DNA of 64,000 nucleotides, taken from Micromonospora sp. NBC_00389. GTDB lineage: Bacteria; Actinomycetota; Actinomycetes; Mycobacteriales; Micromonosporaceae. Made by a program: the position numbers and the translations under genes. The notes beneath the pieces are model-generated. The model ran no database searches. It was not told the origin of the DNA and saw only the letters and a program-made list of their open reading frames with translations. The stretch's first letter is position 1; every line of letters starts with the position of its first letter. This document shows positions 1-64,000 of this stretch, piece by piece. Where the stretch lies: assembly GCF_036059255.1 (NCBI RefSeq), contig NZ_CP107947.1:5146001-5210000 (forward strand). Reading direction: 5' to 3'.

Positions 1-801
1 ATCTGGGCGTCCTTCGACGACCCGATCACCGTGCTGCTCACCGTCTACGTCTCCGCGTTCGCCCTGGACCTCAGCGGAGGTGACGGGGGCGCGCTCGCCG
101 GCGCGATCAGCGACCGGCCGCTGGAGCTCCTGGTCGACCTGTTCGCCAACATCGCCTTCGCGGCGGGCGCCTGGCTGCTGTGGCTGCTGCTGCGCGCCGC
201 CGGCCTGCGGGAGGACGGGCCCCGCCCGGTGCGACCCCGGGTCCGGTCGGCGCTCAACTGGCTGGCCGTGGCGCTGCTGGTCGTGCTGGTCCTCTTCGCC
301 GCCTGGCAGTTCCTCATGCTCGGCGTGGCGATCGCCGGGCTCTTCTTCCGACCCCGGCTCGGCCCGGTCGTCGGCCGGTCCACCCAGGCGGCGTACCTGG
401 TCGCCACCTTCCTGCTCGGGCTGTTGCTCGTGCAGGGCGTCGACGTCGTCCCCGGCGTGGTGCTCGGCCTGGCGGCCGTGGCGGCCCAACTGGTGGTGTC
501 AGTGCCGATCACCCGCGGCCTACCCACGTCCGACCGGCGCTACCTCGCCTGGGGGCAGCAGAACGGCATCACCGCGGTGATCCTCGCCCTCGTCCTCGAA
601 CGGGACTTCCCCGGCACGGTGGGCATCGTGGCGACGGCCATCGTGGTCATCAACGTCATCCACGCCCTGGCCACCGCGCTGCTCGACCGGCGTCGCCCCG
701 GCGGCCCCGGAATGGTCGCGCCCCGGCCGGACGCCGACCCGACCGGGCCGCCCCGGATGCGTGAGGTCCCACCGGCCCGCACCCTGGAACCGGACCGTTG
801 A
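1..801 (+). CDS. Cation/proton antiporter-like membrane protein, C-terminal part (5' end outside window)
   Basis: The frame is open from base 1 (IWASFDDPIT...), so the gene starts upstream; 266 residues are visible. It is strongly hydrophobic with about six membrane segments and a short Arg-rich cytoplasmic loop near residues 67-80. The stretch YLAWGQQNGITAVILAL, followed by a last helix and a short polar tail, resembles the C-terminal half of CPA-type Na+/H+ antiporters. Family membership is an inference from this pattern; the ion-binding Asp region lies outside or is not recognisable. It converges on the AAA ATPase gene with only 16 bp between the stops, so the two are unlikely to share a promoter. 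Confidence 0.6.
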   Translation: MWASFDDPITVLLTVYVSAFALDLSGGDGGALAGAISDRPLELLVDLFANIAFAAGAWLLWLLLRAAGLREDGPRPVRPRVRSALNWLAVALLVVLVLFAAWQFLMLGVAIAGLFFRPRLGPVVGRSTQAAYLVATFLLGLLLVQGVDVVPGVVLGLAAVAAQLVVSVPITRGLPTSDRRYLAWGQQNGITAVILALVLERDFPGTVGIVATAIVVINVIHALATALLDRRRPGGPGMVAPRPDADPTGPPRMREVPPARTLEPDR

Positions 802-817
802 GCCCGACCGGCGACGC

Positions 818-2983
818 TCAGCCGGCCAGCAGCAACTGACGGACCCGACCACCCAGCCCGTCGAAGACCGACCGCGCCTGCGACCAGGTACGCGACCGAT
901 CGGCCGGGTCTGCCCCGTCCTCACCACCCGCGCCGGGCGCGGCCAGCCCGCTCAGGGTGTCCAACTGGAACAGCGGCAGGTACTCGGCGATCCCGTCGTA
1001 GGTCTCGCAGAGCAGGTCCAACCGCTCCAGATCCGTCGGCTGAGGATTCGCGCGGTGGCCGTCGTACCACTGCTCGGCCCCTTCCCGGAACGCCTCTATC
1101 AACCGGCGGAGGACCACCGACGTACCGACCGCGCGCTGCACGTCCCGGGAGCGCAGCAGCGACCGCAGCGCCTGCCCGCCGTCGGCGCCAGCGACGGTCG
1201 CCACGCGGTGCGGGGCGAACGCGTCCCGCAGCCGCCGCTCGAAACCGGTGAGCTGGTCCAGTGCCGTGATGGCCTCGACGAAGACCCGGGCCACCCGCCC
1301 CGGCAGCGGGGACGTCACCCCCGTCGCCGCGTCGTGCCGCTCCGGTACGACGCTCAGCCGTCCCGCCGGGCCGGCCAGGTCCTGGCGCAGCTCGCCCCGG
1401 ATCTCGTCGAGCTGGTAAGACAGCTGCTCGATGGAGCGCTGGGTGTTGCTCTGCTGCCGGTGGATCCGCTCGACCCGCTGCCGTACCGAGGTCAGGGCGT
1501 CCGCGCCGATCGCCTGCTCCAGCCGACGCATCAGGGCCTTGACGCTGCCGGAGAGATCCTCGGCGAAAGACTGCGGATCGTGGACGATCGGTTCGACGCT
1601 GAACGTGCCGGCGAGGTCCGCGGCGAACTCCGCGGGCAGGTGGCCGACGACGACGAGGACCACCTCGCTGTCCGGGACCGCCGCCCGGATCGCGACGACC
1701 CGCCGGTTGAGGTCGTCGACCTCCTCGGACTTGAGGACCGACTCGGTGAGCAGCACGCAACAGCCGGCGTTGCGTTCCTCCAGGGGTATCCAGAAGTCCA
1801 CCGGGAGGTCGCGCATCGACCCGACCAGATGGTCCCGCTGGTACGACCAGCCGTCCTGAGTGAGCACCCGCCGTACGTCGGCGGCGACGTCCTGCCGGTT
1901 GGCCAGGTCGAACTGGACCCGGACCACCTCACGGACCATGACGTGGGTGACCGGCGTATTGGCCTGGGCGGCGCGCTGGAAGAGGTGGTAGCAGAGCCGG
2001 ATCACCCGCCGGGGCACCCCGTCAGCGAGGTTGGCCAGGTATTCGGTGGTCTCCACGGTGAACGGCGCGAGCCGCGCCTCACCGAGCGCCCGCAGTTGGG
2101 TCTGCCGGATGAAGGTGCGGACGTCCGCACCGCTCAGCGCCGACATCCGCACGATCGGCCCGATCCGCTGCCGCACGTCGGTGCTGAGCAGATGGAGCAT
2201 GTCGGGCAGCCCGGCGATCACCAGGAAGGCCCCGGCGGAGGTGAACACCCCGAGCAGCCGCTGTAGGCGGGCCATCGTCTCCTGCCCGGGCCGGCCGCCC
2301 GCGGTGAGGATCTTGTCCAGCTCGTCGAGGACCAGGGCGAAACGTTCGTGCCGTCGGCCGTGCAGCAGGGCCAGCACCCCCATCGCCTCGACGGCGGTGG
2401 CCTCCACGTCCGCGCTGGGGGTCACGCCGGCGGCGACCAGCGCCGGCCCCGGCGGGTGACCCGACAACCAGTCCCAGGCGGCCGCCTCGGTGGCCGGGTC
2501 GAGCAGCATCGCCAGTGCGGTGCCGAAGGCCGGGTCGGTGGTGACCTCCGCGAGCTCCTCGCGCAGCCGCAGGACGAGCAGATCCGTCGAGGTGGTGCGG
2601 CCCGCCGGGTCCGTCCGGTACCGGGTCAGCAGGTCGCGCACCACGTCGCGGGACAGCAGGGTGAGGAACCGCCGGTGCAGTGATAGGAAGGTGTCGCCCG
2701 GCGCGTCCAGGTAGATCGCCCGCCCGGCGGCTCCGGTGACCCGCCGGGTGTGGGCCAGCAACTCGACAGCGAGGTGGGTTTTGCCGGTGCCGTAGTCACC
2801 GACGACGGCGACGACGGCACCGTCGCCGGTGCGCAGGTAGTCGTCGAGTTGGGCGGTCGCGTCGCGGATGGCGGCGGTGATCACCGTGCTGCCGCCCGTG
2901 CCGTCCTCCGTAACCCGGGCCACGGCGGTCGGTGAGAAGGGATTGACCGGGCCTACCGCCGGTGGACCTCCGAGTGCGTCCAT
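818..2983 (-). CDS. AAA/ORC-type P-loop ATPase with C-terminal helical region
   Basis: 721-residue protein. A Walker A motif, GDYGTGKTH, lies near residue 65 and a Walker B, FALVLDELDK, near residue 225. A GVPRRVIRLCYHLF stretch resembles the sensor-2/lid region of ORC/Cdc6-like AAA (AAA_16) ATPases. Beyond residue 420 there is a possible regulatory domain (LLTESVLKSEEVDDL... with a Rossmann-like VVLVVVGHL strand), then a Gln/Arg-rich likely coiled coil (RIHRQQSNTQRSIEQL) and a helical C-terminus. The start at 2983 is chosen because GGAGG and AGGGAG sit just upstream; a longer frame extends to 3142 without such a site. It is divergent from the TrkA-N/RyR and SLOG genes and may act as their switch or effector ATPase. 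No specific function can be read from the sequence. Confidence 0.75.
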   Translation of the reverse strand: MDALGGPPAVGPVNPFSPTAVARVTEDGTGGSTVITAAIRDATAQLDDYLRTGDGAVVAVVGDYGTGKTHLAVELLAHTRRVTGAAGRAIYLDAPGDTFLSLHRRFLTLLSRDVVRDLLTRYRTDPAGRTTSTDLLVLRLREELAEVTTDPAFGTALAMLLDPATEAAAWDWLSGHPPGPALVAAGVTPSADVEATAVEAMGVLALLHGRRHERFALVLDELDKILTAGGRPGQETMARLQRLLGVFTSAGAFLVIAGLPDMLHLLSTDVRQRIGPIVRMSALSGADVRTFIRQTQLRALGEARLAPFTVETTEYLANLADGVPRRVIRLCYHLFQRAAQANTPVTHVMVREVVRVQFDLANRQDVAADVRRVLTQDGWSYQRDHLVGSMRDLPVDFWIPLEERNAGCCVLLTESVLKSEEVDDLNRRVVAIRAAVPDSEVVLVVVGHLPAEFAADLAGTFSVEPIVHDPQSFAEDLSGSVKALMRRLEQAIGADALTSVRQRVERIHRQQSNTQRSIEQLSYQLDEIRGELRQDLAGPAGRLSVVPERHDAATGVTSPLPGRVARVFVEAITALDQLTGFERRLRDAFAPHRVATVAGADGGQALRSLLRSRDVQRAVGTSVVLRRLIEAFREGAEQWYDGHRANPQPTDLERLDLLCETYDGIAEYLPLFQLDTLSGLAAPGAGGEDGADPADRSRTWSQARSVFDGLGGRVRQLLLAG

Positions 2984-3315
2984 CTCCCTGATCCTCCGGT
3001 AGCTCCGGCCTGGGCGCCAGGTGTCGGGGGACCCGAGGCCGACCCGCTCGTGCGCCCCCTCCGGCCCGTCTTGCAATCGTAGCCCTCGGTAGCCACCGGA
3101 GGGGACCGGTACGCGGCCGCAGACTGCGGCGCTCACCTGCAAAAAGGGCCGATCAGCCGGGGTGCCGCTGGTCCGGTCGGATCGACTGCGTCGAATACGA
3201 TTCGGGATACCGATCCCGCCTGATCACCGGGAACGGTCCGGGCGGTCGGTGGGCACCCGGGCGCCGGCCGGCGACACTGGTGCGAAGACGGTCCCGCGGA
3301 CGAGGGAGTTGGTCG
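2984..3315. promoter_or_regulatory. Divergent intergenic region between AAA ATPase and TrkA-N/RyR genes
   Basis: This 332-bp region has no convincing gene and must hold the promoters for both directions. The only structure I noted is a short inverted repeat CGAAT-acg-ATTCG at 3192-3204 in a locally AT-richer stretch, a possible operator or -10 area for the rightward genes. No terminator or RNA fold is evident. Confidence 0.35.
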
Positions 3316-5181
3316 ATGACGGGTCCGGTCCCCGGTGCGTACCGCCCGGCCGGACGGTCACTGCGGGCGGTCTTCGCGGTGATCGGACTGCTCGCGCTGG
3401 TGCTCGGCTTCATCGGCTTCGAGCGGCTGCTGCGGGCCGAGCCGGACACCGGCCACGACCTGTACGACGTGATCTACTACGACCTCCAGCTCTTCGTGCT
3501 CGGCGCGGAGCCGCTGCAGGAGCCCGGCCCGTACCCGTGGCAGTTGCAGGTCGCCCGGTTCGCCGCCCCGCTGTTCACCCTCCTCGCGGTCGTGGAGGCC
3601 AGCCGGCTGCTGCTGGCGGCCGAGATCCGGCGACTGCGCGCCCGCCGGGCCAGGGGGCACGCCGTTGTCTGCGGCGACTCGCAGTTCGCCCACATGCTCG
3701 CCGACCGGCTCTTCAGCGAGGGCGAGCGGGTGGTCGTGGTGCGCGCCGAGCCGTTCGGGCCACTGGAGTACCGCCGGCACCGCTACCTCGGGGTCACCGG
3801 CGACCCGACCAGCCCTGAGGTGCTGCGCGGCGCCGGCCTGCCGCACGCCCGCACGGTCTACGCCTGCACGGACGACGACGACCGCAACCATGCCATCGCC
3901 AACGCCGCGAGCCGGCTGATCCAGGACCGACGGCAGCCGGCCCGGGTCTACGTGCAGGTCCATGACCCCGAGATGTGCCTGTCGTTGCAGGCCCGACGAC
4001 TGGGCGCCGCCGGCTCCAGTCGGCTGCGGCTGGACTACTTCCACGTCGACGACGTGGCCGCCCGGGCCCTGTACCGGCACCATCCCCTGACCTCGACGAC
4101 GGGACGCCCCGTCCGGGTCCTCATCGCTGGTCGGGGCAGCTTCCGTCGGGCCGCGCTCGTGGCCACCGCACGGCACTGGCAACTGCGCCAGGCCGAAGCG
4201 CCGGCCGGTCGGCCCGTGCCACCCCTGCACGTCGACCTGGTGGCCCCGGACGCGACCGCTGAGCTCGCGCTGGCGACCACCCGCCACCCCTTCCTGCCCA
4301 CCGCCTGCGAGGTGCGGGCGTACGACCTGGACCTCGACGGTCTGGTCGACTCGGGAATGCTGCGCCGTGGCTACGACCGGCTCTACGTCTGCGCCGTGGA
4401 CGAGCGCAACGGGCTTCAGTTGGCGCTGGACAACCCCGAACTCTGGCAGCGGGCGGAGAGCACGGTGTTCGTACCCGTGTACCGGCAGGCGGCGCTCGCC
4501 GCCGCGTTCCACGGCGACCGCCGGCACGACCTGCTCGACGAGGTGCACGGCCGGCTCCAGCTCTATCCGGTGCTGACCCGGGCCTGTGACGCCGAGTTGA
4601 TCGCCGAGGACCTCACCGAACGGCTGGCCCGGCAGATCCACGACAAGTACCTCCAGTCGCAGGAGCGCGCCGGGGTGCGCCGGGGCGACACACCCGCCAT
4701 GGTGGACTGGGCACGGCTTCCCGAGTCGCTACGCCGGGCCAACCGTGCCCACGTGCAGGACATCGCCGCCAAGCTGTTGAGCCTCGGCTGCGTGGTGGCG
4801 CCCCGGCACGGCCCCACCGCCGGGGCGGCGGACCCGGACGCCGTCCGGGCCATCGACGACCGGATCGACGAACTGGCTCAACTGGAACACGAACGGTGGT
4901 GCCGGGAACGGCGGGGGGAGGACTGGGTGTACGGCGAGCCTCGGGACGACACCCGCCGCCGGCACCCCGCGCTACGACCGTGGGACGAGCTGCCGTGGGA
5001 CGTCCAGGAGACGAACCGGGACGAGATCCGGGCGCTGCCGGAGGTGTTGTCCGACGCCGGGTTCGAGATGATCCGGCTGACCCCCGACCCGACCGGCCCG
5101 CCGGGGCCGCCCCGCCAGGCCGGTGGCCCGGAAGACTCCCCGCGCGCGTCGGGCGACGCCTCGGGGGAGAGGATTGTCTGA
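3316..5181 (+). CDS. Membrane-anchored TrkA-N (RCK) NAD-binding protein with C-terminal RyR domain
   Basis: 621 residues. Two membrane segments (about 15-38 and 78-100) bracket a loop DVIYYDLQLFVLG that resembles the re-entrant region of channel-like TrkA proteins. A TrkA-N Rossmann domain follows from about residue 112 (HAVVCGDSQFAHMLADRL, then ...ARTVYACTDDDDRNHAIA). A second Rossmann-like half (VRVLIAGRGSFRRAAL) starts near residue 260. The last ~110 residues match the RyR domain pattern: AQLEHERWCRERR, DWVYGEPRDD, HPALRPWDELP and NRDEIRALPEVL. Start 3316 has GAGGGAG 7 nt upstream; an upstream ATG-type start at 3280 lacks this. The stop overlaps the next start by one base (TGATG), so translation is probably coupled. 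RyR plus RCK plus SLOG neighbours suggest a nucleotide-gated membrane sensor (inference). Confidence 0.75.
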   Translation: MTGPVPGAYRPAGRSLRAVFAVIGLLALVLGFIGFERLLRAEPDTGHDLYDVIYYDLQLFVLGAEPLQEPGPYPWQLQVARFAAPLFTLLAVVEASRLLLAAEIRRLRARRARGHAVVCGDSQFAHMLADRLFSEGERVVVVRAEPFGPLEYRRHRYLGVTGDPTSPEVLRGAGLPHARTVYACTDDDDRNHAIANAASRLIQDRRQPARVYVQVHDPEMCLSLQARRLGAAGSSRLRLDYFHVDDVAARALYRHHPLTSTTGRPVRVLIAGRGSFRRAALVATARHWQLRQAEAPAGRPVPPLHVDLVAPDATAELALATTRHPFLPTACEVRAYDLDLDGLVDSGMLRRGYDRLYVCAVDERNGLQLALDNPELWQRAESTVFVPVYRQAALAAAFHGDRRHDLLDEVHGRLQLYPVLTRACDAELIAEDLTERLARQIHDKYLQSQERAGVRRGDTPAMVDWARLPESLRRANRAHVQDIAAKLLSLGCVVAPRHGPTAGAADPDAVRAIDDRIDELAQLEHERWCRERRGEDWVYGEPRDDTRRRHPALRPWDELPWDVQETNRDEIRALPEVLSDAGFEMIRLTPDPTGPPGPPRQAGGPEDSPRASGDASGERIV

Positions 5182-5693
5182 TGACCTTGGACCCTGCGCC
5201 GGTCCGGGTGGGGATCACCGGGCACACCAACCTGACCCCCGCCACCGAGCGGCTCGTCTACGACGCACTCCGTACCGAGCTGCGACGGATCAGCGAGCGG
5301 CCGGTGCGGGGCGTCACCTGCCTGGCCACCGGCGCCGACCAGATCTTCGCGCGGGCGGTGCTCGCCACCGGCGGCACGTACGAAGTGGTCCTGCCGGCCC
5401 CCGACTACCGTGACCGGGCGATTCCCGCGGCCGGCCGCGCCGCCTTCGACGAGCTGCTCGACCAGGCGGCCGAGGTCGTCCACACCGGATGCCGGCACTC
5501 CGGCACGGCGGCCTACGTGGCGGCGAACCGGGAGCTGCTCCGCCGGGTGCACCGGGTGGTGGCTGTCTGGGACGGGGAGACCGGCTGCCACGAAGCGGCG
5601 ACCGACCGAACCGTGGGCTGGGCGCGGCAGCGCCACATCCCGACGACCGTGCTGTGGCCGCCCGGCGCACGGCGGACGTCGACCGCCGGTTGA
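5181..5693 (+). CDS. SLOG-like (LOG/DprA/TRPM-N type) nucleotide-sensor domain protein
   Basis: 170-residue single-domain Rossmann-like protein. An N-terminal VGITGHTNL is followed by VTCLATGADQIFARAVL, EVVLPAPDYRD and RRVHRVVAVWDG. This is the order seen in SLOG-superfamily proteins, which share a fold with LOG hydrolases, DprA and the TRPM channel N-terminus. The usual GGT phosphate-binding turn after the AVWDG strand is replaced by ETGCHEAATDRTVGWAR, so ligand preference may differ. The start overlaps the stop of the TrkA-N/RyR gene by one base, which argues that the two work as a pair. SLOG domains are known as sensors or processors of nucleotide-derived ligands in nucleotide-centred conflict and signalling systems; the ligand here is unknown. 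Confidence 0.7.
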   Translation: MTLDPAPVRVGITGHTNLTPATERLVYDALRTELRRISERPVRGVTCLATGADQIFARAVLATGGTYEVVLPAPDYRDRAIPAAGRAAFDELLDQAAEVVHTGCRHSGTAAYVAANRELLRRVHRVVAVWDGETGCHEAATDRTVGWARQRHIPTTVLWPPGARRTSTAG

Positions 5694-5937
5694 GGCGGCA
5701 CGACGGTCCGTAACCAGGGCCGCACGGTCGCCGCGCAGGTCCGGCTGGCCGTGCGCGACCAGCACGGCAAGCGGGTCCTGCCGGCCCGGTACGACGACAA
5801 CTTCTTCTGGCTCCTGCCGGGCGAGACCCGTCAGGTGCAGATCTCCTGGCCCGCGCGGTCGGGTCTCGCCCGCCGATCACGGTGACGGCTCAGGCGTACA
5901 AATCGGCCGCGTCCACCGCAGGAATCAGGGCGGACGA
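5694..5937 (+). pseudogene. Frameshifted C-terminal remnant of a GH2-type glycoside hydrolase
   Basis: In frame after the SLOG stop the DNA encodes RNQGRTVAAQVRLAVRDQ, then RVLPARYDDNFFWLLPGE and TRQVQISWPARSG. It then stops at 5883, while the neighbouring frame continues as PPITVTAQAYKSAA. The beta-strand pattern and the DNFFWLLPGE motif resemble the last immunoglobulin-like domain of exo-beta-glucosaminidase/mannosidase-type GH2 enzymes. There is no start codon, no catalytic domain and one frameshift near 5870. This looks like the tail of a lost gene, left by a deletion or by insertion of the upstream module. Confidence 0.55.
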
Positions 5938-5985
5938 CGGGCCCTCGCAACCGTCGGGCGGCGGGCCAGGACGCGGGCTGGTGCG

Positions 5986-6681
5986 TCACTTCTTCCTCAT
6001 GACGGCCTCGCGCCAGATCAGACCCGCGATACTCGGCCGCACCTCGGTGGTGATCACCGCCATCGCCCGCCGGACGAAACGGTCGTCGGTCAACTGCGCC
6101 ACCATGCTCGCCGCCAGATCCGCACGTGCCGTGAACAGGCCGTCCGCGACGTTCTCGGCCACGTGGTAGCGCGTGGCGGCCGGGTGGTCGAACAGCCCGG
6201 ACGGCCGGACGATGGTCCAGTCCAGGTCGCTGTCGCGTACGAGCGACTCCATGCGACGCATGTCCTCGTGCGCGGTGCGGCCCACCCTGCGGTTGAACAG
6301 CGGATCCAGCACGTTGTTGAAGAAGAACTCGCCGGTCGGTCGCCACGTTGGATCCATGACGCTGGAGCTGACTGTGACAAGGCGCTTCACCCCGTGTCGG
6401 TGCATTGCGGCCACGATGTTCGCGTTGCCCCGCGAGTACACGGTGATCGGCCTCGGGGTGAGCGGGACACCCAGGCTGGACAGGACGGCATCGCTGCCGG
6501 CGACGGCCCGGTGGACGGCGTCCAGGTCCGCGACGTCGGCGCTGACGACGGCGAGGCCGGCGCGGGGCTGGACGTTGTGCGGGTGGCGGGTGACCGCGAC
6601 GACCTCGTGGCCGGCGGCCAGGGCCTGCTCGATGATCTGGCGGCCGGTGGGGCCGGTGGCGCCAAAGACGACAGTGCGCAT
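5986..6681 (-). CDS. NAD(P)-binding oxidoreductase (NmrA/atypical SDR type)
   Basis: 231 residues with an N-terminal dinucleotide fold MRTVVFGATGPTGRQIIEQA, a RLVTVSSSV strand and DWTIVRPSGLFDHP typical of the NAD(P)H-binding (NmrA-like) atypical SDR family. These proteins are either reductases or redox-sensing proteins; the substrate is unknown. The start at 6681 is preceded by GAGGAG at 7-nt spacing; an upstream in-frame start at 6738 would run into the operator and lacks a ribosome site. It is divergent from a TetR gene with 66 bp between starts, so TetR control is likely. Confidence 0.8.
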   Translation of the reverse strand: MRTVVFGATGPTGRQIIEQALAAGHEVVAVTRHPHNVQPRAGLAVVSADVADLDAVHRAVAGSDAVLSSLGVPLTPRPITVYSRGNANIVAAMHRHGVKRLVTVSSSVMDPTWRPTGEFFFNNVLDPLFNRRVGRTAHEDMRRMESLVRDSDLDWTIVRPSGLFDHPAATRYHVAENVADGLFTARADLAASMVAQLTDDRFVRRAMAVITTEVRPSIAGLIWREAVMRKK

Positions 6682-6737
6682 GTGCTCACTCCTCGTTGCG
6701 GGGTTGACGACGTTGACCGTGCCACCGGAGAGGCGCA

Positions 6738-6758
6738 TTATTCAATCGTGTTGAATAA
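6738..6758. promoter_or_regulatory. Putative TetR operator, perfect 8-bp inverted repeat over the tetR start
   Basis: TTATTCAA-tcgtg-TTGAATAA is a perfect inverted repeat with a 5-bp spacer. It lies between the divergent oxidoreductase and tetR genes, and the GTG start of tetR (6748) sits inside the spacer. The placement suits autorepression and control of the oxidoreductase gene. Confidence 0.65.
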
Positions 6759-7332
6759 AACCCGGGGTCGACCTCGAGGAAACCCCGATACCAAGGCCCG
6801 CATCGCCGAGGCCGCGCGCGAGCTGTTCCTGAAGCACGGTTATCCGGGCACGACGGTCCGGGCGATCGCCGCCGCCGCTGACGTCGACTCGGCGCTCATC
6901 AGCTACCACTTCGGCTCCAAGCAGGGCCTCTTCAGCCAGTCGCTGAACCTGCTGTGCGTCGAGCCCGCCGCTCTCGACCAGGCCCTGCGGGGTGACCAGG
7001 CCGGCCTGGCCGACCGCCTGCTCGACTCGGTCACCGGCCTGTGGGACGCCACCGTGCCAGCCGAGAACCGGATGGCAGTGCAGGACGACGACACAATGCG
7101 CGCCCTGCGTGACTACCTGGACGGTGAGCTGCGCCTCCGCATCGCTGAATTTCTCGGCGGGCCCGACGCGACGCAACACGCCACCGCCGCGGTCGGCGTG
7201 CTGGGTGGGCTGATCTTCACGCGGTACCTGAACCCGATCCGTTCGATCGGTGGGCTGTCCCCGGCCGACGTCCGGCGCGTCTTCGGGCCGGCACTGCGGG
7301 CGGCCCTGCACGGCCGACCCCGTCGGTCGTGA
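6748..7332 (+). CDS. TetR/AcrR family regulator
   Basis: 194 residues. The N-terminal helix-turn-helix (about residues 14-60: KARIAEAARELFLKHGYPGT, TVRAIAAAADVDSALISYHF) is typical of TetR. The C-terminal ligand domain contains MRALRDYLDGELRLRIAEFL and GGLIFTRYLNPIRSI. The frame is open far upstream; I place the start at the GTG of 6748, where the recognisable domain begins. No good Shine-Dalgarno site precedes it and the operator-like repeat overlaps the start, so the message could be leaderless or the start slightly different. The likely targets are itself and the divergent oxidoreductase. Confidence 0.8.
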   Translation: MLNKTRGRPRGNPDTKARIAEAARELFLKHGYPGTTVRAIAAAADVDSALISYHFGSKQGLFSQSLNLLCVEPAALDQALRGDQAGLADRLLDSVTGLWDATVPAENRMAVQDDDTMRALRDYLDGELRLRIAEFLGGPDATQHATAAVGVLGGLIFTRYLNPIRSIGGLSPADVRRVFGPALRAALHGRPRRS

Positions 7333-7484
7333 GCCCGAGCGCACCACCTGATGAGGGCGTTTAGGGCTGTTACCGCACCTCCGCCGAGGGCCGCGGCCAT
7401 GCTGCACACAGGGACAGTAGCCGCGACGGGAGGGTGCGGGCGGCGCCGGCCCGCAGCAGGGGTTTGAGCCCGGGGGGACTGGTC

Positions 7485-8717
7485 ATGTCCAACGCCAGCC
7501 AGGCCGATGGCGGAACGGCGCGGTCCGGTTCCACGTCAGGCGCCGTACGGGTCGCCTTCGCGTTCTGGATCACGCTCGTGGGAACCACTGTGCCGACCCC
7601 GCTCTACCCGCTCTACGAGATGGAGTTCGGTTTCTCGTCGTTGACCGTGACCGTGATCTACGCGGTGTACGCGCTTGGCGTGGTCGTCGGTCTGCTGGTC
7701 TTCGGCCGCCTCTCGGACCAGATCGGCCGTCGGCCGGTCATCCTCACCGCACTGGTCCTCTCCGTCGCCGCCGACGCCGTGTTCCTGGCCGCCGTGGACC
7801 TGGCGATGCTCGTCGTGGGCCGCGTGCTCGCCGGTCTCTCCGCCGCACTGGTCATCGGGGCGGCGACCGCGGCGCTGGCAGAGCTGATCAAGGATCCGCG
7901 GCATCCCAGGCGGGCGGCCACCGTGGCGATCTTCGCCAACCTGGGTGGTCTCGCCACCGGCACCCTGCTGGCCGGGATCGTGTCGGACGTGGCGCCCGAG
8001 CCGCTCCGGCTGCCCTGGGTCATTGTCCTGGTCCTGGCGGTGGTCGGGATCATCGCGATGATCGGGGTGCCGGAGACGGTGGCGCAGCGTTCCCCGCTGA
8101 CCCTGCGACCTCAGCGGTTACGCGTACCGCCGAACATCCGTGGCGACTTCGTCCGCTCCGCGATCACCGCCGGCGCGGGCTTCGCCGCACTCGGGGTGCT
8201 CACGGCGGTGAGCGGATTGTTTCTCGGCATGGTCCTGCACGAAAAGTCGCACACCCTGGCCGCGCTGGTGGTCTTCCTGGCCTTCGCCGGTGCCGCGTTC
8301 GGTCAGCTACTGACCCGTGTTCTGTCCTCACGTACCGCGCTGGCCTGCGCCTGCGCTGGCCTGATCGTGGCGGCCGGCCTGCTCGCGTTCAGCATGTGGA
8401 TGGCGGTGCTGGTGACCCTGCTGATCGGCTCGACGATCACTGGTGTCGCGGCCGGGGTTGCGGTCGGCGACGGCATCACCACGATCACGATGAAGACCGC
8501 GCCGGAGGGCCAGGCCGAAGTGGTGTCGACCTTCTTCGCCATCCTGTTCGCCATGCTCGGCGTGCCGGCGGTCGGTGTCGGCCTACTCATCCAGGTGACC
8601 GGTCTGCGTGCCGCTGCCGAGCTCTTCAGTGCGGTGGTGGCGGTGCTCGCGCTGGTCGTCCTGGTCAGCCTGCTGCGGGGTGGCCCGGCCCGCGCCGGGG
8701 CGCGTCCCGCCGGCTGA
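7485..8717 (+). CDS. MFS transporter
   Basis: 410 residues with about 12 membrane helices. The helix 2-3 loop GRLSDQIGRRPVI is the classic MFS motif, and helix 1 contains FWITLVGTTVPTPLYPLY, seen in drug/sugar-efflux-type MFS proteins. The start ATG at 7485 follows a GGGGGG stretch. It lies downstream of tetR in the same direction with a 152-bp gap, so it could be a target, but it has no visible copy of the operator. The substrate is unknown. Confidence 0.8.
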   Translation: MSNASQADGGTARSGSTSGAVRVAFAFWITLVGTTVPTPLYPLYEMEFGFSSLTVTVIYAVYALGVVVGLLVFGRLSDQIGRRPVILTALVLSVAADAVFLAAVDLAMLVVGRVLAGLSAALVIGAATAALAELIKDPRHPRRAATVAIFANLGGLATGTLLAGIVSDVAPEPLRLPWVIVLVLAVVGIIAMIGVPETVAQRSPLTLRPQRLRVPPNIRGDFVRSAITAGAGFAALGVLTAVSGLFLGMVLHEKSHTLAALVVFLAFAGAAFGQLLTRVLSSRTALACACAGLIVAAGLLAFSMWMAVLVTLLIGSTITGVAAGVAVGDGITTITMKTAPEGQAEVVSTFFAILFAMLGVPAVGVGLLIQVTGLRAAAELFSAVVAVLALVVLVSLLRGGPARAGARPAG

Positions 8718-8781
8718 GGCGGGCCCGGGTTTTGTCCACGATGACCGGGCGTTCGAGAGCCCTCCAAGGGTCTTGCGGCGG

Positions 8782-8805
8782 TCTTCGTATACAACATACG
8801 CTCCC
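8782..8805. promoter_or_regulatory. Putative GntR operator upstream of the peptide ABC operon
   Basis: TCTTCGTATACA (8782-8793) recurs exactly, in inverted orientation, at 16911-16922 in front of the gntR gene. Here it overlaps a second symmetry, CGTAT-acaac-ATACG (8786-8800). GTATAC cores are common in FadR-type GntR sites. The position 27-50 bp before the binding-protein start fits repression of the operon. Confidence 0.65.
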
Positions 8806-8832
8806 CGGAATCGCCCACTCGAGGAGCTCCCG

Positions 8833-10506
8833 ATGACGAACCTCACCTTCAGGGAAACGAGCCTGCCCCGCCGCCGTCCGCTCCGGGCCGCCGTGGCCGC
8901 GGTCGCTGTCTTCTGCACGGTCATTGCCTGCTCACCGGTGTCGGACAGCGGGGACGCCCAGTCCGGCGACAACCAGTCGGCAGGCCAGGATTCCTTCGGT
9001 ACGCCGGCAGACCCCGCTGCTGTGAAGCAGGGCGGCAAGCTGGTCATCGCCCTCTCCGCGGAGCCCGACGCCCTGGACCCGACGCTGTCGCGGAGCCTCT
9101 ACTCCCGCTATGTCTTCCAGGCGATGTGCCAGAAGCTCTACGACGTGAACGAGCAGGCGCAGGTCGTACCCCAACTGGCGACCGCCCTGCCCACCACGAG
9201 CAGTGACGGTCGGACGGTGACCATCTCGCTGCGCCAGGGGGTGCGCTTCGGGGACGGCACGGCGTTCGACTCCGCCGCGGTGAAGGCCACCCTGCAGCGA
9301 CACCTGACCAACGCCCGGTCGGCACGCAAGAGCGAACTGGGTCCCATCGACGGCGTCGACACCCCGGACGCGCACACCGTCGTGCTGCGGCTGAAGCAAC
9401 CGTTCGCGCCCCTGCTCGGCGCCCTCGCCGACCGGGCCGGCATGATCATGAGCGCCAAGGCGTTGCAGAGCCTGGGCGATGACTTCGCCTCGGCGCCGGT
9501 CTGCGTCGGCCCCTTCAAGTTCGCCAAGCGGGTACCGCAGAACTCGATCGACGTCGTGAAGGACCCGAACTACTACGAGGCTGACAAGGTCCACCTCGAC
9601 GCCATCTCGTGGCGCATCCTCAGCGACGCGAGCATCCGCGCCGCCAACCTGCGCTCCGGCGACGCCCAGGTCGCCGACAGCATCTCCACCCAGGATGTCG
9701 CCTCCCTGCGGCAGGACGCCGCGGTCTCCGTCCTGCAGTCGCAGTCCCTCGGCTACCAGGGCCTCACGATCAACATCGGCAATGTCGACGGCGTCGGCAC
9801 CCCGGCCAAGCCGATCAACCGCCCGTTCGCGCAGAACGCCAAGGTTCGGCAGGCCTTCGAGCACGCGATCGACCGGAAGGCGCTGGTCGACGCCGTCTTC
9901 AACGGCATCCACGCCGCCGCCTGCTCACCCATCTCTCCCGCGAGCACGTTCTCGTCGCCGGAGGCGCAGACCTGCCCGGCGCACGACCCCGCCAAGGCCA
10001 AGCAACTGCTCACCGAGGCAGGTGTGCAGACGCCGTACCCGGTGACGATGCTCGCGTCGAACACGCCCGACACGCTGCGCCTCGCACAGGCGCTCCAGTC
10101 CATGGTCAAGGACGGCGGGTTCGACCTGAAGATCAACCCGGTGGAGTACTCGTCCCTTCTCGACGAGCAGGACCGCGGCAACTTCGAGCTGCTGCAGCTG
10201 GGCTGGAGCGGGCGGATCGACCCGGACGCCAACATCACGAACTTCGTGGGCACCGGCGCGAGCCAGAACGTCGCCGGCTACAGCAACCCCCAGCTCGACA
10301 CCCTGCTGACCCAGGCCCGGCAGTCCAACGACATCGAGGAGCGCAAGAAGCTGTACGGGCAGGCGGTCACGCTGCTCCAGCAGGACGACGCGCTGATCTA
10401 CCTCTACCGGCAGCGGAACCTGACCGCCGTCAGCAAGCAGATCCAGGGCCTGCAGGTCTTCCCGGACGGCGTGATCCGCGCGGCCTTCGCCGGTTTCACC
10501 AAGTAG
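8833..10506 (+). CDS. ABC transporter substrate-binding lipoprotein, SBP family 5
   Basis: 557 residues. A lipoprotein signal peptide ends in the lipobox VIAC (Cys near residue 37), so the protein is anchored on the outer face of the membrane. The mature part has the family 5 (oligopeptide/dipeptide/nickel/glutathione) pattern: GGKLVIALSAEPDALDPTLS, LRQGVRFGDGTAFDS and QAFEHAIDRKALVDAVFNGI. GAGGAG precedes the start. It is the first gene of a six-gene operon with two permeases, two ATPases and a gamma-glutamyltransferase-like enzyme. A gamma-glutamyl peptide or glutathione-like ligand is therefore a reasonable inference. Confidence 0.88.
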   Translation: MTNLTFRETSLPRRRPLRAAVAAVAVFCTVIACSPVSDSGDAQSGDNQSAGQDSFGTPADPAAVKQGGKLVIALSAEPDALDPTLSRSLYSRYVFQAMCQKLYDVNEQAQVVPQLATALPTTSSDGRTVTISLRQGVRFGDGTAFDSAAVKATLQRHLTNARSARKSELGPIDGVDTPDAHTVVLRLKQPFAPLLGALADRAGMIMSAKALQSLGDDFASAPVCVGPFKFAKRVPQNSIDVVKDPNYYEADKVHLDAISWRILSDASIRAANLRSGDAQVADSISTQDVASLRQDAAVSVLQSQSLGYQGLTINIGNVDGVGTPAKPINRPFAQNAKVRQAFEHAIDRKALVDAVFNGIHAAACSPISPASTFSSPEAQTCPAHDPAKAKQLLTEAGVQTPYPVTMLASNTPDTLRLAQALQSMVKDGGFDLKINPVEYSSLLDEQDRGNFELLQLGWSGRIDPDANITNFVGTGASQNVAGYSNPQLDTLLTQARQSNDIEERKKLYGQAVTLLQQDDALIYLYRQRNLTAVSKQIQGLQVFPDGVIRAAFAGFTK

Positions 10507-10512
10507 GTCGCC

Positions 10513-11469
10513 GTGGCCCGATATCTCCTCACCCGCGCCTGGCAGTCTGCGCTGACCCTGCTGTTGTCGACGATCGTGGTGTTCTTCGGTGTACGGGCGC
10601 TCCCCGGTGACCCCGCCCTGGCGCTGGCCGGGGAGGACCGGTCACCGGAGGCACTCGAGGCCATCCGTCGGCACTACGGGCTGGACCAGCCGCTGCCACT
10701 GCAGTTCGCGCAGTACGTGGAACGCATGGTGCAGGGCGACTTCGGGGTGTCGATCCGGACCGGTACGCCGGTCTCGTCGATGCTCACGACCGCCCTGCCG
10801 GTCACCGCCGAACTCTCCATCCTGGCGATCCTCATCGCCACGGCGCTCGGCGTCGGCGCCGGGGTGCTCGCGGCAGTACGCCGCGGGCGCCCGGCGGAGT
10901 GGCTGGCCAACGGGCTGGCCCTGATCGGCCTGTCGGTGCCGCACTTCTGGCTCGGGCTGCTCGCGATCCTCTACCTGTCCGTGGCGACCGGGCTGTTCCC
11001 CGCCTCCGGGTTCGTGCCGTTCCTTGAGGATCCCGTGGACAATCTGCACCACATCGTCCTGCCGGCCGTGATCCTCGGGACCGGCCTCGCCGCCATCATC
11101 ATGCGACAGACCCGTTCGGCGATGCTGGACTCGCTCTCCTCCGACTACGTACGGACGGCGAAGGCGAAGGGCCTCCGACCGCGAGCCGTCATCACCCAGC
11201 ACGCGCTGCGGAACAGCCTCATCGTGGTGGTGACCGTCGTGGGCCTGCAACTCGGGGGCCTGATCTCGGGGGCGGTCGTCACCGAACAGATCTTCGGGCT
11301 TCCGGGCTTCGGCAAAATGACCATCGACGCGGTGTTCCAGCGGGACTATCCGGTGATCCAGGCCGTCGTCCTGCTCACCGCCACGGCCTACATCGTGATC
11401 AATTTCTTCGTGGACCTGCTCTATTCGGTCATCGATCCACGGATCAGGGTGACGGGAGATCCGGCATGA
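10513..11469 (+). CDS. ABC transporter permease, DppB/OppB type
   Basis: 318 residues, six membrane helices, GTG start 6 bp after the binding-protein stop. The N-terminal MARYLLTRAWQSALTLLLST and the EAA-loop region DYVRTAKAKGLRPRAVI identify the first permease of a peptide/opine/nickel-type importer. The stop overlaps the next start (ATGA). Confidence 0.88.
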   Translation: MARYLLTRAWQSALTLLLSTIVVFFGVRALPGDPALALAGEDRSPEALEAIRRHYGLDQPLPLQFAQYVERMVQGDFGVSIRTGTPVSSMLTTALPVTAELSILAILIATALGVGAGVLAAVRRGRPAEWLANGLALIGLSVPHFWLGLLAILYLSVATGLFPASGFVPFLEDPVDNLHHIVLPAVILGTGLAAIIMRQTRSAMLDSLSSDYVRTAKAKGLRPRAVITQHALRNSLIVVVTVVGLQLGGLISGAVVTEQIFGLPGFGKMTIDAVFQRDYPVIQAVVLLTATAYIVINFFVDLLYSVIDPRIRVTGDPA

Positions 11470-12353
11470 CCGTCCTCACCGTTCCGATGGCGGAGACCGG
11501 TTCCGGCAGCATCACCCGGCGCACCCGCGTTCTGCGCCGGTTGCGACGGAACCCGCTCGCCGTCGTGAGCTTCGTCGTGCTCGCCCTCGCCGCCGTCATC
11601 GCGTTGCTCTCGCCGTGGATCGCCCCGTACTCCGTCGACCAGACCGACTTCGCCCACACGTTCTCACCCCCCGGCACCCCCGGACACGTGCTCGGCACCG
11701 ACGACCTGGGTCGCGACGTCCTGTCCCGGATCATGCTCGGGGCGCGGGCATCGCTGCAGGTGGGGCTCCTGGCGGTGGCCACATCATTGGTCATCGGTGT
11801 GCCGCTCGGGCTCGCGGCCGGTTACTTCCGCGCCTGGGACGCGGTGATCTCGCGCTTCACCGACCTGCTGCTCGCGTTCCCGTTCCTGATCATGGCGGTG
11901 GGGTTGGCGGCCATCCGGGGCGCCAGTCTCGGCAACGCCGCCGTGGCCATCGGCATCGCCCAGATCCCCGGGGTGATCCGGGTGGTGCGCTCGGACACGC
12001 TACGGCTCAAGTCGCTGGACTTCGTGGCCGCGGCCGTCGTGGACGGCGCCAGCGACCTGTGGGTGCTCGCCCGGCACATCCTGCCCAACGCGACGTCGGT
12101 GATCCTGGTACAGGCCACGGTCGCGATCCCGGCGGCGATCCTCGGCGAGGCGGTGCTCTCGTTCCTCGGCCTCGGCATCCAACCCCCGGCCCCCAGCCTG
12201 GGCACCATGCTGGCCACCGCCCAGCAGTTCGCCTCCCGTGCCCCGTGGGCCGCCGTCCTCCCCGGTGTTGTGATCATGGGTCTGGCGCTGGCGTTCAACG
12301 TCTTCGGTGACGCCCTCCGGGACGCACTCGACCCGAAGGGAGACCGGCGATGA
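11466..12353 (+). CDS. ABC transporter permease, DppC/OppC type
   Basis: 295 residues. The N-terminal TM segment follows RRLRRNPLAVVSFVVLALAA, with the typical HVLGTDDLGRDVLSRIMLGA box and an EAA-type loop DFVAAAVVDGASDLWVLARH. It pairs with the preceding DppB-type protein to form the membrane channel. It overlaps both neighbours by 4 bp. Confidence 0.88.
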   Translation: MTVLTVPMAETGSGSITRRTRVLRRLRRNPLAVVSFVVLALAAVIALLSPWIAPYSVDQTDFAHTFSPPGTPGHVLGTDDLGRDVLSRIMLGARASLQVGLLAVATSLVIGVPLGLAAGYFRAWDAVISRFTDLLLAFPFLIMAVGLAAIRGASLGNAAVAIGIAQIPGVIRVVRSDTLRLKSLDFVAAAVVDGASDLWVLARHILPNATSVILVQATVAIPAAILGEAVLSFLGLGIQPPAPSLGTMLATAQQFASRAPWAAVLPGVVIMGLALAFNVFGDALRDALDPKGDRR

Positions 12354-13411
12354 CAACGGTCGAACGGGCCGGAACGGCCGCCTCGGTCGACACACCCGTC
12401 CTGGAGATACGCGACCTCTCGGTTTCGTTCCCGACCGAGACCGGGACCGTCTCGGCGGTCGACAAGGTCAGTCTGGATCTCGAGCCCGGGGAGATCGTCG
12501 GGATGGTGGGCGAGTCGGGATGCGGAAAGAGCGTCACCGCGATGAGCATCGCGGGCCTGCTCCCGGAGAGCGCCCGGATCACCGGCTCGGCGCGGCTCAA
12601 CGGCACCGAGCTGGTCGGCACCCGCGAGTCGGTGCTCCGCCGGGTACGCGGCAAGGAGATCGCCTACATCTTCCAGGAGCCGATGACGTCCCTCAATCCC
12701 GTGCTCACCGTCGGGCGTCAGATCGGGGAAGTGCTCCAGGTCCACGAACGGATGTCCCGACGGGCCGCCCGGGCACGCGCCGTCGAACTGCTGACGCTCG
12801 TCGGGATCCCGTCCGCCGCGAAACGAGTCGACAACTATCCGCATCAGCTCTCCGGAGGCATGCGCCAGCGCGTGATGATCGCGATGGCGGTGGCCTGCGG
12901 GCCGAAGGTGCTGGTGGCCGACGAACCGACCACCGCGCTGGACGTCACGGTCCAGGCCGGCATCCTCCAGGTGCTGCGGGACCTGCGCGACCGGCTCGGC
13001 ACGAGCATCCTCATCATCACGCACGACCTCGGCGTGATCGCCGACATCGCCGACCGCGTCGTCGTCATGTACGCCGGGCGGGTGGTGGAGCGGGCACCGG
13101 TCACCGACCTGTTCGCGCACCCGTACCACCGCTACACCGCCGGGCTCCTGTCGGCGTCGCCGACACCGGGAAGGCACGCCGGCACCGACCGGCTGCAGGA
13201 GATCCCCGGCCTGGTGCCCGTCCTGTCGACCCAACCGGACGCGTGCACGTTCGCCGACCGCTGCCCGGCAGCCGACGCGCGGTGCCGCGACTCCGCCCCG
13301 CCCCTGGAGGCGGTGCGGGCCGGGGGCACGCTCGCCGCGACGGGCCACCTCGCGGCCTGTTGGCACCCCTGCCCGACCGCCCGCATGCAACCCGAGGAGG
13401 TGAACCGGTGA
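12350..13411 (+). CDS. ABC transporter ATP-binding protein, DppD/OppD type
   Basis: 353 residues. Walker A GESGCGKS (near 62), signature LSGGMRQRV, Walker [14 protein letters not shown] and the switch His in [10 protein letters not shown] are all present. The C-terminal oligopeptide-transporter extension with spaced cysteines ([14 protein letters not shown]) is intact. It energises uptake together with the next gene product and is translationally coupled on both sides. Confidence 0.9.
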
Positions 13412-14409
13412 CGCCAGAGCCGGACGCCCTGCAGGTCGAGGACCTGGTGATGCACTTCGGCCCGGTACGCGCCGTGGACGGGGTGTCCCTCACCATCGCG
13501 AAGGGCCGGGTCACGGCCCTGGTGGGGGAGAGCGGCTCCGGAAAGTCGACCGTGGGCCGCTGCGTGGTGCGGCTCGTGGAACCGACCGCCGGAGTGGTCA
13601 GGATCGCCGGGACGGATGTCACGCACCTGTCCCGGCGACAGCTACGCCCGCACCGCAGTGCGGTGTCGATCGTCTTCCAGGACCCCGCCGCCTCCCTGGA
13701 CCCACGCATGCTGGTGGGGGAGGTCGTAGCCGAGCCGCTGCGGCTGTCCGGCAGGCGGATCCCGCGCCGCGACCGGGAGGCCCGGGTCGCCACCGAGCTT
13801 GGGCGGGTGGGCCTGCGCGCCGAGGTGGCACGCCGCTACCCCCATGAGCTCTCCGGCGGGCAACGCCAACGGGTCAGCATCGCCCGGGCACTGATCTCCG
13901 AGCCCAGGTTGCTCATCGCGGACGAACCCACCAGCGCGCTCGACGTGTCCGTGCAGGCGTCGGTGCTCAACCTCCTCGCCGACCTGCAACGGGACATCGG
14001 CTTCGCCTGCCTCTTCATCACCCACGACCTGTCCGCGGTCGAGTACCTGGCCGACGACATCGCCGTCATGTACCTGGGTCAGCTCGTCGAGAAGGGCTCG
14101 CGCGAGCGGATCTTCGCCCGGCCCGCCCACCCCTACACACAGGCGCTGCTGTCGGCCGCGCCGGTGGCCGACCCCGTCCGCCAACGGCAGCGTCAGCTGG
14201 TGCTGCTCGGCGACGACCTGCCGTCCGCGCTCGACCCGCCGTCCGGCTGCCGCTTCCGCACCCGGTGCCCGCTCGCGTTCGACAGGTGCGCGACGGAGGT
14301 ACCGGCACAGGTGGAGATCGGCGACGGCATGGCCGCGTGCCACCTGGTCCAGCCGGACGGCACCGGGCCCGACGTCCGGGCCGCAGATACGAGTGAGGTG
14401 TTGTCATGA
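13408..14409 (+). CDS. ABC transporter ATP-binding protein, DppF/OppF type
   Basis: 333 residues, GTG start overlapping the previous stop (GTGA). Walker A GESGSGKST, signature LSGGQRQRVSIARAL, Walker B LLIADEPTSALDV, and a C-terminal CRFRTRCPLAFDRC extension. It is the second ATPase of the importer; its stop overlaps the start of the gamma-glutamyltransferase-like gene. Confidence 0.9.
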   Translation: MTPEPDALQVEDLVMHFGPVRAVDGVSLTIAKGRVTALVGESGSGKSTVGRCVVRLVEPTAGVVRIAGTDVTHLSRRQLRPHRSAVSIVFQDPAASLDPRMLVGEVVAEPLRLSGRRIPRRDREARVATELGRVGLRAEVARRYPHELSGGQRQRVSIARALISEPRLLIADEPTSALDVSVQASVLNLLADLQRDIGFACLFITHDLSAVEYLADDIAVMYLGQLVEKGSRERIFARPAHPYTQALLSAAPVADPVRQRQRQLVLLGDDLPSALDPPSGCRFRTRCPLAFDRCATEVPAQVEIGDGMAACHLVQPDGTGPDVRAADTSEVLS

Positions 14410-16196
14410 CGTTCACCACCAGACCGACGCTCCAGGGCACCTTCGGCATGGTGTCCTCGACGCACTGGCTCGCCAGCCAGTCCGCCATGGGCATCCTCGA
14501 ACGCGGCGGGAATGCCTTCGACGCCGCAGTCACCGCCGGGTTCGTGCTGCACGTCGTCGAACCACACCTCAACGGCCCCGGCGGCGAGGTGCCGGCCATC
14601 GTGGCGACCGCCCAGGACCCGAACCCGAAGGTGCTGTGCGGGCAGGGGCCGGCGCCGGCCGGTGCCACCATCGCGCACTTCCGGTCCCTCGGGATGGACC
14701 TCATCCCCGGATCCGGCCCGCTCGCGGCGGCCGTACCCGGCGCCGTGGACGCCTGGCTCCTCCTGCTGCGCGAGCACGGCACGCTCTCCCTTGAGGAGGT
14801 GCTGGAGCCGGCGATCGGCTACGCCGGCGCCGGCCACCCGCTGGTGGGCAGGGTCGGTGACACCGTGGCGGCCGTGCGGTCCCTGTTCGAGGAGCACTGG
14901 CCCACCTCCGCGCAGCTCTGGCTGCGCGACGGCAGGCCACCGGCGGCGGGGGAGATGTTCGCCAACCCGGCGTACGCGCGGACCCTGCGACGACTGGTCG
15001 AGGCCGGGCAGGCCGCCGGCACCGACCGGGAGGCACAGATCGAGGCCGCCCGTCGGGCCTGGAGTACGGGGTTCGTCGCCGAGGCGATCGACCAGTTCAG
15101 CAGGCAGCCGTTCCAGGACTCCAGCGGAAGTCCCCACGCCGGTCTCGTCACCGGCGCCGACCTGGCCGGCTACTCGGCGACCTGGGAGGAACCGGCCACC
15201 CTGGACTGGCACGGCTACTCGGTGGCGAAGACCGGTTTCTGGGGCCAGGGGCCGGTGCTGCTGGAGACGCTGTCCGTCCTCGACGCGCTCGACGACCCCG
15301 GCGCGTACGACCCGGCGACCGCGACCGGCATCCACGCCCAGGTCGAGGCGCTCAAGCTCGCCTTTGCCGACCGCGAGGCCTGGTTCGGCGACGGCGGCGA
15401 CGTGCCCGCCAAGGCGCTGCTCTCCCGGGAGTACGCGCGGGAGCGGGCCGCCCTGATCGGCTCCCGAGCGTCAGCGGAGCTGCGGCCGGGGCGTCCCGAC
15501 GGGGCGGAACCCCGCCTGCCGGCGCACGTCCGACCGGGTGCCGGGCGTCCGACCGCCCCGACGGATCCCACGACGGGGGAGCCGACGGTGCAGTCGGACG
15601 GGGTGATCCGCGGTGACACCTGCCATGTGGACGTGGTCGACCGCTGGGGCAACATGATCTCCGCTACCCCGAGTGGCGGCTGGTTGCAGAGTTCGCCCAC
15701 CATTCCGGAGCTCGGCTTCCCGCTGGGCAGTCGGCTGCAGATGTTCTGGCTGGAGGAGGGCCTCGCCTCGTCGCTCACCCCGGGTCGGCGACCGCGTACG
15801 ACGTTGAGCCCGACCATGGTGCACCGCGACGGGGAGCCGGTACTGGCGTGCGGCACACCCGGCGGGGACCAGCAGGACCAGTGGCAGCTGCCGTTCCTGC
15901 TTCGGCATCTCGTCGGTGGCCAGTCCCTGCAGGAGGCCATCGACGCGCCCGCGTGGCACACCGTCAGCCTGCCGGGGTCGTTCTACCCGCGCGACATGGA
16001 GCCCGGAGTCCTGGTGGTGGAGGACCGGCTCGACGAGGACACGCTGGCGGCCCTGCGGGCGTACGGGCACGAGGTGCGACTGTCCGACGCGTGGAGCCTC
16101 GGCCGGCTCTGCGCCGTGACCCGCGATCCGGACACGGGCGTGCTCGCCGCCGGAGCGAACCCCCGGGGCATGCAGGGCTACGCGTGCGGCCGTTAG
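14406..16196 (+). CDS. Gamma-glutamyltransferase/acylase family protein (Ntn hydrolase)
   Basis: 596 residues. The N-terminal part has the family hallmark GGNAFDAAVTAGFVLHVVEP and HLNGPGGE. The region before the small subunit reads GVIRGDTCHVDVVDRWGNMI, where Thr405 aligns with the autoprocessing and catalytic Thr; APGGGDQQ-like binding residues appear as GTPGGDQQDQWQ. No signal peptide is visible, so it is probably cytoplasmic, like YwrD-type GGT homologues. Its coupling to a peptide importer suggests that imported gamma-glutamyl compounds are hydrolysed inside the cell, comparable in logic to the E. coli iaaA-gsiABCD glutathione-import operon (analogy, not homology of all parts). The stop codon overlaps that of the convergent gntR. 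Confidence 0.85.
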   Translation: MTFTTRPTLQGTFGMVSSTHWLASQSAMGILERGGNAFDAAVTAGFVLHVVEPHLNGPGGEVPAIVATAQDPNPKVLCGQGPAPAGATIAHFRSLGMDLIPGSGPLAAAVPGAVDAWLLLLREHGTLSLEEVLEPAIGYAGAGHPLVGRVGDTVAAVRSLFEEHWPTSAQLWLRDGRPPAAGEMFANPAYARTLRRLVEAGQAAGTDREAQIEAARRAWSTGFVAEAIDQFSRQPFQDSSGSPHAGLVTGADLAGYSATWEEPATLDWHGYSVAKTGFWGQGPVLLETLSVLDALDDPGAYDPATATGIHAQVEALKLAFADREAWFGDGGDVPAKALLSREYARERAALIGSRASAELRPGRPDGAEPRLPAHVRPGAGRPTAPTDPTTGEPTVQSDGVIRGDTCHVDVVDRWGNMISATPSGGWLQSSPTIPELGFPLGSRLQMFWLEEGLASSLTPGRRPRTTLSPTMVHRDGEPVLACGTPGGDQQDQWQLPFLLRHLVGGQSLQEAIDAPAWHTVSLPGSFYPRDMEPGVLVVEDRLDEDTLAALRAYGHEVRLSDAWSLGRLCAVTRDPDTGVLAAGANPRGMQGYACGR

Positions 16197-16876
16197 TGGG
16201 CCGCTCCGTATCCGCCTTCGGCGTTCTCGTAGGCGGCCGCGGATGCGGCGTCGAGATGGTCGAGTGCGGCCCGCTCGGCGCGGTCGCCGTCACCTGACTC
16301 GATGGCGTCGACCAGCTGGATGTGCTCGGCCCACGAGTGTGGAGCACGTTCCGCCGCACCCAGCCGGAAGACCCACTGGACATGGAGGTACAGCGACTTG
16401 GCGATCGACGACAGCCAGGGGTTTCCGCTGATCTGGAGGATGCGCAGATGCAGGGCGCTGTTCAGCTCGGCGACCCGGGGCAGGTCATGCCGCTCGGTCG
16501 CCTCGCGGCCCTGGTCGAGCAGCGCGCGCAGGGCCGCCACGTCGGCCGCGCTCGCCCGCTCGGCCGCCAGCCGGGCGGCCAGTGTCTCCAGGCGCTCGCG
16601 GACGGCGAACATGTCCCCGATGGTCCCGCTGCTGGGCGAGGCGACGACTGCCCCACGGCGGGGGAGGATCACCACGAAGCCCTCCGCCTCCGCGACGCGC
16701 AACGCCTCGCGGACAGGGTTGCGGGAAACGCCGAAGTCCTCGGCCAACCGGTCCTCGGTCAGCCGCTCTCCGGGGAGGTAGTCGCCGTCGATGATGGCGG
16801 TCCGCAGTGCGGCGAGGACCTGGTCGCGTAGCGGTAGGTGTTGAGCGCCGAGCTTGTCCCGCAGGTCTTCAGCCAA
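16193..16876 (-). CDS. GntR family regulator, FadR/FCD subfamily
   Basis: 227 residues. The N-terminal winged helix (LRDQVLAALRTAIIDGDYLP, RLAEDFGVSRNPVREAL) is followed by an FCD domain (RERLETLAARLAAERAS, ELNSALHLRILQISGNPWL). The FCD metal/ligand His and Asp residues lie in LNSALHLRI and EHIQLVDAIESGD. The start is TTG at 16876 with GGAAAGG 8 nt upstream. A 12-bp site 35 nt upstream is identical to one before the ABC/GGT operon, so this is very likely the local repressor. It converges on ggt with a 4-bp overlap. Confidence 0.85.
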   Translation of the reverse strand: MAEDLRDKLGAQHLPLRDQVLAALRTAIIDGDYLPGERLTEDRLAEDFGVSRNPVREALRVAEAEGFVVILPRRGAVVASPSSGTIGDMFAVRERLETLAARLAAERASAADVAALRALLDQGREATERHDLPRVAELNSALHLRILQISGNPWLSSIAKSLYLHVQWVFRLGAAERAPHSWAEHIQLVDAIESGDGDRAERAALDHLDAASAAAYENAEGGYGAAH

Positions 16877-16910
16877 CCTGATCGCCTTTCCGTGATCTGT
16901 CGGGACAAAG

Positions 16911-16922
16911 TGTATACGAAGA
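16911..16922. promoter_or_regulatory. Putative GntR operator at the gntR / DUF1275 divergent promoter
   Basis: TGTATACGAAGA is the exact reverse complement of the site at 8782-8793. It lies 35 nt upstream of the gntR TTG start and 24 nt before the divergent DUF1275 gene, so it could control both. A 12-bp match by chance at two promoters of one regulon is unlikely. Confidence 0.65.
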
Positions 16923-16945
16923 ACAATCTATGGAGGTGGCCGACA

Positions 16946-17662
16946 GTGTCGAGCACAGCGCCCCGCGTCATTCACCCCCGCGCCGCCGCGCAGGACAGCC
17001 AGCACCTCCTGCGGCGGCGGCAGGCCCTCGTCGTCGTGCTCACCTTCCTGACCGGAAGTGCCGACGCCATCGGCTTCCTCGCCCTCGGCGGAGCCTTCGC
17101 CAGCGTCATGACCGGCAACATGGTCCTCCTCGGACTCTCGGCGGGCCGGGGCGAGGCCGAGCTCGCCCTGACCTCCGGCTGCGCCATCGTCAGCTTCATC
17201 GTCGGCGTCCTCGCGGGCGCCCGCGTCGTCGGCTCGGCCCAGCCGGACGATCCCGTCTGGCCGCGACGGGTCACCTGGGCGCTCGTCCTGGAGCTCGTGG
17301 TGTTCGTCGTGTTCCTCGTCGTCTGGGAGATCAGCCTTCCCACCCACGACGAGCACGTCCATCTCGCGCTCCTGATGCTGTCGGCGGCGGCGCTGGGCGT
17401 GCAGAGCAGTGCGATCCAACGGTTCGGCGTACCGGGCCTGTCCTCCACGTACCTGACCGGGACCCTCACGAGTCTGATCGCCGGCGTCGCCGCGCGCAGC
17501 CCGTGGCGCAGCCTGCGGCCCAAGGCCCAGGTCCTGCTGGCCCTGATGACCGGCGCCGCGGTCGGTGCCCTGGTCGCCCTGCACCTACCGGTACTGGCGC
17601 CGGCGCTGCTGATCGTGCCGCTGGTGCTCGTCATCGCCGTGTCCTCGCGGATGAGGTCATAG
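16946..17662 (+). CDS. DUF1275 (YoaK-like) integral membrane protein
   Basis: 238 residues with about six helices. The DUF1275 signature appears as LTFLTGSADAIGFLALGGAFASVMTGNMVLL, and later GVQSSAIQRFGVPGLSSTYLTGTLTSL. The GTG start at 16946 has GGAGGTGG 6 nt upstream. Function is unknown for the family. It is divergent from gntR and shares its promoter region, so it may belong to the same regulon. Confidence 0.82.
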   Translation: MSSTAPRVIHPRAAAQDSQHLLRRRQALVVVLTFLTGSADAIGFLALGGAFASVMTGNMVLLGLSAGRGEAELALTSGCAIVSFIVGVLAGARVVGSAQPDDPVWPRRVTWALVLELVVFVVFLVVWEISLPTHDEHVHLALLMLSAAALGVQSSAIQRFGVPGLSSTYLTGTLTSLIAGVAARSPWRSLRPKAQVLLALMTGAAVGALVALHLPVLAPALLIVPLVLVIAVSSRMRS

Positions 17663-17686
17663 CCGTCCACTGAGCGCGAACACAGG

Positions 17687-18313
17687 TCATGCCCCGCGGG
17701 CGAACAGGGCAAGGCGCACCCGATTGGGACTGTCGGTCTTCGTCATCAGGTTGGTGATGTGCGTCTTGACCGTGGTGACACCGATGTGGAGCCGCTCGGC
17801 GATCTCGGTGTTGGACAGGCCCTCGGCGACGAGGTTCAACACGTCCTGTTCGCGGGCGGTCAGTCCCTGCACCGGCCGCGGCGTCTCGGCACGGGCGTGC
17901 ACCGCGCGCTGGACCAGGCGTTGCAGCACCTCCGGGCTGAACGGGCTGTCACCCACGGCGGCCCGGCGGATGCCGTCCAGCAGCTCGGCGGGGGGTGCGT
18001 CCTTGAGCAGAAACCCGCAGGCGCCAGCGGTCAGGGCGGGGTAGACGTGGTCGTCGTCACCGAACGTGGTCAGCACCAGGACGCGGGTGGCGGGGCGGTC
18101 GGCGAGGATGCGGCTGGTCGCGGTGATCCCGTCGACACCGGGCATACGCAGGTCCATCACGACGACGTCGGGGACGAGTCGCGCGGCGAGCGGGATCGCG
18201 TCGCGGCCACTGTCGGCCTCCCCGACCACCTCGATGTCGGGTTGGGCATCGCAGAGCATCCGCAGGCCCGCGCGGATGAGGTGCTGGTCGTCGACCAGCA
18301 GGACGCGGATCAC
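17687..18313 (-). CDS. NarL/LuxR-type response regulator
   Basis: 208 residues. The receiver domain has IRVLLVDDQHLIRAGLRML, the phospho-acceptor Asp in DVVVMDLRMPGVDG (near residue 53) and LTTFGDDD/KDAPPAELL. The C-terminal LuxR HTH reads GLTAREQDVLNLVAEGLSNT and HIGVTTVKTHITNLM. Its GTG start overlaps the kinase stop by 4 bp (GTGA). It is the last gene of a probable four-gene operon and converges on the DUF1275 gene. Confidence 0.88.
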   Translation of the reverse strand: MIRVLLVDDQHLIRAGLRMLCDAQPDIEVVGEADSGRDAIPLAARLVPDVVVMDLRMPGVDGITATSRILADRPATRVLVLTTFGDDDHVYPALTAGACGFLLKDAPPAELLDGIRRAAVGDSPFSPEVLQRLVQRAVHARAETPRPVQGLTAREQDVLNLVAEGLSNTEIAERLHIGVTTVKTHITNLMTKTDSPNRVRLALFARGA

Positions 18314-19533
18314 GCCGCCTCCGGCGCGGGCGACCCGGCAGGTGCCTCGCGGTCCCGGGGCACCGACACGGCCGACGGTCCGGCGGCCGACGCGGCCGGC
18401 ACGGCCGGGAGGACGGTACGCACCCGCCACCCCGTGTCGGTCGGGCCCGCCTCCAACTGGCCGCCGAGGACCTCGACGCGTTCGCGCATGCCGGTGATGC
18501 CGTGACCGCCACCCGGCGGCACCGCCGGCACCCCACCGCGCCCGTTGTCCGACACCTCCCAGTGCACGGCCCCGTCCCGGACCGCAACCACCAGGCGTGC
18601 CAGCGCGGACGTCCCGGCGTGCTTGGCCACGTTGGTCAGCGCCTCCTGGGTCAGGCGTAGCACGGCCAGGCCGCGCACCGCGTCGAGCGAACCGATCGCC
18701 GGGTCGAACTCGGCCTCCACGGTGACGCCGGCCTGGCGGGCCCGGTCGACGGTCGCACCGAGCGCCGCTGGCAGCGCCGACGGCTCGATCGCGGTCAGCG
18801 CGGCGTCACCGCGTACCCCATCGGGGTTGCGCAGGACCGCGACCAGCCGGCGCAGCTCCGCCAGGGCGGCGGTCCCCGTGCCGTGTACGTCGTCGAACAC
18901 CTGGCCCACCCGGGGGTCCAGGTCGGTGAGGACGTGCCGGGCCACGCCGACCCGCAGCACCATCGACGCCACGTGGTGCGCGACGACGTCGTGCAGCTCG
19001 CGGGCGATGGCGCTCCGCTCGTCGGCACGCGCGGCGCGGCTCTCCGACTCGTGCCGGCGCTGCTCGGCCGCAGCCCGCTCCACGGCCTGCCGGCTGAGCT
19101 CCCGGTTGGTCCGGATGACCAGACCGAGCAACAGCGGTACGCCGACCTCCGGGGTCAGCCCGACGAGGCCGGAGGCGACCCGGCCGAGCGGGTCACCGAT
19201 CGAGTCGGTCAGATCGACCACGGCCAGCAGCGTGGCGGCGAGCCAGATGGTGCGTCCTCGACGCACCCGCATGGTCACTTCCAGCAACGCCCAACTGGCG
19301 CCCACCTGGTTGATCGTGAAGTCGTCGATCAACGGGATCGCGATCGCTAGCAGCCCGGCCTGCACCACCAGATTGGCCAGCGGTCGACGGTGGAAGACCA
19401 GCGCCACGGCGAACGCGACCACCGCGAGGACCCACTGCGTGACCGTCGGCGTCGGCCCGGCCCGGGTGCCGAAGGCCAGGTAGCACACCCCGCTGAGGTC
19501 GAGCAGCACCATCCGCACGAGTGTGTTCCGCAT
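18310..19533 (-). CDS. Sensor histidine kinase, DesK/NarX-like (HisKA_3)
   Basis: 407 residues. The N-terminal membrane domain has about five helices (LVRMVLLDLSGVCYLAF, WVLAVVAFAVALVF, LIIDDF region). The H-box ERSAIARELHDVVAHHVAS and the ATPase box VHWEVSDNGRGGVP/GGGHGITGMRERV follow. The start at ATG 19533 is uncertain; a GTG at 19560 is also possible and neither has a strong ribosome site. It pairs with the overlapping response regulator. Two membrane proteins encoded just upstream in the same direction may be its sensory partners or its targets. Confidence 0.82.
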   Translation of the reverse strand: MRNTLVRMVLLDLSGVCYLAFGTRAGPTPTVTQWVLAVVAFAVALVFHRRPLANLVVQAGLLAIAIPLIDDFTINQVGASWALLEVTMRVRRGRTIWLAATLLAVVDLTDSIGDPLGRVASGLVGLTPEVGVPLLLGLVIRTNRELSRQAVERAAAEQRRHESESRAARADERSAIARELHDVVAHHVASMVLRVGVARHVLTDLDPRVGQVFDDVHGTGTAALAELRRLVAVLRNPDGVRGDAALTAIEPSALPAALGATVDRARQAGVTVEAEFDPAIGSLDAVRGLAVLRLTQEALTNVAKHAGTSALARLVVAVRDGAVHWEVSDNGRGGVPAVPPGGGHGITGMRERVEVLGGQLEAGPTDTGWRVRTVLPAVPAASAAGPSAVSVPRDREAPAGSPAPEAA

Positions 19534-19565
19534 GTCGAACAGCCGTCCCGCCCACCCCACGGGGG

Positions 19566-20018
19566 TCAGCCTAGGGGCTGCGGCGCTGGGGCGACGACCG
19601 CCGACCGTGGCCACCTGGTCCGGACCCCGAGGTAGGCGGCCAAGCCGAGCGGCCCGAGCAGGATCGTCAGCACCAGCACCGGAGCCATGACCAGCGCCGG
19701 TACCCCCCGTTCCCGGCTGTCCAGCCAGGCCCACCGCCCGACGAACAGGTCGAACGCGATCATGTGCGCCCAGCCCGCCGCCGCGCCGTCCGAGGTGCCG
19801 AGCAGATCCCGCACGCCGTCCAGGGTCGGCGACGTCACGGCCGGCAGCACCTCGCCGAAGGCCGGGATCACCAGCAGGCCGTAGATCACCACGACCGGCA
19901 GCACGATCAGCGGCGAGGAGATGATCCGGGCGGTCCACGACCAGCGCGGTAGCAGGATCATCAGCGCCCAGAACGGCGCGGCCACCGCGAACGTCAGGGT
20001 GAACAGCGTCGCGGTCAT
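19566..20018 (-). CDS. DUF4281 / ABA4-like small membrane protein
   Basis: 150 residues, four hydrophobic segments. It starts TLFTLTFAVAAPFWALMILLPRW and contains GWAHMIAFDLFVGRWAWLDS and LLGPLGLAAYLGVRT, the pattern of ABA4-like (DUF4281) proteins. The start at 20018 overlaps the stop of the preceding membrane-protein gene (ATGA). The biochemical role in bacteria is not established. Confidence 0.72.
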   Translation of the reverse strand: MTATLFTLTFAVAAPFWALMILLPRWSWTARIISSPLIVLPVVVIYGLLVIPAFGEVLPAVTSPTLDGVRDLLGTSDGAAAGWAHMIAFDLFVGRWAWLDSRERGVPALVMAPVLVLTILLGPLGLAAYLGVRTRWPRSAVVAPAPQPLG

Positions 20019-20944
20019 GCGGCCAGCGCCAGTTCCGGGCCGCGCCGGCGAGCCACCACCAGGCCGGTGGCGGTCGCGGTCACGACCACCAGGGCCGCGA
20101 CGGCGGCCAGCGTGAGCGCGTCCGGACGCAGCAGCGGCTGACCGCGCAGGGCCTGCCAGGTCAACAACACCGTGAGTACGCCGTACGCCGCGCCCGCCAC
20201 GACCACCAGCCGTGCCCGGGTGCGCTCGTCCAGCCGCCTGCCAAGGAACCGGCTCAGCAGGATCGCCAGGATCGGCAGCGCCTGGAGGGCGTGCAGCCCC
20301 ACGAAGTGACCGATCCGCAGATCGCCACCGGTGGTGCTCCAGCCGACCAGTGGCAGCCCCGCCCCGCCGTCCGTGACCCCGACGCTGTGCGCCCCGCTGA
20401 TCCCCTCGATCCCCGGATCCTGGGCGGGCAGCACCATCGGTACCGCCGCCAGCATGCCCAGCAGGGACAGGCCGAGCCCCCACCCGACCGCGCGGGCGGC
20501 GATCCGATCGGGGATCCGCCGTTGCAACACCACGATCCCGATGACGAAGTGTGCGAAGAACAGCACCATGATCGACGCACCCATCACGCCGAACAGGGCG
20601 GCGTTCAGCGGGGTCGTGTCGTTGAAGTGGCTGGTCGTACCGCGGATGACCTGCCCGACGATCACCACCATCTCGATCACCGATGTCGCGACGATGACCG
20701 TGGCCGCCCACTCGGCGATCCGGCTGCGGCGCGGCAGCAGCGACAGCATCCAGGCGAGGGTCGTGCCGTACACCACGAAGGACACGGCGAACTTGAACGG
20801 CTTGAGCCAGATCGGCACTCCGGTGAGGACACGCGAGTCGACGAGCATCCCGACCGCGGAGACGACGGCGAGCACCGCCATGGCGTAGACGAAAACCATC
20901 AGTGGGCGGTGCCAGTGTGCCGCCCGGCGCAGAGCGATAGTCAT
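20015..20944 (-). CDS. Multi-pass membrane protein of unknown function
   Basis: 309 residues, about seven or eight helices. Recognisable features are WLKPFKFAVSFVVYGTTLAW after helix 1, a possible signal-sensing loop QDPGIEGISGAHSVGV and FVGLHALQALPILAILL near the end. I do not recognise a characterised family. It is the first gene of the likely operon membrane protein-DUF4281-kinase-regulator, overlapping the next gene by 4 bp. A role in membrane sensing or membrane composition is only a guess from that context. Confidence 0.7.
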   Translation of the reverse strand: MTIALRRAAHWHRPLMVFVYAMAVLAVVSAVGMLVDSRVLTGVPIWLKPFKFAVSFVVYGTTLAWMLSLLPRRSRIAEWAATVIVATSVIEMVVIVGQVIRGTTSHFNDTTPLNAALFGVMGASIMVLFFAHFVIGIVVLQRRIPDRIAARAVGWGLGLSLLGMLAAVPMVLPAQDPGIEGISGAHSVGVTDGGAGLPLVGWSTTGGDLRIGHFVGLHALQALPILAILLSRFLGRRLDERTRARLVVVAGAAYGVLTVLLTWQALRGQPLLRPDALTLAAVAALVVVTATATGLVVARRRGPELALAA

Positions 20945-21112
20945 GCCTGTAGATGCTCCCGACCGGGCCCCGTGGCCGCGTCCGACCGCGAGCCCCGGTT
21001 GCGGCCGGAGGTCGGAGCGCCGTCTCCTCCCTGGGTAGGAGACGAAACGAGGTCGTGGCCCCTCGTCCGTGCTGGCACAATGGCCGGCCTGTCTACGGGA
21101 TCGGAAGTGGCC

Positions 21113-21859
21113 ATGACGATCAACGAAGACCGGATCCAGCCCAACGAGACCACCGTGCCGCTGCTGCACTGCGTGTCGCCGGAGGCGACCCTGGCGTTCT
21201 GGCGTGCGCTCGGGTTCGACGTGCACTACGAGCAGACCAAGCCGTACGTCTACCTGGCCTTCGGGTGGAGCGGTATCCACCTGCACTACGATCGCGCGCC
21301 GAGCGACCTGGACCCGACGGCGGAGACCAGCGGCGGCTGCCTGGTGATGGTCGACGAGGTCGCGGCGTACCACGCGGCGTTCACCGAGGCGATGCGCCGC
21401 ACCTACGGCAAGGTGCTCGCCAAGGGACTGCCCAGGATCACCCGGTACCGCGCCGGCGCGTCCCGGTTCGGCATCGTCGACCCGTCGGGCAACACCATCA
21501 CCTTCATCCAGCGGGACGAGCCGGCGGTGGAGTACGGCGGTTCGAAGGAGTTGCAAGGGCTGGCCCGGGTGCTCGACAACACCCGGATCCTGCGGGAGTT
21601 CAAGATGGACGACCGGGCGGCGTTCCGGGCACTCCACTCGGGGCTGCGCCGGCACGGCGACGACGCACCGGCGGTCGAACAGGCTTTGGCGCTCGCCGGG
21701 CTGATCGAGCTGTCGGTCGCGCTGGATGAGCCCGAGCGTGTGCCCAACTGGGGGAACCGCCTCCAGGCGCTGACGTTGACCGAGCAGGAGCGTACGCAGG
21801 TGGAGAAAGCCGTCGCCGATTCCACCATGCTCGGGCCTTGGCTGCCCGACGCAGGCTGA
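21113..21859 (+). CDS. VOC (glyoxalase/bleomycin-resistance) family protein with helical C-terminal extension
   Basis: 248 residues. Residues 1-140 form a VOC module: VPLLHCVSPEATLAFWRALG, YLAFGWSGIHLHYDR and RFGIVDPSGNTITFIQRDE. About 105 further residues are mostly helical (RAAFRALHSGLRRHGDD, AVEQALALAGLIELSVAL), an addition not typical of single-domain VOC resistance proteins. Start 21113 is preceded by GGAAG; an in-frame ATG at 21080 has no ribosome site. The substrate is unknown; antibiotic sequestration or a small-molecule lyase role are both possible. Confidence 0.75.
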   Translation: MTINEDRIQPNETTVPLLHCVSPEATLAFWRALGFDVHYEQTKPYVYLAFGWSGIHLHYDRAPSDLDPTAETSGGCLVMVDEVAAYHAAFTEAMRRTYGKVLAKGLPRITRYRAGASRFGIVDPSGNTITFIQRDEPAVEYGGSKELQGLARVLDNTRILREFKMDDRAAFRALHSGLRRHGDDAPAVEQALALAGLIELSVALDEPERVPNWGNRLQALTLTEQERTQVEKAVADSTMLGPWLPDAG

Positions 21860-21928
21860 CGTCCGTCGGCGACAGTCGTTTCGGTCGGGCCGGCGCAGGG
21901 AATTCTCGGGCCGGACGAAGAGGTGATG

Positions 21929-22695
21929 ATGAGCCACTACACGCCGCTACCGACCGCCAGAGCGCGAAGGCTGCTTGCGCTGACCCTGCCGTTGCTCGGC
22001 ACCGTCGCGCTGACCACCGCCTGCACCGTTGGCGAGGACCGGACCGATCCGGCCCCGTCCACCGCCCCACCGTCGACCGCGCCCGCAGCGACAGGCCAGG
22101 TGGGCCAACCGTCTCCGAGCGCGAGCACCCCGGTGACCATCCCGACGTCGGCCTTCGGTGAACTGCCACCCGAATTGCGGAAGTCCCCCCGACGGGCGAC
22201 GCCCGTCGCGGACGCCCTGCCGACGCTGTGCGGCAACGAGTTCGGCACCGGAGGCCGACAGGTCACCGCGAGCGCCTCGATGACGCTCACCTACAAGACG
22301 GCCGGGGAACCAGCCAGCAACGTGCCGCAAGGCATGATCCATCAGACCATCTTCACCTTTGACGGCGACGGCGCTTCGGCCTACATGCGACGACTCCTCG
22401 GTGCTGTTCAAGCGTGTCGCTCCTACGACCAGGGTGGAAACCCCGTCAAGGTCGAGAGCCGGGCCATGCCCGGCGTCGGGGACGAGGCGTTGCTGCTGAC
22501 CCGGAGGTGGGCCGAGGAGAGCCTGAACGGCGAACGCACCGGCCGCGACGCGTCCAGCCAGATCGCCGTGGCACGTGTCGACGGAGCAGTGACCGTGTTT
22601 CACGACCAGGGCTGGGAGGCACCAGCGGCAACGCCGCCATCCTGGACCGGGTCGTGCGCGACGGCGTGCAGACCATCGACGTCTGGCAGCGGTAG
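21929..22695 (+). pseudogene. Secreted lipoprotein gene with a single-base frameshift
   Basis: A lipoprotein signal (RRLLALTLPLLGTVALTTAC) is followed by a Pro/Thr/Ser-rich linker and a globular domain of about 180 residues with conserved-looking GVGDEALLL. At 22613-22621 (tgggaggcacc) the natural continuation moves to the -1 frame: ...VFHDQGWE then GTSGNAAILDRVVRDGVQTI and DVWQR ending in TAG at 22695. One G appears to be missing (gag-ggc). Without it the frame reads antisense through the WYL gene. Either the gene is broken or the assembly has a homopolymer error. The family is not recognised; sensor-domain-like lipoproteins of this layout are common in actinomycetes. Confidence 0.65.
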
Positions 22696-22708
22696 CCCGG
22701 TCTTTGCG

Positions 22709-23677
22709 CTACGAGAGAGCCGGGGACTGGATGGCGCGGTGGTACCGGTCGGCAGTCTGCCGGAGATGTTCGGCAAGCTCCGGTGCATCCTCGATACGGA
22801 AGTCGACGTCGAGAGCACCGAGGAGAAAGACCATTCCGCGGACGTTCTCGGCGCCGAAATAGAAGCGACACCTGTGCTCATCGATGGGTTCGATTCGTCC
22901 GTAGGTTGCGGCGTCCCGAGCTGCGTCCGATGTGGCCGGCGTGTGTAGCTCGACGATGGCCTGGTATGGCCAGATCTGAGCAACTCCGCGCGCGACGTAC
23001 GCCGCTGCGTCGCCGCCGGGAATTTCGCGGGGCGTGAAGCGTGGCCCGGTGGAGGCCGCAGGTTGCATCCGGTCCACCCGGAAGGTGCGCCAGTCGTGGC
23101 GCTGGAGATCCCAGGCGACCAGGTACCAGCGGGGGCCCCAGGTGACGAGTTGGTGTGGCTCAGTGATCCGGGCGCTGGTGGTGCCGCCGTGGCCGGAGTA
23201 GTCGAACCGCAGAACCTGCCGGTCACGGCACGCCATGCCGATGGCGGTGAGGACCGCGGTGTCCACCGTTGGCCGGGAGCCGGGAGGTCGGACCGTGGAC
23301 AGTTGCAGGGCGTTGACCTGGTGCTGTAGCCGCGAGGGTAGGACTTGTTCGAGTTTCACGAGGGCACGTAGTGCCGTCTCGCCGATGTCAGACACGCTGC
23401 TGGACGCCGCGGTGCGCAGCGCGATGCCGATGGCGACCGCCTCGCCGTCGTCGAGGAGAAGCGGGGGAAGTTGGGCGCCGGCACCGAGCCGGTAACCGCC
23501 CGCGATGCCCTTGCTCGCGTGCACCGGGTAGTCGAGATCGCGCAGCTTGTCGACGTCGCGGCGGACGGTGCGGGTAGTCACTCCGAGCCGGTCGGCGAGG
23601 TCCTGGCCGGACCAGTCACGGCGGGTCTGCAGCAGTGTCAGCAGTCGGAGCAGTCGGGCGGAGGTCTCCTTCACCAC
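22709..23677 (-). CDS. WYL-domain transcriptional regulator (YafY/DeoR-like)
   Basis: 322 residues. An HTH_11 winged helix (TSARLLRLLTLLQTRRDWSG, DLADRLGVTTRTVRRDVDKL) is followed by a WYL domain (DRQVLRFDYSGHGGTTSARI, PHQLVTWGPRWYLVAWD) and a WCX C-terminal part (PYQAIVELHTP to FLLGALDVDFRIEDAPEL). The start is a GTG at 23677 (a second GTG is the next codon). WYL regulators usually bind small or nucleic-acid ligands and control a neighbour; here the divergent epoxide hydrolase gene is the obvious target. Confidence 0.88.
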   Translation of the reverse strand: MVKETSARLLRLLTLLQTRRDWSGQDLADRLGVTTRTVRRDVDKLRDLDYPVHASKGIAGGYRLGAGAQLPPLLLDDGEAVAIGIALRTAASSSVSDIGETALRALVKLEQVLPSRLQHQVNALQLSTVRPPGSRPTVDTAVLTAIGMACRDRQVLRFDYSGHGGTTSARITEPHQLVTWGPRWYLVAWDLQRHDWRTFRVDRMQPAASTGPRFTPREIPGGDAAAYVARGVAQIWPYQAIVELHTPATSDAARDAATYGRIEPIDEHRCRFYFGAENVRGMVFLLGALDVDFRIEDAPELAEHLRQTADRYHRAIQSPALS

Positions 23678-23735
23678 TTCAGTCTGCCACGACTATAGGA
23701 CCGAAGCTGTCCGCTAGTGTTGTTAGCGTTTCCGC

Positions 23736-24890
23736 ATGAGCAGAACGATCACTCCATACCGGATCGACGTCCCCCAGTCCGACCTTGATGACCTGCGTGC
23801 CCGGCTGTCGGCCGTGCGCTGGCCGAGCGAACTGCCCGGCGTCGGCTGGAGCCGTGGCGTTTCGCTGGACTACCTGAAGGAGTTGGCCGCCTACTGGCGT
23901 ACCTCCTATGACTGGCGCAAGCACGAGGCCAAGCTGAACGAGATCCCGCAGTTCACCACCGAGATCGACGGGGAGAACGTCCACTTCCTGCACGTTTGCT
24001 CGCCCGAACCGGACGCGATGCCGCTGATCCTCACCCATGGCTGGCCGGGCTCGGTCGTGGAGTTCCTGAAAGTCGTCGGTCCGTTGACCGACCCGGCCGC
24101 GCACGGCGGCGACCCCGCAGACGCCTTCCACCTCGTCATTCCCTCGATGCCCGGGTTCGGGTTCTCCGGGCCGTCCCGGCAGACCGGCTGGAACACCGGG
24201 CGGGTAGCTGGGGCCTGGGCAGAGTTGATGAGCAGCCTGGGCTACGAGCGCTACGGCGCCCAAGGCGGCGACCTGGGCGCGCTGGTCGCCCCGGAACTGG
24301 GCCGGGCCACTGATCGGGTCGTCGGCGTGCACGTCAACGCGGCCACGTTCGGGTTCATCCCGTTCGGGACGGTGTCCGACGAGGAATGGGCCACCCTCAC
24401 CGACGCGGAGCAGGCCCGGCTGGGACGACTCAAGAACTTCACGGACGACGAGAGCGGCTACTTCAAGATCCAGGCCACTCGGCCGCAGACCCTGGCGTAC
24501 GGCCTGCACGACTCGCCGGTCGGGCAGCTCGCCTGGATTGTCGAGAAGTTCAAGGAGTGGACCTACCCCGCGACTGACCTGCCCGAGACGGCCGTCGACC
24601 GGGACCTGATGCTCACCAACGTGATGCTCTACTGGCTAACGGGCACCGCAGGTTCAGCCGCCCACCTGTACTACGAGAACATGCACTCCAGCACCTGGCA
24701 CACCACACCCGCCACCACGCCTACCGGTGTGGCCGTGTTCGCCCAGGACATCGCGATCCGCCGGTACGCCGAGCCCGGCAACAACATCACCCACTGGTCG
24801 GAGTTCGACCGTGGTGGCCACTTCGCCGCCATGGAAGCCCCCGACCTCCTGACCGCGGACGTGCGCACGTTCTTCCGCTCGTTCCGTTAG
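23736..24890 (+). CDS. Epoxide hydrolase family alpha/beta-hydrolase (EHN type)
   Basis: 384 residues. The N-terminal EHN domain reads [20 protein letters not shown] and [20 protein letters not shown]. The alpha/beta core has the oxyanion motif HGWPGS, nucleophile Asp179 in [13 protein letters not shown] and the catalytic His in [15 protein letters not shown]. The ENMHSSTWH region supplies the lid tyrosine area (LYYENM). No signal peptide, so cytoplasmic. These enzymes open epoxides to diols. The gene is divergent from the WYL regulator with 58 bp between starts. Confidence 0.88.
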
Positions 24891-24950
24891 CCGGTGGGCC
24901 CGCCACTGACAGCTTGCTCGGCCGTGCTGGCAGCGCTGGTCACCGGTGCC

Positions 24951-24956
24951 TACTCT
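24951..24956 (+). promoter_or_regulatory. -10 box of a leaderless promoter
   Basis: TACTCT sits exactly 7 nt before the ATG at 24964, and no Shine-Dalgarno sequence is present. In actinobacteria a -10 element at this spacing marks leaderless transcription, with the A of ATG as the first transcribed base. Confidence 0.5.
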
Positions 24957-24963
24957 CGCAGCC

Positions 24964-25080
24964 ATGGGAGCAATCAAGCCGTGGCACCTGTTCCTCCTCA
25001 CCCTCTGCTGTCTCCTTCCAACCGCGGCGGCGATCGTCGGTGGAGTCTGGGCAGCGCGTCGACGCGGCACCCGTCGCTGA
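24964..25080 (+). CDS. 38-residue single-pass membrane micro-protein
   Basis: The frame reads MGAIKPWHLFLLTLCCLLPT, then AAAIVGGVWAARRRGTRR and TGA. It is one long hydrophobic helix after a GAIKPWH start and ends in a basic tail, so the N-terminus probably faces out. Small proteins with this KPWH-helix-basic-tail layout occur widely in actinomycetes (from memory, unverified here); their function is not known to me. It is preceded by a leaderless-type -10 box and followed by a strong terminator hairpin, which supports a real transcription unit. Confidence 0.6.
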   Translation: MGAIKPWHLFLLTLCCLLPTAAAIVGGVWAARRRGTRR

Positions 25081-25104
25081 ACGCTCGATGAGGTGAGCGA
25101 GAGG

Positions 25105-25148
25105 CTGATCCGGCGGCGGGGCACGTCCAGCCCCGCCGCGCGGATCAG
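25105..25148. terminator. Bidirectional terminator hairpin overlapping the Ro60 stop codon
   Basis: A perfect 10-bp stem GCGGCGGGGC (25113-25122) / GCCCCGCCGC (25130-25139) is extended by CTGATCCG (25105-25112) and CGGATCAG (25141-25148) with one unpaired base. It lies between the micro-protein gene and the convergent Ro60 gene, and the Ro60 stop codon is inside the outer stem. Confidence 0.7.
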
Positions 25149-26674
25149 AAGGGCCACAGGTCGCGGGATCCGGCCTCGATGAGTGGGATCATCGCGAACG
25201 CGGCGTCGGACAGGCCGCCGAAGGTGTGCCGGTTGCCAACGGTCGGCGTGTGCCCGACCCGGTACCCGGCCAGATTCCAGGTGTACACCGGCACCTCAGC
25301 GGGCACCGCTGCGGCGACGTCGGTGGCCCCGTGCCAGTGGGCCTGCTCATCGGTGAGGATGACCACCCGGTCGTGCCGGTCGTAGTGCTGCCGTACCGCC
25401 TTCTCGGTGTCGGTTCCCATGCCGTAGAAGTAGCCGCCGTCCTTGAACCGGTGCACCGCCGCCAGTACCGACTCACCCGCCACCGCCGGGAACACCCGGC
25501 TGGCATGGGAGAACGACACCACCGTTGCCGCCTGCGCCCGGGCGGCCAGCGCGAGGCCGAACACCGTGGCGGCGTCCCAGCAGCGCAGTGTGCCGTCCTT
25601 GCTGAACGAGCTCTGCATCGAACCGGAGGTGTCGATGAGGACCAGGGTCCGTCCGTCCAGGGCGGGCACGTTCACCAGGGCGTGCTGCAACGCCTTCTCC
25701 AGCGGGTACGCCCACCGCAGGCTCGGTGTCGCGTTGTACGCCGACAGGAAGCGCATCGGCAGCACGCGCGAGGCGGAGACCTCCCCCGGGTCGGAGAGCT
25801 TGGCCGCCACCGTCTCCGCGACGGCGTCGCTGACTCCGGCCCGGTCGAAGTTGCGCAGGTTACGCAGCAGCGCGAGATAGCCCATGTTCGGGATGATCGA
25901 CTCCCACGCCGCGGCGTCCATCGCGCTCTGTCGCCAGCCGGCCAGAGCCTCCCACGTCATACCGGCCGCGCCCAGCTCCGCCGGATCGGTGACCTCCCTG
26001 CGCTGCGCGACCGGCAACGCCATGAGCGCGTCCCGCGCCGCCAGCATCCGGAGCGACGCCGGCAGCGGGTTGTCCCGCTGGTGCCGCCGATCCAGCGCGT
26101 GCCGGAACAGGTCACCCTGCCGCTCGTCCGTCGCGGTGGGGTGGGTCAGGTCGATGACGTCACCGAACCGCACCGGGCTGCCGACGGAGTCGTACTTGAG
26201 CAGGCTCCGCTCGGTGTACAGCCGGACCGCCGCGTCGGCGATGCCCCGCTTCACCGGCTTGGGAAACGCCCGGCCATGGCGACCCAGCCAGTACGCCAGA
26301 GCCTCGCCCGGCTCGTCCGCACGCTGCAACGCGGCGTCCACGACCGCCCGCGACCCCGGCATCTCCGCGGCGACCTGGGCGCGGGCACCCTCCAGTGCCG
26401 CCACCACGGACGCCGAGCGCATCATCGCGCCAGCGCGCAGCCACGGCACGAAGCGGGCGAACCAGTCGGGATCGGTGACGGCGACGGCGGCGACCAGGTT
26501 CCGGAAGCGGGCGTCCCGGTCGGTGGCGCCCTCGTAGAAGGTGTCCTCCCCGACCATGTTCGACACACCGAGCAGGAACAGCTCGATGCGCGGCTCACGG
26601 GTGAAGCCGGGCGCGCCCTCGGCGGTCACCGGCCGGTGGCGGCTCTTGCGCAGCTTGATGTTGAACTTGGCCAT
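25145..26674 (-). CDS. rsr: Ro60/TROVE-domain RNA-binding protein
   Basis: 509 residues. The N-terminal two-thirds is a TROVE HEAT-repeat ring: PRIELFLLGVSNMVGEDTFY, FVPWLRAGAMMRSASVVAAL, LRMLAARDALMALPVAQRRE, GYLALLRNLRNFDRAGV. The C-terminal von Willebrand A domain has an intact MIDAS, LVLIDTSGSMQSS, with TDEQAHWHGATDV. The start at 26674 is chosen over 26722 because GGGGGA precedes it and the MAKFNIKLRK opening is typical. Ro60 proteins bind Y RNAs on the ring's outer surface and misfolded RNAs in its centre, and assist RNA quality control and stress-time rRNA processing. A four-unit structured RNA array lies directly upstream on the same strand. Confidence 0.92.
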   Translation of the reverse strand: MAKFNIKLRKSRHRPVTAEGAPGFTREPRIELFLLGVSNMVGEDTFYEGATDRDARFRNLVAAVAVTDPDWFARFVPWLRAGAMMRSASVVAALEGARAQVAAEMPGSRAVVDAALQRADEPGEALAYWLGRHGRAFPKPVKRGIADAAVRLYTERSLLKYDSVGSPVRFGDVIDLTHPTATDERQGDLFRHALDRRHQRDNPLPASLRMLAARDALMALPVAQRREVTDPAELGAAGMTWEALAGWRQSAMDAAAWESIIPNMGYLALLRNLRNFDRAGVSDAVAETVAAKLSDPGEVSASRVLPMRFLSAYNATPSLRWAYPLEKALQHALVNVPALDGRTLVLIDTSGSMQSSFSKDGTLRCWDAATVFGLALAARAQAATVVSFSHASRVFPAVAGESVLAAVHRFKDGGYFYGMGTDTEKAVRQHYDRHDRVVILTDEQAHWHGATDVAAAVPAEVPVYTWNLAGYRVGHTPTVGNRHTFGGLSDAAFAMIPLIEAGSRDLWPF

Positions 26675-26712
26675 GACGTCCCCCACGTCAGTCGGCCGGG
26701 AAGGCGCCACCG

Positions 26713-26855
26713 CACCACACACCCGAGATCAGAATCGGCCACGGACTAGTCCGCCGTTCTGTCCGTTGAACCATCCACCCGAAGGTGTCGGGGGACTCGA
26801 ACCCCCATCTGCGGAACCCTGAAGTAACCGTTGCCTGCGCACCGGGTGTGTGGTG
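26713..26855 (-). ncRNA. Y-RNA-like structured RNA, unit 4 of tandem array (adjacent to Ro60 gene)
   Basis: Read on the minus strand, the ends pair perfectly over 12 bp: ACCACACACCCG (plus 26843-26854) with CGGGTGTGTGGT (plus 26714-26725), plus one outer pair. Inside is the shared 5' motif GGTGCGCAGGCAACGG... (plus 26821-26843), a tRNA-type T-arm GGGGGTTCGAGTCCCCC (plus 26790-26806), a small hairpin CACCTTCGGGTG and the shared 3' motif GATCTCGGG (plus 26722-26730). It ends about 40 nt before the Ro60 start. The architecture (closed terminal helix, internal loop, tRNA-mimic module) is that of YrlA-type Y RNAs. It has no acceptor end or anticodon arm of a real tRNA. Confidence 0.78.
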
Positions 26856-26859
26856 TGGT

Positions 26860-26953
26860 CGCGCTTCCCGAGATCGAGGTCGGCGACGGATGGTCCTTCA
26901 CCGGGGTCCGAACCCCTCCAGATGTAACCGTCACCTGCGCACCGGGAAGTGCG
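26860..26953 (-). ncRNA. Y-RNA-like structured RNA, unit 3 of tandem array
   Basis: Minus-strand ends pair as CTTCCCG (plus 26943-26949) with CGGGAAG (plus 26864-26870), and a further CGC/GCG beyond one mismatch. The shared 5' motif GGTGCGCAGGTGACGG... lies at plus 26921-26943, the T-arm GGGGTTCGGACCCC at plus 26903-26916 and the 3' motif GATCTCGGG at plus 26867-26875. This is the shortest and least perfect unit. Its 3' flank can pair instead with the unit 4 ends, giving an alternative helix. Confidence 0.68.
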
Positions 26954-27023
26954 GTCACGACCGTAGCGGTGGCGCCGATGCCCGGGCAACGGAGTTTGCG
27001 ATCTTGTGATCGGTAGAGAGTGG

Positions 27024-27141
27024 TCACGCCGCACGCCCGAGATCAAAAGTGGACACGGTTTCGCGGGTTCGAACCGCGGGGCCCTTGCAGGGCCTGCACC
27101 ATAGAAGTAGCCGTGTCCGTCGCACCCGGCGTGCGGCGTGA
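27024..27141 (-). ncRNA. Y-RNA-like structured RNA, unit 2 of tandem array
   Basis: The cleanest unit. Its ends form a perfect 14-bp helix: plus 27128-27141 with plus 27024-27037 (CACGCCGCACGCC core on the RNA). An inner 8-bp helix GGACACGG / CCGTGTCC encloses the module with T-arm CGCGGTTCGAACCCGCG (plus 27062-27078). CGGCTACTTC of the 5' motif (27104-27127) and GATCTCGGG (27036-27044) are present, but the GCGCAGG part of the motif is altered to GCGACGG. Confidence 0.78.
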
Positions 27142-27146
27142 GCGCG

Positions 27147-27295
27147 CCTCCCGAGATCGAAGCGGCGACGGCGACCGGCCCTTGCGGGCCAAGGTGACCT
27201 GGGCCGCTGGTCGACGCCACCCGAAGTGGCGGTGGGATTCGAACCCACGTCTCCCCGTTGAGAGCGGAAGTAGCCGTTACCTGCGCACCGGGAGG
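27147..27295 (-). ncRNA. Y-RNA-like structured RNA, unit 1 of tandem array (promoter-proximal)
   Basis: Minus-strand ends pair as CCTCCCG (plus 27289-27295) with CGGGAGG (plus 27147-27153), with weaker pairs outside. The 5' motif GGTGCGCAGGTAACGG... is at plus 27267-27289, a canonical T-arm GTGGGTTCGAATCCCAC at plus 27232-27248, then a hairpin CGCCAC-ttcgg-GTGGCG, and GATCTCGGG at plus 27150-27158. It abuts unit 2 and begins just after a promoter-like sequence. Confidence 0.75.
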
Positions 27296-27304
27296 TGCCC
27301 CACG

Positions 27305-27333
27305 ACGGTAGGCCCGCACCCCCGAGCCAGCAA
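27305..27333 (-). promoter_or_regulatory. Promoter-like sequence for the Y-RNA-like array (and possibly Ro60)
   Basis: On the minus strand TTGCTG (plus 27328-27333) and TACCGT (plus 27305-27310) are separated by 17 bp, a sigma-70-type arrangement. Transcription would begin about 7 nt downstream near plus 27298, at the first bases of unit 1. No second promoter as good is seen between the units and the Ro60 gene. Confidence 0.5.
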
Positions 27334-27476
27334 GCCGATTCCGTACGTCCACAACAGTCGCCGAATGAGCTGCTTGCCGACCAGATCGAACAGGGCGAAG
27401 TTGGCGGCGCAGCAGCTTCCGGTCCGGTGGCCGCTGCGCCGCCCCGGTCAACGTTCGGGAGCCGGGTCGCCGAACC

Positions 27477-28745
27477 CTAGACGGCCGCCGCCGTGTCCGG
27501 ACGTGTTCGCTCGCCCCACCGGACGACCACCGGGGCGGCCAGCCCGACCGCGACGAAGATTCCGCCCATCAGCAACCAGCCGGGGGCGCCCCAGGCGACA
27601 CAGAGCAGGCCCAGGATGGAGGGGGCGGCGACGTTCGCCAGGCCCGTGCCGAGCACGGAGACTCCGGTGTACTGCCCCTGGGCGTGCGGAGGCGCGAGTC
27701 GGAACTGCAACTCGAGCGAGCCCGCCGTGTGCCACAGCTCGCCGACGGTGTGCACGGCGACTCCGAACGTCATCACCGTGACCGCGAGCCATCCGGGCAT
27801 CGTCGACGTGGCGGCGATCAGGGCCATCCCGACCAGGAACGCCAACCCGGAACGGCGCATGGCCCGACCTGCCGCTGGACTGGTGTCGATTCCCCGGCTC
27901 GCCCTGACCTGGAGCGCCGCCACGAGGGCGGTGTTGACCAGCACGGCCACCCCGATGAACCAGCGTGGCGCGTCGGTCTGCAAGATGATCCACAACGGCA
28001 GCGCGAAGACCAGTACCTGGCCCTGAGTTCCCATGATGGCGTCGAGCACGGTGACTGCCATGTAGGGCTTGTCCTTCAGTGCGATCCAGCGCCCGGTCAG
28101 GTGGGGCACCGGGATCGGTGGCAGTGAGGGCAGCCGGGTGATGATGGCGGCGCATGCCACGAAACTGATGGCGTTGCCGACGACCAGGGCCAGGTAAGCC
28201 GCGCGGGTGTCCAGTTGCACCGCGGCGCCGGCGGCGAGGGCACCGCAGCATCCGGCGAGGTTGGCGACCGAACGAAGATAGGCCCGGTACTGGGCCAGGT
28301 TTGTGCCGCCGAAGCCACGCACCAGCGGACCGCGGGACGCCCCGCCGGCTGAGTGGGCGAGCTGGGTCAGACAGATCACGGCGACGAACAGCCAGAACGT
28401 GTGGACGAAGGCGAGGGCGGCCATGGTGGCGGCTCGGATGATCAGAGTCAGCAGATAGATCTCGCGCGGGCCCCGCCGATCGGCGAGGTGCCCGATCGGG
28501 ATCCCGGCGAGCAGCCCGACGAGGGCTGCGATGCCCATGCCCAGGGCGACCTGCGCGAGGGGGAGCCCGACCGAGCGGGTGAAGAAGAGCACGGCGCTGG
28601 CCATGAAGATGCCACTTCCGAGCATGTTGACGAAGGTCGCGAAGGCCAGGACGCGTCGAGGGCCGTGATCGGGGATGAGTGCTCGGGCAACGAGCCATGA
28701 TCTGTTCGGCGGCGGGATGGGAATGGACGTCGTCTCTGTCGGCAA
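27477..28745 (-). CDS. MFS transporter
   Basis: About 422 residues, 12 helices. The loop HLADRRGPREIYLLTL after helix 2 is a variant MFS signature, and the C-terminal half contains ELQFRLAPPHAQGQYTGVSV, seen in drug-efflux-type MFS proteins. I place the start at TTG 28745, which has GAGAGG 8 nt upstream; GTG starts further in are possible. The gene ends 144 bp before the promoter-like sequence of the RNA array, with no sign of a joint operon. The substrate is unknown. Confidence 0.75.
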   Translation of the reverse strand: MPTETTSIPIPPPNRSWLVARALIPDHGPRRVLAFATFVNMLGSGIFMASAVLFFTRSVGLPLAQVALGMGIAALVGLLAGIPIGHLADRRGPREIYLLTLIIRAATMAALAFVHTFWLFVAVICLTQLAHSAGGASRGPLVRGFGGTNLAQYRAYLRSVANLAGCCGALAAGAAVQLDTRAAYLALVVGNAISFVACAAIITRLPSLPPIPVPHLTGRWIALKDKPYMAVTVLDAIMGTQGQVLVFALPLWIILQTDAPRWFIGVAVLVNTALVAALQVRASRGIDTSPAAGRAMRRSGLAFLVGMALIAATSTMPGWLAVTVMTFGVAVHTVGELWHTAGSLELQFRLAPPHAQGQYTGVSVLGTGLANVAAPSILGLLCVAWGAPGWLLMGGIFVAVGLAAPVVVRWGERTRPDTAAAV

Positions 28746-28807
28746 ATGACGGGCCTCTCGTCGACCATCGTGGGCTCGTGGCAGGGCTGCACCCCTGCCG
28801 GGCGCCG

Positions 28808-29674
28808 CTACTCGAGGGTGGCCAACTCGTCCGGCGACAGGCTCAGCGCACCGGCGGCCAGGTTCTCGACCAGGTGATCGGGGTTGCCGGTGCCGGGGAT
28901 GGCCAGCAGGTGCGGCCCGCGGCTGAGGGTCCAAGCGATCCGCACCTGTGCCGGCGTCGCGCCGTGTGTGCGCGCGATGGCCTCCACCGCCGCGTTGGCG
29001 GCCACGCCGCCGGCCTCACGTTTGTCGCCGGCGATGGCGAAGAACGGCACGAACGCGGCGCCCTGTTCGCCGCAGGTGCGCACGAACTGGTCGTGTATGC
29101 GGCGGGTGTCGACGCCGTACGGGTTCTGTACGCAGACCACCGGGGCGATCGCCTGCGCCTGCGCGAGGTGCTGCGGGCGAATGTTCGCCAGGCCGAGATG
29201 CCGGATGAGTCCGGCGTCACGCAGGTCGGCCAGCGCGCCGAAGTGCTCCGCGACGGAGTCCAGCCCGTGCTGGCGCAGGTTCACGACATCGAGATGGTCG
29301 CGGCCGAGCTGGCGCAGGTTCTCCTCGACCTGCCCGCGCAGCTGGTCCGGCCGGGCCAGCGGCAGCCATTCCCCCGAGGGGTCGCGGCCCGGCCCGACCT
29401 TCGTGGTGATGACCAGGTCATCGGCGTACGGCGACAGTGCCGTGTTGATCAACTCGTTCGCCGACCGGAGCGGAGTGAAGTAGAACGCCGCTGTGTCGAT
29501 GTGGTTCACGCCGAGCTCGACCGCCCGGCGCAGCACGCCGATGACCCGAGCGCGGTCGCTCGCCGCGCCGCCGTTGCCCGTTATGCGCATCGCGCCGAAT
29601 CCGATCCGGTTGACGGTCAGGTCTCCGAGGGAATAGGTGCCGGCGGATCTCGCAGTGATCATGTTGGTGGGCAT
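28808..29674 (-). CDS. Aldo/keto reductase
   Basis: 288 residues with a TIM-barrel pattern. Catalytic Asp and Tyr lie in NHIDTAAFYFTPLRSANEL, the Lys in LVITTKVGPG, and the NADPH-binding end reads HLLAIPGTGNPDHLVENL. The His expected in the tetrad is in DVVNLRQHGLDS, slightly displaced. It is cytoplasmic and reduces carbonyl substrates; the specific substrate is unknown. It probably has its own promoter; 62 bp separates it from the downstream MFS gene in the same direction. Confidence 0.87.
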   Translation of the reverse strand: MPTNMITARSAGTYSLGDLTVNRIGFGAMRITGNGGAASDRARVIGVLRRAVELGVNHIDTAAFYFTPLRSANELINTALSPYADDLVITTKVGPGRDPSGEWLPLARPDQLRGQVEENLRQLGRDHLDVVNLRQHGLDSVAEHFGALADLRDAGLIRHLGLANIRPQHLAQAQAIAPVVCVQNPYGVDTRRIHDQFVRTCGEQGAAFVPFFAIAGDKREAGGVAANAAVEAIARTHGATPAQVRIAWTLSRGPHLLAIPGTGNPDHLVENLAAGALSLSPDELATLE

Positions 29675-29799
29675 TGGACGAACCTAGCCACCATTGCTGA
29701 CCTGGGCAGTCGGTCGTCTGCCCGATACCGGTCGCGCAAGATCACTGTTAGTTTATTCATGGTGGGAAGCAGTCCGACCGGCCAGTGAGGCGACCGCCC

Positions 29800-29912
29800 G
29801 CAGCGACCGGCCATCCACCTTCGACCCCACGATCTACCAGCGGCGGCACACCGTCGAATGCGGAATCAACAGGCTCAAAAAGCGCGTTCCCGCAGCCGTG
29901 GACCTGGCCTGA
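29800..29912 (+). mobile_element. IS5-family transposase C-terminal scrap
   Basis: RPSTFDPTIYQRRHTVECGI followed by NRLKKR is the conserved YxxRhxVErxiNrLK stretch of IS5-type DDE transposases. The rest of the DDE domain and both ends are missing, and the sequence after NRLKK degenerates before a stop. Only this relic remains, in the 369-bp gap between the aldo/keto reductase and lysR; I see no terminal repeats. Confidence 0.6.
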
Positions 29913-29983
29913 GACCCTGTGAAGCACCGCCACTGGTTCGGGTGAACCGACTCTGGCGGAGGGGCAGCTCAGCGGGAGATGAT

Positions 29984-30015
29984 CGTGGTTCGTCTCGATG
30001 GAGAGCCGAACCACG
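29984..30015. promoter_or_regulatory. Inverted repeat upstream of lysR
   Basis: CGTGGTTCG (29984-29992) and CGAACCACG (30007-30015) are perfect 9-bp arms separated by 14 bp, ending 28 bp before the lysR start. LysR proteins often bind imperfect dyads in front of their own gene, so autoregulation is plausible; an RNA hairpin is the alternative. Confidence 0.45.
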
Positions 30016-30043
30016 CGATCGGGCGGGGAGGTGGGTGACGCCG

Positions 30044-31000
30044 ATGACCCCGACGCAGCTGCGCGCGTATGTCGCCGTGGTCCGGCTGGGGTCCGTCAAG
30101 CAGGCCGCCGCGGAGCTTCAGGTCTCCGAGTCGGCCGTGTCACTTCACGTCGCACAGCTACGCAAGGAGTTCGGGGACAAGCTGTTCACCAAGACTGCGG
30201 CGGGGCTCGCGTTCACCCCTGGCGGGCTCCGGCTGGCCAGCCGCGCGGCGGAGCTGCTGGGCCTGCAGGACCGCACGATGCTTGAGGTGAGCGGCGCGAA
30301 GCGCGGCCGGCGGCTGCTGCGGGTGGCCGCGTCCAGCCTGTTCGCCGAGTTCGCCGCGCCGGGGTTGATCGAGCTGTTCGCGAAGCGGGCCGCCGACCTC
30401 GATGTCGAGTTGAGCGTGGGCGACCCGGGCGCGTTCGAGTCGCTGTTGCTGACCCGCGCCGCGGACATCGCGATCGGGCCGCAGCCGCCGGTCGTCGATC
30501 AGGCGATCGCCTGCCGGCCGATGATGAACTACCGGCTCGTGCTCGTCGCCGGCCCGGACCATCCGCTCGCCGGCGTGCCGGCGTCCCCTGGGCAGTTGCG
30601 GGAGCAGACCTGGCTGCTCGGGCCGTCGGCGGCCACCGACCTGGGTGCGGTGCCGGGGATGCTGCGTCGGCTGGCGGTGCCCGACGACCGGCAGCAGATC
30701 TTCCAGAGCCACGCGGCGGCGCTGGGTGAGGCCAAGCGGGGCCGGGGCGTCTCACCGGCGCTCGCGTTCACCGTCGCGCCGGATCTCCGCGAGGGTCAAC
30801 TCAAGCCGGTGGTGGGGCCGCACGCGACTGTTGAGGCGGTGTGGCACTCGCAGGTGCTCGCCAACCCGGGGCTGCTGTCGGCCGCCGACGAGCTGTGGCG
30901 GTTCTCGTCGACCCCGCGGGCGATTCAGGCGATGATGCGCGGCGCGGGCGTCAATGTCGGCCACTTCAAGCCGTCGGTGCACGTGACGCTCTGGAGCTGA
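30044..31000 (+). CDS. LysR family regulator next to the CO dehydrogenase cluster
   Basis: 318 residues. The N-terminal HTH (TPTQLRAYVAVVRLGSVKQA, ELQVSESAVSLHVAQLRKEF) is followed by a LysR substrate-binding domain (RRLLRVAASSLFAEFAAPGL, ADIAIGPQPPVVDQAI, LVLVAGPDHPLAGV). Start 30044 gives the usual MTPTQLRAY opening; a GTG at 30035 is closer to the GGGGAGG site and cannot be excluded. Its 3' end overlaps the 3' end of coxE by 76 bp on opposite strands. The location suggests control of the cox genes. Confidence 0.85.
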   Translation: MTPTQLRAYVAVVRLGSVKQAAAELQVSESAVSLHVAQLRKEFGDKLFTKTAAGLAFTPGGLRLASRAAELLGLQDRTMLEVSGAKRGRRLLRVAASSLFAEFAAPGLIELFAKRAADLDVELSVGDPGAFESLLLTRAADIAIGPQPPVVDQAIACRPMMNYRLVLVAGPDHPLAGVPASPGQLREQTWLLGPSAATDLGAVPGMLRRLAVPDDRQQIFQSHAAALGEAKRGRGVSPALAFTVAPDLREGQLKPVVGPHATVEAVWHSQVLANPGLLSAADELWRFSSTPRAIQAMMRGAGVNVGHFKPSVHVTLWS

Positions 31001-32163
31001 CGGGCGGCGACCAGCAGGTCCTGGAACGTGCCGGCCGGCAGCAGCCGGTCGCAGTAGGGGAGCGCGGCGGACATGCCCGCCGCCCGAGGAGCGAAGCCGG
31101 GGGCGCCGGCACGTGGGTTCAACCAGACGATCCGGTACGCGCGGCGGCGCAGCCGGGCCATCACGGTCGCCAACTCGTCGGGCGGGTCGCTGTCCCAGCC
31201 GTCCGAGCCGATCACGACCACGGCCCCGCGCACGGCGTCGGCGTGATGGGAGGTGAGCAGGGCGCGCAGGTTCGTGGCGATCCGGGTACCGCCGTACCGG
31301 TCGGTCACGGCGGCGCTGGCCTGCGCGACGGCCTCGGCGGCCGAGGTGTGTCGCAGCACCACCGTGAGCCGGGTCAGTCTTGTGGCGAACGCGAACACCT
31401 CCGCGTCGGCGACCACCGCGAACGCCCGCATCAGGTGCAGGTACGCGGTCGCCTGCGCCCGCATCGACTCGCTGACGTCGCAGAGCAGCACGACCCGGCG
31501 GGGGCGCCGCACCGGCCGCTCGCGGACGATCTCGACGGGTTCCCATCCGGTGCGCCGAGCACGGGCGATGGTCGGCCGCAGTGCGATTCGCGGTCCGGCC
31601 GAGCCGACGGCGTGTCGCCTGGTGCGCCGGGTCGGCCAGCCGGCGACGGCCGCGCGCAGAGCGTCGCCGAGCATCGTGACCTGCGCGGCGTCGAGTTCGT
31701 CGAACGGCCGGTCGGCGAGCCCGGCGAGGGCGCTGGGACGCCGCTCGGGCAGCCGCAGCGCGGTGTCGGCTTCCGTCGCCTCGGCGACGGCCGGCGGCAG
31801 AGTGGCCCACGGCAGTCCGCCGCCGGGGCCGGTGTCGTCCGTGTCGGCGGGCACCGGCACGTACACGTCGTCGTGACCCTCCGCCGGGGGCGCGGACCGC
31901 GAGGGTGGCAGCAGGGGTGGCGGGTCCGCGAAGACCGCCGTGAAGACCCGGTCGAACTTGGCGAGATCGGAGTGCCGCCGGACCAGGCTGATCCGGGCGG
32001 TCCAGTACAGCGTGGACATCGAGTCGGGCGGGCTGGCGGCGAGCGCCCGGACGAAGTCGTCGACGTCGGTGAGCCCGGCCGGGACGCCGGCGTGCCGCAG
32101 TCGGCCGGCGAGGGCCACGGCGAACGCGGCTCGGTCGATCCCGTGCAGCAGGGCCGGGCTCAC
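30925..32163 (-). CDS. coxE: CoxE-like von Willebrand A domain protein
   Basis: 412 residues. The C-terminal VWA domain has the MIDAS motif VVLLCDVSESMRAQ (DxSxS) and GGTRIATNLRALL, with the CoxE-type end WLNPRAGAPGFAPRAAGM and ALPYCDRLLPA. In CO dehydrogenase clusters CoxE works with the CoxD ATPase in maturing the active site. The GTG start overlaps the coxG stop (GTGA). The last ~25 residues (QLQSVTCTDGLKWPTL...) are read from DNA antisense to the end of lysR and may be a read-on extension. Confidence 0.85.
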   Translation of the reverse strand: MSPALLHGIDRAAFAVALAGRLRHAGVPAGLTDVDDFVRALAASPPDSMSTLYWTARISLVRRHSDLAKFDRVFTAVFADPPPLLPPSRSAPPAEGHDDVYVPVPADTDDTGPGGGLPWATLPPAVAEATEADTALRLPERRPSALAGLADRPFDELDAAQVTMLGDALRAAVAGWPTRRTRRHAVGSAGPRIALRPTIARARRTGWEPVEIVRERPVRRPRRVVLLCDVSESMRAQATAYLHLMRAFAVVADAEVFAFATRLTRLTVVLRHTSAAEAVAQASAAVTDRYGGTRIATNLRALLTSHHADAVRGAVVVIGSDGWDSDPPDELATVMARLRRRAYRIVWLNPRAGAPGFAPRAAGMSAALPYCDRLLPAGTFQDLLVAARQLQSVTCTDGLKWPTLTPAPRIIA

Positions 32164-33035
32164 CGACGCGCGACCAGCCAGGCGATCACTGCGCCGACCG
32201 CGACGAGACCGACGATCACTGGTACGAGTCGCTTGGTGATCGAACCGCCGGCGATGCTGAGCAGGTCGAGCGCCTCAGGCTCGGAGGCCGGCGTCGTCCG
32301 CGTGCCGGCGGTCGCCGACTCGACGGCCGGCGCGGCCCGGCTGGTGGCGGCCGGCGGCTCGACGGGTGCAGGCTCGGCGAGGGAGAGCTCGGCGGCCGAC
32401 GGCGCTACCGGCGACGGCTCGACCGGTGCGGGCGTTACGGCAGCGGTGCCGGGCGTGGTCGCGACCGCCGCGGCGGACGCGGCCGGGACCGGCTCGGCTT
32501 CCTGCCGAGCGGCGGGCGCCGACGCGACGGGCTCGGAGTCGGACCGGGCGGCGGGCACCGGCGCGGTGCCCCCGGCGACCGGCGTCGCCTGCTCGGCCGC
32601 CAGCTTGGCCTCCAGATTGGCGACGAACTGGGCCAGCAGCTTGCCCGACACCTCCTTGATCATGCCGCTGCCGAACTGGGCCAGCTTTCCCGAGATCTTC
32701 AGGTCGGCGTCCACGCTGACCAGCGTCCGGTCGCCGTCCGGCCGCAACCGGGCGGTGACCAGCGCCGAGGCGTTCCCGGTCGACCGGGCGTCGCGGCCCT
32801 TCGCGTCGATCACCCCGTGGTACGCCGCGTCGTCCTTCTCGACGAACTGTGCCGTGCCCGCGAACTCCGAGATGACCGGCCCGACCTTGACCTTCACCCT
32901 GCCCCGGTAGACGTCGCCGTCGACTCCGGTCAGTTGGGCGCCCGGCAGGCACGGCGCGATCCCCTCAAGGTCGGTGAGCACCGCCCAGGCCCGCTCGATC
33001 GGGACGGTGACCGCGAACTCGTTGGTGATCTTCAT
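32160..33035 (-). CDS. coxG: CoxG-like SRPBCC protein with C-terminal membrane anchor
   Basis: 291 residues. An N-terminal SRPBCC (CoxG) domain spans about 1-150: MKITNEFAVTVPIERAWAVL, PCLPGAQLTGVDGDVYRGR, KISGKLAQFGSGMIKEVSGK. A Pro/Ala/Glu-rich linker (155-255) leads to a TM helix (LVPVIVGLVAVGAVIAWLV) and a basic end. CoxG is thought to help recruit CO dehydrogenase to the membrane; the long flexible linker fits a tether. It overlaps coxD and coxE by 4 bp each. Confidence 0.88.
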   Translation of the reverse strand: MKITNEFAVTVPIERAWAVLTDLEGIAPCLPGAQLTGVDGDVYRGRVKVKVGPVISEFAGTAQFVEKDDAAYHGVIDAKGRDARSTGNASALVTARLRPDGDRTLVSVDADLKISGKLAQFGSGMIKEVSGKLLAQFVANLEAKLAAEQATPVAGGTAPVPAARSDSEPVASAPAARQEAEPVPAASAAAVATTPGTAAVTPAPVEPSPVAPSAAELSLAEPAPVEPPAATSRAAPAVESATAGTRTTPASEPEALDLLSIAGGSITKRLVPVIVGLVAVGAVIAWLVARR

Positions 33036-33901
33036 GGCTGACTCTCCTGGTAGGCGCCGAGCGCGGCGGCGACCACGGCGCGGTCGTCGGGGGTCTTGGC
33101 GATGGTGCCGAGGGTCCGGGGGACGTCGTCGGCGGCCAGGTCGGCGGCGCCCAGCACGGAGAGCGCGGCCACCCAGTCGATGGTCTCCGCCATCCCGGGT
33201 GACTTCTCCAACTCCAGGCCGCGTACGCCGCCGATGAACTGGACCGCCGTCTGGACCAGCGGCTCGGTCGCGCCCGGTACGGCCCGGCGGACGATCTCCA
33301 CGGCCCGGGTCGGCTCGGGAAAGTCGATCCAGTGGTACAGGCAGCGGCGGCGCAGCGCGTCATGCAGCTCCCGGCTGCGGTTGGAGGTGAGCACCACGAT
33401 GGGCGGTGTGCGTGCGGCGAACGTGCCGAGCTCGGGGATCGTGATGCCGGCCTCGCCGAGGAATTCGAACAGCAGCGCCTCGAACTCGTCGTCGGCGCGG
33501 TCGATCTCGTCGATCAGCAGGACCGGCGGTACCGGCCCCTGATGGCGTACGGCCCGCAGGATCGGCCGTTCCTGGAGGAACTCGGCGCTGAACAGGTCCG
33601 CGTCGGTGAGCCTGGCGTGCTGCGCCTCGGCGAGCCGGATCGCCAGCAGTTGCCGCTGGTAGTTCCACTCGTAGAGCGCCTCGCCGGCGGTCAGCCCCTC
33701 GTAGCACTGCAGCCGGATCAGCGGCGTCTCCAACGCTCGGGCCAGTGCCTTGGCGGCGGCGGTCTTGCCGACACCCGGCTCGCCCTCCAGCAGCAGTGGC
33801 CGGCCGAGCCGCAGCGCCAGGAACAGGGCCATCGCCATGCCGTCGTCGACCAGGTAGTCGACGGCGTCGAGGCGGTGCCGGACGCTCAGCGCGTCCTTCA
33901 T
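33032..33901 (-). CDS. coxD: CoxD-like MoxR-type AAA+ ATPase
   Basis: 289 residues. Walker A LLLEGEPGVGKTAAAKAL, Walker B VPPVLLIDEIDRADDEFEAL and sensor 1 PPIVVLTSNRSRELHDAL are present, with CYEGLTAGEALYEWNYQRQL typical of CoxD. In Afipia (Oligotropha) carboxidovorans CoxD is needed to build the CuSMoO2 centre. The start at 33901 is fixed by the ATGA overlap with mocA; a longer frame to 34105 is a shadow over mocA. Confidence 0.88.
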   Translation of the reverse strand: MKDALSVRHRLDAVDYLVDDGMAMALFLALRLGRPLLLEGEPGVGKTAAAKALARALETPLIRLQCYEGLTAGEALYEWNYQRQLLAIRLAEAQHARLTDADLFSAEFLQERPILRAVRHQGPVPPVLLIDEIDRADDEFEALLFEFLGEAGITIPELGTFAARTPPIVVLTSNRSRELHDALRRRCLYHWIDFPEPTRAVEIVRRAVPGATEPLVQTAVQFIGGVRGLELEKSPGMAETIDWVAALSVLGAADLAADDVPRTLGTIAKTPDDRAVVAAALGAYQESQP

Positions 33902-34473
33902 GCCTCGCCCGCCAGCAGTCGCTCGTAGTCCGCGCGGGTGTCCACGTCGATCGGCACCGGCCCGTCGGCGGGCACCTCGGTCACCGGGTAGCGGCCGGAG
34001 TGCAGCAGCTTCCAGACGGCCTTGTCGCCGTGCAGGTCGTACAGCTCGGGAAGGACCTCGCGGCCGAAGCGGAACGGATGGCCCAGCCCGTCGGCGTACC
34101 GGCACACGGCCAGCGGAGTGGCCGCCGTGGCGACCCGCCGGACGTCGGCGGCGCGTACCCCGGGCTGGTCACCGAGCAGCAGCACGAGCGCGTCGGCGCG
34201 CGGGTCCACCGCCCGCGCCGCGCTGCTGACCGATGAGCCGCAGCCGGTGCTGAACGCCGGGTTCTCGACGACCTGACACCCGGTCAGGTCCACCTGGGCG
34301 CGGATCCCGCCCGCCGCGCCGCCCAGGGTCACGAGCAGTTGGTCGAAGCCGCACGAGCGGGCCAGCTCCAGGGTCGCGTCGAGCAGCGTGCGCCCCCGGT
34401 ACGGGAGCAGTTGCTTCGCCTCGCCGAGACGCACCGACGCCCCCGCGGCGAGCACCAGGCCGGTCAGGAACAC
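33898..34473 (-). CDS. mocA: Molybdenum cofactor cytidylyltransferase (MocA-like)
   Basis: 191 residues of the nucleotidyltransferase GT-A fold: GLVLAAGASVRLGEAKQLLP, then ENPAFSTGCGSSVSSAARAV, LVLLLGDQPGV and CRYADGLGHPFRFGREVL. It transfers CMP to Mo-molybdopterin, giving the MCD cofactor that CO dehydrogenase uses. GTG start 3 bp after the xdhC stop; overlaps coxD by 4 bp. Confidence 0.88.
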   Translation of the reverse strand: MFLTGLVLAAGASVRLGEAKQLLPYRGRTLLDATLELARSCGFDQLLVTLGGAAGGIRAQVDLTGCQVVENPAFSTGCGSSVSSAARAVDPRADALVLLLGDQPGVRAADVRRVATAATPLAVCRYADGLGHPFRFGREVLPELYDLHGDKAVWKLLHSGRYPVTEVPADGPVPIDVDTRADYERLLAGEA

Positions 34474-34476
34474 GGG

Positions 34477-35343
34477 CTACGCCGCTGTGTAACTCGCGAG
34501 GCAGCCGGCGCAGCAGAACCAGAAGTCCTGCCCGTCGACCCGCGCGTGCGGTGTCTCCGACCCGACCAGCACGGTCATCCCGCACACCGGGTCGACGGCC
34601 TGCTGCGGCCGGGCTGCCGGCGCACCCGAGGACGGGGCCAGCCCGTCCACCCGGATCGCCCGGACCACCTCACTCATGATGGACAGGGCGATCTCCTGCG
34701 GCGTACACGCCCCGATGTCCAGTCCGGCCGGTGAGTGGACGCGGGCCCGTTCGGCGTCGGTCAACTCCAACTCGTCGAGCACGACCGCGCCGCGTCTGCC
34801 GCTGGCGACCAGCGCGACGAACCCCACGCCGGCGTCCAGTGCGGCCCGGATCGCCTCCTGCTCGCCCCGGCCGAGCCCGGCCACCACGACCGCCGTGCAG
34901 CCGGCGTCCTCATCGGAGGTGACGACGTCGAAGTCGAGGAACGCGGCGAGGGTCGCCACCGCGGCGCTGATCGGAGTGTCGCCGACCACCCGCAGTGCCG
35001 GCGGCGGCAGCATCGGCCGGAGGAAGACCTCGATCGCGCCGCCGGAGTGGCACGGGTTGACCACCACCCGCGCCCCCGGCGCCTCGGGGAACGGGGGAGT
35101 GCCGTCCGGCAGCACCCGCAGCAGTAGCGCGGTGCCGTCGCGCAGGGTGTCGAGCGCAGCCGCCCGCACCGAACTTTCGGCGCACACTCCGCCGACGAAG
35201 CCCTCGATCGAGCCGTCCGACCGGATCACGGCGGCGTCGCCCGGCCGCGCCGACGTGGGGTCCTGGGTGCGGACCACGGTGGCGTGCACGAACGGCTCCC
35301 GGGAGACGGTCAGCTCCCGGGCGCGCTCCGCGATGGTGGTCAT
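34477..35343 (-). CDS. XdhC/CoxI family protein fused to a C-terminal YHS-type metal-binding domain
   Basis: 288 residues. Residues 1-235 follow the XdhC pattern: PFVHATVVRTQDPTSARPGD, GSIEGFVGGVCAESSV, VVNPCHSGGAIEVFLRP and SPAGLDIGACTPQEIALSI. XdhC proteins guard and deliver the sulfurated Mo cofactor. Residues ~249-288 are a YHS-like module (DPVCGMTV ... FWFCCAGCLASY) with four Cys residues that could bind metal, possibly copper for the CuMo centre (inference). It lies 11 bp after coxL in the cox operon. Confidence 0.85.
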   Translation of the reverse strand: MTTIAERARELTVSREPFVHATVVRTQDPTSARPGDAAVIRSDGSIEGFVGGVCAESSVRAAALDTLRDGTALLLRVLPDGTPPFPEAPGARVVVNPCHSGGAIEVFLRPMLPPPALRVVGDTPISAAVATLAAFLDFDVVTSDEDAGCTAVVVAGLGRGEQEAIRAALDAGVGFVALVASGRRGAVVLDELELTDAERARVHSPAGLDIGACTPQEIALSIMSEVVRAIRVDGLAPSSGAPAARPQQAVDPVCGMTVLVGSETPHARVDGQDFWFCCAGCLASYTAA

Positions 35344-35354
35344 GGTCGCCTCCC

Positions 35355-37745
35355 TCAGATCGGTGGACGGGCCTGGCCGCGCATCGCGTCCCAGACCCGC
35401 GACGGCGTCAGCGGCATGTCGGCGTGCCGTACGCCGAAGGGCTTCAGGGCGTCCACGACGGCGTTGACGATGGCTGGCGGCGAACCCACCGTGGCGGACT
35501 CGCCCACACCCTTCGCGCCGATCGGGTGGTGCGGCGACGGGGTGACGGTGAAGCCGGTCTCCCAGTCGGGCACCTCCAGCGACGTCGGGATCAGGTAGTC
35601 CATCAGCGACGCGCCGAGGCAGTTGCCGTCCTCGTCGAACGCGATCATCTCCATCAGCGCCATGCCGACCCCGTCGGTCAACCCGCCGTGCACCTGCCCC
35701 TCGATGATCATCGGGTTGATCCGGGTGCCGCAGTCGTCGACCGCGATGAACCGCCGCACCGTCACCTGCGCGGTGCCCGGGTCGATGTCCACCACGCAGA
35801 TGTACGCGCCGTGCGGGTACGTCAGGTTGGACGGGTTGTAGCAGATCTGCGCCTCGAGCCCACCCTCGATGCCCTCGGGCAGGTCACCCGCGCCGTGCGC
35901 GCGCAGGGCGATGTCCTGGATCGTGACGGACGTGCCCGGGTCGCCCTTGACGTGGAACGCGCCCTTGTCCCACTCCAGGTCGGCCACCGACACCTCGAGC
36001 ATGCCCGAGGCGATGATCCGGGCCTTGTCCCGGACCTTGCGGGCCACCAGGGCCGCCGCCGCACCCGACACGGGCGTCGAACGGCTGCCGTACGTGCCGA
36101 GGCCGAACGGGGTGTTGTCCGTGTCGCCGTGCAGCACCTCGATGTCGGCCGGCGGGATCCCGATCTCCTCGGCGACGATCTGCGCGAACGTCGTCTCGTG
36201 CCCCTGGCCCTGGGACTGCACGCTGAGCCGTACCACGGCCTTGCCGGTCGGGTGGACGCGCAGCTCGCAGCCGTCCGCCATGCCCAGCCCGAGAATGTCC
36301 ATGTCCTTGCGAGGGCCGGCGCCGACCGCCTCGGTGAAGAACGCGATGCCGATGCCCATCAGCTCGCCCCGGGCCCGCTTCTCCTCCTGCTCGCGGCGCA
36401 ACTCGTCGTAGCCGGCCATCTCCATCGCTAGCCGCATCGTCGGCTCGTAGTTGCCCGAGTCGTACACCCAGCCGGTCTTCGTCGTGTACGGGAACTGCTC
36501 CGGCTGGATGAAGTTCTTCAGCCGCAGCGCGGCCGGGTCCATGCCCAGCTCGTCGGCGAGGCAGTCGACGATCCGCTCGACCAGGTAGACGGCCTCGGTG
36601 ATCCGGAACGAGCAGGCGTACGCCACGCCGCCGGGCGCCTTGTTGGTGTAGACCGCCGTCATCTTGCAGTAGGCGGCCTCGATGTCGTAGCTGCCGGTGA
36701 AGACCCCGAAGAAGCCGGCCGGGTACTTCACCGGCGCGGCGGTGCCGTTGAAGGCGCCGTGGTCGGCCAGCACGTTGGTGCGGATGCCGAGGATCCGGCC
36801 GTCGCGGGTCGCCGCGATCTCACCGCGCATGATGTAGTCGCGGGCGAAGCCGGTGCTGATCAGGTTCTCCGACCGGTCCTCCATCCACTTCACCGGCTTG
36901 CCGGTGACGATCGAGGCGACGATCGCGCAGACGTACCCGGGGTAGATCGGCACCTTGTTGCCGAACCCGCCGCCGATGTCCGGCGAGATCACCTGGATCT
37001 TGTGCTCGGGGATGCCCGCCACGATGGCGTAGAGGGTGCGGTGCGCGTGCGGCGCCTGGGTGGTCGACCAGAGCCGCAGCTTGCCGTCGACGGCATCGAA
37101 GTCGGCGACCGCCCCACACGTCTCCATCGGCGCCGGATGCACCCGGGGATAGACGAGATCCTGCGTCACCACGACGTCCGCGCGCGCGAACACCGCCTCC
37201 GTGGCCGCCTCGTCGCCGGTCTCCCAGTCGAAGCAGTGGTTGTTCGTTTTGTCCGCGAGGTCGTCGCGGATCAGCGGGGCACCTGGCTCCAGCGCGCGAC
37301 GGGCGTCGATCACCGGGTCGAGGATGTCGTACTCGACGTCGATCAGCTCCAGCGCGTCGCGCGCCGCGTACCGGTCCTCGGCGACGACGAACGCGACCTC
37401 CTGGCCCTGGAAGCGCACCTTGTCGGTGGCGAGCACGGCCTGTACGTCGTTGGACAGGGTCGGCATCCAGGCTAGGCCCTGCTGCGCCAGCATCGCCCCG
37501 GTCACCACCGCCTTGACCCCGGGTGACGCCTCGGCGGCGCTCGTGTCGATGCTGATGATCCGGGCGTGCGCCACCGGCGACCGGAGGATCGCGAGGTGCA
37601 GCATGCCGGGCAGTTGAACGTCGTCGACGTACCGGCCGCGACCGCGGATGAACCGCGGATCCTCCTTGCGCAGCATCCGGCCGTACCCGACGGGCTTCTG
37701 GTCGTTGTCGTGGAAGGTGTCCACGCGCTCGTGCACGGTGGTCAT
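35355..37745 (-). CDS. coxL: Aerobic carbon monoxide dehydrogenase large subunit, form I
   Basis: 796 residues of the molybdenum hydroxylase large subunit family. The form I signature AYACSFR is present with the copper-ligand Cys at about residue 378, which separates true CO dehydrogenases from form II paralogues. The catalytic Glu lies in GAKGVGESATVGSPP near the C-terminus, and Mo-cofactor contacts are GGGFGNKVPIYPGY and QGQGHETTFAQIVAEEIG. The enzyme oxidises CO to CO2 and feeds electrons through CoxS and CoxM to quinone. The start at 37745 is fixed by the ATGA overlap with coxS; the gene order M-S-L is the canonical form I order. Confidence 0.95.
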   Translation of the reverse strand: MTTVHERVDTFHDNDQKPVGYGRMLRKEDPRFIRGRGRYVDDVQLPGMLHLAILRSPVAHARIISIDTSAAEASPGVKAVVTGAMLAQQGLAWMPTLSNDVQAVLATDKVRFQGQEVAFVVAEDRYAARDALELIDVEYDILDPVIDARRALEPGAPLIRDDLADKTNNHCFDWETGDEAATEAVFARADVVVTQDLVYPRVHPAPMETCGAVADFDAVDGKLRLWSTTQAPHAHRTLYAIVAGIPEHKIQVISPDIGGGFGNKVPIYPGYVCAIVASIVTGKPVKWMEDRSENLISTGFARDYIMRGEIAATRDGRILGIRTNVLADHGAFNGTAAPVKYPAGFFGVFTGSYDIEAAYCKMTAVYTNKAPGGVAYACSFRITEAVYLVERIVDCLADELGMDPAALRLKNFIQPEQFPYTTKTGWVYDSGNYEPTMRLAMEMAGYDELRREQEEKRARGELMGIGIAFFTEAVGAGPRKDMDILGLGMADGCELRVHPTGKAVVRLSVQSQGQGHETTFAQIVAEEIGIPPADIEVLHGDTDNTPFGLGTYGSRSTPVSGAAAALVARKVRDKARIIASGMLEVSVADLEWDKGAFHVKGDPGTSVTIQDIALRAHGAGDLPEGIEGGLEAQICYNPSNLTYPHGAYICVVDIDPGTAQVTVRRFIAVDDCGTRINPMIIEGQVHGGLTDGVGMALMEMIAFDEDGNCLGASLMDYLIPTSLEVPDWETGFTVTPSPHHPIGAKGVGESATVGSPPAIVNAVVDALKPFGVRHADMPLTPSRVWDAMRGQARPPI

Positions 37746-38290
37746 GCGACGGCCTCCGCGGGCTGGCCGGCGTCGGCGATCTCGCCGGCTTCGGTCGATT
37801 CGGTGGTCTCGGTGACCCGGGCTGCGGCCTCCGCCTCGGCCACGGCGGCCCACCGGACCGAGCGGACGATCGTGGCGTAACCCGTGCACCGGCAGATCTG
37901 ACCCGAGATCGCCTCGCGGATCTCCGTCTCGCTCGGGTCCGGGTTCCGGTCGAGCAGCGCCCGCGCGGTCATCATCATCCCCGGCGTGCAGAAGCCGCAC
38001 TGCAGGCCGTGGCACTGCATGAAGCCCTGCTGGATCGGGTCGAGCTCGGCGCCCCTGGCGAGACCTTCGACGGTGCGCACCTGGTGGCCGCCGGCCATCG
38101 CGGCGAGCACCGTGCACGACTTCACCGGCTCGCCGTCCAGCCAGACCACGCAGGTGCCGCAGTTGCTGGTGTCGCAGCCCCAGTGCGTGCCGGTCAGGCC
38201 CAGCACGTCCCGCAGGAAGTGCACCAGCAGCAGCCGGGCCTCGATCTCGCGGGTGACCTCGACGTCGTTGACGGTCATCGTGACCTGCAT
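37742..38290 (-). CDS. coxS: Aerobic carbon monoxide dehydrogenase small [2Fe-2S] subunit
   Basis: 182 residues. The plant-type [2Fe-2S] cluster is bound by GCDTSNCGTCVVWLDG with a later Cys, and the second cluster by QCGFCTPGMMM and GQICRCTGY. The last ~25 residues are an acidic Glu/Thr-rich tail, longer than usual. It carries electrons from the Mo/Cu site to FAD. It begins 2 bp after coxM and overlaps coxL. Confidence 0.95.
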   Translation of the reverse strand: MQVTMTVNDVEVTREIEARLLLVHFLRDVLGLTGTHWGCDTSNCGTCVVWLDGEPVKSCTVLAAMAGGHQVRTVEGLARGAELDPIQQGFMQCHGLQCGFCTPGMMMTARALLDRNPDPSETEIREAISGQICRCTGYATIVRSVRWAAVAEAEAAARVTETTESTEAGEIADAGQPAEAVA

Positions 38291-38292
38291 GC

Positions 38293-39165
38293 TCAGCTCC
38301 TCGCCCGTTCGACGGCCCGGCGCAGGGTCCGCCTGGTCAGCTCGGCGGCCAGATGCCGCTTGTAGTCGGCGCTGCCGCGCTGGTCAGTCGCCGGGTCGCA
38401 GCTACGCGCAGCGATCGCCCCGGCCTGCTCGAACAGACTCTCCGAGGGCTCCTGGCCGCGCAGCGTCGCGGAGATCTCCGGGATGCCCGTCGTGTTCGGG
38501 CCGACCGCCGCGAGCCCGACCCGAGCGTCCACGATCGCGCCGTCGTCGAGCCACACCGCCGCGCCGGCCGACACCACGGCCCAGTCGCCGGCCCGGCGCT
38601 CGACCTTCTCGTACGCGCTGCCGCAGCCCGGCCGCACCGGCAGCCGGATCTCGACCAGGATTTCGCCGTCGGCGACGGCCGTCGCGTACGGCCCGACGTG
38701 GAACTCCTCCATGGACACGACGCGCTCCGCACCGCCCGGACCACGGATCACGCACCGCGCGTCCAGCGTCGTGCAGACCGCCGAGAGGTCCTCGGACGGG
38801 TCGGCCTGGCAGAGCGAGCCGCCCAGCGTGCCCCGGTTGCGCACCACCGGGTCGGCGATCACCCGCTCGGCGTCGGCGAAGATGGGGAACGCCGCGGCCA
38901 GCTCGGTGGAGTCGAGCAGCTCCCGATGCCGGGTGAGCGCGCCGATCCGTACCTCGTCCGGGCCTGTCTCGATGTAGCCGAGTTCGGCGTGCAGATCGTT
39001 GATGTCGATCAGGTAGTCGAAGTTGGCCAGCCGCAGCTTCATCATCGGCAGCAGGCTGTGCCCGCCGGCGATCAGGCGCGCCGTGCCGCCCAGCCGCTCC
39101 AACAGGCTGATTGCATGGTCCACACTGGTGGCTCGCTCGTACTCAAACGGTGCCGGCACCTGCAT
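38293..39165 (-). CDS. coxM: Aerobic carbon monoxide dehydrogenase medium FAD subunit
   Basis: 290 residues. FAD-binding motifs are RLIAGGHSLLPMMKLRLANF and DPVVRNRGTLGGSLCQADPS (AGGHS and TIGGN-type positions), with a typical CO-dehydrogenase flavoprotein C-domain (GDWAVVSAGAAVWLDDG). It is the first gene of the leftward cox operon. Its promoter region contains a 40-bp perfect palindrome shared with the divergent xdhC gene. Confidence 0.94.
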   Translation of the reverse strand: MQVPAPFEYERATSVDHAISLLERLGGTARLIAGGHSLLPMMKLRLANFDYLIDINDLHAELGYIETGPDEVRIGALTRHRELLDSTELAAAFPIFADAERVIADPVVRNRGTLGGSLCQADPSEDLSAVCTTLDARCVIRGPGGAERVVSMEEFHVGPYATAVADGEILVEIRLPVRPGCGSAYEKVERRAGDWAVVSAGAAVWLDDGAIVDARVGLAAVGPNTTGIPEISATLRGQEPSESLFEQAGAIAARSCDPATDQRGSADYKRHLAAELTRRTLRRAVERARS

Positions 39166-39212
39166 GTCGCACCTCCGCAGTCCGGGAAAATCTCATCCCG
39201 GCGCGGTCCAAA

Positions 39213-39252
39213 GTCAACGGCGACCTAAGCAACTGCTTAGGTCGCCGTTGAC
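39213..39252. promoter_or_regulatory. 40-bp perfect palindrome between divergent coxM and xdhC
   Basis: GTCAACGGCGACCTAAGCA (39213-39231) and its exact reverse complement (39234-39252) are separated by only 2 bp. It sits 48 bp before the coxM start and 32 bp before the xdhC start. Both genes run away from it, so it is not a normal terminator. The CCTAAGCAacTGCTTAGG core looks like a repressor site; a 5'-UTR RNA hairpin for one or both transcripts is the alternative. Confidence 0.7.
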
Positions 39253-39283
39253 GGTGCCACCGAGGCTCACGGATCGTGCGGCC

Positions 39284-40357
39284 ATGCGGGACATCGTCGA
39301 CGGGTTGACGGGCTGGCGCACCGACGGCGTCGCGTTCGCCGTCGCGACCGTCGTCCGCACCTGGCAGTCGGCGCCCCGGCAGGCCGGCGCGGCGATGGCC
39401 GTCTCCGCCCACGGCGAGGTCCTGGGCAGCATCTCCGGCGGCTGCGTCGAGGGGGCCGTCTACGACCTCTGCCTGACCTCCGTCGAGACCGGCGAGGCCC
39501 GCACCCAGACCTTCGGTGTCAGCGACGACGACGCGTTCGACGTCGGCCTGACCTGCGGCGGCACCATCCAGATCCTGGTCCAGCCGGACGTCGCCCTGAC
39601 CGAGCCCGACGAGGTGCTCGCCGCGATCCGCGACGGCCGGCCGGTCGCCACGGCTTCGGTGGAGAACGCGCAACTGGTGATCTGGCCCGACCGGGTCGCG
39701 GGCAGCCTCGGCGCGGGCGACCTGGACGACGCGGTGGCCCGGCAGGCGGCCGGCATGCTCGCCCTCGGCGCCACCGGCACGGTGCACCTGGGTCGGCAGG
39801 GGGAGGAGCGACTCGACGACGTGTCCGTGTTCGTGCAGTCGTACGTGCCCCCACCCCGCATGATCATCTTTGGGGCGATCGACTTCGCCGCCGCGATGGC
39901 CCGGATCGGCCGGTTCCTCGGCTACCACGTCACGGTCTGCGACGCCCGCCCGGTGTTCACCACCCGTACGCGCTTCCCGGACGCCGACGACCTCGTCGTC
40001 CAATGGCCGCACAGGTACCTGGAGTCGACGTCCGTCGACGACCGTACGGTGCTCTGCGTCCTGACCCACGACCCGAAGTTCGACGTACCGCTGCTTGAGG
40101 TCGCCCTGCACACCCCGGCTCGCTACATCGGCGCGATGGGCAGCCGGCGTACGCACGTGGACCGGCTGCGACGGCTGCGCGAGGCCGGGGTGAGCGAGGC
40201 CGCGCTGGCCCGGCTCTCCTCGCCCATCGGGCTGGACCTGGGCGCGCGAAAGCCGGAGGAGACGGCCGTGGCGATCGCCGCCGAGATCGTCGCCCAGGCC
40301 TGGGGCGGCTCGGGTCGCCCGCTCAGCGACCTGGAAACCCCGATCCACCATTCCTGA
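39284..40357 (+). CDS. XdhC/CoxI family molybdenum-enzyme maturation protein
   Basis: 357 residues. N-terminal XdhC/CoxI domain: VATVVRTWQSAPRQAGAAMA, GEVLGSISGGCVEGAVYDL, VGLTCGGTIQILVQPD. C-terminal Rossmann part: PPRMIIFGAIDFAAAMARIG, DDRTVLCVLTHDPKFDVPLL, YIGAMGSRRTHVDRLRRL and SPIGLDLGARKPEETAVAI. It is full length, unlike the shorter YHS-fused paralogue across the cluster, and may handle cofactor sulfuration or insertion. It is divergent from coxM over the palindrome. Confidence 0.88.
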   Translation: MRDIVDGLTGWRTDGVAFAVATVVRTWQSAPRQAGAAMAVSAHGEVLGSISGGCVEGAVYDLCLTSVETGEARTQTFGVSDDDAFDVGLTCGGTIQILVQPDVALTEPDEVLAAIRDGRPVATASVENAQLVIWPDRVAGSLGAGDLDDAVARQAAGMLALGATGTVHLGRQGEERLDDVSVFVQSYVPPPRMIIFGAIDFAAAMARIGRFLGYHVTVCDARPVFTTRTRFPDADDLVVQWPHRYLESTSVDDRTVLCVLTHDPKFDVPLLEVALHTPARYIGAMGSRRTHVDRLRRLREAGVSEAALARLSSPIGLDLGARKPEETAVAIAAEIVAQAWGGSGRPLSDLETPIHHS

Positions 40358-40496
40358 TCGACCGCGAGCGATCGGCACGGTGGTCGCCGCACCCTGGCGT
40401 ACGAGCGGTTGCTGCGGGATCCGCTGCGGGCCGGACGGCTACTCATCTATTGTCAGTCTGTTCATGTTTTATCGCTTTCGTCGGAAAGGTGCAGCG

Positions 40497-43400
40497 ATGA
40501 GGGTGCGCCGCTGGGTCGAAAGCTGGCCGCTCTACCGTCAGCTCACCGGCACGGACCCGCTCGGTCGAGGTGCCGCGGCCAAGTCCGCCGGCTCCCTGTC
40601 GCTCACCGCCCGCACCGACACGGCCGACTCAGTGGCCAAGTCCGTCTGTCCCTACTGTGCCGTCGGTTGCGGTCAGCGGGTGTTCGTCAAGGACGGGCAG
40701 GTCAGTCAGATCGAGGGCGACCCGGACAGTCCGATCTCGCGGGGTCGGCTCTGTCCGAAGGGCGCGGCCAGCAAGAGCCTGGTGACCAGCCCATTGCGGC
40801 AGACCACGGTCCGCTACCGCCGGCCTTACGGCACGGAGTGGGAGGACCTCGATCTCGACACGGCGATGAACATGATCGCCGACCGGGTGTTGGCGGCCCG
40901 GGAGGAGACCTGGGAGGACGTCGACGCGCAGGGTCGGCCGCTGAACCGGACGTTGGGTATCTCCAGTCTGGGTGGGGCGACGCTGGACAACGAGGAGAAC
41001 TACCTCATCAAGAAGTTGTTCACCGCGATGGGGGCGCTCCAGATCGAGAACCAGGCGCGTATTTGACACTCCTCCACCGTCCCCGGTCTGGGGACCAGCT
41101 TCGGTCGTGGCGGTGCGACGGCCTTTCAGCAGGACATCGCCAACGCTGACGTGATCGTCATCCAGGGTTCGAACATGGCTGAGGCGCACCCGGTGGGTTT
41201 CCAGTGGGTGATGGAGGCCAAGCGGCGCGGCGCGAAGGTGTTCCATGTCGATCCGCGGTTCACCCGGACCAGCGCGTTGGCCGACTCGTACCTGCCGATC
41301 CGGGCGGGCACGGACATCGCCCTGCTGGGTGGGGTGGTGCGCTACATCCTGGACAACGAACTCGACTTCCGCGAGTACGTGGTCGCCTACACCAACGCCG
41401 CCACGATCGTGACCGACGAGTTCCGCGACACCGAGGATCTGCACGGGCTCTTCTCCGGCTTCAAGGAGGAGAACGCCAGCTACGACCAGTCCAGCTGGCG
41501 GTACGAGGGGCACGGGCAGAACGTCCCGACCCGCGACACCGAGACACAGCGGGAGACCGCCGCCGGGCTGGAGCACGAGTCGCACGGCGCACCGGTCGAC
41601 TCGCAGACCCAGCGGGACGAGACGTTGCAGCATCCGCGGTGCGTCTACCAGATCCTCAAGCGGCACTATGCCCGGTACACCCCGGAGATGGTGGAACGCG
41701 TCTGCGGCATTCCGCAGGAGAAGTTCCTGGAACTGGCCCAAGCCTGGACGCAGAACTCCGGCCGGGAACGCACCGGAATGCTGATCTACTCGGTGGGCTG
41801 GACGCAGCACAGCGTGGGCGTGCAGTACATCCGCACCGGCGCGATCATCCAACTGCTGCTCGGCAACATGGGCCGCCCCGGCGGTGGGGTCATGGCCCTG
41901 CGCGGGCACGCCAGCATCCAGGGCTCCACCGACATCCCGACCCTGTTCAACCTGCTGCCCGGCTACCTACCGATGCCACACCACGCCGACCACCCGAGCC
42001 TGGACCAGTGGGTCGACAGCATCCGCCACCCCGGCCAGAAAGGCTACTGGGGTAACGCCCGCGCCTACGGGGTGAACCTGCTCAAGGCGTACTGGGGCGA
42101 CGCGGCCACCGCCGAGAACGACTACTGCTACGGCTACATGCCCCGGATGACCGGCGACCACGGCACCTACCAACAGGTGCTCAACATGATCGACGGCAAG
42201 ATCAAGGGGTACTTCCTGCTCGGGCAGAACCCGGCCGTCGGCTCCGCGCACGGGCGCGCCCAGCGCCTCGGCATGGCCAACCTCGACTGGCTCGTGGTCC
42301 GTGACCTGTTCATGATCGAAAGCGCCACGTTCTGGCAGCATGCGCCGGAGATCGAGACCGGCGAGATCATGCCCGAGGAGTGCCGTACAGAGGTGTTCTT
42401 CCTACCCGCCGCCTCGCACGTGGAGAAGGAGGGCACCTTCACCCAGACCCAACGGCTGCTGCAATGGCGCGAGAAGGCCGTCGAACCCCCAGGCGACGCC
42501 CGCTCCGAGCTGTGGTTCTTCTACCACCTCGGCCGCATCATCCGGGAACGCCTGGCACAGTCAACGCAGCCCCGCGACCGGGCGCTGCTCGACCTGACCT
42601 GGCACTACCCGACGCACGGGCCGAATGCCGAGCCGAGCGCCGAATCGGTTCTGTACGAGATCAACGGCTACGAGGTGGCCAGCGGCCGGCCGCTGTCGAC
42701 GTTCACCGAGATGAAGGACGATGGCTCCACCGCAAGCGGCTGCTGGATCTACACCGGCGTCTACGCCGACGGCGTCAACCAGGCCGCCCGCCGCAAGCCC
42801 GGCGCGGAGCAGGACTGGGTCGCCGCGGAGTGGGGTTGGGCCTGGCCAGCGAACCGGCGGATCCTCTACAACCGCGCCTCCGCCGACCCGGACGGCAAAC
42901 CCTGGAGTGAGCGCAAGAAGTACGTCTGGTGGGATAAGGAGAAGGCCGAGTGGACCGGCTACGACGTGCCGGACTTCGAGAAGACCAAACCACCGTCCTA
43001 CCGGCCACCCCCGGACTCCTCAGGCGTGGCCGGGATCGCCGGTGACGACCCGTTCGTCCTCCAAGGCGACGGCAAGGGCTGGCTGTACGCGCCCACCGGC
43101 GTGCTCGACGGGCCGATGCCCACCCACTACGAGCCGGTCGAGTCACCGGTGCGCAACCCGCTCTACCGCCAGCAGGCCAACCCGACCCGCAAGGTCTACA
43201 CACACCCGATCAACACGCTCAACCCGAGCCCACCGGAGCCGTACAGCGAGGTGTTCCCGTACATCTTCACGGTCAGCCGGCTCACCGAACACCACACCGC
43301 CGGCGCGATGAGCCGAACGGTCGGCCCGCTGGCCGAGCTGCAACCGGAGATGTTCGTCGAGGTGTCGCCGGAACTGGCGGTCGAACGAGGGCTCAACCAC

Positions 43401-43772
43401 CTGGGCTGGGCCTACCTGGTCAGCGCCCGCGCGGCCATCGAGGCACGGGTGCTGGTGACCGACCGGCTCACCCCGCTACGGGTGGACGGCCGGATCATCC
43501 ATCAGGTCTGGTTGCCGTACCACTTCGGCTTCGAGGGCCTGGTGACCGGCGACTCGGCCAACGACCTGTTCGGCATCAGCCTCGACCCGAACGTCCTGAT
43601 CCAGGAGAGCAAGGTCGGGACCTGTGACGTTCGGCCCGGTCGACGCCCGAGAGGCCAGGGCCTGCTGGACCTCCTCGTCGACTACCGGCGGCGGTCGGGG
43701 GATCTCAGCCCGCACTATCCACCGCAGGTCACGACCGACGCCGCCGACAGCGGCCGCGACCCGGAGGTCTGA
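40497..43772 (+). CDS. fdhA: Formate dehydrogenase large subunit, selenoprotein (TGA at 41064 read as Sec)
   Basis: 1091 residues when the in-frame TGA at 41064-41066 is read as selenocysteine (Sec190). The flanks ENQARI-Sec-HSSTVPGLGTSFGRGGA match the active-site region of formate dehydrogenases, where Sec or Cys binds Mo/W and is followed by His. The N-terminal [4Fe-4S] site is CPYCAVGC (51-58) plus GRLCPKGA. Downstream are IQGSNMAEAHPVGFQWVMEA, FLLGQNPAVGSAHG and the molybdopterin-guanine-dinucleotide C-domain. A SECIS hairpin follows the TGA. ATG 40497 has GGAAAGG at 7-nt spacing. No Tat signal is visible, so it may stay cytoplasmic. Read as two ORFs it would look like a broken gene. Confidence 0.92.
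41067..41100 (+). promoter_or_regulatory. Bacterial SECIS element in fdhA
   Basis: Directly after the TGA, GTCCCC (41079-41084) pairs with GGGGAC (41090-41095) around the loop GGTCT (41085-41089). The loop begins 18 nt after the TGA. The E. coli fdhF SECIS has the same GGUCU loop element at the same distance, which SelB recognises. This is strong support for Sec decoding. Confidence 0.85.
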
Positions 43773-43775
43773 CCG

Positions 43776-44819
43776 ATGCCCCACGCCAACAGCCTGTACG
43801 GACCGCTCGACCCGGCGCCCGACGCCGGCTACGAGGACGCCCCGCCGCGGATGGGGTTCTTCACCGACACCAGCGTCTGCATCGGCTGCAAGGCCTGCGA
43901 GGTCGCCTGCAAGGAGTGGAACAACGTCCCCGGCTCCGGCCTGGACCTGCTCGGCATGTCCTACGACAACACCGGGGCGCTGACCGCGAACTCGTGGCGG
44001 CACGTCGCGTTCGTCGAACAGTCCCGCCCGATCGGTTGGGCGACCCCGGCGTTCGAAGACAACCCGGACGGACCGCCGGTCAGCCCGGAAACGGCGGCGG
44101 TCGCCGCGCACACCAGCACCGACACCGGGACGGATCCGGGCCTGCCGACCGGCTCGCCGCCGGCAGCGGCCCGGATGGCCGCCGGGCCGGAGTTCCTCGG
44201 GATGCCGGGTGCGCAGCCGCCGGGTCGGGGCACCGGCGTGCAGGAGCGTACGGATTTCCGCTGGTTGATGATGTCGGACGTGTGTAAGCACTGCACTCAT
44301 GCGGCGTGTCTGGATGTGTGTCCGACGGGTTCGTTGTTCCGGACGGAGTTCGGGACGGTGGTGGTGCAGGAGGACATCTGTAACGGCTGTGGTTACTGCA
44401 TTTCGGCCTGTCCTTACGGTGTGATTGATCAGCGTAAGGATGATGGTCGGGCGTGGAAGTGCACGTTGTGCTACGACCGGCTCGGTGCGGGGATGACTCC
44501 GGCGTGTGCGCAGGCGTGTCCGACGGAGTCGATCCAGTACGGGGCGTTGGATGAGTTGCGGGAGCGGGCTGCCGCGCGGGTCGAGACGTTGCACGAGCGG
44601 GGAGTGTCCGAGGCGCGGTTGTACGGGCATGATCCGAACGATGGTGTTGGTGGTGACGGGGCGTTTTTCCTGTTGCTGGATGAGCCCGAGGTGTATGGGC
44701 TGCCGCCGGATCCGGTGGTGACCACCCGGGACCTGCCGGCCATGTGGAAGCGCGCCGGCCTGGCGGCGATGACGATGGCGGTCGCCACGGCGGTCGCGTT
44801 CCTGGGCAGGCGGCCATGA
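43776..44819 (+). CDS. Formate dehydrogenase iron-sulfur subunit with C-terminal membrane helix
   Basis: 347 residues. Four ferredoxin-type clusters are predicted from CIGCKACEVACKEWN (near 35), CKHCTHAACLDVCPTGS, CNGCGYCISACPYG and CTLCYDRLGAGMTPACAQAC. A Pro/Ala-rich insert (about 95-150) separates the first cluster from the rest. A hydrophobic helix (AGLAAMTMAVATAVAFLG) ends the protein and likely docks it to the membrane subunit. It begins 3 bp after fdhA and overlaps the next gene by 4 bp. From about 44270 to 44700 codons end mostly in G or T (TGT, GGT, GAT, TTG), unlike the C-rich third positions around it. Confidence 0.92.
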   Translation: MPHANSLYGPLDPAPDAGYEDAPPRMGFFTDTSVCIGCKACEVACKEWNNVPGSGLDLLGMSYDNTGALTANSWRHVAFVEQSRPIGWATPAFEDNPDGPPVSPETAAVAAHTSTDTGTDPGLPTGSPPAAARMAAGPEFLGMPGAQPPGRGTGVQERTDFRWLMMSDVCKHCTHAACLDVCPTGSLFRTEFGTVVVQEDICNGCGYCISACPYGVIDQRKDDGRAWKCTLCYDRLGAGMTPACAQACPTESIQYGALDELRERAAARVETLHERGVSEARLYGHDPNDGVGGDGAFFLLLDEPEVYGLPPDPVVTTRDLPAMWKRAGLAAMTMAVATAVAFLGRRP

Positions 44820-45886
44820 CCGACGCGACGCCATCGAACGAGCCGGTCGGCGCCCGGTTCCGCGAGTTCCAGGCCGGCCTCGACCGGCCCGACGGGAAGC
44901 GCCAGCCCGGCAGGCGGCGCGGCGACGGCGAGCAGCTCACGGTGCCGCCGGCCGACTTCACCTCCTACTACGGCCGGCCGGTCCTCAAACCGCCGGTGTG
45001 GAAGCACGACATCGCCGGCTACCTGTTCACCGGCGGCCTCGCCGCCGGAAGTGCGCTGATCGGAGCGGGCGCCCAACTGACCGGGCGGCCCGGGCTGCGC
45101 AAGGTCGGCCGCTGGACGGCCCTCGGCGGCGTCGCCGCCAGCACGTACCTGCTGGTCCACGACCTTGGGCGCCCGGACCGGTTCCACCACATGCTCCGGG
45201 TGGCCAAGCTGACCTCACCGATGTCGGTCGGCACCTGGATCCTCGCCGCGTTCGGGCCGCTGGCCGGTGTGGCCGCAGTCGCCGAGCTCGCGCCGCTGCT
45301 CCCGCAGCACGGTGTGTTCGGCCTCGCCCGCCGGATCGCACCGCCCGTCGGCAACGTCGCCGGCCTGGCCGCCGCGGCCACCGCGCCGGCGCTGGCCACG
45401 TACACCGGGGTGCTGCTCGCCGACACCGCCGTACCGTCCTGGCACGACGCCTACCCGTCGCTTCCGTTCGTCTTCGCCGGCAGCGCGCTCGCCGCCGCGT
45501 CCGGGGTCGCACTGATCGCGGCACCGGCCGCGGAGACCGCCCCCGTGCGACGACTCGCCCTGGCCGCCGCGGCCATCGAGCTGGGCGGCGGGCGCCAGTT
45601 GGAGCGGCAGGGACTGACCGGCGAGCCCTACACGCACGGACGCAGCGGCCGGCTGGTCAAGGCGGGACGCACTCTGCTCGCCGTGGGCACCGCGGCGGCG
45701 CTGCTCAGCCGACGCAACCGGGCCCTGTCGGTGATCTCCGGCGCGGCCCTCGTGGCATCGTCCGTCGCCACCCGGTTCGGCGTCTTCGAGGCGGGAAGGG
45801 CGTCGGCACGCGATCCGAAGTACACGGTCGTGCCACAACGGGAGCGGCTCGATCAGAACGGCTCGGCTGCGCTCCACCAGCCCTGA
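44816..45886 (+). CDS. NrfD/PsrC-like membrane subunit of formate dehydrogenase
   Basis: 356 residues. A hydrophilic N-terminus contains FTSYYGRPVLKPPVWKHDIA, followed by FTGGLAAGSALIGAGAQL and about eight membrane segments, including STYLLVHDLGRPDRFHHMLR, the conserved quinone-site region of NrfD proteins. It would pass electrons from the Fe-S subunit to the menaquinone pool. It ends 61 bp before the convergent transporter gene. Confidence 0.88.
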   Translation: MTDATPSNEPVGARFREFQAGLDRPDGKRQPGRRRGDGEQLTVPPADFTSYYGRPVLKPPVWKHDIAGYLFTGGLAAGSALIGAGAQLTGRPGLRKVGRWTALGGVAASTYLLVHDLGRPDRFHHMLRVAKLTSPMSVGTWILAAFGPLAGVAAVAELAPLLPQHGVFGLARRIAPPVGNVAGLAAAATAPALATYTGVLLADTAVPSWHDAYPSLPFVFAGSALAAASGVALIAAPAAETAPVRRLALAAAAIELGGGRQLERQGLTGEPYTHGRSGRLVKAGRTLLAVGTAAALLSRRNRALSVISGAALVASSVATRFGVFEAGRASARDPKYTVVPQRERLDQNGSAALHQP

Positions 45887-45893
45887 GCGCCTT

Positions 45894-45909
45894 GGCCCGC
45901 CGGCGGGCC
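45894..45909. terminator. Possible bidirectional terminator between fdh operon and transporter
   Basis: GGCCCGCC immediately followed by GGCGGGCC is a perfect 8-bp self-complementary stretch lying between two convergent stops. There is no unpaired loop or T-tract, so the assignment is weak. Confidence 0.35.
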
Positions 45910-45947
45910 GCAGCTCGACAACCCTCCCCGCCCGGGTGCGGACGACA

Positions 45948-47504
45948 TCAGCCGGTGAACAGCTTCGCGGCGGTGATGGCGGTCTGGACGATGCCGTATC
46001 CGAGTAGCGCCGCGACCAGCAGCCACGACAACCAGAGCCGCCCGGTCTGGGTACCGACGTGCTCGGGCACCGGGGGCCTGCTCTCCGGGCCGAGGGCGAC
46101 CGGCTCGGTGACGCTGGCGCGCGCCACGGGGGACGTTGGTCCCCGGTCGGGTTCATGGAACCGCGCTGGCACGGAACGGACCAGCAGGTTCGCGATGAAC
46201 CCGACGGCGAGGATGCCGACCATGGTGAACAGCGCGGGCCGGTACGCCGACGCGGTGAGCGTGCCGGGCTTGCCCTGCGTGTCGAGGATCCCGTTGACGA
46301 TCAACGGGCCGGCGACGCCCGCGGCCGACCAGGCGGTCAGCAGCCGGCCGTGGATGGCGCCGACCTGGAAGGTGCCGAACAGGTCGCGCAGGTAGGCGGG
46401 CATGGTGGCGAAGCCACCGCCGTAGAACGAGATAATCGCGGCGGCGATCAGCACGAAGACCGCGGTCGCGGAGTGGCCGGCCACGGCGAGCAGTGCGTAC
46501 AGCACCATGCCGACGCCGAGGTAGATCATGTAGATGGGCTTGCGGCCGATGAGGTCCGACGTCGTCGACCAGACGAATCGCCCGGCCATGTTGAACAGCG
46601 ACAGCACCCCCACGAAACCGGCCGCCGCGGACACCGAGATGGCGGTGGTCCCGTTGTCCCGGAAGAAGTCCTGGATCATCGGGCTGGCCTGCTCCAGGAT
46701 GCCGATGCCCGCCGTGACGTTGCAGAACAGCACGATCCACAGCAGCCAGAACGACCGGGTACGTACGGCGTTCGTCGCGGACACGCTCGCCCTCGTCACC
46801 AGAGGCCGGCTGGCGACGGTCGCGGGGTCGAACCCGGCGGGCCGCCAGTCCGGCGGAGGAACCCGGACGTTGAACGGGCCGAACATCATGATCACGAAGT
46901 AGCCGATGCCGAACGTGACGAAGAGTGCCACCAGGGCATGCCCCGACGCCACAGCAGCAGGGTTGTTCGGGTTGTAGCCGGAGTCGTAGAGGGAGAGCAG
47001 TTGGCGCGCGAGCGGGCCGGCGACCAGGGCGCCACCGCCGAACCCCATGATGGCAAGCCCGGTGGCAAGGCCGGGCCGGTCCGGGAACCACTTGATCAGG
47101 GTCGAGACGGGCGAGATGTAGCCGATGCCGAGCCCGATGCCGCCGATGACGCCGTATCCGAGGTAGAGCAGCCAGAGCTGATGGGTCGCGATGCCGAGCG
47201 CGCCGACCAGGAACCCCACGGCCCAGAAACAGGCGGAGACGAACATCGCCCGGCGCGGTCCGTTCCGCTCCACCCACCTGCCACCCACGGCCGCGGACGA
47301 ACCCAGCATGACGATGGCGATACTGAAGATCGCCCCGATCGCCGTCTGACTGGTGTCGAAGTGCGCGATGAGGGAGTTCTTGTAGACGCTCGTCGCGTAG
47401 ACCTGGCCAATGCACACGTGCACGGCCAGTGCCGCGGTCGGGATCAGCCAGCGGCTGTATCCCGGGGGAGCGACAGTGTGCCGAGGATCGAATACCGACA
47501 GCAT
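45948..47504 (-). CDS. OFA-type MFS transporter (oxalate/formate antiporter family)
   Basis: 518 residues, 12 helices. AALAVHVCIGQVYATSVYKN in helix 1, GLGIGYISPVSTLIKWFPDR and GLATGLAIMGFGGGALVAGP are characteristic of the OFA subfamily. A cytosolic loop (residues ~220-240) is longer than average. The start at 47504 has AGGAGG 8 nt upstream. It converges on the formate dehydrogenase operon and is the natural candidate for moving formate or oxalate across the membrane. Confidence 0.85.
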   Translation of the reverse strand: MLSVFDPRHTVAPPGYSRWLIPTAALAVHVCIGQVYATSVYKNSLIAHFDTSQTAIGAIFSIAIVMLGSSAAVGGRWVERNGPRRAMFVSACFWAVGFLVGALGIATHQLWLLYLGYGVIGGIGLGIGYISPVSTLIKWFPDRPGLATGLAIMGFGGGALVAGPLARQLLSLYDSGYNPNNPAAVASGHALVALFVTFGIGYFVIMMFGPFNVRVPPPDWRPAGFDPATVASRPLVTRASVSATNAVRTRSFWLLWIVLFCNVTAGIGILEQASPMIQDFFRDNGTTAISVSAAAGFVGVLSLFNMAGRFVWSTTSDLIGRKPIYMIYLGVGMVLYALLAVAGHSATAVFVLIAAAIISFYGGGFATMPAYLRDLFGTFQVGAIHGRLLTAWSAAGVAGPLIVNGILDTQGKPGTLTASAYRPALFTMVGILAVGFIANLLVRSVPARFHEPDRGPTSPVARASVTEPVALGPESRPPVPEHVGTQTGRLWLSWLLVAALLGYGIVQTAITAAKLFTG

Positions 47505-47797
47505 GGTCCGCACCTCCTGCGGCTGAGTAGGCCGGCGGCGGTGCAGAGCTGTCCGAAGCCTCGCAACGTCGTCCTGCCTACTGGGCAGAATCCGCGCATA
47601 CCCGGATCAGGCCGGGTCGGGAATCTCGCCGGACTCCCGGCAGCTGGCCGAGCGGTGCCGCCACAGTGGCGGCCCGGCGCACGTCCGGCGTCAGCCGTTG
47701 GCCGGCTGTACTTCACGTTACGTGGCAACCGGTTCACAGCTTGTCGATACCGAAAAACGCGGCCACGTCACCGGGCGGCCAGCGGTGTGGGCGCAGA
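47505..47797. other. Intergenic region, no gene recognised
   Basis: This stretch upstream of the OFA transporter has no credible coding frame. It must hold the transporter promoter. A small palindrome AACCGGTT occurs near 47727. I see no RNA fold, repeat or mobile-element end. Confidence 0.4.
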
Positions 47798-47827
47798 ACG
47801 GGGGCGGGCCAACCGGCCCGCCCCCGT
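47798..47827. terminator. Strong hairpin terminator downstream of the MDR transporter
   Basis: ACGGGGGCGGGCC (47798-47810) and GGCCCGCCCCCGT (47815-47827) are perfect 13-bp arms with the loop AACC, lying 17 bp beyond the stop of the leftward exporter gene. No T-tract follows, as is common in actinobacterial terminators. Confidence 0.65.
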
Positions 47828-47843
47828 TGTGCTGTCGTACGGC

Positions 47844-49424
47844 TCAGTGAATCGCGGCCTTTGCGGCCGCCTCCTCCTGGGCGCGTCGTTCGTCCCCGCT
47901 GAGGGTGTGCAGCGGCTTCTCCTTGATGAACAGCACGACGATCAGCGCGAGCAGCGCGAACGGCGCGCCGACCAGGAAGAGGTCGGCGGTGGCGATGCCG
48001 TACACGTCCTGCACGATGCGCAGCACCGGCTCAGGCAGGGTGGACAGGTCGGGCACCTCAGCGGAGCCGCCGCCGGCCGTCGCCGCCGGGCCGAGCCGCT
48101 CGGCCGTCAGCGAGGTCACCCGGCTCGCCAGCACCGCGCCGAGGGCGCTGACCCCGATGGCGCCGCCCATGCTGCGGAAGAACGTCAGCGCCGAGGTGGT
48201 GGCGCCGAGTTCGTGGGCCGGCACGTCGTTCTGCGCGGCGAGCACGAGGTTCTGCATGAGCATGCCGACGCCGATGCCCAGCACGGCCATGTAGATCGAC
48301 AGGACGACGACGCTGGTGTCGGCGTCGATGGTGCCCAGGAGCAGCATCCCGACGGTCATCACCGCGGCGCCGGCCACCAGATAGGCCTTCCACCGGCCGT
48401 ACTTCGTGATGAGTTGGCCGGCCACCGTCGACGAGACGAGCAGACCGAAGATCATCGGAAGGCTCATCAGGCCCGCGACGGTCGGCGACTTGCCCAGCGA
48501 GATCTGGAAGTACTGGGACAGGAAGACGGTGCCGCCGAACATCGCCACACCGACCAGCACGCTGGCGATCGTGGCCAGCGAGACCGTGCGGTTGCGGAAG
48601 ATGTCCAACGGGACGATCGGCTCCGCCGCCCGCGACTCGACGGCCACGGCCAGCGCCAGCAGGACCAGACCGCCGATGACCATCAGGGCCGTCCAGCCGG
48701 AGGCCCAGTCGAACTTGTTCCCGGCCAGGGACGACCAGATCAGCAGCGTGGAGACGCCCGAGGTGATGAGCAGGGCGCCCAGCCAGTCGATCTTGGCCTT
48801 GCGGCGGACGACCGGCAGGTGCAGGGTGCGCTGCAGCAGGGCGATGGAGATGATGCTGAACGGGACCCCGATCAGGAAGCACCACCGCCAGCCCAGCCAA
48901 GACGTGTCGACGAGCAGGCCACCGATCAGCGGACCGGCGATGGTGCCGACACCGAAGACCGCGCCGAAGATGCCGGCGTAGCGGCCCAGCTCACGCGGCG
49001 GGATCATCGCCGCCATGACGATCGTGGCCAGCGCCGTCATGCCGCCGGCGCCAACGCCCTGGACGACACGGCTGAGCAGCAGCACCTCGACGTTCGGCGT
49101 GAAGCCCGCGATGAGTGAACCCACCACGAACAGTCCCAGGGAGAGCTGGATCAGCAGCTTCTTGCTGTACAGGTCGGCCATCTTGCCCCACAGCGGCACC
49201 GTCGCCGTCATGGCGAGCAGTTCGCTGGTGACGATCCACGTGTAGACCGTCTGGCTGCCGTTCAGATCGGCGATGATCCGCGGCAGCGCGTTCGCCACCA
49301 CCGTGGAGGCGAGGATGGACACGAACATGCCGACCATCAGGCCGGAAAGGGCCTGGAGAACCTCCCGACGCGACATGCGCGTGCCGACATCGGCGGTGTC
49401 GGCGGGCGGGGCGGTTGTGGTCAT
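47844..49424 (-). CDS. EmrB/QacA-type (DHA2) multidrug MFS exporter
   Basis: 526 residues with 14 membrane helices. Typical DHA2 motifs are SILASTVVANALPRIIADLN, VPLWGKMADLYSKKLLIQLS, LSRVVQGVGAGGMTALATIV, and GAVFGVGTIAGPLIGG (antiporter motif C). The C-terminal tail is polar. Start 49424 has GGGAG upstream. A tetR gene precedes it by 74 bp in the same direction, so it is probably the regulated exporter of that repressor. Confidence 0.9.
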   Translation of the reverse strand: MTTTAPPADTADVGTRMSRREVLQALSGLMVGMFVSILASTVVANALPRIIADLNGSQTVYTWIVTSELLAMTATVPLWGKMADLYSKKLLIQLSLGLFVVGSLIAGFTPNVEVLLLSRVVQGVGAGGMTALATIVMAAMIPPRELGRYAGIFGAVFGVGTIAGPLIGGLLVDTSWLGWRWCFLIGVPFSIISIALLQRTLHLPVVRRKAKIDWLGALLITSGVSTLLIWSSLAGNKFDWASGWTALMVIGGLVLLALAVAVESRAAEPIVPLDIFRNRTVSLATIASVLVGVAMFGGTVFLSQYFQISLGKSPTVAGLMSLPMIFGLLVSSTVAGQLITKYGRWKAYLVAGAAVMTVGMLLLGTIDADTSVVVLSIYMAVLGIGVGMLMQNLVLAAQNDVPAHELGATTSALTFFRSMGGAIGVSALGAVLASRVTSLTAERLGPAATAGGGSAEVPDLSTLPEPVLRIVQDVYGIATADLFLVGAPFALLALIVVLFIKEKPLHTLSGDERRAQEEAAAKAAIH

Positions 49425-49498
49425 TGACGCTCCCTTGTCGGGTTTGTAGCGGAGTGACTGGCCCCGGAACTGATGCGGCGGGGCGGGGACTGGTGGGG

Positions 49499-50119
49499 TC
49501 AGGAGGGGTGTGGCGGATCCGGAAGGCCGGCGGCGACGGCGGCGAACGCCTCGTCCACGAAGTCGCGCAGGGGGCGGGTGTCGTCGCTGGCGGCCCAGCG
49601 CAGCATCGCGGTGTGGAAGGAGGCACTGGTGACAGCGATGATCAGCGGCGGGAGGCCGTGGTCGGGACCTACGCCGAGGCGGGTGGCGATGACCGTGACC
49701 ATGGCCCGCTCGGTCGCGATGTTGCCGGCTATCAGCCGCGGCAGCAGCGCGGGATTCTGGGCGATGACCGCCAGCCGCAGCCGCCACAACTCCCGGTCGG
49801 CCTGCATCGTGTCGATCGCCTCGTCGAGGGCGAGCCGGACCGCCTGCAACGCCGGCACCTGCGCAGGGACGGCGGCCAGACGCGCCACGACCGGGGTGCC
49901 GTCGAGCGCCGGGTCGTCGGTGAGCGCCTCGTCCTTGCAGGTGAAGTAGTTGAAGAAGGTACGCGAGGAGACGTCGGCCGCCTCGCTGATCTCCTCCACC
50001 GTCACGTGCTCCAAGCCGCGTTCGGCGACCAGCCGCAGCGCGGCGGCGGTCAGCGCGGCCCGCGTCAGCCGCTTCTTGCGGTCCCGACGCCCGGTGGCAG
50101 CGTGGTCGGTGTTGGTCAC
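49499..50119 (-). CDS. TetR family regulator of the MDR exporter
   Basis: 206 residues. HTH: LTRAALTAAALRLVAERGLE, VEEISEAADVSSRTFFNYFT. The C-terminal part resembles TetR proteins with an MftR-like C-domain (MQADRELWRLRLAVIAQNPA). The GTG start at 50119 begins VTNTDHAATGRRDRK; the longer frame to 50140 would overlap the operator-like repeat. It is cotranscribed with, and probably represses, the exporter gene. Confidence 0.85.
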   Translation of the reverse strand: MTNTDHAATGRRDRKKRLTRAALTAAALRLVAERGLEHVTVEEISEAADVSSRTFFNYFTCKDEALTDDPALDGTPVVARLAAVPAQVPALQAVRLALDEAIDTMQADRELWRLRLAVIAQNPALLPRLIAGNIATERAMVTVIATRLGVGPDHGLPPLIIAVTSASFHTAMLRWAASDDTRPLRDFVDEAFAAVAAGLPDPPHPS

Positions 50120-50138
50120 GCGAGCGAGGCTAGGAGCC

Positions 50139-50159
50139 AACTTGCGGAGGCTGCAAGTT
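50139..50159. promoter_or_regulatory. Putative TetR operator upstream of tetR-MDR operon
   Basis: AACTTGC (50139-50145) and GCAAGTT (50153-50159) form a perfect inverted repeat with a 7-bp spacer, ending 20 bp upstream of the tetR start. Size and location fit an autoregulatory TetR site. Confidence 0.6.
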
Positions 50160-50195
50160 TTTAGTCTGTGAAGTGATTTTCCTGACCCGTGCTGC

Positions 50196-51023
50196 CTAGG
50201 CGACCACCGACGGGTCCGGTCGCTCGGTGCGGGGCACGGCGCCGGTGGTCTCCAGGATGAGCGCGGCGACCAGGTCCGGGTCGTCGCTCATCGGCACGTG
50301 CCCGCAGCGGGGCAGCGTCACCACCCGGGCTGCCGGCAGGCCGGCCCGGGCACGCTCGGCCTGGTGGACGCCGAAGATGCGGTCGCAGTCGCCCCAGCCG
50401 ATGGTCACCGGCACGGTCGTGTCGGACAGCCGGGGGCAGTCGAAGCGGTAGTGGCGGGCGGCTCGGGCCACGGCGTTGAAGCCGAGCCCTCGCCGCAGGG
50501 CGAGCGCGTCGCCCAGCGCGCGGTCGACGTCCAGCAGCGCCGGGCGGGCCATCAGCGGCGCGAAGCACAACGCCCGCAGGTACGCCGAGCGCAGCGCGAG
50601 CCGCATGATCGGGGTGGGCAGGTACGAGTTGGCCCGCAAGATCTTGAGGATGGCCAGCGCCCGTCGGCGCTCCGCCGGCGTGAAGAAGCCGGCGGGGGAG
50701 AAGGCGGTGGCCGAGGCGACCGCCCCGGTGGCGGCAAGCTCCAGGCCGATCGCCCCACCGAGGCTGTAGCCGGCCACATGCGGACGCTCCAGCCCCCACC
50801 CGGTCAGGACCGGCAGGACCGAGGCCACGGTGGCGGCCATGTCGGCGGGCATGCCGGCGCCGGGCACCGGGGAGTTCCCGAAGCCGGGCAGGTCGAGCGC
50901 GATCACCTCGTGGTGGGCGGTGAGCCGGTCGAACACCGGCTCCCAGGCCTGGTGGCGGTGACCGATGCCGTGGATGAGCACGAGTGGCTCACCGCTACCC
51001 GCGCGACGGATGTGAACGGTCAT
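50196..51023 (-). CDS. Alpha/beta hydrolase
   Basis: 275 residues. Oxyanion region LVLIHGIGHRHQAWEPV, nucleophile elbow VAGYSLGGAIGLELA (GxSxG), acid in TIGWGDCDRIFGV and catalytic His in RCGHVPMSDDP. No signal peptide. It is the last gene of the TetR-DUF4873-monooxygenase-SDR-hydrolase operon and overlaps the SDR gene by 4 bp. In sequence with a Baeyer-Villiger enzyme it could hydrolyse the ester or lactone formed (inference). Confidence 0.87.
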   Translation of the reverse strand: MTVHIRRAGSGEPLVLIHGIGHRHQAWEPVFDRLTAHHEVIALDLPGFGNSPVPGAGMPADMAATVASVLPVLTGWGLERPHVAGYSLGGAIGLELAATGAVASATAFSPAGFFTPAERRRALAILKILRANSYLPTPIMRLALRSAYLRALCFAPLMARPALLDVDRALGDALALRRGLGFNAVARAARHYRFDCPRLSDTTVPVTIGWGDCDRIFGVHQAERARAGLPAARVVTLPRCGHVPMSDDPDLVAALILETTGAVPRTERPDPSVVA

Positions 51024-51892
51024 GGCTGCCCTCCCACCGACGTCCTGCCGAAGGAACGCCCGAGCTGGCGTACCTCGTCCTCCAACTGGCCGACCATCGT
51101 CTGGCCACCGAACCGGGTGATCAACGCGTCCGAGAGGCCGCTCAGCACCATCGGTCGCAGCGCCTGCACCATGGCGAGCGACCGTGGCACGTACACCTTG
51201 CGTTTGCGGCGCTCGATGCCGCGCAGCAGGGCGTCGACGCACTGCTCGACGGGTACGACGGTGGACAGCGGCCACGGCAGCCGGCGCAGCGCGGTGCGGA
51301 ACGATGCCAGGTCGTCACGGATGTCGCGGACCAGGTCGGTGTCGATCCAGATCGGATGTGCGGTGCCGACGGTGACGCCGCGTGGGCGGGTCTCCAGGCG
51401 CAGCACGTTGGCGAACTGCTCCACGCCCGCCTTGGACGCGCAGTAGGCGGCCATGCCGGGCATCGCCGTGAAGGCGGCGGCTGACGAGACGATCAGGACG
51501 TGGCCACGGGCGGCGGTGACGTGGGGAAGCGCCGCGCTGACCGTGCGGATCGCGCCGCAGAGGTTCACCTCGACGGTACGGACCAACGCGTCGACCGGCC
51601 CCACGGCGACGGTACCGAGGTTCGCGATGCCCGCATTCGCCACGACCACGTCGATGCCGCCGAAGCGGTCCACCGTGGAGGCCACCGCGGCGTCCAGCGC
51701 CGCCTGGTCGGTGACGTCGCACTCGTACCAGTGCGCATCGAGGTCGGCGCCGAGCTGCTTGAGCAGCTCGCCTTCCAGACCCACGACGGCGACCTGGGCG
51801 CCGCGGGCGACGGCCTCGCGGGCCATCTGCGCCCCGATGCCGCGTGCCGCGCCGGTGATGAGCATGGTCTTGCCCGCCAGGTCATACCGCAT
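51020..51892 (-). CDS. Short-chain dehydrogenase/reductase
   Basis: 290 residues. Cofactor motif LITGAARGIGAQMAREA, NAGIANLG, catalytic Ser in VLIVSSAAAF and YCASKAG (YxxxK). The C-terminal tail RKRKVYVPRSLAMVQAL with a hydrophobic segment is seen in SDRs of lipid metabolism. It probably supplies the ketone substrate for the adjacent Baeyer-Villiger enzyme by alcohol oxidation (inference). It overlaps the monooxygenase gene by 11 bp and the hydrolase by 4. Confidence 0.88.
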   Translation of the reverse strand: MRYDLAGKTMLITGAARGIGAQMAREAVARGAQVAVVGLEGELLKQLGADLDAHWYECDVTDQAALDAAVASTVDRFGGIDVVVANAGIANLGTVAVGPVDALVRTVEVNLCGAIRTVSAALPHVTAARGHVLIVSSAAAFTAMPGMAAYCASKAGVEQFANVLRLETRPRGVTVGTAHPIWIDTDLVRDIRDDLASFRTALRRLPWPLSTVVPVEQCVDALLRGIERRKRKVYVPRSLAMVQALRPMVLSGLSDALITRFGGQTMVGQLEDEVRQLGRSFGRTSVGGQP

Positions 51893-53375
51893 CGGCGTGC
51901 TCCCGTTCCGGATCGTTGGGGGTGTTGCCGGGCGTGGCGATCCGGTAGTCGGCCGGGCGGAACCGGCGCAGCCGCATCCGGAAGCTGGTGGCGAAGCCCG
52001 GCCAGATGGTGGTGTTGCGGCCGGTGGCGTCGAGGTACCAGCTCGAACAACCGGTCTGCCAGACGGTGCCGGTCATCTTCCGGTCGATCCGTTCGGTCCA
52101 GCGTCGTTGCGCCTCCGCGGTGGGCTCGATGGCCTGGATGCCCTTGGCCCACATGTGCCGCAGGGCCGCGAGCACCAGGTGCAGCTGCGCCTCGATCATC
52201 AACACCACGGAGGTGTGCCCGAGCCCGGTGTTCGGGCCGAGCAGGAAGAACAGGTTGGGGAAGCCGGCGATGGTGGTGCCCCGGTACGCGTGCATGCTGG
52301 GGGTCCAGGCCTCGCCCAGACTGCGCCCGCCACGGCCGTGGATGCGCCGCACCACAGGGGAGTCGGTGACGTGGAAGCCGGTGCCGAGGATGATGGTGTC
52401 CGCCCGGTGGTGTCCGCCGTCGGCGGTAACCAGGCCATCCGGCACGATCCGAGCGATGCCGGCGGTGACCACGTCGACGTTCGGCCGGGTGAGCGACGGC
52501 CAGTAGTCGTTGGAGATCAGGACCCGCTTGCAGCCCATCGCGTACCGAGGGGTGAGCTTGTCCCGCAGGTGCGGGTCGGTGACCTGACGCCGCAGCGTAC
52601 GCAGGGACAGCCGCGAGGCGAGCCGGTTGACCGCCGGGTGCAGGAAGCCCAGGCCCATGGTTTCGCGTACCAGATAGAGCCCTGCCCGGACGGCCCGCTG
52701 CGCGCCGGGCACGGTGCGGAACACGGCCTGCTCGACCCGGCTGATCCGGCGCGACAGCCTCGGCATGATCCACGCGGGGGTGCGCTGGAACAGCGTCAGC
52801 TTCTCGACCGTCGGCTGGATCTGTGGCACGAGCTGGACCGCCGAGGCGCCGGTGCCGATGACCGCGACGCGGCGGCCGGTCAGGTCGTGGTCGTGTGGCC
52901 AACGGGCGGAGTGGAACACCGTGCCGGCGAACTCGTCGATCCCGGGCAGGTCGGGGATGGCGGGGTCGCTGAGCGGGCCGGCCGCACAGATCAGGACCCG
53001 GGCGGTGTGGTCGCCGCCGGAGGTGCGCAGCAGCCAGCGTTGGCGCTGGTCGTCCCAGCTCGCAACCCGCACCTCGTGGCGCAGCCGCAACTTCGGGCGT
53101 ATGCCGAAGCGGTCGACGCAGCCGCGCAGGTAGTCCCAGATCTCCGGCTGGCTGGAGAAGGTGTTCGACCAGCGGGGGTTGGGGGCGAAGGAGAAGGAGT
53201 AGAGGTGCGACGGGACGTCGCAGGCGCAGCCGGGGTAGCTGTTGTCACGCCAGGTGCCCCCGACGTCGTCACCCCGGTCGAAGACGAGGTAGTCGGTGAA
53301 GCCGGCCCGCTGGAGCCGGATGGCGGCGCCCAGACCGCCGAAACCGGCGCCGATAATGGCAACGTCTGATTCCAT
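51882..53375 (-). CDS. Flavin monooxygenase, Baeyer-Villiger type
   Basis: 497 residues. FAD motif VAIIGAGFGGLGAAIRLQRA, second nucleotide motif RRVAVIGTGASAVQLVP and the Baeyer-Villiger fingerprint FAGTVFHSARWPH (FxGxxxHxxxW) are intact, as is GGTWRDNSYPGCACDVPSHL. The start at 53375 has GGAGG in front and shares one base with the DUF4873 stop. Such enzymes insert oxygen next to a carbonyl using NADPH. The substrate is unknown; the operon context suggests a hydrophobic ketone. Confidence 0.92.
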   Translation of the reverse strand: MESDVAIIGAGFGGLGAAIRLQRAGFTDYLVFDRGDDVGGTWRDNSYPGCACDVPSHLYSFSFAPNPRWSNTFSSQPEIWDYLRGCVDRFGIRPKLRLRHEVRVASWDDQRQRWLLRTSGGDHTARVLICAAGPLSDPAIPDLPGIDEFAGTVFHSARWPHDHDLTGRRVAVIGTGASAVQLVPQIQPTVEKLTLFQRTPAWIMPRLSRRISRVEQAVFRTVPGAQRAVRAGLYLVRETMGLGFLHPAVNRLASRLSLRTLRRQVTDPHLRDKLTPRYAMGCKRVLISNDYWPSLTRPNVDVVTAGIARIVPDGLVTADGGHHRADTIILGTGFHVTDSPVVRRIHGRGGRSLGEAWTPSMHAYRGTTIAGFPNLFFLLGPNTGLGHTSVVLMIEAQLHLVLAALRHMWAKGIQAIEPTAEAQRRWTERIDRKMTGTVWQTGCSSWYLDATGRNTTIWPGFATSFRMRLRRFRPADYRIATPGNTPNDPEREHADAV

Positions 53376-53674
53376 CACTCCTCCAGAGGCTCGGACACGG
53401 CACCCGGTTCGGCCAACGGCGGCCAGGGCGGATCGCCCACGCCGGTGATCCGTACGCCGCCCCACGGGTCGACCTCGGCCAGTCGGGCGGGCCGGACGCG
53501 GTCGGCGATGCGTAACTCGACGTCGCGCCGGCCGGAGCGCAGCAGGCGGGCCACCCGTGGCTCGGGCTCGATCCGCCCACCCCAGTGGTAGCGGCCGTCG
53601 ACCGGCTCCCACCGTCCACTGAGGTGCACCCGGACCGAGGTGCCCTCGACGCCCGCAGGGCCGTGGTAGCTCAC
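53375..53674 (-). CDS. DUF4873-like small protein
   Basis: 99 residues, GTG start overlapping the tetR stop by 4 bp. The sequence VSYHGPAGVEGTSVRVHLSG, RWEPVDGRYHWGGRIEPEP and DPWGGVRITGVGDPPW has the small beta-rich pattern of DUF4873 proteins, which are often encoded beside Baeyer-Villiger monooxygenases in actinobacteria (from memory). A helper or regulatory role for the monooxygenase is only a guess. Confidence 0.7.
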   Translation of the reverse strand: MSYHGPAGVEGTSVRVHLSGRWEPVDGRYHWGGRIEPEPRVARLLRSGRRDVELRIADRVRPARLAEVDPWGGVRITGVGDPPWPPLAEPGAVSEPLEE

Positions 53675-54399
53675 GGCACGATCCGCTCGTGGGCGCGGGT
53701 GAGCTCGCGCGGCAGGTCGGCGCTGGCCCGTACCCCCTCGATTCCGCTCCACAGCAGAGCGGTCAGGTAATCGGTGAGGGCCGCGCGGCTGATCGGCTGG
53801 CCGTGCGTGGTCCACCAGTCGCCGACCGCCTGCACGAAGCCCACCAGGCCGTACGCCCACGGCTCCGCCGGACCGGCGTCCAGGCCCAGCGAACGCAACC
53901 GGTCGCCGATCACCCGGGCCAGCCCGGCGGCCACCTGCCGGCTGGTGCCGGCGACCACCTGGTGGATGCCGGGGTCGCCAGACTGGTGCATCAGGAACCG
54001 GTAGAGCCTCGGCTCCGACTCGATCACCCCGAGGTACGCGTCGATCGTCGCCTCGACCAGGTCACGTTCCTCGCGGACCTGCGCTACCGCCGGCGCGATG
54101 GTGTCGACCACGCGCGCCGCCACCACCTCGCTGACCGCGACCCAGAGCTGCGACTTGTCGGCGAAGTAGCGGTAGAGGACCGGTTTGCTGACGCCTGCGG
54201 CGGCGGCCACCTGGTCCATGTCGACCCCCGGCCCGTGCCGCAGCAACGCCTGCACGGCGGCCCCGACCAGCTCCCGCCTTCGTTGCTCACGATGGTCGGC
54301 CCAGCGGTCCCGGCGGCCGTTCCCCTTTGCCTTCGGATCGCCGTCAGAGGGCGGGGGCGGCGGGTCGGTTGCATTGACATCGGTGAGCGGCGATTGCAT
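53671..54399 (-). CDS. TetR family regulator of the monooxygenase operon
   Basis: 242 residues. After a Pro/Asp-rich 30-residue N-terminus comes the HTH (RRRELVGAAVQALLRHGPGV, MDQVAAAAGVSKPVLYRYFA) and a C-domain with WAYGLVGFVQAVGDWWTTHG, a pattern frequent in mycobacterial-type TetR proteins. It is the first gene of the leftward operon, and the operator-like GTAACaGTTAC lies 11 bp upstream, between it and the divergent diiron enzyme. Confidence 0.87.
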   Translation of the reverse strand: MQSPLTDVNATDPPPPPSDGDPKAKGNGRRDRWADHREQRRRELVGAAVQALLRHGPGVDMDQVAAAAGVSKPVLYRYFADKSQLWVAVSEVVAARVVDTIAPAVAQVREERDLVEATIDAYLGVIESEPRLYRFLMHQSGDPGIHQVVAGTSRQVAAGLARVIGDRLRSLGLDAGPAEPWAYGLVGFVQAVGDWWTTHGQPISRAALTDYLTALLWSGIEGVRASADLPRELTRAHERIVP

Positions 54400-54409
54400 G
54401 CTACTACTC

Positions 54410-54420
54410 GTAACAGTTAC
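54410..54420. promoter_or_regulatory. Putative TetR operator between tetR and the AurF-like gene
   Basis: GTAAC-A-GTTAC is a perfect inverted repeat in the 48-bp divergent intergenic region. Any regulator bound here could block both promoters. Confidence 0.55.
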
Positions 54421-54447
54421 CGGTCGTCACGTCAATATGGAGGAGCC

Positions 54448-55344
54448 ATGGAGGCCGCACCGACGGAGACCGAGCGCGCGGCGGTCGCCGAACGACTACT
54501 CACGTCCTCACTGCGGACCAGCTACGACCCCACTGTCGAGATCGACTGGGATGCCCCGCACACTCCGGGCGCCTATTGGCTCCCGCCGCACCGCAGCAGC
54601 CTCTACGGCACGCCGCTGTGGGAGCAGCTCAGCGAGGAGCAGCGCGTCGAGCTCACCAAGCACGAGGTGGCCAGCGCGGCCAGCGCCGGGCTGTGGTTCG
54701 AGACGATCCTCATGCAGATGCTGATCCGGGAGTACTACGGCGCCGACCCGACCAGTCCGCAGGCCCAGTACGCGCTGACCGAGGTGGCTGACGAGTGCCG
54801 GCACTCCATCATGTTCGGCCGGCTGATCGAGGCGATGGACTGCCCCGTCTACCGGGCGAGCACGGTGGATCACCACCTCGGGCGCTTCCTGAAGGCCACC
54901 GCCAGCGGTCCCCGGATGTACGCCGCGATCCTCATCGCGGAGGAGATCCTCGACGCGTTCCAGCGCGAGATCATGGCAGACGAGTCGCTCCAGCCGCTCA
55001 TCCGGATGGTCTCCCGCATCCACGTGGTCGAGGAGGCGCGACACGTCCGGTTCGCCCGCGAGGAGCTGGCCGGCGCGGTCGCGGCCACCGGCCCGGTGGG
55101 CATGGCGTACGCCCGACTGTTGGTCGGTCGGGCCGCCTACACGATCGCCAACCGCCTGGTCCATCCCGACGCGTACGCGGCGGTGGGTATCCCACCGGCG
55201 GTCGGCCGGGCCGCTGCCCGCGCCAACCCGCACTGGCGTGCCACCCTGCGCTGGTCGGCGGCGCGGGTGCACGCCAACCTGGCGGGCGTTGGACTGGTGG
55301 CCGGGCCAGGGCGTCTGCTGTGGACCCGGGCCGGGCTGATCTGA
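54448..55344 (+). CDS. AurF-like diiron oxygenase
   Basis: 298 residues, mostly helical. Iron ligands are expected from LTKHEVASAASAGLWFE, EVADECRHSIMFGRLIEAMD (ExxxH), AEEILDAFQREIM and HVVEEARHVRFAREEL (ExxxH). This four-helix carboxylate/histidine arrangement and the WLPPHRSSLYGTPLWEQLSE opening match the AurF (p-aminobenzoate N-oxygenase) family. The members near lipid-type genes in actinobacteria are mostly uncharacterised, so N-oxygenation should not be assumed. GGAGG precedes the start. It is divergent from the tetR-monooxygenase operon. Confidence 0.82.
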   Translation: MEAAPTETERAAVAERLLTSSLRTSYDPTVEIDWDAPHTPGAYWLPPHRSSLYGTPLWEQLSEEQRVELTKHEVASAASAGLWFETILMQMLIREYYGADPTSPQAQYALTEVADECRHSIMFGRLIEAMDCPVYRASTVDHHLGRFLKATASGPRMYAAILIAEEILDAFQREIMADESLQPLIRMVSRIHVVEEARHVRFAREELAGAVAATGPVGMAYARLLVGRAAYTIANRLVHPDAYAAVGIPPAVGRAAARANPHWRATLRWSAARVHANLAGVGLVAGPGRLLWTRAGLI

Positions 55345-55404
55345 CCCGTCGTCGCCAGGGTGACTCCGGTGAGGCAGCGCGGAACTGCCCACATCAGGCA
55401 ACGG

Positions 55405-55923
55405 TCAGGCCCGGCCGATCCGCGGCTCCTGACGGTCGGTCAGCCGCAACCCGACACCCCGCACCGCCTCGATCGTGGCACCGGTGCCGAGGTCCTGTAG
55501 CTTGCGCCGCAGCCGCTTCACCAGGGACTGGACGTCCGCCTTGCGCTCCAGCCCCTCGTCGCGCCAGACCGACCGGTGCAGCTCTTCGTAGCTCCAGACC
55601 CGGACCGGCGCGGTCGTCAGGCAGGTCAGCAGGTCGTGCTCCAACCGGGTCAGGTCGATCTCGCGGCCCTCGCAGCGGGCGGTGGATCGGGCCGAGTCGA
55701 TGACCAGGGCGTCGCTCGCGGCGGCGGGTGCTGGCTCGGGTGGCGTCCCGGCCAGCTGTTGCGGTGCAGCGATCAGCCGGCGCAGCTCGTCGAGGTCGGC
55801 CACCAGCAGCAGCGGTGCGATGCCGTCGAGGCGCTCCGCGAGCCGGATGCGCTCGGTCGGCGATGGGGTCACCGCGATCAGCAGCGGGAACGGCTCGTCG
55901 GCCGGATCAGCCCCATCCAACAT
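55405..55923 (-). CDS. Winged-helix regulator with degenerate N-terminal domain (paralogue A)
   Basis: 172 residues. The C-terminal half is an OmpR/PhoB-type winged helix: REIDLTRLEHDLLTCLTTAP, WSYEELHRSVWRDEG, VQSLVKRLRRKLQDLGTGAT, IEAVRGVGLRL. The N-terminal ~70 residues (FPLLIAVTPSPTERIRLAER, LLLVADLDELRRLI) are too short for a receiver and show no phospho-acceptor Asp. Start 55923 has GAGGA 7 nt upstream and matches the length of its paralogue at 60780-61295; a GTG at 55944 is possible. The two paralogues flank the large protease gene. Confidence 0.72.
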   Translation of the reverse strand: MLDGADPADEPFPLLIAVTPSPTERIRLAERLDGIAPLLLVADLDELRRLIAAPQQLAGTPPEPAPAAASDALVIDSARSTARCEGREIDLTRLEHDLLTCLTTAPVRVWSYEELHRSVWRDEGLERKADVQSLVKRLRRKLQDLGTGATIEAVRGVGLRLTDRQEPRIGRA

Positions 55924-56230
55924 CGCTTCGTCGTCCTCGGCCACAGCACCGCCCGGGATCGATGGGCATCCCTGCCCAATTCTTGTCACGCCCCTGACAA
56001 TGATTGGCAGGCACGCTGCCCAGCCTGGCAACGGTTAGCGACAAGTTGCTCACGGCAAGTTCTTGATCGTCCTTTCTTCTCGATCATAGTGTCCACTCGG
56101 GCAACCGGCGTGACCCGCGCGGTGCATGGGGGGGCATGGAAGGGTTCGTTCACTCGGTCCATAGAGACGAACCTTCTGCACCTTCACATGGCCCATTTCA
56201 CCCTGGGTCGTTCTGAGGGAGGCAGCACCG
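55924..56230. promoter_or_regulatory. Divergent promoter region between winged-helix regulator A and the subtilase
   Basis: There is no gene in these ~300 bp. CAAGTT is repeated directly at 56042-56047 and 56056-56061 (14 bp start to start), a spacing of about 1.3 helical turns that could suit tandem winged-helix binding. GATC words flank a pyrimidine run near 56070-56090. A GGGAGG ribosome site ends the region before the subtilase ATG. Confidence 0.4.
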
Positions 56231-59200
56231 ATGTTCAGACGTCCACAATGGCGGCGCACAGCCAGATCACTGGTGAGCGCTGGTGCGGCGATGATCCTCG
56301 CCGCAACATGCATGGTCAGCATCGGCTCGCCCGCGCAGGCCGCGCCCGGCGGCGGGATGGGCACGGGTACCCCGGTCGGAGACAAGATCCGACCGGAGCT
56401 GGCAAAGCAGCTCCAGGCCAAGAGCGAAGGGGACTTCTGGATCCGGTTCAAGGACCGGGCGGACCTGAGCAAGGCCAGTGCCATCAAGGACTGGGCGAAG
56501 CGTGGCACGGCGGTTGCGGACGCACTGCGCAAGACCGCCGCCGAGAGCCAGGGCAAGATCCGGGCCGAGCTTGACGGCTCGGGCGCGAAGTACCAGACCT
56601 TCTGGGCGACCAACGCCATCAAGGTGAGCAGCGGCTCCCTGGCGATGGTGCAGAAGTTCGCCTCCCACGCAGAGGTCGAGGGCCTGTACGCCCCGGTCGC
56701 CTACAAGGTGCCCGAGACCACCAAGGGCACCGACGAGAAGACCGTGAACGCCCTCGAGTGGGGCATCGCGAACATCAACGCCGACGACGTCTGGTCCCAG
56801 TACGGCGTCACCGGCGAGGGCATCACCATCGCGAACATCGACACCGGCGTGCAGTTCGACCACCCGGCGTTGGTCAACTCCTATCGCGGCAACAACGGCG
56901 ACGGCACGTTCGACCACAACTACAACTGGTTCAACGCCGCCGGGACCTGTGCCACCGCACCCTGTGACGGCGATGGCCACGGCACGCACACGATGGGCAC
57001 CATGGCCGGCTCCGACGGCGCGAACCAGATCGGTGTCGCCCCGGGGGTCAAGTGGATCGCGGCGAACGGTTGCTGCCCCAGCGACGCCGCCCTGATCACG
57101 TCCGGTCAGTGGATGCTGGAGCCGGTCGACCTCAACGGCCAGAACCCGGACGCCAGCAAGCGACCGAACGTCATCAACAACTCGTGGGGCAGCCAGAACC
57201 CCTCCACCGAGCCCTTCATGGAGGACGTGACGCTGGCCTGGGCCGCGTCGGGGATCTTCGGAGTCTGGTCCAACGGCAACAGCGGGCCGGCATGCCAGAC
57301 CAGTGGTTCGCCGGGCAGTTCGGTCAGCAACTACTCGACCGGCGCGTACGACATCAACAACAACATCGCCGGTTTCTCCGGCCGGGGTCCCGGGCAGAAC
57401 GGCGACATCAAGCCCAACATCTCGGCGCCCGGCGTGAACGTTCGGTCGAGCCTTCCGGGCAACGCCTACGGCAGCGCCAGCGGCACCTCCATGGCCGCCC
57501 CGCACCTCGCGGGTACGATCGCGCTGCTGTACTCGGCGGCGCCGTCGCTGGTCGGTGACATCGACGCGACCCGTGCGCTGCTCAACGGCGCCGCGATCGA
57601 CAAGGCCGACGCCCAGTGCGGTGGCACCCCGGCGGACAACAACGTCTACGGCGAGGGCCTGCTGGACGCGCTCGCGCTGCTCAACGCCGCCCCGACCGGC
57701 GACACCGGCACCCTGGCCGGCACGGTCACCGACGCGGCCACCGGCGCCCCGATCGCCGGTGCGACCCTGACGCTCACCGGCCCGACCGCGCGCGAGGTGA
57801 GCACCGGTACCGACGGGAAGTACTCGACCCAACTCCCGGTCGGCGACTACCAGGTCGCCGTGGCGGCGTTCGGGTACGGCAGCACCACGAAGCCGGCGAC
57901 GGTCACCGATGGCGCCACCACGACGCTCGACGTCGCGCTGACGGCGGTGGCGAGCGTCAACGTCACCGGAGCTGTCACCGACGGCTCCGGACACGGCTGG
58001 CCGCTCTACGCGAAGGTCACCGTGCAGGGTGTGTCCGGCGTGTACGACTACACCACGCCGGTGAACGGCCGCTACAGCATCAAGCTGCCGGCCGGGCAGA
58101 CCTACACGCTGAAGTACGAGTCGCAGTACCCGGGCTACCAGACGGTCACCAAGGAGGTGGTCGTCGCGTCGGGTAACGTCACCGCCAACGTCGCGGTACC
58201 GGTGAACACCACCACCTGTACGACGGCGCCCGGATACACCTTCGGCTCCGACGGTGAGTACGAGACCTTCGACGGCACCACGGTGCCGGCCGGCTGGTCC
58301 GTTGTGGACAACAAGGGCAACGGCCAGGTCTGGAAGTTCACCGACGACGGCAGCCGCGGCAACCTGACCGGCGGCACCGGCAACTTCGCGATGATCGACA
58401 GTGACGCGTACGGCGCGGGCGGGAGCCAGGACACCTCGCTGGTCAGCCCGGTGGTCAACCTGACCGGCGTCACCGCCCCGGTCATCCGGTTCAACCAGGA
58501 CTTCAACCAACTGGCCAGCGACCGCGGCGATGTCGATCTGAGCATCGACGGCGGGGCCACCTGGACGAACGTGCTCCGGCAGGCGACGGACGTCCGGGGG
58601 CCGAAGGTCACCGAGATCCCGATCCCGCAGGCGGCCGGCCAGGCGCAGGTCCAGGTCCGGTTCCACTACTACGACGCCTCGTACGAGTGGTGGTGGGAGG
58701 TCGACAACGTACTGATCGGCAGCCAGGTCACCTGCGTGCCGGTCGACGGTGGTCTTGTCGTCGGCAACGTCCGTGACAAGAACGACAACAGCTACATCAA
58801 CGGTGCCACCGTCACCAGCGACGACCGGCCCGCCGAGAAGGGCGTCACCGTGGCGACCCCGGACGACCCGGGACTGGCCGACGGCTTCTACTGGATCTTC
58901 TCGACGCTGACCGACACGCACAAGTTCACCGCTAAGGCCGGCAACTACGTCAGCCAGAGCAAGCAGGTCGACGTCCAGGCAGACTGGGCCACCGCCGCGA
59001 ACTTCGTGCTGGCGGCCGGCCGGCTGTCGGTGGCACCGACCCAGCTGAGCGCGACGGTCCAGATGCCCAGCGGCAAGGCCAGCAAGACGTTCACGGTGAC
59101 CAACACCGGCGGCGCGCCGGTCGACGTCGAGTTCAGTGAGCGCGACAACGGGTTCGAACTCCTTCGGGCGGACGGGTCCCGGGTGACCAGGCAGCAGGTG

Positions 59201-60646
59201 CTCGGAGCCAGCGGCGCGCCGGAGCAGCGACTCACCGTGCCGACGTCGTTCGCCGCCAAGGCGTCCGGCAAGGCGGCGACGGCGACCTCCGCCGCGGTCA
59301 GCCCACAGGCTGCGCCGTGGACGGACATCACCGACTACCCGTCCAACATCATGGACAACCGTGTGGTGAACCTGGACGGCAAGGTCTACTCGATCGGCGG
59401 TGGCGACGGCAGCGCCTCCACCACGAAGAACGTCGTCTACGACCCGGTCGCGCAGACCTGGACGCCGGTCGCTGACCTTCCCGGCGCCCGCAATGCCCTG
59501 ACGGTGGGCGTCGTGGGCGGGAAGATCATCGCCACCGGTGGCTGGGGTGCCTCCGGGCCGGACTCGGCCACCTGGTCCTACGACCCGGCGGCCAACACCT
59601 GGACCGAGTTGGCCGACAACCCGGCGCCGCGAGCCGCTGCCGGCCAGGCGGTCGTCGACGGCAAGCTGTACGCGATCGGTGGCTGCACCACGGCCGCCTG
59701 TACGCCGATGTCGAACAGTGTCGTCCGGTACGACCCGGCCAGCGACACCTGGGAGACGCTGGCCAACTACCCGAAGTCGGTGGCCTTCGCCTCCTGCGGA
59801 GGGATCGACGGCACGGTCTACTGCACCGGTGGCAATGACGGCGCTGCCGCGCAGAAGTCCAGCTACGCCTTCGACCCGGGTGCCAACACCTGGACCGCCA
59901 TCGCCGATGCGCCGGTCGACAACTGGGCCAGCTCGTTCGCTGTTGCGAGCGGCAAGCTCCTCGTCGTCGGTGGTTCGCAGGGTGGAGCCATCAGCAACGC
60001 CGGCTTCGCCTACGACCCGGCCACCAGCTCGTGGTCCAACCTGCCGAACGCCAACACCGCGCGCTACCGCGGTGGCGCGGCGTGCGGCTTCTACAAGATC
60101 GGCGGCTCGTCCGGCAACTTCAACGCGGCGCCGGACAGCGAGGTGCTGCCCGGGTTCGAGGGTTGTGCCGAGGCGGCCGCCGATGTCAGCTGGATGACGA
60201 TCGACAAGTCGGCCGTCACCCTCGCGCCGGGTCAGAAGGTCACGGTCACCGTCGGGATGACGGCGAACGTCGATCAGCCGGGCACCTACTCCGGCTCGGT
60301 GGGGATCAAGGAGAACACGCCGTACACGGTGGCACCCGTCGCGGTGACCATGAACGTGACGCCTCCGAAGACCTGGGGCAAGCTGCTGGGCACGGTGACC
60401 GGGACCAGCTGCCAGGGTGCGACCTCGCCGATTGCCGGTGCGGTGGTCCAGGTCGACTCGTGGGCGATGTCGTGGACCTTCGCCACCGACGCCCAGGGCA
60501 AGTACGCCTACTGGGTGGACCGTCGGAACAACCCGCTCACGATGATCGTCGCCAAGGACGGCTGGAAGCCCCAGACCCGTCAGACGAAGGTCAACACCAC
60601 CACGCCCACCGTGGAGGACTTCGGGTTGTCTCCCGTTCGGTGCTGA
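56231..60646 (+). CDS. Large secreted S8 subtilase with carboxypeptidase-like, Kelch and C-terminal beta domains
   Basis: 1471 residues. The signal peptide cleaves after AQA (near 37). A propeptide with an inhibitor-like YQTFWATNAIKVSSGSLAMV stretch comes before the peptidase. The triad is intact: Asp204 (ANIDTGVQFDHP), His250 (DGHGTHTMGTMAGS), Ser420 (SGTSMAAPHLAG), with oxyanion Asn in VINNSWGS. From about 495, carboxypeptidase-regulatory-like beta modules (GTVTDAATGAPIAGATLTLT) repeat. A jelly-roll-like region follows (DTSLVSPVVNLTGVTAPVIR), then about five Kelch repeats (1030-1310), a CARDB/BACON-like module and a last carboxypeptidase-like module ending in Cys. No LPXTG or TM anchor is visible. 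Such a protein would degrade and bind extracellular substrates. It is flanked by two paralogous regulators. Confidence 0.9.
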   Translation: MFRRPQWRRTARSLVSAGAAMILAATCMVSIGSPAQAAPGGGMGTGTPVGDKIRPELAKQLQAKSEGDFWIRFKDRADLSKASAIKDWAKRGTAVADALRKTAAESQGKIRAELDGSGAKYQTFWATNAIKVSSGSLAMVQKFASHAEVEGLYAPVAYKVPETTKGTDEKTVNALEWGIANINADDVWSQYGVTGEGITIANIDTGVQFDHPALVNSYRGNNGDGTFDHNYNWFNAAGTCATAPCDGDGHGTHTMGTMAGSDGANQIGVAPGVKWIAANGCCPSDAALITSGQWMLEPVDLNGQNPDASKRPNVINNSWGSQNPSTEPFMEDVTLAWAASGIFGVWSNGNSGPACQTSGSPGSSVSNYSTGAYDINNNIAGFSGRGPGQNGDIKPNISAPGVNVRSSLPGNAYGSASGTSMAAPHLAGTIALLYSAAPSLVGDIDATRALLNGAAIDKADAQCGGTPADNNVYGEGLLDALALLNAAPTGDTGTLAGTVTDAATGAPIAGATLTLTGPTAREVSTGTDGKYSTQLPVGDYQVAVAAFGYGSTTKPATVTDGATTTLDVALTAVASVNVTGAVTDGSGHGWPLYAKVTVQGVSGVYDYTTPVNGRYSIKLPAGQTYTLKYESQYPGYQTVTKEVVVASGNVTANVAVPVNTTTCTTAPGYTFGSDGEYETFDGTTVPAGWSVVDNKGNGQVWKFTDDGSRGNLTGGTGNFAMIDSDAYGAGGSQDTSLVSPVVNLTGVTAPVIRFNQDFNQLASDRGDVDLSIDGGATWTNVLRQATDVRGPKVTEIPIPQAAGQAQVQVRFHYYDASYEWWWEVDNVLIGSQVTCVPVDGGLVVGNVRDKNDNSYINGATVTSDDRPAEKGVTVATPDDPGLADGFYWIFSTLTDTHKFTAKAGNYVSQSKQVDVQADWATAANFVLAAGRLSVAPTQLSATVQMPSGKASKTFTVTNTGGAPVDVEFSERDNGFELLRADGSRVTRQQVLGASGAPEQRLTVPTSFAAKASGKAATATSAAVSPQAAPWTDITDYPSNIMDNRVVNLDGKVYSIGGGDGSASTTKNVVYDPVAQTWTPVADLPGARNALTVGVVGGKIIATGGWGASGPDSATWSYDPAANTWTELADNPAPRAAAGQAVVDGKLYAIGGCTTAACTPMSNSVVRYDPASDTWETLANYPKSVAFASCGGIDGTVYCTGGNDGAAAQKSSYAFDPGANTWTAIADAPVDNWASSFAVASGKLLVVGGSQGGAISNAGFAYDPATSSWSNLPNANTARYRGGAACGFYKIGGSSGNFNAAPDSEVLPGFEGCAEAAADVSWMTIDKSAVTLAPGQKVTVTVGMTANVDQPGTYSGSVGIKENTPYTVAPVAVTMNVTPPKTWGKLLGTVTGTSCQGATSPIAGAVVQVDSWAMSWTFATDAQGKYAYWVDRRNNPLTMIVAKDGWKPQTRQTKVNTTTPTVEDFGLSPVRC

Positions 60647-60665
60647 CGTCTGAGCGGTAGCACGA

Positions 60666-60700
60666 TCCGGCCCGCCTGGTCAGTGACCAGGCGGGCCGGA
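60666..60700. terminator. Strong terminator after the subtilase
   Basis: TCCGGCCCGCCTGGTCA and its exact reverse complement (17-bp arms, one central base) start 20 bp beyond the subtilase stop. Confidence 0.75.
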
Positions 60701-60734
60701 CCAGCTTCGCCGGCGGTGAGCCGGAACGACACGA

Positions 60735-60766
60735 TCCGGGGGCGCCGCAGCCGCGGCGCCCCCGGA
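60735..60766. terminator. Terminator for the leftward winged-helix gene
   Basis: TCCGGGGGCGCCGC (60735-60748) and GCGGCGCCCCCGGA (60753-60766) pair perfectly around a 4-base loop, 14 bp beyond the stop of the gene read leftward from 61295. Confidence 0.7.
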
Positions 60767-60779
60767 TTGCCGGTCGCGA

Positions 60780-61295
60780 TCAGACCGGGGCGAGCCGGAA
60801 GCCGACCCCACGCACCGCGTGGATCGTCGCGGCGGCGTTCAGCCGGGCGAGTTTGCGGCGTACCCGTCGGATGACCGAGTGCATGTCGGACCCGCGGCCG
60901 AGGTGCCTGTTGCCCCAGACCTCAAGGTGCAGGCGCTCGTACGTCCAGACCTGTCCGGGTGCGTCGACCAGGCAGAGCAGCACGTCGTGCTCCAGCCGGG
61001 TCAGGTCGATCTCCTGGTCGCGCCACCGCAGCACCCGGCGGTCGGAATCGACGGCCAGCTCGGGTGGTGGCGGCGAGTGCGTGCTCTGCGCCGCCTCGGC
61101 GACCACCGCCTGAGCGGGGGGAGTCGCCGAGGCGACGGGAGGCACCTCGACCACCCCGAGGAACTCCCGTGCCTGCTCGACGCTTGAAACAATCAGGAAT
61201 GCGTCGCTCCCGCCGAGCAGCCGCGCCAACTGTCGGCGTTCGGCCGGCGAGGACGCGATACCGATCACCAAGGAGGCGGCCGGAATCCCCTGCAT
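60780..61295 (-). CDS. Winged-helix regulator with degenerate N-terminal domain (paralogue B)
   Basis: 171 residues. It has the same layout as the gene at 55405-55923: N-terminal ASLVIGIASSPAERRQLARL, LIVSSVEQAREFL, then the OmpR-type winged helix QEIDLTRLEHDVLLCLVDAP, WTYERLHLEVWGNRHLG, HSVIRRVRRKLARLNAAATI, HAVRGVGFRL. There is no phospho-acceptor Asp, so control by phosphorylation is unlikely; partner binding or level control is more plausible. It faces leftward towards the protease gene end and is divergent from the PAP2 gene. Confidence 0.75.
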   Translation of the reverse strand: MQGIPAASLVIGIASSPAERRQLARLLGGSDAFLIVSSVEQAREFLGVVEVPPVASATPPAQAVVAEAAQSTHSPPPPELAVDSDRRVLRWRDQEIDLTRLEHDVLLCLVDAPGQVWTYERLHLEVWGNRHLGRGSDMHSVIRRVRRKLARLNAAATIHAVRGVGFRLAPV

Positions 61296-61558
61296 TTCCC
61301 CAACCCCTTCCGGTTCCCCAACTCGCTCCGGATGGTTTTTCGCACCGCCGACCGAAAATATCGATCAATCGATGTCCTGACCTTAGTGGTGGCTCGTCTC
61401 GGTCGGGTAAAACATAGTTGCATGTAAGCATATGAATGAGCGTTCAGGTGCGGGCAAGCCGTTCGGGGGCGGCCTCGTCGGTTTTGCCGGGAACCCACCG
61501 GAAGTTGTGACAGAACGAAGACAATCCGCGGACGGTGCCCGGACCTGGCGAGCGGAGC
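61296..61558. promoter_or_regulatory. Divergent promoter region, winged-helix regulator B and PAP2 gene
   Basis: No gene is seen. The 263 bp are AT-richer than the surroundings at 61340-61440. A symmetric site ATCGAT-CA-ATCGAT occurs at 61360-61373 and a repeated GCAT element near 61420. These are possible regulator sites; no RNA fold is recognised. Confidence 0.35.
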
Positions 61559-62581
61559 ATGGCCGACATGTCCCTCGGATCGTCGTACCACGTCGGGCGG
61601 TCGGCACCGGGCCCGCAGCCGGCGGGACCGCTGCCACAGGTCCGCGCAGCCACGCCCCTCGGCCTGCCTCTGCTCGGTGCGGCCCTGGGTCACCTGGTCG
61701 TCCTGGGCCTGATCTGCGTCGTGTTCGTACGGACCTACCCCGGCCAATGGCTGGACGGACTGCTCCTGCCGCGTGCCGAGCGGGGCGGAGGGTACGAGCA
61801 GCAGACCGTCCTGGTGGGTCCGTCCAAGACCGTGCTGGCCGCCTTCGGCAGCCCTGTGCTCCTGGCCGTCCTGCTCGGCGCGGTGTTGCTGGTGGGTCTG
61901 CTCGGCCGGCGGTTGCTGGCGGGAGTCGTGGGTATCGGCATGGTGCTCACCGCGGTGGTGGTGGCCGGAGCGGTCAAGTCGATGCTTCCCCGTTCGGACT
62001 TTCAGATCGAGAGTTCAACCACCCACAACAGCTTTCCCAGCGGTCATGTCGCCGCCGCGACGGCCCTGCTGCTGGCGTTCATGCTGGTCCTGCCCGGGTG
62101 GGCCCGACGATGGCTGGCGGTACCGGGCGCGGTGGGCGTCTCGGTGATCGCCTCGGCCACCATGATCGCGGGCTGGCACCGGTTCAGCGACGCGCTCGGC
62201 GGTGTTCTGCTGGGCGTGGCGCTGTTCTGCCTGGCCGCGGCGGCGCTGGCGGGCTGGCGCCGGGACGCTGATCCGGGCGGCGTCACCGGCCCGCGCGGTG
62301 GGCAGGACAGCGGCACCCTGTGGCGCGGGCTGATCGAGGGGGCGGTGGGGCTGGTCGTGCTGGTCTGGGCGCTTCTGGTGGTCGGACCGGGTCTGGACGC
62401 ATCGGTGCAGCGGGGGACGCTCGTCGCCATCATCGCGGCGACCGGATTGACGCTGCTGTCGGTGGTGTCGGTGGTGTTCCTGGTGCGGTCGGCGGATTTT
62501 GTCGGCCCGATGCATTCGCGGCATCGTGCCCAGCCGGAGCCGGCAGTGAACATTCGGGACGGCGGGACAGCGCAGGGTTGA
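61559..62581 (+). CDS. PAP2-family membrane phosphatase
   Basis: 340 residues with about eight hydrophobic segments. The PAP2 motifs are KSMLPRSDF, NSFPSGHVAAATALL (SGH with catalytic His) and AGWHRFSDALGG (second His). The C-terminal ~100 residues add two more helices (GLVVLVWALLVVGPGLDA, TGLTLLSVVSVVFLV). Likely substrates are lipid phosphates or undecaprenyl pyrophosphate on the outer face of the membrane. It lies 61 bp before the response regulator in the same direction, so a common function in envelope homeostasis is possible. Confidence 0.85.
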   Translation: MADMSLGSSYHVGRSAPGPQPAGPLPQVRAATPLGLPLLGAALGHLVVLGLICVVFVRTYPGQWLDGLLLPRAERGGGYEQQTVLVGPSKTVLAAFGSPVLLAVLLGAVLLVGLLGRRLLAGVVGIGMVLTAVVVAGAVKSMLPRSDFQIESSTTHNSFPSGHVAAATALLLAFMLVLPGWARRWLAVPGAVGVSVIASATMIAGWHRFSDALGGVLLGVALFCLAAAALAGWRRDADPGGVTGPRGGQDSGTLWRGLIEGAVGLVVLVWALLVVGPGLDASVQRGTLVAIIAATGLTLLSVVSVVFLVRSADFVGPMHSRHRAQPEPAVNIRDGGTAQG

Positions 62582-62629
62582 TACCCAACCTCCAGGACAT
62601 CGACAAAAGGCTAAACCAAATCATGATGC

Positions 62630-62635
62630 GATACT
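62630..62635 (+). promoter_or_regulatory. -10 box of a possible leaderless promoter for the response regulator
   Basis: GATACT lies exactly 7 nt before the ATG at 62643 and there is no Shine-Dalgarno sequence in between, the arrangement of leaderless actinobacterial genes. Confidence 0.45.
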
Positions 62636-62642
62636 TGGCGAC

Positions 62643-63338
62643 ATGTCCCAGGTCCTGCTGATCGAAGATCACCAGACGGTGCGCGACGGACTGCAGTTGG
62701 CGCTCACCCGACAGGGCCACACGGTGGATGCCGTGGCGACCGGTGAGCAGGGGCTGGAACGGTTGCGCGCGGCCTCGTCCGACGTCGTGATCCTCGATCT
62801 CATGCTGCCCGGGATGGACGGGTTTGAGGTCTGTCGCCGGATCCGGCAGCTCGGCGACCTGCCGATCATCATGCTGACCGCCCGCAGCGACGACATGGAT
62901 GTGGTGGCGGGCCTGGAGGCCGGCGCCGACGACTACGTGGTCAAGCCGGTGCAGCCCCGGGTGCTTGAGGCGCGCATCCGCGCGGTGCTGCGACGGACCG
63001 CTGGCGAGTCGCGACGTAGCGGCGGCGAGCGGTCCGGCCTGGAACAGCACGGTGCCCTGACCATCGACCGGGCGGCGCTGGTGGTCAGCAAGGGCGGGCA
63101 GCCGGTCAGCCTCGCCCCGACGGAGCTGCGCCTGCTGCTCGAACTCTCGTACACGCCGGGACAGGTGCTGAGCCGGCAGCAGCTGCTGTCGGCCGTGTGG
63201 GAGCACGGATACCTCGGCGACTCGCGGTTGGTGGACGCCTGTGTACAGCGGCTGCGCGCCAAGATCGAGGACGACTCGTCGGTGCCGGTCTTCATCCAGA
63301 CGGTGCGCGGTTTCGGATACCGGTTCGGGCCGCTGTGA
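62643..63338 (+). CDS. OmpR/CseB-like response regulator
   Basis: 231 residues. Receiver: VLLIEDHQTVRDGLQLAL, phospho-acceptor Asp in DVVILDLMLPGMDGFEV, LTARSDD and YVVKPVQPRVLEAR. DNA-binding winged helix: PVSLAPTELRLLLELSYTPG, SRQQLLSAVWEHGYLGDSRL, VDACVQRLRAKIEDD, IQTVRGFGYRFG. It resembles CseB, which controls the cell-envelope stress response of streptomycetes. The stop overlaps the kinase start by 4 bp. Confidence 0.9.
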   Translation: MSQVLLIEDHQTVRDGLQLALTRQGHTVDAVATGEQGLERLRAASSDVVILDLMLPGMDGFEVCRRIRQLGDLPIIMLTARSDDMDVVAGLEAGADDYVVKPVQPRVLEARIRAVLRRTAGESRRSGGERSGLEQHGALTIDRAALVVSKGGQPVSLAPTELRLLLELSYTPGQVLSRQQLLSAVWEHGYLGDSRLVDACVQRLRAKIEDDSSVPVFIQTVRGFGYRFGPL

Positions 63339-64000
63339 GGCTGTGGCGCTGGGCCGGTGGCCAGGCGTCGGGCCTGCGGGTTCGGCTGCTGCTGGCCTTC
63401 GCGTTGCTGGGCATGACCACCACCGCGGTGGTGGCCAGCGGAAGCTACTTCCAGGCCCGGAGGGTGATCCTCCAGCAGGCGCAGGACGCCGCGGTGGTGT
63501 CGCTGACCGAACAGCTCACGGAGGTCTACCCGGTACGCCAGCTCCCGCCGTCCCAGGAGGTGCTCGACGCGTTGTCCCAGCGCCTCTCCGACCGGGACGG
63601 AGACGTGGTAATCCTCTACCGTGACATGCGGGCGCAGGGCGTGCAGTTCCCCGAGCCGGTCAGCCCGGAGCTGCGGCAGGCGGTCGAGAGTGGCCTCGTC
63701 GCCTGGCAACGCGTTTCGCGCGACGGTCAACCCATGCTGCTCATCGGGACCCAGCTGAGGCTCGAGCGACCCGATGGCACTGCCCAGCCGTCCGGGCTGG
63801 AGGTCTATGCGCTGCGCAGCCTCGCCCCCGAACAACAGAGCATCGACCGGCTCGCCACCCTGGCGTGGCTGACCGGTGGGCTCTCCCTGGTCCTCGCCGT
63901 CCTGCTGGCCCTGCTGGCCGCCCAAGGCGTGCTCCGGCCGGTACGCGAGCTGGGACGGGCGGCGCGCCGGCTCGGCGAGGGCGACCTGACAACCCGGCTG
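63335..64000 (+). CDS. Sensor histidine kinase, N-terminal part (3' end outside window)
   Basis: GTG start overlapping the regulator stop (GTGA); 222 residues are visible and the frame is open at the window end. A first TM helix (RLLLAFALLGMTTTAVVAS), an extracytoplasmic sensor of about 140 residues (SYFQARRVILQQAQDAAVVS ... LEVYALRSLAPEQQ) and a second TM (LAWLTGGLSLVLAVLLALLA) lead into a HAMP domain (GVLRPVRELGRAARRLGEGD). The HisKA and ATPase domains must lie to the right. It pairs with the CseB-like regulator and is CseC-like in layout. Confidence 0.88.
   Translation, partial: MRLWRWAGGQASGLRVRLLLAFALLGMTTTAVVASGSYFQARRVILQQAQDAAVVSLTEQLTEVYPVRQLPPSQEVLDALSQRLSDRDGDVVILYRDMRAQGVQFPEPVSPELRQAVESGLVAWQRVSRDGQPMLLIGTQLRLERPDGTAQPSGLEVYALRSLAPEQQSIDRLATLAWLTGGLSLVLAVLLALLAAQGVLRPVRELGRAARRLGEGDLTTRL

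Follow-up and report, generated by a model that had tools for sequence, protein, structure and literature searches.

Four Y-RNA-like units with plain and tRNA-like modules upstream of a Ro60 gene in Micromonospora

In the literature on bacterial Y RNAs, Rsr is described as binding the lower stem of these RNAs, and the Y RNA of Deinococcus radiodurans as gating Rsr and tethering PNPase through a region of two hairpins, one of them T-arm-like (PMC4726728, PMC6181284, PMC8394870); the account of this Y RNA (RYPER) says that the T-arm-like two-hairpin region binds PNPase (PMC6181284). The YrlA RNAs (Rfam RF02553; Salmonella rsr-yrlBA-rtcBA) likewise lie beside Ro60, measure 90-150 nt, share a basal stem with the units reported here and have a T-arm, an acceptor-like hairpin and a D-arm (PMC8394870, PMC7790460, PMC9879122), which the RF02553 alignment shows in permuted order. 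YrlA is further described as a substrate of the tRNA enzymes DusA and TruB (PMC8394870). Actinophages, too, have Ro-like RNA binding proteins, and the 15 records listed out of 79 include TROVE proteins from phages of Streptomyces, Gordonia and Arthrobacter.

The locus described here belongs to this known kind of RNA and, in contrast to the actinophage TROVE loci, is chromosomal. It lies in a 64-kb stretch of DNA (the window) from a genome of 7.87 Mb, and the closest TROVE genes among named relatives are those of Micromonospora. Four structured RNA units (26713-27298, minus strand) stand just 5' of one Ro60/TROVE gene and on its own strand, with an MFS gene on the other side of the four-unit stretch. 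The features are given below in the order of their coordinates, where R1 and R2 are search models built in this analysis, R2 representing the plain core.

25145..26674, minus strand: Ro60/TROVE gene, its ATG (26674) lying about 40 nt past unit 4 (PF05731, E 9.3e-15)
26713..26855, minus strand: unit 4 (type D), predicted Y RNA with permuted tRNA module (18 loci aligned; YrlA 28.7 bits)
26828-26835 with 26737-26744, minus strand: inner (putative Ro) stem of unit 4, 8 positions
26756-26771, 26776-26787 and 26790-26806, minus strand: D-arm, acceptor-like hairpin and T-arm of unit 4
26861..26952, minus strand: unit 3 (type C), predicted plain Y RNA (12 loci aligned; R2 E 3.1e-18, this unit being in the R2 training set)
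26960..26989, minus strand: promoter-like site 2 (TTGCCC, 18 nt, TACGGT), about 8 nt ahead of the unit 3 terminal helix
27025..27140, minus strand: unit 2 (type B), predicted Y RNA with two hairpins (9 loci aligned; R1 E 3.6e-10, R2 E 3.1e-7)
27144..27298, minus strand: unit 1 (type A), predicted Y RNA with permuted tRNA module (16 loci aligned; R1 E 4.8e-17)
27196-27212, 27215-27231 and 27232-27248, minus strand: D-arm (tRNA-Glu-like), 7-bp acceptor-like hairpin and T-arm of unit 1, which has an additional GC hairpin
27305..27333, minus strand: promoter-like site 1 (TTGCTG, 17 nt, TACCGT), about 7 nt ahead of the unit 1 terminal helix

The window's TROVE gene is a true Ro60. In addition to the Pfam TROVE match, the protein matches the profiles of D. 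radiodurans Rsr (2nvo, E 2.2e-9) and of vertebrate Ro60, it has the ring of helices and the vWA-like domain, and a fold search with its structure model (mean pLDDT 75.4, pTM 0.60) gave 13 matches at E <= 0.001, all of them Ro60/TROVE proteins, including the Ro60 of Thermus phage phiLo. The earlier note on this DNA, made from the sequence alone, had placed four Y-RNA-like units on one strand next to a Ro60 gene; that observation is upheld in substance and supported as to the genuineness of the Ro60, and the reading as a whole is partly supported. Upstream of the Y RNA locus, at 30925-33035 on the minus strand, the window also contains a CoxE-like vWA gene and a CoxG-like gene, of the carbon monoxide dehydrogenase accessory type.

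All units are built on a common frame, in which a terminal helix ending in CGG is followed by GUGCG, an inner helix ending in ACGG, UAC(U/A)UC and a middle part that varies, with all return strands ending in GAUCUCGGG; the conserved inner helix motif reads GUGCGMAG..ACGGNUACUUC, and unit 2 has one mismatch at the CGG end of its terminal helix. The paired ends claimed earlier are present in every unit, but their lengths differ from the 12 bp (unit 4) and 14 bp (unit 2) then given, as both helices have 13 bp, contiguous in unit 2, and those of units 1 and 3 consist of 7 bp, one mismatch and 2 bp. Similarly, the 3' motif GATCTCGGG and a 5' GGTGCG are common to all four, although unit 2 reads GGTGCGACGGACACGG. 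Two further claims, of a T-arm in every unit and of tRNA mimicry in all four, have to be restricted. GGTTCGA is found only in units 1, 2 and 4, and the corresponding GGGGTTCGGACCCC of unit 3 has a loop that is lost in relatives; tRNA mimicry holds for units 1 and 4, whereas unit 2 has only a T-arm-like hairpin (GCGGTTCGAACCCGC) beside a GC hairpin, without D-arm or acceptor mimic, and unit 3 carries GGAG and GGUGAA on either side of a single short hairpin.

In units 1 and 4, the T-arm, the acceptor-like hairpin and the D-arm follow each other in this order and are closed by an anticodon-like stem, which is the YrlA order in the Rfam model; units 2 and 3 lack this combination. The set as a whole shows two traits that characterize bacterial Y RNAs, the coding next to Ro60 and a long stem in which the 5' end pairs with the 3' end and an inner portion is conserved. 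By description only, unit 2 is similar to the D. radiodurans RYPER Y RNA, with two hairpins of which one is T-arm-like (PMC6181284), but it sits in a set together with tRNA-mimic and plain units.

The sequence models show that the likeness of the units exceeds chance. Units 1 and 2 were outside both training sets and are found by R1 at the E-values listed above, the next best match in the 64 kb having an E-value of 0.057, and by R2 at E 8.1e-10 (unit 1) and at the value listed (unit 2). R2 retrieved nothing beyond the four units up to E 5 in the window, and no match besides them at E <= 0.01 in the entire 7.87 Mb genome. R1 is less specific, as it matches at ten places in this genome and occurs in 63/101 relatives (E <= 0.01); many of its extra matches are partial, and those checked lie at tRNA genes. 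A large cluster of tRNA-family matches, with weak R1 matches among them, is located far from TROVE in the window's genome (G000:C1:6752475-6756733).

At the gathering threshold, Rfam gave no match in the window and only genuine tRNAs (at L016) in 14 related loci, none of which reached the YrlA gathering score. Unit 4 (28.7 bits) and unit 1 (25.5 bits) remain below the 69 bits required, which are a database cut-off and not a biological feature. Nevertheless, a loose YrlA scan of seven related loci gave four at E 7e-7 or better, the best with 55.4 bits and E 5.1e-10. The proposed likeness to Rfam YrlA is thus significant in relatives, with the units themselves below gathering, and, judged from these scores, this Y RNA branch falls below the cut-off of Rfam rather than being unrelated to YrlA. 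It differs from the described YrlA in having four units and two promoter-like sites, in RtcB genes that lie elsewhere in the genome, in contrast to the Salmonella rsr-yrlBA-rtcBA locus, and in the Glu-like or Leu-like modules of unit 1 and other loci, the Leu-like ones often with a variable arm. Genuine tRNA genes were also considered, and ARAGORN found none in the window. In Catellatospora (L035, L036, L037), ARAGORN placed tRNA-Ile or tRNA-Trp calls inside Y units, so that units of this sort may be mistaken for tRNA genes by tRNA finders.

Single-sequence folding of the units was unremarkable (z -1.5 to -0.2) and was left out of the evidence, and therefore the case rests on comparison. Orthologous units were aligned type by type, pairs were counted, and the observed covariation score was compared with 500 shuffles, which kin sequences may beat without structure, although slid controls agree in direction. 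In type D (unit 4, 18 loci), with 96.5% paired and 9/38 pairs changed on both sides, the score was 0.185 versus 0.089 in shuffles (0/500). The scores of type A (unit 1, 16 loci; 0.100 versus 0.070, 0/500), type B (unit 2, 9 loci; 0.113 versus 0.061, 0/500) and type C (unit 3, 12 loci; 0.139 versus 0.104, 4/500) were likewise above those of the shuffles; the three two-sided pairs of type A are a number also reached by 28/500 shuffles, and in types D and A further pair types were no more numerous than in shuffles. Covariation was also present in diverse sets, namely 32 tRNA-mimic units (17/26 pairs changed on both sides; 0.436 versus 0.140, 0/500; slid controls <= 0.138) and 20 plain units (10/15 pairs; 0.318 versus 0.148, 0/500; slid controls <= 0.142). 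Covariation extends to the terminal helix of every type; the inner helix, which varies little within types and has one position that is mostly unpaired in types A and D, covaries in the diverse sets. The idea that structure is kept while sequence changes is thus borne out in all four types, and the absence of covariation in homologous loci, which would have spoken against it, was not observed. A protein-coding reading of the region was also examined; open frames cross it, but orthologous units differ by 1-5 nt in length and their pairs covary, and it was therefore rejected.

The same compensatory changes bear on the idea that the units are degenerate tRNA genes remaining from a tRNA array. Twelve tRNA genes just upstream of the two units of L016, the large tRNA cluster elsewhere in the window's genome and the weak, mostly partial R1 matches at tRNA arrays are compatible with such an origin. 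Nevertheless, ARAGORN recognizes no tRNA in the window (despite its calls inside some Catellatospora units), two conserved helices enclose the arms, whose order is permuted, and pairing is maintained by compensatory change, which makes this origin highly improbable.

The D-arm segments were scored against a tRNA reference taken from the window's genome and from L016, which was used for the other genera too. Among cellular mimics, 75/79 D-arms scored >= 12, versus 1/790 mononucleotide shuffles, which keep base composition only; among viral units, these numbers were 88/123 and 3/1230, two of these shuffles being such as would pass as clear calls. Most D-arms belong to the common TAGCTCA class and were given no isotype, and when real tRNAs were left out in turn, 14/86 received a clear call, of which 12/14 were right. 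Unit 1 and its two scored orthologues (3 of 16 type A loci scored) are clearly called as tRNA-Glu, and for the window's unit 4 the D-arm gives no clear isotype (Asn 11, Leu 10). Ten TROVE-proximal Streptomyces-like units (L047, L078, L079, L081, L090, L092, L094, L095, L099, L101) are clearly called as tRNA-Leu, with a margin of 5.5 or 6 points; the other clear cellular calls are one Val and one Arg, and the clear viral ones five Glu and four Leu. In these ten Leu-like units, 4/5 pairs of the anticodon-like stem changed on both sides, and the variable-arm position before the T-arm is occupied by a 5-bp arm in seven, by a 2-bp arm in L078 and L094 and by none in L101; in the 5-bp arm, two-sided changes have occurred at all five pairs, with 95.1% of cells pairing. 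Other Streptomyces-like loci have a class I module where the Leu-like one sits, indicating that the module changes its tRNA identity above a constant core. A Ser-like class consists of two priA-linked units, in which other isotypes score nearly as well as the best one. As judged from these D-arm calls, the imitated tRNA differs among sets, which is apparently new.

The earlier note had a single promoter-like sequence ahead of unit 1. Instead, there are two conserved promoter-like sites, since TTGnnn-16..19-TAnnnT precedes unit 1 in 16/16 Micromonospora loci and unit 3 in 12/12, and was found ahead of unit 2 in 0/7 (7 of 9 type B loci scored) and of unit 4 in 0/18. This relaxed pattern was picked after inspecting the upstream sequences; it occurs six times on both strands of the 64-kb window, two of these being sites 1 and 2, and a generic sigma-70 scan gave no match. 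Because the -10 box lies 7-8 nt before the helix in the window, transcripts may start at the terminal helix, and the arrangement of the sites suggests that there are probably two transcription units, 1+2 and 3+4+TROVE. In L004, whose unit 3 is a remnant, the promoter-like site read in the sequence ahead of it is kept and may still drive unit 4 and TROVE.

A single transcript of unit 3, unit 4 and TROVE from site 2, with unit 4 ending about 40 nt ahead of the TROVE start and no terminator found, would also suit a mainly cis-acting role, in which unit 4, or units 3 and 4, would form a leader of the TROVE mRNA (for example for Ro60 feedback) and not free Y RNAs. We consider this unlikely, as the same core is found in units 1 and 2 and in units away from TROVE and the module resembles a tRNA and not a terminator; both readings would be satisfied if the RNAs were processed from one common transcript.

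The search of other actinobacterial TROVE loci that the earlier note had suggested did recover such units, which co-occur with TROVE in three genome samples. Counts are per genome, some R2 matches not being beside TROVE, and the search filters used on large samples drop weak matches. Among 101 relatives, where TROVE-positive means a genome matching the window's TROVE protein, R2 was found in 16/18 TROVE-positive genomes and 0/83 others. One of these 83, G080, has a divergent TROVE without R2 match, and the corrected counts are therefore 16/19 and 0/82; there, an R1 match adjoins the TROVE gene missed by the single-protein search, and a second R1 match (C105, E 3.8e-7) was counted against the Y RNA explanation. 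The corresponding numbers were 8/11 and 0/385 in 396 genomes of the phylum, and 88/95 and 7/104 in 199 Streptomyces-like genomes, 95 of which have an R2 match. Five loci (L115-L119) were compared from the seven R2-positive Streptomyces-like genomes without TROVE match, and TROVE fragments were present in 5/5. Therefore, R2-type RNAs occur almost only alongside TROVE genes or TROVE remains, and units and TROVE decay together. TROVE-positive genomes without R2 match numbered 2/18 (3/19 including G080), 3/11 and 7/95 in the three samples, and in many genomes of the same genus no TROVE match was found.

Taken as a whole, the four units are best explained, with high confidence, as a bacterial Y RNA set serving the single Ro60 of this genome. 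The conserved inner helix probably binds Ro60, its stem likely docking on the outside of the ring and gating its hole, as would be expected from Rsr, and the exchangeable module above it would likely set the accompanying partner, either PNPase or tRNA-binding enzymes. By analogy, the four modules of one locus could choose different partners, and the T-loop and D-loop sequences of units 1 and 4 would be compatible with modification by DusA and TruB.

Four units at one locus, considered unusual in the earlier note, turned out to be common in this branch when R1 and R2 matches were merged into units per TROVE locus (leaving out four L016 R1 matches in its tRNA array and, for viral loci, three partial R1 matches at L234, L217 and L218, covering model positions 32-109 only). 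Among 19 Micromonospora loci, 13 have four units, one has three, four have two and one has one; L004 and L029 are counted among the 13 through a 38-nt remnant of unit 3. These remnants (L004:1288-1325 and L029:2788-2825) are unit 3 shrunk to its terminal helix. In L016 (G005), of the same genus, twelve consecutive tRNA genes (3515-4457) lie just upstream of two Y units and TROVE, a phage-like arrangement. The Catellatospora loci have 5, 4 and 5 units, in most cases at least about 1 kb upstream of TROVE, the Actinomadura loci 2 and 2, and seven other loci two units (five loci), three (one) or one (one). The 34 Streptomyces-like loci, chosen by R2 match and hence uninformative on unit-less loci, have three units in 17, two in 16 and one in one.

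Viral contigs were searched with the TROVE of L016 (58% identical to the window's TROVE), and their 63 loci (L183-L245), chosen by protein alone and including near-duplicates (L217/L218, L228/L229, L189/L190), have at least one unit in 61 cases and up to six in one locus. Two have none, four one, 16 two, 22 three, nine four, seven five and three six, amounting to 19/63 loci with four to six units; the unit-less L219 and L245 have just 63 and 153 nt of upstream sequence, and some units of L208 and L210 lie downstream of TROVE.

The unit 3 remnants and the single degraded unit of L043 show that single units are dispensable, and units lost singly (the L004 and L029 remnants, and L013, L030, L034 and L040 with two units each) raise the question of whether the units could be interchangeable copies of one Y RNA function, with module differences reflecting drift or a record of duplication and no separate roles. 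The variability of unit 2, which mimics a whole tRNA in four loci and has a short form in nine, points in the same direction. However, every type holds its own structure with covariation across species, the four pairs of the unit 1 D-arm are invariant across 16 loci, and units of differing kinds are combined in the Micromonospora, Streptomyces-like and viral-contig sets; interchangeability is thus possible, but we think it somewhat doubtful. Under the reading of a Y RNA set with differing modules, nature offers sets with a constant putative Ro60-binding part and a module of changing tRNA identity, allowing a direct test of the adaptor idea.

As a tentative extension, Actinobacteria and their phages might combine one Ro60 with an expandable Y RNA set that includes trans partners encoded upstream of priA. 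Its exchangeable modules would be modelled on several tRNAs (Glu-like; Leu-like, carrying a class II variable arm; Ser-like; generic class I), and the one ring would thereby be directed to differing targets or tRNA enzymes. The junction between two tandem tRNA genes may be where the permuted module originated, perhaps more than once; this is only a lead, as R1 matches tRNA arrays weakly and for the most part partially. In the literature surveyed, which did not extend to the main YrlA papers and reviews, we did not meet mixed sets, a change of tRNA identity including the class II variable arm, or priA units, so that priority is uncertain; nor did it, the main YrlA papers again lying outside it, yield Streptomyces Y RNAs with TROVE. 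The sets reveal a Y RNA branch below the Rfam cut-off, many sets on viral contigs and Y-RNA-like genes away from Ro60.

Among the matches listed, 15 Streptomyces-like units that are not beside TROVE were inspected. Three loci, L112 (G553), L114 (G541) and L120 (G676), have Y-like units neither at TROVE nor at priA, the last being a lone tRNA-mimic unit with a Glu-like D-arm in a genome without TROVE match. The other 12/15, all of the C class (unit-3-like), lie directly upstream of a gene with a PriA motif (L053, L057, L060, L105-L111, L113, L248), and the one downstream gene that was family-searched is primosomal protein N' (E 4.4e-143). Eleven of the 12 priA-linked genomes are within the 199-genome sample and are TROVE-positive (11/11), as is the twelfth, G429. 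In 4/12 of these loci (L105, L106, L107, L109), a second unit with tRNA-like T-loop and D-arm follows the C-class unit, in the order of units 3 and 4 in the window.
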